A stretch of DNA of 38,828 bases from Chitinophagaceae bacterium (GTDB lineage Bacteria > Bacteroidota > Bacteroidia > Chitinophagales > Chitinophagaceae), in assembly GCA_020848815.1 (NCBI GenBank), contig JADLHL010000207.1, positions 1 to 38,828 of the forward strand, in the 5' to 3' direction. Of this stretch, positions 1 through 38,828 are shown piece after piece (the stretch's first letter is position 1; each line of letters opens with the position of its first letter). The notes beneath the pieces are model-generated. The model saw nothing but the letters and a program-made list of their open reading frames with translations, was not told the origin of the DNA and made no database searches. The translations under genes were made by a program, and so were the position numbers.

Positions 1-146
1 AATAAAGTTACAGAAGTTCATTGTTTATTCTGTTGCCCGGTGTTATTCGTCTGACGAAACCGAAGCTGAGTAGCGGACAAAAAGTTGAGAATATATTCTT
101 CACCCGCCATATTGCCAATGCAATGTTACCTGCTGTGCTGTATTCC
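1..146. other. left-edge sequence without a supported gene
   Basis: This is the stretch downstream of the stop codon of the minus-strand outer-membrane protein gene. Only short open frames cross it in both directions (for example 8..211 minus and 21..218 plus). Neither has a recognisable motif, a signal sequence or a clear promoter, so I do not call a gene. The base composition is AT-rich like the adjacent gene. Confidence 0.5.
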
Positions 147-2519
147 TTAGTCATTACTAAATTTATTATCCATGAGTTTTTCCTTAAAAGTGGTTCCAAA
201 GGTGTAAGCAAATGTTAGCAAAGCGGCTCTTGTATCGACTTTGAAAATACGTTGGAATGAAAAATCATTGGTGTCCCAAATAATTCCACTGCGTTGAGTA
301 TTGAACACATCGGTAACAATAAAGCCGATTCTTGCTTTTTCTTTCCAGATTTTATGTTGAAACGCTATATCAGTATTATACACAGAAATAGTCCTGCCTT
401 GTATGGTTGCAACAGGTGAATTATAGACAGATAGTACCTGTATTTTAAAATGCTTGTTTATTGTAAAATCATTTATCCATTTTGCATTCCAACTCCAAAC
501 GTTATTTACAGCATCAGCCTCTATATTTTTTGCATCGATTTGTTGATTAAATACCGATGCACTGATGTTTGAAGTCCAAAACGAAAATATATTGTATGCA
601 AATATCATCTCCAGACCAGTTGTGTTGGTCGTTCCTGCATTAATAGGTTTTGTAAAGAGAACACCGTTGGTGTTGAGCTCTGTAAAAGGTAAGATGGAGT
701 TAGTACTGTTTCTGTAATAGAGTCTGGTCAGCAAATTCCCCTTCTGAAAGGAAAACGAATGACTGAGTTCTGCATTATGACTTATCTCAGGCAACAATTC
801 GGGATTGCCACTGCGTTGGGTAAGTGAGTCTGTGATATCTGTAAATGGGTTAAGTTGCCCAAGTCTTGGTCTGTTGATTCTTTTGGCAAGGCTTAATCTA
901 AGATTTTGTTGACCTGTCAGCCGGTATCCGGTACCCAAATTATAAAACTGGTTGTAGTAGTTATTGTCGAAATTTAATTGCTGGCTTTTAACACTACCTT
1001 CATTTATTGTTTGTTCTCCCCTTAAACCAAATTCAAAATCCCACCGTTCTTTCGTTCTGAATTTATATTGTGCATACCAGGCATGAACCTGCTCTCTGAA
1101 TTCGAGTTTTCCAGTCAGGCTCGGTATCGGCGTAAAGACTCCGTTGCTGTCATTTTCCTGTGAAAAGTCACTATCGAAAAATCTTAGCAACGCTTTATAA
1201 CCTGATTCAAACAAGCCTTTACCCATTTTCTGAGTATAATCAACCCGGATATTCGAAACAGAACTTTTATCGTTAAAGCTGGTTCGTTGTAAAACAGGCA
1301 CACCTGTTTGCTCATTTGAGATCGTCAGATATTGTGAATTAATATTGGTCCGTTCGATACCATCGCTGAAAGAATTACTGAAATTAAAATTCAATAACTG
1401 TTGTTCCTTATTAAGTTTCCTTTCATATTTCAAAGCAATCTCTGCTTGTTTTGCTTTTCGGCCTTCGTCTGAAAATCGCCTGTTTTTTGATTCAAATCCG
1501 CCAGCCTGATTCTGAAAAGTGCTGAATAGCGTTTCATTGTTTTGTTCGTTCTGCCATCCCAATAAAAACTCAGCACCTGCTGCATTTTTACCTTTCGTGT
1601 AATCTATACTGCTTCTTAAATTATGTATCGCTTCCTCACGGGCATCATTTCTATCTTGCGTTAACAGGTAATTGGTTGGAAGAAAGAAATTAACCCTCGT
1701 GCCTTCTGCATTTCTTGTTCTTTCTGCTAATCGGTTATCATACGAAAGTCCCACATTCCAGGCTCCTCTTTTATAATTCATCATAGCAGAACTGTTGAAT
1801 CGCCAACTGGCCCCCCAACCGGTTCCGATGACTGCTGCACCATTTAAACCATCGGTTTTCTTTTTTTTAAAGATGATATTGATAATTCCGTTTTCCGCTT
1901 CCGCATCATAGTTGGAACCTGGTGATGTAATGATTTCAATTTTTTCAATACTTGTTGCCGGAATACTATTGAGGTTGTCAAGTTTTGAGTTCCTTCCGTT
2001 TATCAATATCAATGGTGTTTTTCCCCTCAAATTGATATTGCCGTCCGCATCTACAAAAACGGTTGGAGTTCCCCTCAGTATATCGGCAGCCGTGCCTCCT
2101 TGCTGCGTGAGCACTGCATCTGTATTTACTACCAATCCATTATTGGTTTGTTGAATAACCGGTTTTTTTCCAACAATGGATACTGTTTGCAGTTGTTGGA
2201 CGTTTTCAATAATTGTTATAGTGCCCAATGTCAAAACGGGCAGATTTGTGCTTTCTATAACCAATTGTTTTGAAACATATCCAATGGAGTGAATTTTTAA
2301 GATGAATTCTGCATTTTGAACCTGAGTAAACCTGAAATTACCAAGACTGTCTGTAGTTGTGCCTTGAATAATCTTTAATGTGTCTTGCTTGTAATACAAT
2401 AGAACATTTGCAAACGCAACAGGTTCGGCATTAGAATTTTTTACGGCACCTTCAATTTTGATTTGTGCAATTATGCCATCAGACAACAATAATAACAGAT
2501 GAACTAAAATTAATCTCAT
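147..2519 (-). CDS. TonB-dependent-receptor-like outer membrane beta-barrel protein
   Basis: The 790-residue product is a predicted outer-membrane protein. It starts with a signal peptide (about residues 1-19, ending IIAQ). A carboxypeptidase-regulatory-like beta-sandwich follows (about 21-105, 'IEGAVKNSNAEPVAFANVLL'), then a plug-like segment with 'LRGTPTVFVDADGNINLRG' and 'LINGRNS', and a long beta-barrel ending near 'LTFAYTFGTTF'. This order matches the Bacteroidota outer membrane beta-barrel family related to TonB receptors rather than classical SusC, and the length is normal for it. The start lies 3 bases after the SOD stop codon, so the two genes are probably co-transcribed. The ligand cannot be read from the sequence. 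The gene is visibly AT-richer than genes beyond 3.5 kb, which may mean horizontal transfer. Confidence 0.85.
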   Translation of the reverse strand: MRLILVHLLLLLSDGIIAQIKIEGAVKNSNAEPVAFANVLLYYKQDTLKIIQGTTTDSLGNFRFTQVQNAEFILKIHSIGYVSKQLVIESTNLPVLTLGTITIIENVQQLQTVSIVGKKPVIQQTNNGLVVNTDAVLTQQGGTAADILRGTPTVFVDADGNINLRGKTPLILINGRNSKLDNLNSIPATSIEKIEIITSPGSNYDAEAENGIINIIFKKKKTDGLNGAAVIGTGWGASWRFNSSAMMNYKRGAWNVGLSYDNRLAERTRNAEGTRVNFFLPTNYLLTQDRNDAREEAIHNLRSSIDYTKGKNAAGAEFLLGWQNEQNNETLFSTFQNQAGGFESKNRRFSDEGRKAKQAEIALKYERKLNKEQQLLNFNFSNSFSDGIERTNINSQYLTISNEQTGVPVLQRTSFNDKSSVSNIRVDYTQKMGKGLFESGYKALLRFFDSDFSQENDSNGVFTPIPSLTGKLEFREQVHAWYAQYKFRTKERWDFEFGLRGEQTINEGSVKSQQLNFDNNYYNQFYNLGTGYRLTGQQNLRLSLAKRINRPRLGQLNPFTDITDSLTQRSGNPELLPEISHNAELSHSFSFQKGNLLTRLYYRNSTNSILPFTELNTNGVLFTKPINAGTTNTTGLEMIFAYNIFSFWTSNISASVFNQQIDAKNIEADAVNNVWSWNAKWINDFTINKHFKIQVLSVYNSPVATIQGRTISVYNTDIAFQHKIWKEKARIGFIVTDVFNTQRSGIIWDTNDFSFQRIFKVDTRAALLTFAYTFGTTFKEKLMDNKFSND

Positions 2520-2522
2520 TTC

Positions 2523-3248
2523 TTATTTTGTAAGTTTGATTGCATCAGCAAGTCGTTGGGATGAGTTGTCCCAATTAATAATGTTGAACAATGCGTCCAC
2601 AAAGTCGCTCCGTTTATGTTTATATTTTAAGTAATACGAATGCTCCCAAACGTCAATTACAAGTAAAGGAATAACGCCCCACTGGGTCAGTTTTTCGTGG
2701 TTCTCACATTGTAAAATAGTAAGTTTGTCCGTGTAAGGTTGATATCCTAAAATGCCCCACCCGTTGCCGTCCACATTTTTGGATGTCTGTGCTAAATATG
2801 TTTTTAGTTTGTCGTAGCTGCCAAAATCTTTTTCAATTCGTTTGAGTAGGTCACCCTTCGGTGTTGTAGCTTTGTTGGTAAGGTTTGTCCAAAAGATAGA
2901 ATGCAAGATGTGTGACGACAAATGATAAGAAAGTTTCTTAGTCCAGTAATCAACTGTTTCAAGGTTGTTGCTGTCCATTGCCTCTCTGATTTTTTTGAGG
3001 TCTGTATTTGCTGCCTTTGTCGCCCCACCGTGATGGAAGGTATAGTGCAAATGCAATGTCTCGCTGTCCATATACGGCTCTAAAAAATTTTCCGTGTATG
3101 GAAGTGCCTGTTGAACAAAGTTGCCGTTTGCGTCCACCAACTTATCAATGTTGTTGTCTGTCAGATTTTGCGAAAATGCGTTGTTTGTTCTGATAACTGT
3201 CGCAGCACTTGTCAACGCCCCAATTTTTAAAAAGTCTTTTCTGTCCAT
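2523..3248 (-). CDS. superoxide dismutase, Fe/Mn family, with export signal
   Basis: The 241-residue product would dismutate superoxide to oxygen and hydrogen peroxide. All four metal ligands of the Fe/Mn family can be placed by eye: His68 (in 'LHLHYTFHHGG'), His116 (in 'ILHSIFW'), Asp199 and His203 (in 'DVWEHSYYL'). Residues 1-27 ('MDRKDFLKIGALTSAATVIR...AFSQ') form an export signal resembling a degenerate Tat signal (RK rather than RR before DFLK), so the enzyme is probably periplasmic or exported. The outer-sphere glutamine of typical Fe- or Mn-SODs is not obvious. At the Mn-type position I read Asn183-His184, and the Fe-type position appears to be Ser112. Metal preference is therefore open. 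It is followed after 3 bases by the outer-membrane protein gene. The call as a SOD is secure, the location less so. Confidence 0.92.
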   Translation of the reverse strand: MDRKDFLKIGALTSAATVIRTNNAFSQNLTDNNIDKLVDANGNFVQQALPYTENFLEPYMDSETLHLHYTFHHGGATKAANTDLKKIREAMDSNNLETVDYWTKKLSYHLSSHILHSIFWTNLTNKATTPKGDLLKRIEKDFGSYDKLKTYLAQTSKNVDGNGWGILGYQPYTDKLTILQCENHEKLTQWGVIPLLVIDVWEHSYYLKYKHKRSDFVDALFNIINWDNSSQRLADAIKLTK

Positions 3249-3291
3249 ATTTTGAATTGTTAGAGATTGTCAATTAGCATAGCAGGTAACT

Positions 3292-3299
3292 CAAAAATA
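3292..3299 (-). promoter_or_regulatory. candidate -7 box of the SOD/OMP operon
   Basis: Read on the minus strand, the octamer is TATTTTTG, a full match to the Bacteroidota -7 consensus TAnnTTTG. It sits 43 bases upstream of the SOD start. I do not see a well-placed TTG/TTTG -33 element. The upstream DNA is instead occupied by the nested inverted repeats at 3302-3395, which could act as operators. Confidence 0.45.
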
Positions 3300-3301
3300 G
3301 A

Positions 3302-3395
3302 CGAAAGTTTTCAGCCTTTTTACACTTTCGCAATTTTTCATAACTCCTTGTCCGTTCGTTGGTTGTAACAAATTGCGAAACGCAAAAAACTTTCG
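3302..3395. repeat. nested inverted repeats upstream of the SOD gene
   Basis: Two perfect inverted repeats are nested here. The outer arms are CGAAAGTTTT (3302-3311) and AAAACTTTCG (3386-3395). The inner arms are TTTCGCAATTT (3326-3336) and AAATTGCGAAA (3370-3380). The block starts 2 bases upstream of the SOD -7 box. It could be a regulator-binding region, a folded RNA/DNA element or the remnant of a small mobile element at the edge of the AT-rich block. The rest of the 3249-3547 gap (from about 3396) shows nothing I can name. Confidence 0.6.
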
Positions 3396-3547
3396 CCAAT
3401 ACAACTTCAGCTTTTCACATCCAGCTCATCTAAAGGGCTTATGATGTTCAGCAATCTCGCTGTTCGGGGTGTACAATTCCTGAACAAACATTACTCCGTA
3501 CCGAATGTATTTTCTGCTTGTATCCTCAACAACCGATAATCAACAAT

Positions 3548-5176
3548 CTACACCTGAAACACCCCCGTTTTGAAATCATCCATTTGCGGGTTGTGATTGG
3601 CTGCGGTAATGGCTTCGCTGATAACAGTTCGTGTTTCTGCCGGATCAATGATAGCATCTACCCAAAGCCTGGCCGCTGCATAGTACGGGCTGGTTTGTTT
3701 TTCGTAGCGGTTTTTGATATCGTTCAGCAGTTGCTGTTCGTCTTCGGGGTTCACCGTTTTGCCTTGAGCTTTCATATTCGCTACTTGTATTTGCAGCAAT
3801 GTTTTGGCGGCTTGTTCACCACCCATCACCGCAATTTTTGCCGAAGGCCATGCATAAATAAACCGTGGGTCATAGGCTTTGCCACACATGGCGTAGTTGC
3901 CCGCACCAAAGCTGTTGCCCACAATGATGGTAATTTTTGGTACCACAGAATTGGCTACTGCATTTACCAACTTGGCACCATCTTTTATGATGCCACTGTG
4001 TTCACTGCGGCTGCCCACCATAAAGCCGGTTACGTCCTGCAAAAACACCAGTGGTATTTTTTTCTGGTTGCAGTTCATGATAAAACGGGCTGCTTTATCA
4101 GCACTGTCGTTGTAAATAACGCCGCCCATTTGCATTTCGCCCTTGGCGCTTTTTACTACCAAACGTTGATTGGCTACAATACCTACCGCCCAGCCATCTA
4201 AGCGGGCATAACCGCAAATAATGCTTTTGCCATAATCGTTTTTAAAAGCATCAAAACTGTCGGCATCTACAATGCAATCAATGAGCGTTTGCATGTCGTA
4301 GGGCTTGCTGTTGTTGGGGGCTTGTATGCCGTAGATATGATCGGCAGGCAGCGCTGGCGCAACAGCTGTGCTGCGGTTGAAACCAGCCGTTGCAGTTGGG
4401 CCGAGTTTGGCTACCAACCGCTTTACCTGATCGAGGCATTCCTGCTCGGTGGCAAACTTGTAATCAGCAATACCGCTGATGGCATTGTGCGTGGTAGCAC
4501 CGCCCAACGTTTCGGCATCAACGTCTTCGCCAATGGCCGCTTTTACCAAATAAGGGCCTGCTAAAAAAATGCTGCCATTGCCTTCTACCATCAGCGTTTC
4601 ATCGCTCATGATGGGCAGGTAGGCACCACCCGCTACACAGGCACCCATCACCGCTGCAATTTGCGGAATGCCCGTGGCACTCATTTTAGCATTGTTGCGA
4701 AAAATGCGGCCAAAATGTTCTTTGTCGGGAAAAATTTCATCTTGCATGGGCAGGTATACACCGGCACTATCTACGAGGTAGATCACCGGCAAATGATTTT
4801 CCATGGCAATCTCTTGCATGCGTAAATTCTTTTTGCCTGTAATGGGAAACCACGCGCCGGCTTTCACCGTTTGATCGTTGGCCACAATCATGCATTGCCT
4901 GCCGCTGATATAGCCAATGCCGGATACCGTGCCACCCGCAGGACAGCCACCTTCGGCTTCATACATTTCATAGCCGGCAAAAGCACCGAGTTCTATGAAA
5001 GGTTTGTCATTATCAATCAGGTATTGAATGCGTTCTCTTGGGGTGAGTTTGTTGCGTTCTTTTTGGCGGGCTATGGCTTTGTCGCCACCACCTTTGGCTA
5101 TTTGTGCTACACGTTGTTTTACCTGGCTCCAGGCCAGTTTCATCGCATCTTCATTGCGATTGAATTCCAGGTTCAT
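3548..5176 (-). CDS. acyl-CoA carboxylase, carboxyltransferase (beta) subunit
   Basis: The 542-residue product transfers CO2 from carboxybiotin to an acyl-CoA. It has the two crotonase-like carboxyltransferase halves: the N-half contains 'GGTVSGIGYISGRQCMIVAN' and 'MGACVAGGAYLPIMSDE', the C-half contains 'LQDVTGFMVGSRSEHSGI' and 'GNSFGAGNYAMCGKAYDPR'. Motif spelling resembles methylcrotonyl-CoA carboxylase beta more than propionyl-CoA carboxylase, but substrate is not certain. I chose the Met at 5176 over the longer ORF start at 5251. The 25 extra residues are not family-like, and a TATATTTG promoter box lies inside that extension. No biotin carboxylase or biotin carrier gene is adjacent, so the alpha subunit must be encoded elsewhere. 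Confidence 0.92.
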   Translation of the reverse strand: MNLEFNRNEDAMKLAWSQVKQRVAQIAKGGGDKAIARQKERNKLTPRERIQYLIDNDKPFIELGAFAGYEMYEAEGGCPAGGTVSGIGYISGRQCMIVANDQTVKAGAWFPITGKKNLRMQEIAMENHLPVIYLVDSAGVYLPMQDEIFPDKEHFGRIFRNNAKMSATGIPQIAAVMGACVAGGAYLPIMSDETLMVEGNGSIFLAGPYLVKAAIGEDVDAETLGGATTHNAISGIADYKFATEQECLDQVKRLVAKLGPTATAGFNRSTAVAPALPADHIYGIQAPNNSKPYDMQTLIDCIVDADSFDAFKNDYGKSIICGYARLDGWAVGIVANQRLVVKSAKGEMQMGGVIYNDSADKAARFIMNCNQKKIPLVFLQDVTGFMVGSRSEHSGIIKDGAKLVNAVANSVVPKITIIVGNSFGAGNYAMCGKAYDPRFIYAWPSAKIAVMGGEQAAKTLLQIQVANMKAQGKTVNPEDEQQLLNDIKNRYEKQTSPYYAAARLWVDAIIDPAETRTVISEAITAANHNPQMDDFKTGVFQV

Positions 5177-5194
5177 AGGCAATCTGTTGAATGG

Positions 5195-5202
5195 CAAATA
5201 TA
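5195..5202 (-). promoter_or_regulatory. candidate -7 box for the carboxyltransferase gene
   Basis: Minus-strand TATATTTG matches TAnnTTTG and lies 18 bases upstream of the chosen start at 5176. It supports the shorter protein with a very short leader. No convincing -33 TTG is seen at the usual distance. Confidence 0.4.
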
Positions 5203-5276
5203 ACGGCACACCCATGCCATAGGTTGGCATGAATTCAAAATGATTATACAAGAATTATAACGTAGAAAACAGTTGG

Positions 5277-5576
5277 TTATACAATGCCTAGTTTTTCAGC
5301 CAATATTGGAATCATTAAAACAGCTACAAAGCCAAATACGCTGAGATAAAACAAAGAGGTGAGCCTGTTGCAAAGCATCAATGTGTTGCGGCGCTTGGCA
5401 GTATAGGAACCGTCAATTTCCATATTGGAAAAACGACCAAATAGATTCATTGATATTGTTTCGTCGGTATTGCTTTTGTTATAGCGTACTATGCTAAATG
5501 CTTTTACCGCGATGAGAGAAATGCCTACACCGCCAATAATCAATTTAGCAGTGGAAATAGTTTCTGGTGAAATCAT
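5277..5576 (-). CDS. small two-TM membrane protein, function unknown
   Basis: The 99-residue product is not recognised. The start at 5576 ('MISPETISTAKLIIGG') was chosen because the longer ORF (to 5666) would run deep into the upstream methyltransferase gene, whereas this start falls 14 bases after that gene's stop. Two hydrophobic segments are visible: about residues 10-30 ('LIIGGVGISLIAVKAFSIV') and about 70-94 ('LFYLSVFGFVAVLMIPILA'), with a polar loop between. It is the last gene of a four-gene minus-strand run. Confidence 0.6.
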   Translation of the reverse strand: MISPETISTAKLIIGGVGISLIAVKAFSIVRYNKSNTDETISMNLFGRFSNMEIDGSYTAKRRNTLMLCNRLTSLFYLSVFGFVAVLMIPILAEKLGIV

Positions 5577-5590
5577 TGCTGTGTATCCCC

Positions 5591-6175
5591 TTATTTGTGT
5601 CTCAAGATAAAGAATAGTTCCCGTTCTTTTCGGGCGGTTACAGAATTGTAACATGCTGCCATGCATTTAATGAAAAAATGTGGCTTAAAAAGTTGACGGT
5701 ATGTTGCTTCATCTCCTCCAAAAGGTGGTGATGAAACGAAACTGCAATTGAACAATAACCCTGCAACGCGGCCCTTGGGCGAAAGCAAACGGTGCATGTG
5801 CACCGCATAATCCTTTCGCAGCGAAGGATGCAAGGCGCAGAAAAAAGTTTGCTCCAAAATGAGGTCGTACGTTTCAGTATGGTCAAAGAAATTTTGGTGT
5901 AAAATGCGGGCTTGCTGCAACAATGGGTTTTGCTGCAACTGCTGTACCAGGTAAGCTGAAATATCAATGAGCGTAACATTCGTGAAGCCTTGCTGCAGTA
6001 AGTAAATGGCTTCGTAAGCATTGCCACAACCGGGTATGAGAATGCGTAAATCTTTATCAGTCAACTGATCGATGTAATGCGTCAACGGCGGCGATGGCAT
6101 GCCCATATCCCATGCATCGGAATGTGTTTGGTAGCGGTGGCTCCAGTAGCCATCATCTAAAGTGTTTGGTTGCAT
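5591..6175 (-). CDS. SAM-dependent methyltransferase, TPMT (thiopurine S-methyltransferase) family
   Basis: The 194-residue cytoplasmic protein has the TPMT-family N-terminus ('YWSHRYQ' followed by 'WDMGMPSPPL', residues 10-31). The SAM-binding motif I is 'ILIPGCGNAYEA' (45-56), followed by an acidic ribose-binding residue in 'LIDIS' (69-73), 'LEQTFFCALHPSLR' (107-120) and the family signature 'PPFGGDEATYRQLF' near 150-163. Its true acceptor in bacteria of this group is unknown, with thiols, selenium/tellurium species or small toxic compounds as options. Its ATG shares one base with the TGA of the upstream serine hydrolase gene (TGATG), so the two are probably translationally coupled. Confidence 0.85.
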   Translation of the reverse strand: MQPNTLDDGYWSHRYQTHSDAWDMGMPSPPLTHYIDQLTDKDLRILIPGCGNAYEAIYLLQQGFTNVTLIDISAYLVQQLQQNPLLQQARILHQNFFDHTETYDLILEQTFFCALHPSLRKDYAVHMHRLLSPKGRVAGLLFNCSFVSSPPFGGDEATYRQLFKPHFFIKCMAACYNSVTARKERELFFILRHK

Positions 6176-7308
6176 CAGAGTTGTGGTATCCAGTTCATAA
6201 TATCGTACACAATTTTAGGCGTGGCATTGCGCAGTACCTGACTTTTTACTTTACCCAAACGCACCACCACCGCATTTTGAGATGGAATGACCATGATGTA
6301 TTGCCCCAAGATACCCCGTGCATAAAAAACACCTTCATGCTCTGGCGATACCCACCATTGGTAGCCGTAATAATGGCAGCGTAACCCTGTTTCGTCGGAT
6401 ATGTTGCAGGCAGTGCCACTGGCCGCTACGTAAGCCGAATCGATCAGTTGACGACCATTCCATTTGCCACCATGCAGCATTAATTGGCCGAGCTTGGCGA
6501 AGTCACGGGCATTGGTATTGAAGCAACAATACGCCTTGGTATTGCCGCCTGCTTTGTCGGTGCTCCACAAAGCTGCCTGTGTGGCGCCCAAAGGTTGCCA
6601 GAGCTTTTCAGCTGCATATTGCGCCAGCTTTTTACCCGTCATTTTTTCTATAATCAGCCCAAGTAGTTGCGTGTCACCGCTTTTGTATTTATGCAAAGTG
6701 CCCGGTTGGTTCACCATGGTTACATCATTCGCAGTATGCACCAAATCATTGCCATAATACAAGTTGGCCGTAATGGAAAAAGGGTTCATGTACGACTCAC
6801 TAAAATCGGTGCCACTGCTCATGGTGAGCAGGTGGCGGATGCTTACGTTTTCTTTGCCGCCGCCGGTAAACCAGGGCAGGTATTGCTGCACTTTATCATC
6901 GATGGATTTAATGTGGCCTTCTTGCACGGCAATGCCCAGCAGCATGCTGGTAATACTTTTGGCTACAGAAAATGAACCCGATAAGCCATCGGCACTAAAC
7001 GCATCCCAATATTCTTCAAATACAACAGAATCATTTTTTATAACCAGCAATGCACCCGTTTCAATGGATTGCAGATAGGCTTTCATAGAATCGGGCAGCG
7101 TGGCTTTGTTGTACCGGCTACTGTTGGCAATGGGCTGAGGTGCCGCAATGGCTACCGTGTCGTTGTCAAACTTTTTGTAGTCATCTACATTGGCAAAATT
7201 GTACAGGGCTGATTTTACCATATAGCTGTTGCCGGTGGCATAGGCCAGCAGGGTAGCAGCTGCTAACGAAACGACTATATACAGCAGTATTTTCTTTGCT
7301 TTTTTCAT
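6175..7308 (-). CDS. membrane-anchored serine hydrolase, class C beta-lactamase family
   Basis: The 377-residue protein has an N-terminal hydrophobic anchor (about residues 7-25, 'ILLYIVVSLAAATLLAYAT'), placing the catalytic domain outside the cytoplasm. The active-site motif SxxK is S114-V-A-K117 in 'GSFSVAKSITSMLLG'. The second motif is Y208-K-S210 ('HKYKSGDTQLLG'), and a glycine-rich third element is seen in 'ARGILGQYIMVIP'. Members of this fold are esterases, D-amino-acid peptidases or beta-lactamases, and I cannot choose between them. It begins 15 bases after the HD-domain gene and overlaps the methyltransferase start by one base. Confidence 0.88.
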   Translation of the reverse strand: MKKAKKILLYIVVSLAAATLLAYATGNSYMVKSALYNFANVDDYKKFDNDTVAIAAPQPIANSSRYNKATLPDSMKAYLQSIETGALLVIKNDSVVFEEYWDAFSADGLSGSFSVAKSITSMLLGIAVQEGHIKSIDDKVQQYLPWFTGGGKENVSIRHLLTMSSGTDFSESYMNPFSITANLYYGNDLVHTANDVTMVNQPGTLHKYKSGDTQLLGLIIEKMTGKKLAQYAAEKLWQPLGATQAALWSTDKAGGNTKAYCCFNTNARDFAKLGQLMLHGGKWNGRQLIDSAYVAASGTACNISDETGLRCHYYGYQWWVSPEHEGVFYARGILGQYIMVIPSQNAVVVRLGKVKSQVLRNATPKIVYDIMNWIPQL

Positions 7309-7323
7309 GAAACAGTTGGTCGT

Positions 7324-7926
7324 TTAAAGGGTTACCGTTGCTTGTATGGGAATGATGAATGCAATCAGTTCATCCAATGCAATGCCGGCTCTTTCGCAGG
7401 CATCGGTGATGTCGTCGCGGCTTACATTGGCAGCAAAACTTTTTTCTTTCAATCGTTTTTTCACGCCTTTTACATCCATGCCTTCGTAGCCACCTGGTCG
7501 CATGAGGCTGTATGCATGAATGAGGCCGCTGAGTTCATCAAAGGCATAGAGCATTTTGTCCATGCGGGTTACAGGTACAACCCCAAAATGGGCATGGCCA
7601 TGGCTGGCAATAGCCCGGATGATTTCAGGGTCGATGTGTAAGGATTCGAGATGTTCAATGATTTTTTTGCAATGTAGCTCGGGCCATTGGTCCCAGTCGG
7701 CGTCGTGTAGCAGGCCTGCCATTTCCCAACGCCATTGGTCGGTTTCGGTGGCTTGTTCTTTTGCAGCCGCCCAGCTACGCATGAGCTGTGCTACCTGCAG
7801 CATGTGCAGTTGCAGCTTGGGGTTAAGCACCCAATCATGAAAGAGTTGGAAGGCTTCTTGGCGGCTGAGCACACGGCCGGCATCTTCGGGGCGGCCAAAC
7901 GTCTGCCTGTGTAATTGTAATGACAT
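7324..7926 (-). CDS. HD-domain protein (putative metal-dependent phosphohydrolase)
   Basis: The 200-residue cytoplasmic protein has the HD-superfamily metal-binding pattern: His41 ('LQLHMLQVAQLM'), His74-Asp75 ('GLLHDADW'), His109/His111 ('ASHGHAHFG') and Asp130 ('AFDELSGLI'). The compact single domain resembles HDIG-type hydrolases acting on nucleotides or small phosphoesters, but no substrate can be assigned. It is the first gene of the run HD protein - serine hydrolase - methyltransferase - small membrane protein. A near-consensus box, CATATTTG, lies at 7944-7951 on the minus strand (one mismatch to TAnnTTTG). Confidence 0.85.
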   Translation of the reverse strand: MSLQLHRQTFGRPEDAGRVLSRQEAFQLFHDWVLNPKLQLHMLQVAQLMRSWAAAKEQATETDQWRWEMAGLLHDADWDQWPELHCKKIIEHLESLHIDPEIIRAIASHGHAHFGVVPVTRMDKMLYAFDELSGLIHAYSLMRPGGYEGMDVKGVKKRLKEKSFAANVSRDDITDACERAGIALDELIAFIIPIQATVTL

Positions 7927-8132
7927 ACTTCAATCGTTGGCTGCAAATATGCTGTAAAACTGTTGTGTGTAAATGGTCGGAAATGAACGCCATTGAACGA
8001 ATTCTATTTTTTTACAGCCTTCTGGCAGAAATACATCAGTAAATGGGCGAGGGGGTTGGATGGCTGTTTGCCCGTTGCTGATTGCAGAAAAAGAATTGCT
8101 AATTGTACACAAATAGTTCAACCTGCAACGAT

Positions 8133-8160
8133 TTTGCAGCACACATCGCCGCTATTTTTG
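8133..8160 (+). promoter_or_regulatory. candidate promoter of the acyl-CoA dehydrogenase gene
   Basis: TTTG at 8133-8136 and TATTTTTG at 8153-8160 match the Bacteroidota -33/-7 pattern with a 16-base spacer, slightly shorter than usual. The -7 box ends 21 bases before the ATG at 8182 and lies inside the long upstream extension of the listed ORF, which supports the short start. The rest of 7927-8181 shows nothing else I can name. Confidence 0.55.
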
Positions 8161-8181
8161 ACACTTATTATCGATTGCCTT

Positions 8182-9336
8182 ATGAATTTTCAATTAACCG
8201 AAGAGCAACTGGCCGTTCGCCAGGCAGCCCGTGATTTTGCGCAGCAGGAATGCTTGCCGGGTGTAATAGAACGAGACGACAAGATGATTTTTCCAAAAGA
8301 GCAGGTGAGCCAGCTGGCCGACCTGGGCTTTATGGGCATGATGGTGAAACCGGAGTATGGCGGCAGCGGCATGGATACGGTAAGCTATGTACTGGCCATG
8401 GAAGAAATCAGCAAGATTGATGCGAGTGTGAGTGTGTGCATGAGTGTAAACAATAGCCTGGTGTGCTATGGTTTGCAAGAGTATTGTACCGAAGAGCAAA
8501 AGCAGCAATACCTGGTGCCGCTGGCGCAAGGCAAAAAAGATGGCGAACTCTACATTGGGGCGTTTTTGCTGAGCGAACCCGAAGCCGGTAGCGATGCTAC
8601 CAGTCAGCGAACTACTGCCATCGACATGGGGGATCACTACATTTTGAATGGCATAAAAAACTGGATTACCAACGGCAGTAGTGCCAGTGTGTATCTGGTG
8701 ATGGCGCAAACCGATGCCAGCAAAGGCAGTAAGGGTATCAATGCTTTTATTGTAGAAAAAAACTGGCCCGGCGTATCAGTAGGTGCCAAAGAAAATAAGA
8801 TGGGCATTCGTGGTAGCGATACGCACAGCATCAGCTTTACGGATGTGAAAGTGCCCAAGGCCAACCGCATTGGCGAAGATGGTTTCGGTTTCACATTTGC
8901 CATGAAAACATTGGCTGGCGGCCGCATTGGTATTGCCGCACAAGCGTTGGGCATTGCCGCTGGCAGCTATGAGCTGGCGTTGAAATATTCAAAAGAACGC
9001 AAGGCATTTGGTAAAGAAATTATGCATCACCAGGCCATACAGTTTAAGCTGGCGGATATGGCAACGAAAGTGGAAGCTGCCCGTTTGCTGTGCCTGAAAG
9101 CTGCATGGGAAAAAGACAATGGTATTGATTACACCCTTAGCTCAAGCATGGCCAAAGTATTTGCCAGCGAAGCGGCTATGTGGTGCAGTACCGAGGCCGT
9201 ACAAGTACACGGTGGTTACGGTTATGTAAAAGAATTTCATGTAGAACGCCTGATGCGGGATGCCAAGATTACGCAGATATACGAAGGTACCAGCGAGGTA
9301 CAACGCATTGTGATCAGCCGCAGCATTTTGAAATAA
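8182..9336 (+). CDS. acyl-CoA dehydrogenase (short-chain / butyryl-CoA type)
   Basis: The 384-residue flavoprotein catalyses alpha,beta-dehydrogenation of acyl-CoA in fatty-acid or branched-chain amino-acid breakdown. The start 'MNFQLTEEQLAVRQAARDFA' is the normal family N-terminus. The listed ORF start at 7993 would add 63 unrelated residues across a promoter. Family motifs include 'LLSEPEAGSDATSQRTTA' (FAD/substrate binding), 'NGIKNWITNG', 'GRIGIAAQALGIA', 'VQVHGGYGYVKEFHVERLMRD' and the C-terminal 'IYEGTSEVQRIVISR', with the predicted catalytic base at Glu368. The position of that Glu fits short-chain/isovaleryl-type enzymes. It is flanked by its own promoter and terminator and is apparently monocistronic. 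Confidence 0.95.
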   Translation: MNFQLTEEQLAVRQAARDFAQQECLPGVIERDDKMIFPKEQVSQLADLGFMGMMVKPEYGGSGMDTVSYVLAMEEISKIDASVSVCMSVNNSLVCYGLQEYCTEEQKQQYLVPLAQGKKDGELYIGAFLLSEPEAGSDATSQRTTAIDMGDHYILNGIKNWITNGSSASVYLVMAQTDASKGSKGINAFIVEKNWPGVSVGAKENKMGIRGSDTHSISFTDVKVPKANRIGEDGFGFTFAMKTLAGGRIGIAAQALGIAAGSYELALKYSKERKAFGKEIMHHQAIQFKLADMATKVEAARLLCLKAAWEKDNGIDYTLSSSMAKVFASEAAMWCSTEAVQVHGGYGYVKEFHVERLMRDAKITQIYEGTSEVQRIVISRSILK

Positions 9337-9356
9337 TAAACCTGTTTGTATTGATG

Positions 9357-9389
9357 AAAGCCACTTGCCGAAAGGTGAGTGGCTTTTTT
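9357..9389 (+). terminator. rho-independent terminator after the acyl-CoA dehydrogenase gene
   Basis: A perfect 9-bp stem, AAAGCCACT (9357-9365) with AGTGGCTTT (9378-9386), closes a 12-base loop and runs into a T tract. It also reaches the stop codon of the convergent gene at 9388, so it may serve both directions. Confidence 0.8.
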
Positions 9390-10032
9390 ATTGCAGACAT
9401 TCGGCCGACTCCTGAATTAATTGGCGAAAAGTGGCTAATCTTTCAGCTGTACTCATTTCATTCGTAATGAATCCATTCTTTGTTGATCTTAATCTTTCTT
9501 TTATTTCAGGACATTTTGCAAACAAGGCATACATACTAATCTTATTGCCTGCGAGAGTAGGACTGCTCAGCATGGTAAAGCTGGAAAGATTGGTATAATG
9601 TACTACCCACTTTTCCGGATCATTTTGTGTGCCCCATTGGTACAGCCCCAATTTTTGGCCACCTTCTTTCAACTGCAGGCAGCAGTAGGCATACCGTTTG
9701 TCTGCGGCGTATTCTATGCTGGCAATTTTGTAGCTAATGCTGTCAATAGTGATCAACCGTACTGTGGCCATATTGAGCTTAATAGATTGCTTCGTTTTTT
9801 GCCAGCCGCCTTTATCCTTCACCTTTTCTTCAAATAGTGTAATACTCAGCATATCATCGTTGGGGCCATCCAAGTCAATGGCAATTTCACCTGTGTATGA
9901 ACCCAAAAAAGATTGTACCGTACCAAAATGGGTAGGTGTTTTCTTAGCGTTTGCTTGTAATGAGCTTGCTATGATGAGCAGCAGCATACAACACCTGATG
10001 CAAGAGCGGAGTAGCGGAAGTTGATTTTTCAT
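9388..10032 (-). CDS. secreted protein of unknown function
   Basis: I do not recognise the family of this 214-residue protein. A signal peptide is clear (about residues 1-29, 'CCMLLLIIASSLQANA'), so it is exported. The mature part has alternating hydrophobic strands ('IKLNMATVRLITIDSISYKI', 'KWVVHYTNLSSFTMLSS') and a helical C-terminus rich in charged residues. Mature cysteines occur in 'YAYCCLQ', 'KCPEIK' and near the end ('AECLQ'). It diverges from susC across a 257-base region with palindromic and direct-repeat elements, so it may be co-regulated with that locus. Confidence 0.75.
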   Translation of the reverse strand: MKNQLPLLRSCIRCCMLLLIIASSLQANAKKTPTHFGTVQSFLGSYTGEIAIDLDGPNDDMLSITLFEEKVKDKGGWQKTKQSIKLNMATVRLITIDSISYKIASIEYAADKRYAYCCLQLKEGGQKLGLYQWGTQNDPEKWVVHYTNLSSFTMLSSPTLAGNKISMYALFAKCPEIKERLRSTKNGFITNEMSTAERLATFRQLIQESAECLQ

Positions 10033-10121
10033 ATTTACTAAAGTGCTTCATTAAAACTACACCCCAATACCCACTCAACGGTATATGGAAAGAAAATAAG
10101 CCCAATCTTTTTGCTACAGGC

Positions 10122-10146
10122 GTACAACTTAATTCAATAGTTGTAC
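10122..10146. promoter_or_regulatory. palindromic candidate operator between the unknown gene and susC
   Basis: GTACAACT (10122-10129) and AGTTGTAC (10139-10146) form a perfect 8-bp inverted repeat with a 9-base AT-rich centre. The size and shape fit a dimeric helix-turn-helix regulator site. It lies 90 bases upstream of the divergent start at 10032 and 144 bases upstream of susC. Confidence 0.5.
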
Positions 10147-10194
10147 TGCTGTTTCATGGGGCTGTTATGGAATCATTACTGAATTGTAAACCGT

Positions 10195-10250
10195 ACGATT
10201 CGGTAACATTCCATTGATGTTTTGTTAATGCCGGCGCAACGATTCGGTAA
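10195..10250 (+). promoter_or_regulatory. 12-bp direct repeat (candidate activator sites) upstream of susC
   Basis: ACGATTCGGTAA occurs exactly twice, at 10195-10206 and 10239-10250, 44 bases apart (about four helical turns, so on the same DNA face). The second copy covers the expected -33 position of the TAGGTTTG promoter, where no TTG is present. It is itself bracketed by CCGGCG (10231-10236) and CGCCGG (10255-10260). This suits an activator-dependent promoter. Confidence 0.55.
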
Positions 10251-10261
10251 TACACGCCGGA

Positions 10262-10269
10262 TAGGTTTG
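10262..10269 (+). promoter_or_regulatory. candidate -7 box of susC
   Basis: TAGGTTTG matches TAnnTTTG and ends 20 bases before the susC ATG at 10290. There is no TTG at the normal -33 distance, and the direct-repeat copy at 10239-10250 lies there instead. Confidence 0.5.
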
Positions 10270-10289
10270 CCCGCAAATTAAAACTGTTT

Positions 10290-13200
10290 ATGAAGCAGCG
10301 ACTACTCCCTTGGCAATGGGTTTTCTCCATTGTTTTTTTAAGTGTGTTATTTACGGAAAATGCAGTGCTGGCACAGGATACCGGCATTCGTGGTAAGGTT
10401 ATTGATGCCAATGCCAATGCACCATTGGCAGGCGTAACCGTTAAGTTATTATCGAAAGGAAGTGTAGTAATCACTTCTAACGAAGGTGAGTTTATGGTGA
10501 ACGCCAAAAAAGGTGATCGGCTGGAGATTAGCTATGTTGGTTATGCTACCGAAACGGTACAAGTTGGTACCATTACCTATCTCGAAATTGACCTCAGTGC
10601 CAATGCTTCGCAATTGGGCGAAGTAGTAGTAACGGCTTTGGGCATTCGCAAAGAGAAAAAGAAACTCGGCTACGCCATACAGGATGTGAAAGGTGAAGAC
10701 CTGACTGTAGCCCGTGAAACCAACGTAGTAAACCAACTGGCGGGTAAAGTAGCCGGTGTAACGGTTGTTGGTAGTGCATCAGGTGTTGGTGGTTCTTCTC
10801 GTGTTACTATTCGTGGAGAACGCTCCGTTGACCTCAATAAAAACCAACCGCTGTATGTAATAGATGGTGTGCCCGTGAGCAACGCTATTACCGGTGCCAG
10901 CGGCCGCAATAATTTGGAAGTAGATTTTGGTAACGGTGCCGGATTTATCAACCCCGATGATATTGAAAGCATGAGTGTACTCAAAGGACCTGCTGCATCT
11001 GCTTTGTATGGTTCACGTGCTGCCAATGGTGTGATTTTGATTAAAACAAAATCAGGTAAAAAATCAAAAGGCATTGGCGTAGAAATCAATACCAACGCCA
11101 CTTTCGAAACGGCTTTGAAATTGCCGGAATATCAAAAGGTATATGGCCAGGGCAATGGCAACGGTGGCGATTTTGCTTTTGTAAACGGTGGTGGTGCAGG
11201 CCTTACCGATGGAACGGATGAAGGTTGGGGCCCCGCTTTTCGTGGTCAGTTGTATCCGCAGTTCAACTCGCCCCGCACCTTGAATGGTCAGCCCATTGAT
11301 TTTTTTGGTGGTGATTTGAATGCACCTGCAGGTAGTGTCATTACACCAACACTGTGGGAACCCGATATCGACAACCTGAAAAACTTTTTGGAAACAGGTA
11401 AAACTTTCACCAACAACGTAGCCTTGGTAGGTGGTAATAAAAACGGCGATTTCCGTTTGAGCTATACCAACCTCGATCAAAAAGGCATGGTGCCCAACAC
11501 CGATTTGAAAAGAAATACGGTGTCGTTTTCCGGAGGTTACAACTTCAACGATAAGTTGTCGGCTAAAGCGTTCATCAGTTACATCAAAAGCGAAAGCGGC
11601 AACCGTCCTTCTATCAGTTATGGTACCGAAAGTTTGATGTATCTCTTCAACTGTTGGCTACCTGCTTCGGTAAAAGTGTCTGACATGAAACGCTTATGGA
11701 TGAAGGGTGCAGACGGCCTGCGTCAGTACAGCTGGAACTACAACTACCACGACAACCCGTACCTCACCGTGTATGAAAATACCAATGGTCAATACTATGA
11801 TCGCATTATTGGTAATGCATCATTGAAATATGATTTTACGAAGTGGTTGAACCTACAGGTTCGTGCTGCAACAGATTGGAGCAACGAACGTCGGGAATAC
11901 CGCCGCGGCTTTAGCACACAGCGTTTTCCATTTGGCCAGTACCGTGAGGTAAACATCATCAACGAAGAACGCAATGCCGATTTCTTGTTGAACTTCAACA
12001 AAGAACTGGGAACTGATTTTGTAGTAACCGCCAACGCTGGTGGCAACCAAATGCGCCAGAGCAGCCGCTTCAACGAAACCGTTGCCGGCCAGCTGAACAT
12101 ACCCGGTATTTACAATCTTACCAACAGCCGTATTGCATTAGAAACTGCACAACGTAATGTAGCCAAGCGTATCAACAGTTTTTACGGTTCAGCCGGTGTG
12201 GCATATCAAAACAAAATCTTCCTCGACTTTACTGGTCGCAACGACTGGAGTAGTGCCCTCACTTTGCCCGAAGATTTGAAATCGTTTGGCAACGAAGACA
12301 ATTCTTATTTCTATTCATCTGTAGCCCTTAGTGCCATCGTTAGTGATATGGTGAAGCTGCCCAAAGTCATCAGCTTTGCAAAAGTTCGTGGCAGCTTTGC
12401 ACAAGTGGGTAACGATACAGATCCTTTCACGTTCACACAATCATTTAACCCCAGCACACCTTACGGTTCAGCACAAGTGTACGGCGAAACAGATCGCCTC
12501 ACCAACCTGAACCTGAAGCCTGAAATCAGTTCGGCCTGGGAATTGGGTGCAGATGTTCGTTTCCTCAACAACCGCATTGGTGTAGATGTAACGTACTACA
12601 CCAGTACAACTAAAAACCAGATCCTGAATATTCCTTTGTCGCTGACGAGTGGATACAATAGCCGCAGCATCAACGCTGGTAAAATCAAGAACTGGGGTTG
12701 GGAAGCCATGCTGAATTTCCAAACCATTAAGAAAAAAGATTTTACCTGGACAACGGATATCAATTTCAGCGCCAACAGAAGTGAAGTAATTGAACTGCGT
12801 GATGGCCTCACCAACTTTGTAATGGCCAGCCGCAGCGTAAGCGTAGAAGCCCGTGTAGGCGAACGCATGGGTGATTTGTACGGCATCGGTTTTGCCCGTG
12901 TACAAAACAGTGATAAGAATGCTCCTTACTACGATGCTACGGGTCAGTATGTTGGTCAAATGGTATTTGATGCCAACGGCCGTCCTGTAAGAACGACCAA
13001 CCGCATTAAGCTCGGCAACTACAATCCTGATTGGTTGATGGGCATCAGCAACAGCTTTAATTACAAAGGTGTACGCCTCAGCTTCCTCTTCGACATCCGC
13101 AGTGGTGGCGAAATCTACAGCCACACACAAACCGTAGGTCGTGAAGGCGGTATCATTATGGAAACACTCGAAGGTCGTGCCGATGGTTACGATTTGAGCA

Positions 13201-13586
13201 AGCCCGGTAACGGTGTAGTTGGTCAGGGTGTAGTGTTTGTAAATGGAGTGCCTAGTCCCAATACCAAAAAAGTAAGTGCCCGTGAATGGCATACTGCCTG
13301 GACTGGTGGTCGTGGTATTGCTGAAGGTGTGATGTACGATGCCTCTTTTGTAAAGCTCCGTGAGTTACAAATTGGCTACAACATTCCCGATAAAGTGTGG
13401 GGCAAACTGCCATTCCGTGGTGTAGCCGTTTCACTGGTAGGCCGCAACCTGTTTGTATGGGACAATGTACCTCACGTAGATCCTGAAAACATGAGCTACT
13501 CAGGCGGTACTGCATTGCCTGGTATCGAGTTCATGGCTATTCCTTCGGCCCGCAGCTATGGTTTTAACCTGAGTTTGAAACTCTAA
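10290..13586 (+). CDS. SusC/RagA-family TonB-linked outer membrane transporter
   Basis: The 1098-residue protein imports a ligand across the outer membrane together with its SusD lid. Visible parts in order are a signal peptide (about 1-29, ending 'NAVLAQ'), a carboxypeptidase-regulatory-like domain (about 33-112, 'IRGKVIDANANAPLAGVTV'), and the plug with 'GQ'-less 'YVIDGVPVSNAI' and the SusC signature 'VLKGPAASALYGSRAANGV'. A long beta-barrel ends in 'ARSYGFNLSLKL'. The length is normal for the family. The susD partner follows directly. A promoter box and direct repeats precede it. Substrate is not readable from the sequence, but the downstream enzymes are phosphoesterases rather than glycosidases, which suggests an organophosphorus or phospholipid-type ligand (inference). 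Confidence 0.95.
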   Translation: MKQRLLPWQWVFSIVFLSVLFTENAVLAQDTGIRGKVIDANANAPLAGVTVKLLSKGSVVITSNEGEFMVNAKKGDRLEISYVGYATETVQVGTITYLEIDLSANASQLGEVVVTALGIRKEKKKLGYAIQDVKGEDLTVARETNVVNQLAGKVAGVTVVGSASGVGGSSRVTIRGERSVDLNKNQPLYVIDGVPVSNAITGASGRNNLEVDFGNGAGFINPDDIESMSVLKGPAASALYGSRAANGVILIKTKSGKKSKGIGVEINTNATFETALKLPEYQKVYGQGNGNGGDFAFVNGGGAGLTDGTDEGWGPAFRGQLYPQFNSPRTLNGQPIDFFGGDLNAPAGSVITPTLWEPDIDNLKNFLETGKTFTNNVALVGGNKNGDFRLSYTNLDQKGMVPNTDLKRNTVSFSGGYNFNDKLSAKAFISYIKSESGNRPSISYGTESLMYLFNCWLPASVKVSDMKRLWMKGADGLRQYSWNYNYHDNPYLTVYENTNGQYYDRIIGNASLKYDFTKWLNLQVRAATDWSNERREYRRGFSTQRFPFGQYREVNIINEERNADFLLNFNKELGTDFVVTANAGGNQMRQSSRFNETVAGQLNIPGIYNLTNSRIALETAQRNVAKRINSFYGSAGVAYQNKIFLDFTGRNDWSSALTLPEDLKSFGNEDNSYFYSSVALSAIVSDMVKLPKVISFAKVRGSFAQVGNDTDPFTFTQSFNPSTPYGSAQVYGETDRLTNLNLKPEISSAWELGADVRFLNNRIGVDVTYYTSTTKNQILNIPLSLTSGYNSRSINAGKIKNWGWEAMLNFQTIKKKDFTWTTDINFSANRSEVIELRDGLTNFVMASRSVSVEARVGERMGDLYGIGFARVQNSDKNAPYYDATGQYVGQMVFDANGRPVRTTNRIKLGNYNPDWLMGISNSFNYKGVRLSFLFDIRSGGEIYSHTQTVGREGGIIMETLEGRADGYDLSKPGNGVVGQGVVFVNGVPSPNTKKVSAREWHTAWTGGRGIAEGVMYDASFVKLRELQIGYNIPDKVWGKLPFRGVAVSLVGRNLFVWDNVPHVDPENMSYSGGTALPGIEFMAIPSARSYGFNLSLKL

Positions 13587-13652
13587 CCGCATTACCACGC
13601 AAGCAGATTGATGAAGACATTTATTTCTAACAAGAAGATCAACCCAACGAAT

Positions 13653-15179
13653 ATGAAACTTGTACAAATGATGACTGCAGTAGCCTTGGTAGCGGCCACG
13701 CTTACCGGTTGCGATAAAGATTTCCGCAGCGTCAATACCGATACCAATGTGCCTACACAAGTAACGCCAGACTTGCTGTTGAGTGGCGTTATCCGCAACA
13801 TGATGAACCAGCAAGTGAGTGATGCATGGGGCATTGGCAACATTGTGGTGCAGTACCATGCTAAAATTCAGTTTGTAAACGAAGACCGCTATCTCTGGAA
13901 CGAACAGAACGGTGTTTGGAACAGTGTGTATGGCAACTACCGCAACCTGCAAAACATTTTGACACAGGTAAGTGGCGATAATAAAAATGCCTACCACGGT
14001 GTTGCACTGATTTTGAAATCGTGGATGTTCAGCCTGGTAGCCGATTCGTATGGTGATGCACCGTACAGTGAAGCTGGCAAAGCCAAAACGGATGGTTTGT
14101 ATCAGCCCAAATATGATAAGCAGGAAGACATTTACACCGGTATTTTGGCTGACCTGAAAAAGGCCAACGAAATACTGGCTGCCAGCACCAATACCATCTC
14201 TGGCGATTTGTTGTATGGTGGTGGTGCAGCTGCCAATTTGAAATGGCGCAAACTCGCCAACTCACTGCGATTGCGTTTGCTGATGCGGTTGTCGAAAAAG
14301 AAAAACGTGAATGCAGATATGCAGGCGATTCTCAACGACGCCAATACGTATCCTGTATTTATGAGCAATGCCGATAATGCAGAAATGAAATACCTCGCTG
14401 CAGCACCCAACCAATGGCCGCTGTATGGTACCCGTGTAGGTAGCTTCGATGAGTTCCGGGTTAGCAAAACCTTGTCCGATCGTTTGTCTTCAATGGCTGA
14501 TCCACGTTTGGCTGTCTTTGGTCGTCCTTCGCAAAAATCAGTAGCAGCAGGTACGCCGGTCATTGAAGGTATTCCCAACGGTTTGGGTGATGTACAAGCA
14601 TTGAACTACAATGGCGGGCCGCAAGGCGTATCAAGAGTAGGCTACACATTTGCTTGTCTGGTTTGCAACGATAACGGACAGGCAGTGCCCGATCCTGCAG
14701 CGGCACGTGCCGTACTCATGAGCTATGCCGAGTTGCAATTCATTTTGGCAGAAGCCAGAGAGAAAGGCATGATTACAAATGGTGATGCTGCAACTTTTTA
14801 TCGCAATGGTATCGATGCCAACATGGCTTACTGGAAGTCGTTGGTGCCTGTGCAGTACAACATCAACCTCGATGTACCTGCCAGCTACTACACACAAGCC
14901 GCGGTTGCCTACACTGGCACCAGTGCTGAAAAGTTGGATAAAATTTATTTGCAAAAATGGGTGGCCTTGTACTTCACCGGTTTGGAAGGATGGCACGATT
15001 GGAAGCGTACCGGCAAACCAGAAATTGTACCCGGCGCCAACAACCTGAACAATAACAAAGTGCCTGTGCGTTTCATTTACCCGCAAAGTGAGCAATCACT
15101 CAATGGCACTTTCCGTACCGAAGCGGTAACTCGTCAGGGTGCTGATGATATCAACACCCGCACCTGGATTGCACAATAA
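13653..15179 (+). CDS. SusD/RagB-family nutrient-binding lipoprotein
   Basis: The 508-residue surface lipoprotein is the ligand-binding partner of the SusC just upstream. I chose the Met at 13653 because it gives a normal lipoprotein signal, 'MTAVALVAATLTGC', with the lipidated Cys at residue 20. The listed start at 13608 adds 15 polar residues before it. After the Cys, 'NVPTQVTPDLLLSGVIRNMM' and the helical repeats ('NLKWRKLANSLRLRLLMRLS', 'YAELQFILAEAREKGMI', 'KIYLQKWVALYFTGLEGWHDW') match the SusD-like group that binds diverse nutrients, not only starch. It is followed by a strong terminator, separating the transporter pair from the enzymes. Confidence 0.93.
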   Translation: MKLVQMMTAVALVAATLTGCDKDFRSVNTDTNVPTQVTPDLLLSGVIRNMMNQQVSDAWGIGNIVVQYHAKIQFVNEDRYLWNEQNGVWNSVYGNYRNLQNILTQVSGDNKNAYHGVALILKSWMFSLVADSYGDAPYSEAGKAKTDGLYQPKYDKQEDIYTGILADLKKANEILAASTNTISGDLLYGGGAAANLKWRKLANSLRLRLLMRLSKKKNVNADMQAILNDANTYPVFMSNADNAEMKYLAAAPNQWPLYGTRVGSFDEFRVSKTLSDRLSSMADPRLAVFGRPSQKSVAAGTPVIEGIPNGLGDVQALNYNGGPQGVSRVGYTFACLVCNDNGQAVPDPAAARAVLMSYAELQFILAEAREKGMITNGDAATFYRNGIDANMAYWKSLVPVQYNINLDVPASYYTQAAVAYTGTSAEKLDKIYLQKWVALYFTGLEGWHDWKRTGKPEIVPGANNLNNNKVPVRFIYPQSEQSLNGTFRTEAVTRQGADDINTRTWIAQ

Positions 15180-15196
15180 TTATCACACAAGTTTTG

Positions 15197-15233
15197 CAGC
15201 CTGCGTCGCTTTTGATGCAGGCTGTTTTTTTCT
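15197..15233 (+). terminator. terminator or attenuator between susD and the phosphoesterase genes
   Basis: CAGCCTGC (15197-15204) pairs with GCAGGCTG (15217-15224), followed by a T-rich tract (TTTTTTTCTTT). It lies 17 bases after the susD stop and 15 bases before the next ATG. It would lower, but need not abolish, expression of the downstream enzyme genes. Confidence 0.8.
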
Positions 15234-15248
15234 TTCCTAAATTTCGCC

Positions 15249-17951
15249 ATGTTTAGAATTCTTGCCTCCGTTGTATTGCTTGCTGTGTGTTTGCAGGCAA
15301 TGGCACAATCCAATCCATTTATCTTGTCGGTGCCCGGTGTACAGCAATACGCCAACATAGATACAGCTGGTATCTCTGTGTTGCCCAGTGGTCGTTATGT
15401 AACGCCCGTGGGACAAACCATTCGCATTACGCATGATCCTTTTGGCATGGCTGTTTCGCCCGATGGCAAAACAGTCATCACGTTGCACAACGGTGTGTTC
15501 AGCATCATTGATGTTGCTTCGATGCAAGCCACCCGTGTGCCCGATTATGCTGGTAACATTCCATCGCCGTTGAGCAATGGTTCGTTTTTAGGTGTGGCTT
15601 TTCATCCCACACAAAGCCTTGTGTATTTGAGCGGTGGCGATAACGGCGCTGTCATTGTGTACGATTACAAACGCCTGCAAAAAGTAGATTCTATTTCACT
15701 GAATGGCACATTTGGCGGAAAACTTTTCGATGATAGTTTTACCAGCGATTTAATTTTTAATACTGCCAACAATGAACTGCTGGTATTGGACCGTGGCAAT
15801 TTTCGTTTGGTAAGAATCAATTTGACCAATAAGAAAATCACAGCATCTATCGAAACCGGCCGTCAACCTTTTGGCCTGGCCATTTCGCCCGATAACAAAA
15901 CAGTGCTGGTAGCCAATGTGGGCATGTATAGTTATCCGTTGGTAAAAGGTGCTACACCCGACAATGCCAACGAAAAAATGATTGACTATCATCCATACGG
16001 CCACAACACCAAAGCTTCAAAAGAAGGAACAGAAATTGATGGCAAAGAAATTCCCGGCGTAGGCGATCCCAATGCGCCGGAGGCCATGAGTGTGTACAGC
16101 ATCAATCTGGCTACCAATAAAGTAACACATCGCTTAAAGACCGGTCACCTGATTGGTGAACTGGTGGAAGATGCGGAAGTGATTGGCGGTGCCAGTCCCA
16201 ACTCCATTGTGATGGGCAAACAGTTTGCTTATGTAACCAATGCTACCAACGACAACATTTCGGTGATTGATTACCGCAAGGGAAAAATTATTGACCATAT
16301 CGATATTAAAGTAGATCCGCTGTTGGATAAATACCGTGGCCTGTTGCCCTTCGGCATTACCATGAGTGCCGATGAAAAAACATTGTATGTAGCACTGCTT
16401 GGTTTTAATGCTGTTGCTGTAATAGACATAGCCAGCAAAACCACCAAGGGTTTGCTGCCCACAGGTTGGGGCCCGGCACGGGTACTGCTAAGCAGAGAGC
16501 AGCAATACCTGTACGTGATTTCTTGCCGTGGCTATGGTGCCGGACCAAATGGTGGTAAAAACTTTGTGGCACCGCCACAGGGTACTTACGTGGGTGATAT
16601 TCAGCTGGCTACTTTTCAAAAAATTGCCATGCCTACTGCGGCGGAATTGAAAGACTACACTACAAAAGCTATTCAGAATACCTATCAGAAAATTCCGGTA
16701 AGTCAGGTGGCGAATACACCGCTGCCTGCATTGCCCGGATTGGGTGCTACGCCCATCAAGCACATTGTTTTCATCAGTAAAGAAAACCGCACCTATGATG
16801 AAGTGTTTGGCCAAATGAATAGGGCAAAAGGCGATGCCACACTGGCCCGTTTTGGAACAGGTGTCAACATCTTTACCAAAACAGATTCGTTGTACAATGT
16901 AGATGTAATGCCCAATCACAAACGCATTGGCAGCCAGTTTGCATTCAGCGATAATTTTTATTGCGACAGCGATGCCTCCATTCATGGACATCATTGGATG
17001 GTGGGTGTAATTCCCAATGAATGGGTGGAAACCAACTCGAGTGTGAGCAAAACAGCGAAGTTATTTTCGAATGCACCGGGCCGTCGTTTCCCTGGTAGTA
17101 CCGGAAGTATTGACCCCGAAGATTATGCAGAAATTGGCGGCTTGTGGGAAGCATTGGAACGCAAAGGCATTTCGTTTTACAACTTTGGCCAGGCCAATGA
17201 AACAGCTCATGTGCGGGAAGAGTGGAACGACACTGCTACCGGCGCTGCACACTTAGTAATGGTGCCCATGCAAAACGCCTTGTGGACAAGAACCTCACAC
17301 AACTTTGCCGGCTACAATACCAACATTCCCGATCAGTTTCGGATGAAACAATTTGAAGAAGAGTTCACCAAAAAATGGTTGAATGGAAAAGACAGTTTGC
17401 CCCAATTGCTCACGGTGATGTTGCCCAACGATCATGGTGCAAGACCAAGACCCGAAGATGGCTATCCGTTTACGCATTCGTACATGGCCGACAATGATTT
17501 GGCCTTGGGCAGAATGCTGCATTTTTTGAGCAGAACACCGTACTGGAAAAACATGCTGGTGATTGTAACGGAAGATGATCCGCAAGGTGGTGTAGACCAC
17601 ATAGATGGCCATCGTAGTATTCTCATGATGGCAGGTCCTTATGTAAAGAAAAACCATGTGTCGCATACGCATGCCAACTTCGGTACCATCCTCAAAACCA
17701 TGTACAATATTTTGGGCGTGCCGTATGTCAATCAGTATGATGTAACGGCCAGTTTGCTCAGCGATTTCTTTACCAACACACCCGATTTTTCTACCTACGA
17801 TTTTGTATTGCCCGATAAGCGGGTATTCGATTGGGACAAGGCCATGGAGAAATATAAACAGCCCATCGACTGGCGCAACATTCAGCAAGGACCAAAGATG
17901 GATGATGCCGGTGAACAACGGGTGGAGCATTATAAAACAGGTGGCCAATAA
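15249..17951 (+). CDS. secreted YncE-like beta-propeller / phosphoesterase fusion (first copy)
   Basis: The 900-residue exported protein has a signal peptide (about 1-20, 'LLAVCLQAMAQ') and two modules. Residues about 45-440 are a beta-propeller with repeated 'SPDGKTV', 'SPDNKTVLVANVG' and 'SADEKTLYVALLG' blades. Residues about 503-850 are an alkaline-phosphatase-like phosphoesterase of the phospholipase C/acid phosphatase type. They contain 'KENRTYDEVFG' (511-521), 'SDNFYCDSDASIHGHHW' (567-583), 'LPNDHG' (725-730) and 'TEDDPQGGVDHIDGHR' (774-789), which supply the expected metal-binding and nucleophile-region residues. It would hydrolyse a phosphate mono- or diester outside the cytoplasm. 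The propeller may bind substrate or a partner. Its position right after SusCD ties it to uptake of the product or substrate. A TAAATTTC sequence just before the ATG could be a weak internal promoter. Confidence 0.9.
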   Translation: MFRILASVVLLAVCLQAMAQSNPFILSVPGVQQYANIDTAGISVLPSGRYVTPVGQTIRITHDPFGMAVSPDGKTVITLHNGVFSIIDVASMQATRVPDYAGNIPSPLSNGSFLGVAFHPTQSLVYLSGGDNGAVIVYDYKRLQKVDSISLNGTFGGKLFDDSFTSDLIFNTANNELLVLDRGNFRLVRINLTNKKITASIETGRQPFGLAISPDNKTVLVANVGMYSYPLVKGATPDNANEKMIDYHPYGHNTKASKEGTEIDGKEIPGVGDPNAPEAMSVYSINLATNKVTHRLKTGHLIGELVEDAEVIGGASPNSIVMGKQFAYVTNATNDNISVIDYRKGKIIDHIDIKVDPLLDKYRGLLPFGITMSADEKTLYVALLGFNAVAVIDIASKTTKGLLPTGWGPARVLLSREQQYLYVISCRGYGAGPNGGKNFVAPPQGTYVGDIQLATFQKIAMPTAAELKDYTTKAIQNTYQKIPVSQVANTPLPALPGLGATPIKHIVFISKENRTYDEVFGQMNRAKGDATLARFGTGVNIFTKTDSLYNVDVMPNHKRIGSQFAFSDNFYCDSDASIHGHHWMVGVIPNEWVETNSSVSKTAKLFSNAPGRRFPGSTGSIDPEDYAEIGGLWEALERKGISFYNFGQANETAHVREEWNDTATGAAHLVMVPMQNALWTRTSHNFAGYNTNIPDQFRMKQFEEEFTKKWLNGKDSLPQLLTVMLPNDHGARPRPEDGYPFTHSYMADNDLALGRMLHFLSRTPYWKNMLVIVTEDDPQGGVDHIDGHRSILMMAGPYVKKNHVSHTHANFGTILKTMYNILGVPYVNQYDVTASLLSDFFTNTPDFSTYDFVLPDKRVFDWDKAMEKYKQPIDWRNIQQGPKMDDAGEQRVEHYKTGGQ

Positions 17952-17979
17952 TTTTCGGGAAACATACAATTGCTGTGAT

Positions 17980-20463
17980 ATGAAACATTTACGATTTGCC
18001 GCATTGCTGTTGGGCTTACTGCCGGGTATTACCGGGGTGGTACAGGCACAAACAAAAAAAGTAACCTTACCCAACGGCTGGTCGTTGACACCTGCGGGCA
18101 AGCAACTGCCACTCGGCGATTTGCCGTTGAACGTGGTGGTTTCGCCCGACAAGAAATTACTTGCCGTTACCAACAACGGACAAAGTGTGCAATCCATTCA
18201 GCTCATTGATGCGGTGAATGATAAAGTGCTGCACAGTGTAGAAATTCTAAAGAGTTGGTATGGCTTACACTTTAGTGCCGATGGCAAAAAGTTGTATGCA
18301 TCGGGTGGCAATGACAACCGCATTGTGCAGTACAATATTGTGAACAAGCAACTGCAGTTGACTGATAGTTTCTTGCTGGGTAAAAAATGGCCTGAAAAAA
18401 TTTCACCTGCCGGTTTCGATTTGGATGAAGCCAAACAATTGATGTATGTGGTCACCAAAGAAAACGATGCCTTGTACATTGTTGATTTAGCCACGAAGAA
18501 AATGGAGCAGTTCCCATTGGGTGCCAAAGCGTACACTTGTTTGCTGAGCCCCGATAGAAAGCAACTCTACATTTCATTGTGGGGAGCAGACAGGTTGTTG
18601 ATTTGGGATACCCAAACCAAAACAGAAATCAGTCGTATTGCCGTAGGTGATAACCCCAATGAATTGCTGCTGACAAAAGATGGTCAGTATTTGTATGTGG
18701 CCAATGCCAATGACAACAGTGTGGCTGTAATTAAAACAGCAACAGCTGCTATTGTGGAAGTGTTGAACACCGCTTTGTATCCCAATGCACCCAACGGTTC
18801 AACTACCAATGGCATGGCACTGAATGAAACTGAAACTACATTGTATGTAGCCAATGCCGACAACAATTGTCTGGCGGTTTTTGATGTAGAAGAAAAAGGA
18901 GAGAGCCGCAGCAAAGGGTTTATACCAACGGGTTGGTATCCTACCAGTGTGAAAGTAGTAGGCAAGAAAATTTTCGTCAGCAATGGCAAGGGCGTTACAT
19001 CACTCGCCAATCCTTACGGGCCCAATCCAGCAGTGCGTAAGCAGGCCGTTACTTATCAGGCAGGCGACGCCAAAAAGCCACAGGAAGTGCAATACATTGG
19101 CGGTTTGTTCAAGGGTACGCTCAGTATCATTCCTGAGCCCGATGCACAGCAATTGAAAGTGATGGCCAAACAGGTGTACGACAACACACCTTATACCAAA
19201 CTGAAAGAATTGATGGCTGCTGGTGAGCGTGGTAATCCCATTCCTATGAAGGTGGGCGATGCATCACCCATCAAGCATGTGTTTTACATCATCAAAGAAA
19301 ACAGAACCTACGACCAGGTGTTGGGCGATTTACCGCAAGGCAATGGTGATACCTCGCTGGTGTTGTTTGGCAGAAAAATTACCCCTAACCAACATGCGTT
19401 AGCTGAGCAGTTTGTGTTGCTCGATAACTTTTATGTAGATGCTGAAGTGAGTGCCGATGGGCACAACTGGAGCACGGCTGCGTATGCCAATGATTACACT
19501 GAAAAAAACTGGCCCACCAGCTATGGCGGCCGCGGCGGTACCTATGATTTTGAAGGACAGAAAACCATTGCGCATCCACGTGGTGGTTTCATTTGGGATC
19601 ATTGTTTACGGGCCGGCATCAGTTACCGCACCTATGGTGAGTTTGCCGATGATTATGTGGCAAATATTCCTGCGTTGGTTGGTCGCATTTGTCCATACTT
19701 TACCAGTTGGGATGAAAGCGTAAGAGATACCAGCAGGTTTTATCAGTGGCGCCGAGATTTTGATTCATTGGTAGCGGCCAATGCATTGCCGCAGTTGAAT
19801 ACACTTCGTTTCATCAATGATCACACAGAAGGATTGCGGGTAGGAAGACCAACACCTTTTGCACATGTGGCCGACAATGATTATGCTGTTGGTTTGTTCA
19901 TTGAGCATTTAAGTAAAAGCCCGGTGTGGGAAAAATCGGTGGTATTTATATTAGAAGATGATGCGCAAAATGGCCCCGACCATGTGGATGCCCACCGCTC
20001 TACGGCTTATGTGGTGGGCCCTCACGTAAAACGGAGTTATGTAGATCATACCATGTATTCTACTTCCTCTATGTTGCGAACCATCGAACTTATCTTGGGT
20101 CTGCCGCCGATGAGTCAGTACGATGCAGCTGCCATGCCCATGTGGCGTTGTTTTACACCGCAAGCCAATACAACTGCATTCACAGCCATTGCACCCAAAA
20201 TTGATTTGAATGAGAAAAATCAGAAAGTAAATGCCCTTTCTAAACTGAGTGAAACATTTGATTTTTCGAAAGAAGATATGGCGCCGGATGTGGCATTCAG
20301 CGAAGTGATTTGGAAAGCGGTGAAGGGAGAACACAGTGTGATGCCTGCACCACGTCGTAGTGCATTTGTATGGAGCGATGAAGATGAAGAAGAAAAGGAG
20401 AAAGAAGCGGCTAATTCAAAGCGACCATTGCCGGCCAAAGCTTCTGGTAAAACCAAACGATAA
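17980..20463 (+). CDS. secreted YncE-like beta-propeller / phosphoesterase fusion (second copy)
   Basis: The 827-residue product is a paralogue of the preceding gene with the same order: signal peptide (about 1-23, ending 'VVQAQ'), propeller (about 45-350, 'SPDKKLLAV', 'KDGQYLYVANANDNSVAV', 'LNETETTLYVANADNN') and phosphoesterase (about 430-715). Catalytic motifs are 'KENRTYDQVLGD' (439-450), 'LDNFYVDAEVSADGHNW' (481-497), 'INDHTEG' (612-618) and 'LEDDAQNGPDHVDAHR' (658-673). The start at 17980 gives a proper signal peptide, while the listed ORF start at 17803 lies inside the previous gene. The two copies differ strongly outside the motifs, so this is an old duplication with likely different substrates. 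The last ~29 residues are an unusual acidic then basic tail. Only 3 bases separate it from the TonB receptor gene. Confidence 0.9.
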   Translation: MKHLRFAALLLGLLPGITGVVQAQTKKVTLPNGWSLTPAGKQLPLGDLPLNVVVSPDKKLLAVTNNGQSVQSIQLIDAVNDKVLHSVEILKSWYGLHFSADGKKLYASGGNDNRIVQYNIVNKQLQLTDSFLLGKKWPEKISPAGFDLDEAKQLMYVVTKENDALYIVDLATKKMEQFPLGAKAYTCLLSPDRKQLYISLWGADRLLIWDTQTKTEISRIAVGDNPNELLLTKDGQYLYVANANDNSVAVIKTATAAIVEVLNTALYPNAPNGSTTNGMALNETETTLYVANADNNCLAVFDVEEKGESRSKGFIPTGWYPTSVKVVGKKIFVSNGKGVTSLANPYGPNPAVRKQAVTYQAGDAKKPQEVQYIGGLFKGTLSIIPEPDAQQLKVMAKQVYDNTPYTKLKELMAAGERGNPIPMKVGDASPIKHVFYIIKENRTYDQVLGDLPQGNGDTSLVLFGRKITPNQHALAEQFVLLDNFYVDAEVSADGHNWSTAAYANDYTEKNWPTSYGGRGGTYDFEGQKTIAHPRGGFIWDHCLRAGISYRTYGEFADDYVANIPALVGRICPYFTSWDESVRDTSRFYQWRRDFDSLVAANALPQLNTLRFINDHTEGLRVGRPTPFAHVADNDYAVGLFIEHLSKSPVWEKSVVFILEDDAQNGPDHVDAHRSTAYVVGPHVKRSYVDHTMYSTSSMLRTIELILGLPPMSQYDAAAMPMWRCFTPQANTTAFTAIAPKIDLNEKNQKVNALSKLSETFDFSKEDMAPDVAFSEVIWKAVKGEHSVMPAPRRSAFVWSDEDEEEKEKEAANSKRPLPAKASGKTKR

Positions 20464-20466
20464 TTC

Positions 20467-22560
20467 ATGCAGCGAACAGGATTAATGATCATAGCAGCAT
20501 TGGCTGCACAAACGAGTGTTGCACAACAAACCGTTGATGCAAAAGATTCCATATACAGCACACTGCAACAAGTGGTGGTAAGTGCCACGCACAAAGCCCG
20601 TGAACGCAGCCAAACACCATACAGCATTGAAGTGCTGCAACAACCAGCACAACAAATGCAGCAGGCCCGTACTACACCAGAAGCATTGGCCTACGTACCA
20701 GGTGTATTTGTGCAGAAGACCAATCATGGCGGCGGCTCACCTTTTTTACGTGGCCTCACGGGCAATCAAACACTCATCATGATTGATGGCATTCGTTTCA
20801 ACAATGCTACGTTTCGTTTTGGTCCTAACCAATACCCCAATCTGATTGATGCATTCACCATTGATAGGATTGAAGTGTTGAAAGGAAGTGGGAGTGTGCA
20901 ATACGGCAGCGATGCGATGGGCGGTGTGATTCATGTGTTGACAAAAACACAAGACTATACCGATAAACCAACATGGCATGCAAACGCAGCCGGGCGTATT
21001 ACCACGCAAGCCATGGAATATACGGGCCGTGCTTCCGCAGCTTATAGCAGTAATCATTTTATGATGCAAGCCGGCTATACGTTTCGGCAGTTTGGCGACC
21101 TCGTTGGTGGCGATACAACAGGAGTACAACGTCCTTCGGGTTATGATGAAAGAGATTGGGATGTAAAAATGGCGATGCAACTCTCTGATAAAACAGAATT
21201 GATTGTGTCGAGTCAGCAGGTAGTACAGCGTAATGTGCCTTTGTACCATCGGGTGAAGCTGGAAAATTTTGCTTACTACCGCTTTTCACCACAGGTGATG
21301 CAGGTTTCGTATGCGAGGCTCAACTGGAAGCCGGGCAAGCGTTTGGTAAATGAAGCCAGTTTTACAGCCTTGTATAAACACAGCAAAGAAGGCCGCCAAT
21401 ACAACCGCAATGGAAATGCCAATTTTTACGATGAATTAGACAAGGTGAATAGTGTAGGTGCTACGGCTGAAGTGTACAGCAGTTTTAACCAGTGGTGGAC
21501 GGCCAACAGTGGCATAGAATGGTACAGCGATAAAGTACGCAGCAGCAGAATACGAACTAACGGTAGCAATGTTTTTAATGAACGGGGCTTATATCCGGAT
21601 GCTTCCGTGCAGGATAATTTTTCTGCTTACAGCCTGCATCATTTTCGTTGGAAAAAATGGGTAGCAGAAGCCGGACTTCGCTACAATCATTTCATCAATA
21701 GTTTGCCGGGGACCATTACACAATTGCCCGGTCAGCCAAAAGAAAATGCGGTGAAGTTGACGCCGGCTTCGCTGGTGGGTAATGCTTCCTTGTTGTACAA
21801 TATCAGTTCGAAGCATATTGTGTATGCCTCATTCAGCAATGGCTATCGTGCACCGGGTTTGGATGATATGGGCACATTGGGCCTTGTAGATTTTCGCTAC
21901 GAAGTACCCGCCTACGATTTGAAGCCCGAGAAAAACAACAACGTAGAATTCGGGTATCGCTTTGCAGGCAGGCGTTTGCAGGCATCGGCTACTTTCTTTT
22001 ACATGCACATCAATGATCTCATCAGCAGGGTACGCAGGGGAACCGATTCCATACAAGGATATCCTGTGTATATCAAAACCAACGATCAGCAAGCATTTGT
22101 ACGTGGCTTTGAAATCAGTGCACAATATCAAATTACCAAACAACTACGGGCACAGAGTTATGTAGCGTATCAGTACGGGCAAAACCTCACCCGCAATGAA
22201 CCTATGCGTCGCATTCCACCCATGAATGGATTGAGTAGTTTGCTGTATCAGGCATCCAAATGGTATGTAGGATTGGAGCATCAATGGGCTGCAGCGCAAC
22301 AACGATTGGCACAGGGCGATAAAGATGATAACCGCATTCCGAAAGGGGGCACACCCGCCTGGATGCTGTGGAACATGCATGCCGGATATCAAACCCAATC
22401 GTTTATTGTGAAGCTGTCGCTGCACAATATCAGCAACGAAGATTACCGTACCCACGGCAGCGGCATCAACGGTATGGGCCGGGCATTGGTGGCGGGAGTG
22501 AGTTACAATTTTTACGGAAAACTGTGGAAAACCTGTACCAAAAAATCAGGCGGTTGGTAA
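20467..22560 (+). CDS. TonB-dependent receptor (CirA/FepA-like architecture)
   Basis: The 697-residue protein has a signal peptide (about 1-19, 'LMIIAALAAQTSVAQ') and then goes straight to the plug without the SusC-type N-terminal domain. The plug is visible as 'LQQVVVSATHKARERSQTPY', 'PGVFVQKTNHGGGSPFLRGL', 'IMIDGIRFNNATF' and 'RIEVLKGSGSVQYGSDAMGG'. The barrel includes 'FSNGYRAPGLDDMG' and 'LKPEKNNNVEFGYRF' and ends 'ALVAGVSYNFYGKLWKTCTKKSGGW', a C-terminus with about ten residues beyond the usual terminal aromatic. It starts 3 bases after the second phosphoesterase and is almost certainly in the same operon. The ligand could be a metal complex, an organophosphate or a cofactor needed by the phosphoesterases. 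This cannot be decided from sequence. Confidence 0.9.
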   Translation: MQRTGLMIIAALAAQTSVAQQTVDAKDSIYSTLQQVVVSATHKARERSQTPYSIEVLQQPAQQMQQARTTPEALAYVPGVFVQKTNHGGGSPFLRGLTGNQTLIMIDGIRFNNATFRFGPNQYPNLIDAFTIDRIEVLKGSGSVQYGSDAMGGVIHVLTKTQDYTDKPTWHANAAGRITTQAMEYTGRASAAYSSNHFMMQAGYTFRQFGDLVGGDTTGVQRPSGYDERDWDVKMAMQLSDKTELIVSSQQVVQRNVPLYHRVKLENFAYYRFSPQVMQVSYARLNWKPGKRLVNEASFTALYKHSKEGRQYNRNGNANFYDELDKVNSVGATAEVYSSFNQWWTANSGIEWYSDKVRSSRIRTNGSNVFNERGLYPDASVQDNFSAYSLHHFRWKKWVAEAGLRYNHFINSLPGTITQLPGQPKENAVKLTPASLVGNASLLYNISSKHIVYASFSNGYRAPGLDDMGTLGLVDFRYEVPAYDLKPEKNNNVEFGYRFAGRRLQASATFFYMHINDLISRVRRGTDSIQGYPVYIKTNDQQAFVRGFEISAQYQITKQLRAQSYVAYQYGQNLTRNEPMRRIPPMNGLSSLLYQASKWYVGLEHQWAAAQQRLAQGDKDDNRIPKGGTPAWMLWNMHAGYQTQSFIVKLSLHNISNEDYRTHGSGINGMGRALVAGVSYNFYGKLWKTCTKKSGGW

Positions 22561-22594
22561 CATTATCTTAACATTCGCCCAGTAGTTTTAGGCC

Positions 22595-23023
22595 ATGGCA
22601 AAGTACAACGTCTTCCATCTGAAAAGTCCGCTGTCGGACCAACCAATTGAAGTAAAGCTGAACATGGCCGATCAGTACGTACGCATTGCATCGCCGTACC
22701 ACGAGCTTATTCAGCTGCGCCATCAGTTATTCAATCCTCATCTCATTACGGTGGCCAATTCTTACGGCTCTCCTTGGTTTCAATTGCATGCCCAGCACAA
22801 AAACAAGCATCAGTGGACGGTGCAGTATAGCGGCGGCGAAAGCTTCAGCATTGGTTTTCAGCAAGGCCAACAGGTAGAAGCGGTACTGACCAATGAGCAA
22901 TCGTTGCATTTGCAGTTTAGTGTGCTGGAAGCCGTGCAGCCAACGCCTGCCGAAATGCAAATGATTGGCGCTGCATTGGCGGCTTGCCATTTGCACCATC
23001 AGTTTGCTACTTCTGCCGCATGA
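22595..23023 (+). CDS. hypothetical protein, 142 residues
   Basis: I do not recognise this family. The product has no signal peptide or membrane segment. It is beta-strand-rich in the middle ('HQWTVQYSGGESFSIGFQQG', 'QSLHLQFSVLEAVQP') with many His and Gln residues, and ends in a short helical, His-containing segment ('GAALAACHLHHQFA'). The sequence looks like an ordinary soluble protein, and codon use matches its neighbours. It lies 34 bases after the TonB receptor gene with no visible terminator and 50 bases before the uracil-DNA glycosylase gene. A near-consensus box TAGTTTTA precedes its ATG. Confidence 0.65.
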   Translation: MAKYNVFHLKSPLSDQPIEVKLNMADQYVRIASPYHELIQLRHQLFNPHLITVANSYGSPWFQLHAQHKNKHQWTVQYSGGESFSIGFQQGQQVEAVLTNEQSLHLQFSVLEAVQPTPAEMQMIGAALAACHLHHQFATSAA

Positions 23024-23059
23024 GTTTTTACCGTACATAGCTTCGTAGCTGCTTTCTGC

Positions 23060-23067
23060 TATTTTTG
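23060..23067 (+). promoter_or_regulatory. candidate -7 box of the uracil-DNA glycosylase gene
   Basis: TATTTTTG matches TAnnTTTG and ends 6 bases before the ATG at 23074. It overlaps the TTG at 23065 that begins the listed ORF, which argues for the ATG and a nearly leaderless message. No clear -33 TTG is visible. Confidence 0.4.
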
Positions 23068-23073
23068 TTGCAC

Positions 23074-23751
23074 ATGGATGTACAAATAGCCGATAGCTGG
23101 AAACAACGCATGGAAGACGAGTTTGGCAAAACTTACTTCCACAACATTGTGCTGCACCTCAAAACGGAGCGGGCTGCCGGCAAAACCATTTATCCGCCGG
23201 GCAGCCAAATTTTCAACGCCTTTGCTTTAACGCCTTTCGATAAAGTAAAAGTGGTCATCATTGGGCAAGACCCCTACCACGGGCCACGGCAGGCGATGGG
23301 CCTCTCCTTTAGTGTGCCAAGGGGAGTGACAGCCCCGCCATCGCTGGGTAATATTTTCAAAGAACTGCGTCAGGATATTGGCATGGATATTCCTGCGCAT
23401 GGCGACCTTACTACGTGGGCTAGCCAAGGTGTATTGTTGCTCAATGCGGCATTGACGGTGCGGGCCAATGAGCCCAACAGCCATGCACAAATTGGCTGGC
23501 ATGAGTTTACGAATGCTGTCATTAGAAAATTGTCGGACGAACGTACCGGTTTGGTATTTATGCTCTGGGGAAAATTTGCGCAAGACAAACAGGTACTGAT
23601 AGATGGCACCAAGCATCAGGTGTTGAAGGCGGCGCATCCCAGCCCGTTCAGTGCCGATAAAGGATTCTTTGGTTGCAGGCATTTCAGCAAGGCCAATGAA
23701 TACCTCATGAAACAAGGGCTAGACCCCATCGATTGGAAATTGCCAGAATAA
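23074..23751 (+). CDS. ung: uracil-DNA glycosylase, family 1
   Basis: The 225-residue enzyme removes uracil from DNA in base-excision repair. The water-activating motif is 'GQDPYHG' with catalytic Asp66. The uracil-binding Asn lies in 'GVLLLNAALTVR', the Leu-loop is 'HPSPFSA' with His188, and 'FVMLWG'-like 'VFMLWGKFAQ' matches the family. The length is the normal ~225 residues. I start at the ATG 23074 rather than the TTG at 23065 because the normal N-terminus ('DSWKQRMEDEF') begins shortly after it. It is followed after 11 bases by the acyltransferase gene. Confidence 0.97.
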   Translation: MDVQIADSWKQRMEDEFGKTYFHNIVLHLKTERAAGKTIYPPGSQIFNAFALTPFDKVKVVIIGQDPYHGPRQAMGLSFSVPRGVTAPPSLGNIFKELRQDIGMDIPAHGDLTTWASQGVLLLNAALTVRANEPNSHAQIGWHEFTNAVIRKLSDERTGLVFMLWGKFAQDKQVLIDGTKHQVLKAAHPSPFSADKGFFGCRHFSKANEYLMKQGLDPIDWKLPE

Positions 23752-23762
23752 TAGTGTGTAGC

Positions 23763-24494
23763 ATGATTAAAAAAATATTTGCCCGGGTATGGGCTTTGTG
23801 GGGGCTCGTTATTTTCATTGCCACGTTGCTCATATTTGTGTGGCCCATTGCGTTGTCTTTTTTTATTAAAGATCCCAGAGGGTTTATGGTGTTCAAAAAC
23901 ACGTCTAAGTTTTGGATGACCATTTACCTGTATGCCATTGGCTGCCCCATGCGCATTAAGGGTAAGCAGCATTACGATAGTAGCAAACAATATGTGGTCA
24001 CGGCCAACCATTCTTCTTTTTTAGATGTGCCGTTGCTGACACCTTTCTTTCCCGGGCCCAATAAAACCATTGCCAAAAAATCGATGTCCCGTATTCCACT
24101 TTTTGGTTGGGTGTACACCCGTGGCTCTGTGCTGGTAGACAGAAAAAGTGATGCCAGCCGCAAACGCAGTTTTGACGACATGCGTAAAGTATTGCAACAA
24201 GAAAAACTGAACATGGCCGTGTACCCCGAAGGTACCCGCAACCGCACTGGCCAGCCACTCAAATCCTTTTACGACGGGGCTTTCAAGCTGGCGGTAGATA
24301 CGCAGAAAGACATTATTCCTGTCATCATTCGCAATACAGCAAAGGCTTTGCCGCCCAGTCAGTTTTTTTATTTGCTGCCCGTACCGTTAGAAATGGAATT
24401 GTTACCTGCCATACCTGTTGCGGGTAAAACAGCCGATGAAGTAAAGGCTGAAGTGTACGATGTAATGTGGAATGCAATAGCCGCCCATGCTTAG
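23763..24494 (+). CDS. plsC: 1-acyl-sn-glycerol-3-phosphate acyltransferase (PlsC family)
   Basis: The 243-residue membrane enzyme acylates lysophosphatidic acid to phosphatidic acid, an inner-membrane step of phospholipid synthesis. An N-terminal hydrophobic stretch (about 10-34) anchors it. The catalytic motif is 'NHSSFLD' with His83 and Asp88. 'RKSDASRKRSFDDM' (127-140) is motif II, 'YPEGTRNRTG' (154-163) is motif III and 'DIIPVIIR' is motif IV. The start 23763 gives the usual N-terminus, and the listed ORF start overlaps ung. Its stop codon overlaps the stop of the convergent LptD-like gene (TTAG). Related lyso-lipid substrates are possible. Confidence 0.9.
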   Translation: MIKKIFARVWALWGLVIFIATLLIFVWPIALSFFIKDPRGFMVFKNTSKFWMTIYLYAIGCPMRIKGKQHYDSSKQYVVTANHSSFLDVPLLTPFFPGPNKTIAKKSMSRIPLFGWVYTRGSVLVDRKSDASRKRSFDDMRKVLQQEKLNMAVYPEGTRNRTGQPLKSFYDGAFKLAVDTQKDIIPVIIRNTAKALPPSQFFYLLPVPLEMELLPAIPVAGKTADEVKAEVYDVMWNAIAAHA

Positions 24495-27181
24495 TTGTAA
24501 AAGAAGCGGGTACGGTTCACTTTCAAATCTCGCAGTATAGCCGACTTTGGATTGATGCTAATGTTGAATGACCGGTACAAACCCACCGGAACTATATTGA
24601 TGGATAGTTGCCAGCAGTGCAACTCACGACTTAAAAACATGGTGAGGTTTTGCAACTTGCGGGTGGTTACATCATAAAACATACTGCCACCCATTTTCCA
24701 CTTTGGTGTCAGGTTAAAATCGCCGTTCAGGTTTACACTCTGAAAAGTGCTGGTGGTAAAACCACTGTAATCGGGTTTGCGCTGCTGCGTAAAGCTAAGT
24801 GCGTAAGCCACGGTGAGGCTCCAGGGTACGTTGAAATCGGCAAACTCTGCAGGGTTGCTGCGGATGTATTCTTGCTGCCGCAATTGCTCATCCGGCGTAA
24901 TGTAATCATCGTTGGTTTCCTTAGCCCCTTCTTTGTTGTCGTCTTCTTTTTTCTTGCTCTGAAAAGAAGCACCGATGGATAAGCTTCCGGAGGTAAACCT
25001 GCCGAGTGCAAATTTTTCGGCATTCCACATATACTTGTTGATGCGCCTGCCTATGCTATCGGTTTGGTAAGGATCTACACTGGTAGAACCGGTGATGTTT
25101 ATTTTTTCAAACAGGGTAGTACTCATTAAAATACTGAAGGGAGAAAGCTGCAAACTATCTGCCATAAAGTTGTACGCCGAGTTGATGGAGAGGTTATCGA
25201 GCAGCCTGATTTTTTTGGTTGCACCTGCGGAGGTGTCTTTTTTATCCCGCACTTTCATCTCCAGGTTGTTTTGCACACCAAAGCTCAGGCCTCCAAATTT
25301 GCCTTCGCCAAAAGCATTGAACACAGAGCCGCGGTAAAGACTAAACCTGTCGGTGTTTTTGTTCGAATCTATTTGAACCGTGTAGTGGTCTTTGCGGGCA
25401 AAGTCGGGTTTGTAGTTGGCACTAATAGATGGGCGTATCACATGCCGGATGGCCTGTATGCGTTTTTCTTTACCAAAATTTACTGTACCAAAAATGGCTG
25501 TTTGTGCACCCATACCAAAGCTCATTTCCCTTGATGCATAAAAGCCCTTGGTTACTGTGGTATCTACTTTTTTGCCGCTTTCGTTCCAGCTTAAAAGTAC
25601 TTGCTGTCCGTACCATCTTTCGCTAAACGTAACGGATGGCGATACGGTGATGGGGCCAAGTGCAGGCAGTGCCAAACTAATGGGAATCTGATGCTGTGCG
25701 CCCCATTGCATGGTGTCAATAATTTCACGTAGGTTGTATTTCAGATAGGGGCTATCACTATCGAAAAAAGAAAACTGGTTGAGCACCTGGCCGGTGTAGC
25801 CAATGCCCAGTTTTTCGTACCACTTGGCGGTGCCCACACTTTCTTTTTGTTGCAAAGGATAAAAAGTGTTCACCGTCATGTTGAGGTTGGGCAGGCTTAC
25901 GTTGTATTGGCCAGTCTGGTTGTTTTGGCTGTGGTTGCCCGTTACACTCATGTTGTATTTACCGTCGCCCCAGGTTTTGGAGTATTGAATGCTCGATGCA
26001 ATCTGATTGGTAAAGTTGAGTTGGTTATTATTGGGTATAAACCGGTTGTACTGGGTGCTACCAAAGTTTACGTTGGCACTAAAGTTGGTGCCCGGCCGGG
26101 CTTTGCTATCCATGCTGTGGTTCCACGAAAAGTTGAACGTACGGGTATTTACGTAGTCTGGATCGCCTTTGAAATTGATACGGGTATTTTGAAAATTCAA
26201 CCGTACACCGCCGTTGTATTTGTAGCGTACCCGGTAGGTAGGGCTTAGGTTGATGGCATAGCCGCCGTAACTGTAAATGTTGGTACGAACAGTCATGTCA
26301 AAATTTTCGTTCAACACTTTGTAATAGCCCAAGCCTTCGAGGCCAAGACCAAAACTTTCGGTAGCGGTAAACTGTGGGGCCAGCAAGCCTGAGTGCCTGC
26401 CCTGGCTGAGCGGGTAAATACCAAATGGCAAACCAATGGGCATGGGAATGCCTTCAAATTCGGGATAGGCAAGACCACTGTAGGCCCACTTGTTGTTTAC
26501 CAACTTCATTTTGCGGGCCTTAAAGGCAAAGTGTGGCGTATCGAGGTTGCAGGTGGTAAACCGGCCCATGGAGGCATAAAAAGATTGGGCGTCAATTTTT
26601 TTAATGCGGTCGGCAAACACAAACATTTCGCCCTGCTTGGTATAAGTGCTTTTGGTAAGGCCCCGTTGCGTTTTAAAATTGTAAAACATCGAATCGCTTT
26701 CCGATTCCATGTCGCCATCTTTCAGCACTGGCCGGTCGAGTACTTTGCCTGCGGTATCTTTTACAAAATAGGCTTTGGCCGTGCTGTTGCCATTGTCTAT
26801 TTCTATGCGGCCCGCTTTCAGATCGAGGGTATTGTAAGTAGTATGTGCCTTGCCATACAAAAAAAACTTGCGGCCCGGAATATCGAGCACACCACTGTCG
26901 GCCGCTTCGTAGCTCACGGGCCCATCGAGGCTATCGGCCGATACCGGCAAAGAGAAGGTGTCAATTTTGGTAATGAGGGTGTCTTTTGTTTTGGTGGTCA
27001 CCATGGGCTTGCCGGGTATCCGTTTGGTGGTGTCGGCAGCGCTGGTTTTTGTTAAACTATCGGTAACTCTCCCGTTGGTAGATGCCTGACCAAAACTGTA
27101 ACACGTTATAAACAAAAGTGGAAAAAACCATAGAAAGCAACGGAGTACATTTGCGGTATTTTCACGACTGGTGGCTTTCAT
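24491..27181 (-). CDS. LptD-like LPS-assembly outer membrane protein (Bacteroidota type)
   Basis: The 896-residue product is predicted to insert lipopolysaccharide into the outer leaflet. I start at 27181 ('MKATSRENTANVLRCFLWFF'), which gives a signal peptide ending near 'CYSFGQ'. The 117 extra residues of the listed ORF are antisense to the amidase gene. After a linker with TTK-rich segments, an OstA-like jellyroll follows ('FFLYGKAHTTYNTLDLKAGR', 'GDMESESDSMFYNFKTQRG'). Next come the LptD signature region 'CNLDTPHFAFKARKMKLVNN' and 'MPIGLPFGIYPLSQGRHSGL', and then a long barrel of alternating strands. It is divergent from the amidase gene. A minus-strand TACTTTCG at 27196-27203 (one mismatch to TAnnTTTG) is a possible promoter. 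Confidence 0.85.
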   Translation of the reverse strand: MKATSRENTANVLRCFLWFFPLLFITCYSFGQASTNGRVTDSLTKTSAADTTKRIPGKPMVTTKTKDTLITKIDTFSLPVSADSLDGPVSYEAADSGVLDIPGRKFFLYGKAHTTYNTLDLKAGRIEIDNGNSTAKAYFVKDTAGKVLDRPVLKDGDMESESDSMFYNFKTQRGLTKSTYTKQGEMFVFADRIKKIDAQSFYASMGRFTTCNLDTPHFAFKARKMKLVNNKWAYSGLAYPEFEGIPMPIGLPFGIYPLSQGRHSGLLAPQFTATESFGLGLEGLGYYKVLNENFDMTVRTNIYSYGGYAINLSPTYRVRYKYNGGVRLNFQNTRINFKGDPDYVNTRTFNFSWNHSMDSKARPGTNFSANVNFGSTQYNRFIPNNNQLNFTNQIASSIQYSKTWGDGKYNMSVTGNHSQNNQTGQYNVSLPNLNMTVNTFYPLQQKESVGTAKWYEKLGIGYTGQVLNQFSFFDSDSPYLKYNLREIIDTMQWGAQHQIPISLALPALGPITVSPSVTFSERWYGQQVLLSWNESGKKVDTTVTKGFYASREMSFGMGAQTAIFGTVNFGKEKRIQAIRHVIRPSISANYKPDFARKDHYTVQIDSNKNTDRFSLYRGSVFNAFGEGKFGGLSFGVQNNLEMKVRDKKDTSAGATKKIRLLDNLSINSAYNFMADSLQLSPFSILMSTTLFEKINITGSTSVDPYQTDSIGRRINKYMWNAEKFALGRFTSGSLSIGASFQSKKKEDDNKEGAKETNDDYITPDEQLRQQEYIRSNPAEFADFNVPWSLTVAYALSFTQQRKPDYSGFTTSTFQSVNLNGDFNLTPKWKMGGSMFYDVTTRKLQNLTMFLSRELHCWQLSINIVPVGLYRSFNISINPKSAILRDLKVNRTRFFYN

Positions 27182-27257
27182 AAATAATGGGTTAGCGAAA
27201 GTAAGATTTAAGATGAACGCCCCTGTGAAGAATTGTCTAAAGTGTAAAAAGGATATA

Positions 27258-28259
27258 ATGCTGCGAATAACATGGGTTTTGGCTGGTTTGCTGTGTGCTG
27301 TGGTAGGTTTTGCCAGTGGAAAAGATGGACAAACACCCAACCAAAAGCCGCCATTGAAAACGGTGATTATTGATGCCGGCCACGGCGGGCACGATGGTGG
27401 TGCCAGAGGCAGCCTCTCTCGGGAAGCCTTGCTGGCATTGGAAATAAGCCTGCAGGTGCGGGAAATAATGAAGCAGGAAATTCCTGAGCTCAACGTGCTG
27501 ATGACACGGGAAGAAGACCGCCTGCCGGGCAATCAGACTTCTATACCTGCCGCTCTCCGCTGGCGGGCCGATTATGCCAACAAGAGTGGCGGCGACCTGT
27601 TTATTTCCATTCACCTCAATGCCACTTTGGCCAACCAGAAATATGGCCGCAAGCAGGTGGGCACCAAGGAAGAAACCTACTACGTATATAGTGGCAAGGG
27701 TAAAAAACGTAAGAAAATTGCAAAAACCAGAACCGTGCCCGTGTATGAAAAATACAAACTACCCGCCACAGTCAGCGGCACACAAACCTACATTTTGGCC
27801 CGCGACTGGTACAACCTCAAGCTCAAAAGCGTAGGCAATAAATCGGAGATTTATGAAATGGGCGAAAACGATTCGCTGGATACAGAAATGATGCAGATGG
27901 ATCCGGTGGAAGCCCGTATTCGTGCAGCACAGTACACTAAATATTTCTTTCAGAAAAGCATGACACTGGCCTCATTGGTAGAAGAAGAATTTGCTGCCAC
28001 GGGCCGCCGTAGTTGGGGCGTTATGCAACGCGACTGGGATGGCATTTGGGTACTGCAAGCCACGCAAATGCCGTCTATTTTGGTAGAAACCGGATTTATT
28101 GATAACCCCGAAGAAGAAGCCTATCTCGCCAGTTTGGATGGCCAAAAAGAAGTGGCAAGGGCCATTGTAAATGCGGTAAAAAAATACAAAGCCATGTTGG
28201 AAAGCTTAGGCCAGCCTGCAGCCAACGGTACACCCGGCGGCACAGGCACTAGCAACTAA
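27258..28259 (+). CDS. N-acetylmuramoyl-L-alanine amidase (Amidase_3 family)
   Basis: The 333-residue zinc enzyme cleaves the amide bond between peptidoglycan glycan strands and stem peptides. The start at 27258 gives a good signal peptide (about 1-21, 'WVLAGLLCAVVGFASG'), so the enzyme is periplasmic. Earlier Mets at 27171 and 27213 only add a polar stretch. Zinc ligands and catalytic residues are visible: His42 in 'VIIDAGHGGHDGG', Glu56, His119 in 'DLFISIHLNA' and Glu277 in 'ILVETGFIDNPEEE'. Between His119 and the last motif sits a long insertion (about 125-260, Lys-rich), comparable to the regulatory helix region of division amidases. It diverges from the LptD-like gene and ends before a terminator. 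Confidence 0.93.
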   Translation: MLRITWVLAGLLCAVVGFASGKDGQTPNQKPPLKTVIIDAGHGGHDGGARGSLSREALLALEISLQVREIMKQEIPELNVLMTREEDRLPGNQTSIPAALRWRADYANKSGGDLFISIHLNATLANQKYGRKQVGTKEETYYVYSGKGKKRKKIAKTRTVPVYEKYKLPATVSGTQTYILARDWYNLKLKSVGNKSEIYEMGENDSLDTEMMQMDPVEARIRAAQYTKYFFQKSMTLASLVEEEFAATGRRSWGVMQRDWDGIWVLQATQMPSILVETGFIDNPEEEAYLASLDGQKEVARAIVNAVKKYKAMLESLGQPAANGTPGGTGTSN

Positions 28260-28274
28260 GGTTCCGCAATCGTT

Positions 28275-28316
28275 AAAAAAAAGGATGCAGGTTTTTTGCC
28301 TTGCGTCCTTTTTTTA
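28275..28316 (+). terminator. terminator after the amidase gene
   Basis: An A-rich arm ending in AAAGGATGCAGG pairs with CCTTGCGTCCTTT (one wobble pair and one bulge) around a T-rich loop, followed by a long T run. It lies 15 bases after the amidase stop. Confidence 0.75.
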
Positions 28317-28350
28317 TGTGGTTCACAGTGGTTTGTGTTTATTTTGCCGT

Positions 28351-29376
28351 ATGGCATTCAAAGTATCAAACGAAACCAAGGTAGGAGCTCTCACAGCCAT
28401 TACCATTTCGCTATTCATCCTCGGATTTAATTTTCTGAAAGGCAGAAACCCGCTGAAAAAGGCGACGTATTTCTATGCCAAGTTTGAATCTACCGATGGA
28501 CTGCAATCTTCGAACCCCGTAATTATTAAAGGGCTCAATGTGGGTAACGTGTACGAAATAGTACCCGCCGATCGCAACCTCAATGCGGTGCTTATTACCA
28601 TCCGGCTTACAGAAGATATTCAGGTACCTGCCAACTCGGTGGCCCATATTAAAAGCAACCCTTTGGGTACGCCTTCCATTGAAATTGTACAAGGCGATGC
28701 CAAAACCTATTTGCGCCCTGGCGATACCCTACGGAGTGAAAGTACCCCCGGTTTCTTCGGCAGCATCTTCGATAAGCTCGGCCCTACGCAGGCTGCACTG
28801 GATAAACTGCTGACCTCGCTGGACTCAGTGGCCAGCAAAATCAACAAAACAATGACGCCCGGCACTCAGGCCAATATTCAGGATGTAGTGGCCAACCTGA
28901 GTAAGGCAACGGCGCAGCTGAATACCACTATTGCTTCGGTAAATGGCATGCTCGATGCTCAAAATGGAACAATCGCCAAAACAGCGAACAACCTGGAGCA
29001 GGTTTCTGGTACATTGGCTGCCAATAAAGAAAAGATCAATGGAATTGTTAGCAATCTGGAAACCACTTCGCAAAAGCTGAGCCAGCTGAACCTGCAGCAA
29101 ACCCTCGACCAACTGGCGGGCACCATGGAAAGCCTGAAAGCCACCCTGGCCAAACTCAACAGCCAGGACAATTCGGTGGGTTCGTTGCTCAACGACAAGA
29201 AATTGTACAACAACCTCAACTCAACTGTCAATAGCCTCAACCTGCTGATGCAGGATTTGCGCCTGCATCCCAAACGCTACGTGAATGTGAGTGTGTTTGG
29301 TAAAAAAGACAAATCCGAACCACTGATGAAACCCATGCAGGAAGATTCGGCAACGCAGGAACAACTTCGTAACTAA
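28351..29376 (+). CDS. MCE-domain (MlaD-like) lipid transport protein
   Basis: The 341-residue protein is anchored by one N-terminal membrane helix (about residues 12-28, 'ALTAITISLFILGFNFL'). It carries a single MCE domain (about 38-115, 'GLQSSNPVIIKGLNVGNVYE', 'LGTPSIEIVQGD') facing the periplasm. The remainder (about 140-320) is a long helical, coiled-coil-like region with regularly spaced hydrophobic residues ('TANNLEQVSGTLAANKEKIN', 'LDQLAGTMESLKATLAKLN'). MCE proteins carry lipids between the inner and outer membranes with an ABC permease and ATPase, neither of which is adjacent here. The start 28351 matches the family N-terminus. It sits between the amidase and coaE, 9 bases before the latter. 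Confidence 0.9.
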   Translation: MAFKVSNETKVGALTAITISLFILGFNFLKGRNPLKKATYFYAKFESTDGLQSSNPVIIKGLNVGNVYEIVPADRNLNAVLITIRLTEDIQVPANSVAHIKSNPLGTPSIEIVQGDAKTYLRPGDTLRSESTPGFFGSIFDKLGPTQAALDKLLTSLDSVASKINKTMTPGTQANIQDVVANLSKATAQLNTTIASVNGMLDAQNGTIAKTANNLEQVSGTLAANKEKINGIVSNLETTSQKLSQLNLQQTLDQLAGTMESLKATLAKLNSQDNSVGSLLNDKKLYNNLNSTVNSLNLLMQDLRLHPKRYVNVSVFGKKDKSEPLMKPMQEDSATQEQLRN

Positions 29377-29385
29377 CATACAGTT

Positions 29386-29976
29386 ATGCTCAGGGTTGGC
29401 ATTACAGGAGGCATTGGTTCGGGCAAATCTGTTGTGGCCCGCATTTTTGAAACACTGGGCATACCCGTGTACTATGCCGATGCCGAAGCCAAGCAGTTAA
29501 TGAATACCGATGCCACGCTTCGTGCCAACATCATTGCTGCTTTTGGCCCCGAAGCCTACAATGAAGCTGGGCTCAACCGCAGCTGGCTGGCTGCGCAGGC
29601 ATTTCAACAACCCGAAAAAACGCAGCTACTCAACAGCATTGTACATCCTGCAGTGATAGCACACGGTACACTTTGGCTGCAGCAGCAACAAACAGCTTAC
29701 GCCATTAAAGAAGCCGCTTTGTTTTTTGAAAGCGGTTCTGCTACAGACATTGATTTTATGATTGGTGTGTATGCTCCACTGGCATTGCGCATACAGCGGG
29801 TGATGCAGCGGGACGGGCTCGGCCGACAGGAAGTGCTGACCCGCATGAGCCGGCAAATAGACGAGACCGTGAAAATGAAACTCTGCGATGCAGTGATCAC
29901 CAACAACGAACAGGAAATGCTGATACCGCAAGTGCTGCGATTGCATGAGCAGTTGTTAGCCATGGCTGAGAAATAA
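29386..29976 (+). CDS. coaE: dephospho-CoA kinase
   Basis: The 196-residue cytoplasmic enzyme performs the last step of coenzyme A synthesis, phosphorylating the 3'-hydroxyl of dephospho-CoA. It begins with the Walker A motif 'GITGGIGSGKS' (residues 5-15). Next come the family motifs 'YYADAEAKQLM' (29-39) and 'LNSIVHPAV' with the substrate-binding His, then the lid region 'RVMQRDGLGRQEVLTRMSRQ'. The C-terminal 'DAVITNNEQE' closes the fold. The length is normal. It probably shares a transcript with the MCE gene. Confidence 0.96.
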   Translation: MLRVGITGGIGSGKSVVARIFETLGIPVYYADAEAKQLMNTDATLRANIIAAFGPEAYNEAGLNRSWLAAQAFQQPEKTQLLNSIVHPAVIAHGTLWLQQQQTAYAIKEAALFFESGSATDIDFMIGVYAPLALRIQRVMQRDGLGRQEVLTRMSRQIDETVKMKLCDAVITNNEQEMLIPQVLRLHEQLLAMAEK

Positions 29977-30045
29977 GCGATAAGTATACTCAGAATAGCA
30001 AGTTGAATTTTCAATTTCCCCGGCTCAATTTATAGACGAGCTAAC

Positions 30046-30191
30046 TAATCTGATTGCATTTCCACAGGGGGAGGCGTTGGCTGGGCAATCCCGATAGCTA
30101 TCGGGAGGCCGGAGGCATCGGGTTTGCCTTGATCCCGATAGCTATCGGGATTCTTTGGTTACTTTCTTTTTTTCAAGAAAAAGAAAGTAAC
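30046..30191. repeat. intergenic palindromic repeat cluster
   Basis: Two copies of the palindrome TCCCGATAGCTATCGGGA occur at 30089-30106 and 30133-30150, the second extended to a 20-bp palindrome at 30132-30151. Between them ATCGGG faces CCCGAT, adding a further pairing option. Immediately after, GTTACTTTCTTTTT (30158-30171) and AAAAAGAAAGTAAC (30178-30191) form a perfect 14-bp hairpin with a 6-base loop. There is no ORF of note in the 285-base gap between coaE and the YhhN gene. The pattern fits a dispersed REP/BIME-like or non-autonomous element, and may also act as a bidirectional terminator between the convergent genes. Confidence 0.7.
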
Positions 30192-30261
30192 AATGCGACT
30201 ACATAAATCCGCTAAATAAATGCTAGTCTTTTGCAGAAGCAGATAAACAAGCTCTTGTTGT

Positions 30262-30960
30262 TTAATTCTGTTTTCTTGTAAAATACTTCGCCGTTTCAAC
30301 TGCTGCCATGCACAGCAACCATTGTGCTACGCCATAGGTAAGCATAATGAGCAGGCCTGCTTGCGGCACTGCAGCTGCAAATTTGTTGTACGCCAAAATA
30401 GAATCAGAAGCCACAAACAAGGCCGCACCGGCGCCAAACTTTACCGCCACTTTACCGGGCAATTGTCCACGCAAAGCCAGTGCCAGCAGCAGCATGCTGG
30501 TAATAACCGAAGTGTATAAAAGCACCGGAATAAACATGTCGCCCAAGAAAGGTTTGAGTCGTACAAACAGCGACACAGCATAAAGTATTACGGCTATCAA
30601 CACCCAGAAATAGGCTTTGGCCCATTGGCCAAAAGAAATGGTACGCAGCTTATTGAAATAAACAATGTAGCTGACATGCGCCAACAGAAAGCTGCCCAAT
30701 CCGGCCATAAAAAACAAAGGCTGTTCACCCTTCATCAGCAGCACATCGCCCAGCCAGGAGAGAAATAAACCAGCTGCCATCCATTTAGCCGGAGCATGAT
30801 AACGAACCGCTTCGGATTGCAACAGCAACATCATTAAAACAGGCATGAGCAATGGCTTGCAAATAAGATGCAGCCATTCATTGGGCAAGGCATTGCCCAA
30901 AATATCGCCCAGCAAAAGGGCAAAAAAAACGATGCTCAGGATGCCGGTTTTGCTACGCAT
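30262..30960 (-). CDS. YhhN/TMEM86-family membrane protein (lysoplasmalogenase-like)
   Basis: The 232-residue integral membrane protein has about eight hydrophobic helices across its whole length. Family-like motifs are 'KPLLMPVLMMLL', 'LFLSWLGDVLLMKG', 'GLGSFLLAHVSYIVYF', 'AALFVASDSILAYNKF' and 'LTYGVAQWLLCM', which carry the conserved acidic residues (GD and SD) of the YhhN family. Characterised members hydrolyse the vinyl-ether bond of lysoplasmalogens. The bacterial role in an organism that may lack plasmalogens is unclear. It starts 25 bases after the stop of the HU-domain gene and is probably its operon partner. Confidence 0.88.
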   Translation of the reverse strand: MRSKTGILSIVFFALLLGDILGNALPNEWLHLICKPLLMPVLMMLLLQSEAVRYHAPAKWMAAGLFLSWLGDVLLMKGEQPLFFMAGLGSFLLAHVSYIVYFNKLRTISFGQWAKAYFWVLIAVILYAVSLFVRLKPFLGDMFIPVLLYTSVITSMLLLALALRGQLPGKVAVKFGAGAALFVASDSILAYNKFAAAVPQAGLLIMLTYGVAQWLLCMAAVETAKYFTRKQN

Positions 30961-30985
30961 GCCGATGTCAATTTTGCGTAAGCAA

Positions 30986-31903
30986 TTACTGTGCAGGCGA
31001 CAACCTCACAGGGCGTTTGAAATACCGGCGCAACGAATCGCGGAGTTGTGCTGTGTCTTTTACCGCACTGCTGGAGATGGTATAAAAGGTAAACCGAACG
31101 GAGTCGGTTGTTTCGAGATACACGGGTGTTTTCAGCTGTTGCTTCAGCGTATCAAACTGATTGAGCACAATGGCTTTTTTTACATTGCTTGTTTCCCTGA
31201 AAATCACTTTCCAGTTGCGGGGCTGCAGGCTGTCTGGCAGGGCAGGAGCTGGCTGTGCGGTGGCAGCAGAATCTACCTGCTGGGCAACCAGTGTGTCGGT
31301 ATTTACAGGGCTCAAACTCTCGGTGCTGGCAGTTTCCGGAGTGGCTACAAATGCCTTGTACATCCACCAGCCCACAACTACCAGTAATACCAACAAAACA
31401 ATAGCGAGAATGCCCTTTGTTTGCGGCGACATGCGGTTGCGTTTTTCTTCATCGTAAGCAGCGCCGGGGCCATGGTGTGCCGGGTCTTCTACGTGGCGTT
31501 CTTTTAGTTTGCCCATGGCTTCTTCAGCTTTAATGGCCAAAAAATAACCGGGTGTCAGGCTCAAAACGCCGTCTTTATTTTTTGCCAAAGCCCCCAAGCC
31601 TTTTATTTCAAAGGGGTTGCCAATGTTGAGAAACTGTACTGCCATGCTCAGGTAAGCCTCAATATCATTTTCGGCAAGGCTGGCTATTTTGCCCCGTTGG
31701 GTGGCATAAAAACGGATAAAATCAGGAGAGGTAGCCGCAGTTTTTACATGCTTAAACTCAATGCCTGTAATGGGAACTGACTTGTTTTTCTGTATGTATT
31801 CTGCATCGGGTACTGCATCCAGCAGCCGGATATGGCCAATGCCTTGCAGCGAAATTTCACCATGCTGGTACACAAAAAGGGTAATCAGTTGTTCTACGGT
31901 CAC
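30986..31903 (-). CDS. membrane-anchored HU/CCDC81-type domain protein
   Basis: The 305-residue protein starts with GTG at 31903 (no upstream in-frame ATG seen). The N-terminal ~130 residues resemble the pair of HU-like domains of the Bacteroidota CCDC81-type family ('LITLFVYQHGEISLQGIGHI' and 'FLNIGNPFEIKGLGALAKNK'). A charged linker follows, with one membrane helix (about 164-181, 'ILAIVLLVLLVVVGWW') and a Thr/Ser/Pro/Ala-rich periplasmic stretch. The C-terminal ~75-residue domain ('WKVIFRETSNVKKAIVLNQF') could be a divergent SPOR-like fold. The HU part would face the cytoplasm and could tie DNA or a division component to the envelope (inference). A minus-strand TACATTCG at 31925-31932 is a weak promoter candidate. 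Confidence 0.75.
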   Translation of the reverse strand: MTVEQLITLFVYQHGEISLQGIGHIRLLDAVPDAEYIQKNKSVPITGIEFKHVKTAATSPDFIRFYATQRGKIASLAENDIEAYLSMAVQFLNIGNPFEIKGLGALAKNKDGVLSLTPGYFLAIKAEEAMGKLKERHVEDPAHHGPGAAYDEEKRNRMSPQTKGILAIVLLVLLVVVGWWMYKAFVATPETASTESLSPVNTDTLVAQQVDSAATAQPAPALPDSLQPRNWKVIFRETSNVKKAIVLNQFDTLKQQLKTPVYLETTDSVRFTFYTISSSAVKDTAQLRDSLRRYFKRPVRLSPAQ

Positions 31904-32026
31904 GTTGCTATTTTTTATTGATTGCGAATGTAAGCATTTGCCAAACGCTTGGGGTATCTAAAGCAGTAGCAGGCAGGGCTAAATCATTTCTTAAAATTGG
32001 ATGTTTTTTTACAGCCCGTGCAGCAG

Positions 32027-32060
32027 TTTGTGGGCAGGCATTGCCAAACCACTACTTTTG
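32027..32060 (+). promoter_or_regulatory. candidate promoter for the two-TM protein and FKBP genes
   Basis: TTTG (32027-32030) and TACTTTTG (32053-32060) match the Bacteroidota -33/-7 elements with a 22-base spacer. The -7 box ends 8 bases before the ATG at 32069, which implies a very short leader and supports this start over the listed one at 31997. Confidence 0.55.
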
Positions 32061-32068
32061 CCCCCGAC

Positions 32069-32428
32069 ATGCTCACCGACAAAGAAAAAATGTTCCTGGA
32101 TTACTGGGCCAAAAACAGGGATCGCCAAAAAAAGCTCTTCTATCAGCTTGCCGTTGGCTTGCCTTTTGGTTTATTGCTGGGTGCCATTATTATGGCTAAC
32201 TTTTTTTCGGGTTGGTACAAGCGGGCCGATATGATTGCCAACAGCCAGTTTAATCCCTGGGTGTTGTACATCGCAGTGCTCTTAATCGCTGTTTTTTTTG
32301 CTGTGTTTTCCAAAAAATTTCAATGGGATCAGCAGGAGCAGCGATACAAAGAACTGCTGCACAAACAACAAAAAAACGAAAACAAGAATCAGGAAACGCA
32401 TGAAAACGATGTTCAGGAAAACGCTTAA
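32069..32428 (+). CDS. small two-TM membrane protein, function unknown
   Basis: I do not recognise this 119-residue protein. It has an acidic/basic N-terminus ('MLTDKEKMFLDYWAKNRDRQ') and two membrane segments (about residues 28-46, 'LPFGLLLGAIIMANFFSGW', and about 65-82, 'WVLYIAVLLIAVFFAVF'). It ends in a highly charged Gln/Lys/Glu-rich tail ('RYKELLHKQQKNENKNQ') that should be cytoplasmic. Its 3' end overlaps the FKBP gene by 29 bases in another frame, so the pair is probably co-expressed. Confidence 0.7.
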   Translation: MLTDKEKMFLDYWAKNRDRQKKLFYQLAVGLPFGLLLGAIIMANFFSGWYKRADMIANSQFNPWVLYIAVLLIAVFFAVFSKKFQWDQQEQRYKELLHKQQKNENKNQETHENDVQENA

Positions 32429-32894
32429 CGCATTTGCCTTTGTGGCCATGGCTGCTCTATTGCTGGCAGGTTGTACCAAGTCTTCTACCACAGGCTGCCA
32501 GGTGCAGGATCCTTCAAAAGAGGAAGCTGCTATTCAGGCTTTCATTTCAGCAAAAGGCATTACAGCTACCAAGCATAGTCGTGGTTTGTACTATCAAATT
32601 ATCAACCCCGGTAGTACGGGCAGGCCTACCAACACCAGTGTCATTTATTGTACCTACAAAGGCACTTTGCTAGACGATAAAGTGTTTGATCAGCAAACCA
32701 ATCCCGGACGTACAGGCTTTCAGCTCAGTGGTTTAATTGAGGCCTGGAAAATTGCGCTGCCTCTTATAGGCAAAGGTGGTACGATTAAAATGATATTGCC
32801 GAGTGCTCTTGGATACGGTTGCAATGCCAGTGGCGATATTCCCGCCAACTCGCCATTGTATTTCGAAATGACCTTGGTTGATTTCTTCAACTAA
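32400..32894 (+). CDS. FKBP-type peptidyl-prolyl cis-trans isomerase lipoprotein
   Basis: The 164-residue lipoprotein has a signal ending in the lipobox 'LLLAGC' (Cys25), so it is envelope-attached. The FKBP domain follows: 'YCTYKGTLLDDKVFDQ', 'GFQLSGLIEAWKIALPLIGK', 'GGTIKMILPSALGYG' and 'IPANSPLYFEMTLVDF' hold the usual substrate-pocket residues. It would catalyse proline isomerisation of exported proteins. The start at 32400 (or 32409) is set by the signal sequence. The listed ORF start at 32298 adds an unlikely N-terminus inside the upstream gene. A strong terminator follows. Confidence 0.92.
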   Translation: MKTMFRKTLNAFAFVAMAALLLAGCTKSSTTGCQVQDPSKEEAAIQAFISAKGITATKHSRGLYYQIINPGSTGRPTNTSVIYCTYKGTLLDDKVFDQQTNPGRTGFQLSGLIEAWKIALPLIGKGGTIKMILPSALGYGCNASGDIPANSPLYFEMTLVDFFN

Positions 32895-32912
32895 TCATTT
32901 ATTTCTACTGAT

Positions 32913-32947
32913 AAAATATGGCATGCTGCGGCGTGCCATATTTTTTT
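32913..32947 (+). terminator. terminator after the FKBP gene
   Basis: AAAATATGGCA (32913-32923) pairs perfectly with TGCCATATTTT (32934-32944) around a 10-base GC-rich loop, and T residues continue to 32947. It lies 18 bases after the FKBP stop. Confidence 0.8.
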
Positions 32948-32980
32948 ACAGACATTTGAGCCATCAAGAAAATTGTTGCT

Positions 32981-34426
32981 ATGCCACACGAAGCCATTTC
33001 GGTATTTGATATGTTTAAGATTGGCGTAGGCCCCAGCAGTAGCCATACCCTTGGCCCATGGCGGGCTGCACAGCGGGTGGTGCAGGGGCTTATGCAGCGC
33101 AACCAGCTTGCATTGCTGACCAAGCTGCAAGTATTGCTATATGGCTCTCTGGCAAAAACCGGCAAAGGCCATGGCACCGATGTAGCAATTTTACTTGGCT
33201 TGTGTAACGAAGACCCCGAAACCATTGATGTGAACAGCATTAACCCCAAAGTGGAACACATCAAACAATCGGGAAAATTAGTGCTCGGCGGCCAGCACGA
33301 AATTGAATTTGAGTATGCCAATGATTTGCTTTTTCTGGCCAATGAATTTTTACCCTTTCACCCCAATGCAGTTACATTTTTGTACAGCCTGAGTACAGGC
33401 GAACAATACAGCGAAACCTGGTACAGCATAGGTGGTGGTTTTGTAGTGCAGGAAGGCGAAACTGCCGGCACAAATGCAACAAACGTGGTGTTGCCTTTTC
33501 CAATAAATACCGCTGAAGAACTGCGCCACTGGTGTATGAAAACAGGTATGCCCGTGTGGGAAGTAGTACAAGAAAATGAAAGCACCTGGCGCAGCGAAGC
33601 GGATACCCGAAAAGGTGTGTTGCGCATTTGGCACACCATGCGTGACTGTGTGTACCGCGGTTGCCATACTGCCGGGTATTTACCCGGTGGGCTACAGGTA
33701 AAACGCCGTGCTGCCGACCTCAATAAAAAACTGTTGGCGCAGCAATCGTACACATCTTTCGACAGCTGGCTACCGGCCATCAGGGCTGGTGGCGATCATT
33801 TTAAATACACGCTGGATTGGGTGAGTTGTTTTGCCCTGGCAGTAAATGAGGAAAACGCAGCGTTTGGCCGTGTGGTAACCGCACCAACAAACGGCGCTGC
33901 TGGTGTAATACCCGCTGTGCTCATGTACTACATTGCTTTTTGCAACGGCAAAGAAAGCAGTGCAGATCTGGAAGACAAGATTTACCGTTTCTTGCTGACT
34001 GCTTCCGAAATTGGCAGCATCTTCAAAAAAGGCGCTACTATTTCGGCGGCCATGGGTGGCTGCCAGGCAGAAATTGGGGTGAGCAGTGCTATGGCTGCAG
34101 CGGCCCTCACCGAAGCGTTGGGTGGCTCACAAAAGCAAACCCTGATGGCTGCTGAAATAGCAATGGAACATCACCTCGGCCTCACCTGCGACCCAATTGG
34201 CGGATTGGTACAAGTACCTTGTATCGAACGCAATACCATGGGTGCTATTAAAGCGATAACGGCTTGCCAACTGGCGCTGCAAAGCACCCCCGACTTTGGT
34301 ATTGTAAGCCTCGATAAAGTGATAAAAACCATGTGGGAAACGGCTTTGGATATGAACAGTAAATACAAGGAAACCGCAGACGGTGGTTTGGCTATTCACA
34401 TTCCCATTAGCCTGGCCGATTGTTAG
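32981..34426 (+). CDS. sdaA: L-serine dehydratase (L-serine ammonia-lyase), [4Fe-4S] single-chain type
   Basis: The 481-residue enzyme converts L-serine to pyruvate and ammonia using an iron-sulfur cluster. The N-terminal part carries '[17 protein letters not shown]' (residues 14-30), typical of the beta domain, and the alpha domain contains '[14 protein letters not shown]'. Three cluster cysteines fit the family: Cys361 ('MGGCQAEIG'), Cys403 ('LTCDPIGG') and Cys414 ('QVPCIERN'), with spacings of 42 and 11 residues. That is the arrangement known for the single-chain Legionella-type enzyme. The tail lacks the long extra domain of other types. Its stop overlaps the convergent CotH-like gene. 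Confidence 0.95.
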
Positions 34427-35490
34427 TACACAAAATTTTTGATAAGCTTTTTCTGCTCGGCATTGCAGTTGCTGGCAAAAATAGCTGCCACATTTTTCTC
34501 ACTGCGCAGCTCTTCAAAAAACAGATCGAGATACTGGCTGGTCATTTTTTTAAAGCTGCCATCTACGCCTTCGGCATTGGCAAAAATGGCACGTATGGCA
34601 GTTTCTTTTTCCAGAAAGCGTTTGGCCACCTTCATAAATACGGGCCACTCGGAGTGACACACGCCGCGGTACAATCTGTCTTGCACGGTTTGTATGGGAA
34701 GCTCTGGTGATGGCGTAGCATACGGTGCATCTACCAAACCGCTCTGGTCAAAATCAAACGGAACTACATAGGGCCGCTCATTGGGTTTGCCTGCCAGCAA
34801 AATATTGTGTTCAAAATCTACCGACCAATCTGTATTGCCAATCATGAATTGAAACAATACCATGCTAAAGTAACTCTCCGCCTGTGTGCTGACGGCGGTT
34901 AGTTTCGCATCTTTCATGGGCATGCATCCAATTCTTTTGGCCAATGCTTCGTCGGCTTCAATCAAAAAACCGATAAATGGTTGTTTGGTTTTTCCACTGA
35001 GAGATTCATCATTGATTGTAATACTTACCAGCCTTGTTTGAAATGCAACCGGGGCTACTATTTCGTAAGCTTTATAGGCCAAATATTCTCTTACCACGTA
35101 GCTGCCTTGCAGGCAGGGGAGCACCAGCTTCAGCTTGTCTTGTTTGGCAAAAACACTTTGCTTGGGAATAGCCGATTTCGGGAAGTTGAGCAGCAATGGC
35201 GGCATGCTGCAGTTTTCAGGGTTCTTGCGAAACTTACCTCTTGTACGGGCTTTCAATTGAATGCTGTCTTGCCCATGTATCAGTAATACATCATGGTATT
35301 GATTGTCGTTGTCCCGGTCTTTCAGCAACTGTTTTACCTCGCCTTTCAGTTGTAGGTGCAATATAGAATCACTACTAAAAAGGGGGACTGATTTTTTGGG
35401 TTGATCCTGCGCTGCAATGTAAAAAAAGGATAAACAAAAAACTGCTGAAATAGCTGTGCGTTGTATGGCCAATAAAAAACAGTTCAGCAT
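34423..35490 (-). CDS. secreted protein with CotH-kinase-like motifs
   Basis: The 355-residue protein has a signal peptide (about 1-27, '[16 protein letters not shown]') and is exported. No family is certain. The segment '[18 protein letters not shown]' (215-232) followed by '[13 protein letters not shown]' (241-253) resembles the catalytic region of CotH-type atypical protein kinases, with Asp221, His228-Asn229 and Asp246/Asp248 as candidate ligands. An N-terminal beta-rich domain with '[18 protein letters not shown]' precedes it. The start codon follows a 13-bp hairpin and a U tract with no space, so expression may depend on read-through from the S10 peptidase gene. The gene order is small secreted protein - peptidase - this gene. 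The stop overlaps that of sdaA by 4 bases. Confidence 0.7.
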
Positions 35491-35494
35491 AAAA

Positions 35495-35527
35495 ATGGCT
35501 GCCTTTCAATTGGTGAAAGGCAGCCAT
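35495..35527 (-). terminator. hairpin between the S10 peptidase and CotH-like genes
   Basis: A perfect 13-bp stem (ATGGCTGCCTTTC at 35495-35507, GAAAGGCAGCCAT at 35515-35527) with a 7-base loop is followed, on the minus strand, by a short T tract leading directly into the ATG at 35490. It looks like a terminator for the peptidase gene, but it may equally be an attenuator or a translation-blocking hairpin for the next gene. Confidence 0.7.
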
Positions 35528-35552
35528 GTAAAGGTATTTGTTTTACGCTGGT

Positions 35553-37058
35553 TTACTGAGCAGGATTCCAGTCGAAAAAAGCATCCATGTCTTTTTTAAA
35601 CTGCACCAGCGATGGTTTGTGGATGTAATACATGTGTCCGCTTTCGTACCAATGGGTGCGAACACGGCTGCGCTGCTCCGGCCGCAGCTGCATGTGCTCC
35701 AAATCGTACTGTGCTGTGAAGTAGGGGGTAGCAAAATCATAATAGCCACCACCAAGGTACACTTTCAGCGATGGGTTTTTAGCCATGGCATCCCGCAGGC
35801 TTTCGGCCACATTCAAAAACTGATTTTGCACGTTGTTGTAATTCCATGGCCGCACATTGCCAAAGATGTTGTATTCATCTTCGGTTGTAAACTTCAGTTC
35901 CCGTTGAAAGTAATCATTCATGGTGGCGGTAAACGGTCCGTCGATATTGGCAAACGATGGATCGAATGAAACATTCTCTCCGGCATCGTCCAAATCACGA
36001 CCAACAAACCGGCCATCCAAACGGCCAATGGTTAAGCCATCTGCCCGGCGCAATTGTTTGTAAAAACGATCTTCGGTTACCCGCAGGTTCGATTGCAAAC
36101 AATACTCTTTGCTTAGGCCGGTGAAGTACGCCATCTTCTCTGCCACTTTTTCTTTTTCGGCCTGCGATAGCCAACCGCCTTTCAGCAAAGCAGTAGCATA
36201 TTCACCCATGGCAAAGGCTTCACTTTCCCGCAAGGTTTTTTGCAAATCGGCTTGTAGTGCAGGCGATAATTTTTTGTGGTACCAGGCAGCAGCGGTGAAT
36301 GTGGGAATGTACAGGACACGGGGCAAATCGTGACCCACATAATAATCGTTGCTGCCAAAATTGAGCACAGCAGAAATGAGGATGACGCCATTGATGTAAA
36401 TGCGGTAACGGTCTTGCAAATACTTTGATAAGCCTGCGGCACGGGTAGTGCCATAGCTTTCGCCGGCCAGGTATTTGGCACTGGCCCAGCGTTGTTTTTT
36501 ATTGAGGAAGGTTTGCACAAATGCGCCTACGCTACTAATGTCTTCTACATAACCGTGAAACTGTCCGGCTTTTTCGCCATAAGCAGGCCTGCTATAACCG
36601 GTGCTGATGGGGTCGAGAAAAACGAGGTCTGTTTTATCGAGCCAGCCATATTCGTTGTCTACAATTTTGTAGGGTGGGGTTGAGGCTTTGCCTTCGTCAT
36701 CGAGCAATACACGGCGGGGTGCTATGCCACCCATGTGCAGCCACACCGATGAAGAGCCAGGCCCGCCATTGAAACAAAAAGTAATAGGCCGCTTGTCGGG
36801 TGTTTCACCATCCTTGAGGTAGTACGTGTAAAACATTTTGGCTATCACTTTGCCTGTATCGTTGCGCAGGTTCATGTAGCCGCACTGCACCGTGTAGTTG
36901 AGCTTGCTGCCATTTACCGTTATACTTTGTTTGGTCACCGATTCTATACCCGGTAAAACCGACCAGGTTTTTTCTTTTTCAGCTGGTTCATTTTTCGGTT
37001 GCGCCTGTGCACTCCCTATTGTAAACAGCAGCGCCGTTGCCAGTATCCATTGTTGCAT
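35553..37058 (-). CDS. secreted serine carboxypeptidase, peptidase family S10
   Basis: The 501-residue exported enzyme (signal peptide about 1-19, 'LLFTIGSAQAQ') would remove C-terminal residues from peptides. The catalytic triad is visible: Ser201 in 'LAGESYGTTRA', Asp441 in 'GGYYDFATP' and His475 in 'WYESGHMYY'. The oxyanion-hole motif 'FNGGPGSSS' is at 96-104. Bacterial S10 members of this length are known but poorly studied. It begins 42 bases after the small secreted protein gene and is followed by a hairpin and the CotH-like gene. Extracytoplasmic peptide scavenging is the likely role. Confidence 0.93.
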   Translation of the reverse strand: MQQWILATALLFTIGSAQAQPKNEPAEKEKTWSVLPGIESVTKQSITVNGSKLNYTVQCGYMNLRNDTGKVIAKMFYTYYLKDGETPDKRPITFCFNGGPGSSSVWLHMGGIAPRRVLLDDEGKASTPPYKIVDNEYGWLDKTDLVFLDPISTGYSRPAYGEKAGQFHGYVEDISSVGAFVQTFLNKKQRWASAKYLAGESYGTTRAAGLSKYLQDRYRIYINGVILISAVLNFGSNDYYVGHDLPRVLYIPTFTAAAWYHKKLSPALQADLQKTLRESEAFAMGEYATALLKGGWLSQAEKEKVAEKMAYFTGLSKEYCLQSNLRVTEDRFYKQLRRADGLTIGRLDGRFVGRDLDDAGENVSFDPSFANIDGPFTATMNDYFQRELKFTTEDEYNIFGNVRPWNYNNVQNQFLNVAESLRDAMAKNPSLKVYLGGGYYDFATPYFTAQYDLEHMQLRPEQRSRVRTHWYESGHMYYIHKPSLVQFKKDMDAFFDWNPAQ

Positions 37059-37100
37059 AACTCCGTTTTGGTGGTGGGTAATAAATCTGTTTCCTGAACA

Positions 37101-37574
37101 TTACTTTTTATTGATGATACCAAAAGCTTCATCGGAAGCTACACCAATCTGATCGAGGCCTTCAGTCAGTTCTTCGGCATCAATGGTACGGCTGCTGAAA
37201 TCTACCCGTACCATCAGTGTTTCATCTTCATCATCCAACCCTACTTTTATGCGGTCGAGGTCGAGGGAAAGCTTTAGCAACTGCTTGAATTGTGCAGTGG
37301 TAATGCCCGGCCCTGCTTTTTCTTTTACTATGCTAAAGAGCACAATCATGCCTTCCGTTTCGGTGGCTATAATGTAAATCTCTTTGTTGTGTTTGCCTTC
37401 TACTTTGGTAATGTAGATGCCGCCATCCGTTTTGGTAAACTCATAACCGGTTTTATCGATGATGCTGCTGAGTTTGCCTGTTTTTGCCAACGCATCTTTG
37501 GCACTCACTGCTTTTGTTTGTGCTTGCATACTAGCTGGCAATAGCAGCAGTAGGAAGTAGAAGAAGTATTTCAT
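37101..37574 (-). CDS. small secreted protein, possible YbjN/CesT-like fold
   Basis: The 157-residue protein has a signal peptide (about 1-18, 'FFYFLLLLLPASMQAQ'). The mature part alternates strands and helices ('GYEFTKTDGGIYITKVEG', 'IYIIATETEGMIVLFSIV', 'FKQLLKLSLDLDRIKVGLDD', 'TLMVRVDFSSRTIDAEELTE'). This pattern is similar to the YbjN/type-III-chaperone-like fold that often ends with 'ld..el...l'. I see no catalytic residues. The protein is upstream of the S10 peptidase with 42 bases between them, so a partner or chaperone role is possible but unproven. Confidence 0.65.
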   Translation of the reverse strand: MKYFFYFLLLLLPASMQAQTKAVSAKDALAKTGKLSSIIDKTGYEFTKTDGGIYITKVEGKHNKEIYIIATETEGMIVLFSIVKEKAGPGITTAQFKQLLKLSLDLDRIKVGLDDEDETLMVRVDFSSRTIDAEELTEGLDQIGVASDEAFGIINKK

Positions 37575-37668
37575 AGTTGTTATGTTACGAGTTTGAAAGC
37601 AGGAATGTTAAAAGCTTTCTTTCCATGCATTCGTTTCATCATTCCAAAATTATCATTCATCATTTCTT

Positions 37669-38828
37669 TTACCATCCAATACCATAATCCTCACCGTGGT
37701 TGCTGCTGCCGCCCCAAAAGCTATTGTGCTTCCAGTCGAAGAAAATAGCATTGATGGGGCCGCTGCTGCGTTCGGTAAAGCTCAGCTTGTAGCCCATAGC
37801 TTGCAAGGCTTTCCGCACTGCTTCGGGGGTACGGTTTTGCAAAATAATATCGCCGGCACGTGGGGCACGGTCTTTCATTTTGGTACCACCCAGGCTCAGC
37901 CATAACTGGTTTGTATTTACGTTGGCAGCTTCACTGGCTTGCTGCACGTTCATGCCAAACTCAACAACGTTCAAAAAGAACTGCAAGAGGTTTTGATCTT
38001 GTGTATCGCCACCCTGCACGGCAAAGCTCAGGAAAGGCTTGCCATCTTTCATGGCAAAAGATGGTGTCAGCGTCACCCGTGGCCGCTTGCCCGGTGCCAC
38101 TACATTGAAAGGGTTCAATGCACTATCGAGCACAAAGCTTTGCATGCGCTGGCTCATGCCAATGCCCGTGTTGCCGGCAATGCAGGCAGGCACCCAACCA
38201 CCGCTTGGTGTAATGCTTACCACCCAACCGCTGGCATCGGCAGCTTCCACACTGGTGGTGCCCCGCAGCAGCCGGTCCATGTATAGCTCATCTTGTGCCG
38301 AATGCTGATAGGCCAGCTGCCGTACATCATGCGATGGAATGGCGCCACCACCACTGGCAGTAGTATCGGCCAGTTGTGCCCATTGCTGCAGCAGCTTGCT
38401 GAAGGGGTTTGTTTTTCCTTCGAAAGGATAGGGGTCGCCGGGCAGTGCAGGCGACAAATTTTTTGTGGGGTCGATGAGGGCAGCCCTTTGTTTGGCGTAC
38501 TCCTTACTCAGCAAGCCTTGCATGGGTTGCTGTTTGTTGAAGTAGGGATCGCCGTAGTAAAAATCGCGGTCGGCAAAGCTGAGGTGCATGGCCTGCGAAA
38601 CAGTATGAATGTATTGAGCACTGTTGTAGCCCATGCTTTTCAGGTCGAAGTTTTCGAGGATGTTCAATGCCTGCAACATGCTGGGGCCTTGCGTCCACTG
38701 CTGCAGTTTGTATACATCAATGCCTTTGTACGACACTTTCACCGGTTCTTCTTCAATGGGTTTCCAGTTGGCCAGGTCTTGCATGGTAATGAGTCCGCCC
38801 TGCTCCTGACAGCCCCGCACAAATTCCT
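37669..38828 (-). CDS. gamma-glutamyltransferase family protein, C-terminal part (cut by window edge)
   Basis: The reading frame stays open to the right end (residues ...EFV before the first GTG), so only about 386 residues of a ~560-residue protein are present. The visible part spans the end of the large subunit region ('AMHLSFADRDFYYGDPYF'). It also holds the autoprocessing site 'LRGTTSVEAADASGWVVSIT', where the first Thr of TTS is the probable nucleophile of the small subunit, and 'PRVTLTPSFAMKDGKPFLSF' with 'VQGGDTQDQNLLQFFLNVVE'. The usual 'TTH' is 'TTS', as in some YwrD-like relatives. Members hydrolyse or transfer gamma-glutamyl groups or process other amides. The N-terminal signal and start lie outside the window. 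Confidence 0.88.
   Translation of the reverse strand, partial: EFVRGCQEQGGLITMQDLANWKPIEEEPVKVSYKGIDVYKLQQWTQGPSMLQALNILENFDLKSMGYNSAQYIHTVSQAMHLSFADRDFYYGDPYFNKQQPMQGLLSKEYAKQRAALIDPTKNLSPALPGDPYPFEGKTNPFSKLLQQWAQLADTTASGGGAIPSHDVRQLAYQHSAQDELYMDRLLRGTTSVEAADASGWVVSITPSGGWVPACIAGNTGIGMSQRMQSFVLDSALNPFNVVAPGKRPRVTLTPSFAMKDGKPFLSFAVQGGDTQDQNLLQFFLNVVEFGMNVQQASEAANVNTNQLWLSLGGTKMKDRAPRAGDIILQNRTPEAVRKALQAMGYKLSFTERSSGPINAIFFDWKHNSFWGGSSNHGEDYGIGW

Follow-up and report, generated by a model that had tools for sequence, protein, structure and literature searches.

A SusCD pair in a genome is normally taken for a sugar importer. Regulators of the PhoB type act on direct repeats by a mechanism that is textbook knowledge, and the repeats of PhoP in Bacillus subtilis are of the TTAACA type. 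The PHO box consists of two 11-nt direct repeat units, with GTTCACC as its core in Streptomyces (PMC4415409), and mycobacterial PhoP, which belongs to the OmpR family, binds 7-bp direct repeats with 4-bp spacers (PMC4832192). In Flavobacterium johnsoniae, phosphate depletion is reported to induce SusCD 'PUS' loci (phosphate utilisation systems, PusCD), the TonB receptor of the PhoBR cluster and PlcP, as well as GH28/polygalacturonase-like lipoproteins and a beta-propeller putative phosphatase (PMC8115612). For Bacteroides fragilis, in vitro binding of PhoB to the pst promoter has been reported, in sections that give no consensus (PMC3547664), and we found no published consensus for a Bacteroidota Pho box in the literature searched.

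Here we analyse a susC promoter in a stretch of 38,828 nucleotides from a Chitinophagaceae bacterium (the window). Upstream of susC lies an array of 11-bp direct repeats that is, judging from its sequence, very probably a Pho box where PhoB~P binds to activate a SusCD operon for phosphate scavenging. The computed results are the array itself, its geometry and conservation, and its occurrence both in front of the PhoB candidate and at further phosphate genes.

Results

The genes from susC to the second TonB-dependent receptor are consecutive and separated by short gaps (Table 1), so that, as in a PUS, a SusCD pair is co-located with phosphoesterases. The open reading frame of phosphoesterase 2 (17803-20463) overlaps that of phosphoesterase 1 by ~150 nt, and its true start is probably downstream of the listed one. 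In nearly all orthologous loci susD adjoins susC, and the PF04185 phosphoesterases are kept in only about a quarter of them; among the loci lacking PF04185, a few have another phosphatase or metallophosphoesterase downstream, and some have susCD alone and nothing recognizable besides. Among relatives, the 214-aa gene on the other side of the promoter is found divergent to susC only in the closest one (G005, whose SusC is 97% identical) and is not beside susC in a further genome, G008.

Table 1. Positions in the window of the genes and promoter elements discussed
Feature	Position	Strand	Remark
Divergent gene, 214 aa	9388..10032	-	Signal-like N terminus; without family match
Palindrome GTACAACT-N9-AGTTGTAC	10122..10146		Single genomic copy; left arm lost in G005
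Second array, three half-sites, GTTTACAATTCAGTAATGATTCCATAAC	10163..10191	-	Genome-wide match of model R1; kept in G005
First exact 12-mer ACGATTCGGTAA, outermost half-site	10195..10206	+	GGTAA core alone kept in G005
Putative Pho-box array facing susC	10196..10250	+	Five 11-bp units, core G[T/G]TAA[C/T]
Second exact 12-mer ACGATTCGGTAA, promoter-proximal half-site at the -33 position	10239..10250	+	Identical in G005 and G008
-7 element (Bacteroidota type) TAGGTTTG	10262..10269	+	11 bp after the last GGTAA
SusC/RagA-family TonB-dependent transporter, PusC-like	10290..13586	+	TIGR04056, 653 bits
SusD-like lipoprotein	13608..15179	+	PF12771, PF12741
Beta-propeller + PF04185 phosphoesterase 1	15249..17951	+	
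Beta-propeller + PF04185 phosphoesterase 2	17803..20463	+	Listed start TTG
Second TonB-dependent receptor of the operon	20467..22560	+	Homologue follows in many phosphoesterase-bearing loci

The intergenic gap between the divergent gene and susC (10033-10289) is 257 nt long. An earlier note on this DNA had placed in it a pair of exact 12-mers, a palindrome, a CCGGCG/CGCCGG bracket and a -7 box, all of which are present where it located them, and had read the 12-mers as two activator sites. Written as 11-mers, positions 10196-10269 are CGATTCGGTAA, CATTCCATTGA, TGTTTTGTTAA, TGCCGGCGCAA and CGATTCGGTAA again, followed by TACACGCCGGA and TAGGTTTG. The two 12-mers, 44 bp apart (4 x 11 bp), are thus the outer members, units 1 and 5, of an array in strict 11-bp register, in which unit 3 has the variant core GTTAA while the sequence of units 2 and 4 is degenerate, and the two proposed sites become about five half-sites. 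As in a Pho box, tandem direct repeats with ~7 conserved bases and an 11-bp period occupy the -35/-33 position at a fixed distance from the -10/-7 box. The proposal of an activator-type promoter holds up well, in that a helically phased direct repeat stands in for the -33 element ahead of the TANNTTTG -7 box and its register is widely conserved. Most close orthologues have TAGGTTTG, TAGTTTTG or TAATTTTG as the -7 box with the register unchanged.

When the 257-nt gap was shuffled 3000 times with its dinucleotides preserved, 8 shuffles contained an exact 12-mer repeat, as did 2 of 295 ordinary stretches of equal length from the window, and the pair is therefore improbable by chance, as had been claimed; in the 4.08-Mb genome, ACGATTCGGTAA occurs twice, both times at susC and nowhere else. 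The palindrome is unremarkable by the same measure, because a perfect palindrome with 8-bp arms was found in 309 of the 3000 shuffles (~10%) and in 36 of the 295 ordinary stretches (12%). This bears on the full model of the earlier note, in which two activator sites are accompanied by a separate palindromic operator for a second regulator. The palindrome is perfect over its 8-bp arms (86% over 14) and stands upstream of the array, as that model would have it; however, it falls within the chance rate, the genome contains a single occurrence of it, and its left arm is lost in the relative with 97% identity although the array is kept there. We consider the model very unlikely, and the palindrome is probably without function. 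Nor does the bracket around the second 12-mer persist, its left arm reading CCACCA in the same relative.

This closest relative retains both the array and the -7 box; altered in it are the left arms of the palindrome and of the bracket and the outer part of the first 12-mer copy, which reads TCATTCTGGTAA. Alignment of relatives thus gave a divided answer on the repeats: the literal identity of the 12-mers is not conserved, while the GGTAA/GTTAA core at 11-bp spacing is. Orthologous promoters of the same genus and of the same family retain the register together with the -7 box. On a larger scale, a scan of genome contigs yielded 80 SusC relatives from Chitinophagaceae, Dyadobacter, Spirosoma, Cyclobacteriaceae and others, and after dereplication 53 of 61 orthologous susC promoters contain half-site pairs at 11 bp, where 13.3 are expected (z 13.6); spacings of 22, 33 and 44 bp are likewise enriched in these 61 promoters. 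Conservation of the 11-bp register at susC orthologues therefore spans Chitinophagaceae and Cytophagales.

It might still be argued that the repeats fell by chance within an ordinary promoter, given that 2 of 295 ordinary stretches have an exact 12-mer repeat and that reading a whole genome selects such cases. Conservation of the 11-bp register far exceeds expectation, however, and already refutes this argument, to which we give virtually no credence. An RNA attenuator has been weighed as well, in which TTACTGAATTGT and ACGATTCGGTAA (10176-10206) would form a hairpin and the second 12-mer would serve as an alternative partner. The arms do pair over 12 positions when G-U pairs are allowed, but they lie upstream of the -7 box, so that a susC transcript starting from the predicted promoter would not include them; an Rfam search returned no family above threshold, and the orthologues retain the tandem direct repeats, not the hairpin. 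We regard an attenuator as highly improbable.

The register was also modelled directly. Of the periods tried for a tied three-unit model, 11 gave the best likelihood, with TGTTAA(C/T) as the half-site. In a three-fold held-out test, with loci of mostly ~21 kb ranked on both strands, the top match of the 11-bp model fell within the susC promoter for 19 of 39 held-out loci, and that of the 10- or 12-bp models for 5 of 39. When the model was trained on other genera and without phoB, the susC array came first in the whole 38.8-kb window (match from 10201). This tied 11-bp model took over from a position matrix made from phoB promoters only, which was too AT-rich and had the susC promoter as its best match for 8 of 70 loci, with 0.6 expected. 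The pattern GKTAA-N11-TANNTTTG was also tried across the genus and was dropped, its matches being mostly due to chance (a tRNA promoter, coding sequence).

Five full-length response regulators of the OmpR type are encoded in the genome. None of the genome's proteins matches PhoB better than the one on contig C283, whose gene has a PhoR/PnpS-like kinase gene after it; it scores under the curated NCBIfam cut-offs for PhoB, with 236 against 296.2 bits (TIGR02154), and with 203 bits against the Bacteroides PhoB model NF053854 (cut-off 270) it is again the best match of the genome. Its sequence suggests a PhoB-like protein. Its promoter carries CGTTAACAATTTGGTAAACA, an 11-bp repeat as at susC, and most phoB orthologues also have the repeat in their promoters, as TTAACAAT-N4-TAAT. 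The susC-trained model made without the window's genus or phoB has its best match at the promoter of this PhoB candidate, and in 17 of 30 phoB-orthologue loci, that of the genome itself among them, it gives the phoB promoter site the first rank; with this model, nothing comparable was found at the promoters of the other four OmpR-type regulators. This evidence from phoB promoters is independent of the conservation at susC. On the same contig (L082 312-345), an array-like site that scores well, TGTTTACGATTTGTTAGCCTTGTCTTTAC, stands before the gene of a PAP2-family phosphatase adjoining phoBR.

The candidate regulon was mapped with sequence-model searches and in chosen genome stretches. A search of three genomes with model R1 returned 15 matches; the training set of the model included the susC site of the window and the phoB site, and the remaining sites are outside it. 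Single matches have E-values of about 0.03 to 8, and because these are weak the genome-wide matches count as a set. In the genome itself and in the closest relative, the matches precede susC (both arrays in the former), phoB and the TonB-dependent receptor of the PhoBR cluster. Another match falls between a DUF47-PHO4 (PitA-like) module and a GH28 protein; the PHO4 phosphate transporter and the DUF47 (PhoU_div) gene beside this array are on contig C139 of the genome itself (L219 737-2704). It is possible that the PHO4-DUF47 module is an alternative phosphate-sensing partner of PhoR; no phoU was found in the genome. In G008 (L256 3384-3450), an array precedes the gene of a PlcP-like calcineurin-like metallophosphoesterase, followed by a glycosyltransferase, a pair that is likely a lipid-remodelling operon; the array before the PlcP-like gene is known for G008 only, and no match to the protein was found in the window's own genome. 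A further match in G008 precedes another susC-like gene, whose counterpart in the window's own genome (C203, L258 ~2105-2157) likewise has an array upstream, a strong one of five 11-bp units, TTCATGAAGCGTTAACAAACATTTTACAGTTACATAACC. Within this genome the motif thus recurs before phoB and at additional phosphate genes, as expected of a Pho box. Among relatives, pstS was tried too: TIGR02136 matches are nearly all below the cut-off, most being no true PstS and having no top-ranked site, and the one good match (L225) has one.

These sites help to weigh a further reading, namely that the tandem site serves another winged-helix regulator of the OmpR family, not PhoB, and that the operon answers another signal. 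In its favour, other members of the OmpR family, mycobacterial PhoP for example, also bind 7-bp direct repeats with 4-bp spacers (PMC4832192), and the regulator on C283 scores under the equivalog cut-off for PhoB. Yet among the five full-length OmpR-type regulators it is only the PhoB-like one whose own promoter has the motif, and further sites accompany genes for phosphate transport, a PlcP-like protein, the PhoBR cluster and phosphoesterases. We therefore judge another regulator unlikely and a Pho box the far better account.

Discussion

We suggest the following course of events for the Pho box at susC. Under phosphate limitation, a PhoR-type kinase would phosphorylate the OmpR/PhoB-type regulator encoded on C283, and PhoB~P would bind as dimers, arranged head-to-tail along the 11-bp direct repeats with their G[T/G]TAA[C/T] cores. 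With the last half-site at -33, PhoB would recruit the sigma-A holoenzyme to TAGGTTTG, in a promoter that has no -33 element. The activated operon (susC, susD, phosphoesterases 1 and 2 and the TonB receptor) may then import and cleave organic phosphate. In this scheme we infer the identity of the binding protein, its phosphorylation, the induction at low phosphate and the substrate. The leftward array (10163-10191) probably acts likewise on the divergent gene. This array faces the 214-aa gene, and both are present in the closest relative; no clear -7 box was found close to it.

It would be tempting to go further and propose both that G[T/G]TAA[C/T]-N6, repeated n times, is an undescribed Pho box valid across Bacteroidota and that, in lineages lacking phoU, PhoR-PhoB receives its phosphate signal through a box-bearing Pit (PHO4)-DUF47 module and not through Pst-PhoU. 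This combined idea is speculative, and we think it rather doubtful.

As far as its sequence goes, an operon resembling one for sugar uptake is most likely switched on by phosphate starvation. If the Pho box is recognizable, SusCD loci that scavenge organic phosphate could be marked from sequence in Chitinophagaceae and Cytophagales, and the motif could be used for mapping Pho regulons across Bacteroidota. We see the useful part of the work in a consensus for Bacteroidota and in its application to SusCD loci.

Among known systems, the Pho box of E. coli is similar in that 11-bp head-to-tail direct repeats replace the upstream promoter element, and the spacing is equal, with TTGTCA, 11 nt and TATAGT at phoA and GGTAA, 11 nt and TAGGTTTG at susC. 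It differs in its core (TGTCA there, G[T/G]TAA[C/T] here), in having two units where about five are found here, and in its TATAAT box, which corresponds to the TANNTTTG -7 box of this promoter. PHO boxes of Streptomyces share the 11-bp units and the multi-unit arrays, and their core GTTCACC is near the GTTCAC/GTTAAC variants found here, whereas the PhoP boxes of Streptomyces and Bacillus differ from the susC array in phylum, sigma factor and target genes. The PUS loci of F. johnsoniae resemble this operon in combining SusCD with phosphoesterases, low-phosphate control being a prediction here (PMC8115612); their PusD proteins have the domains pf07980/pf14322 in contrast to PF12771/PF12741 here, and the enzymes of the present locus differ from theirs in joining PF04185 with a beta-propeller.
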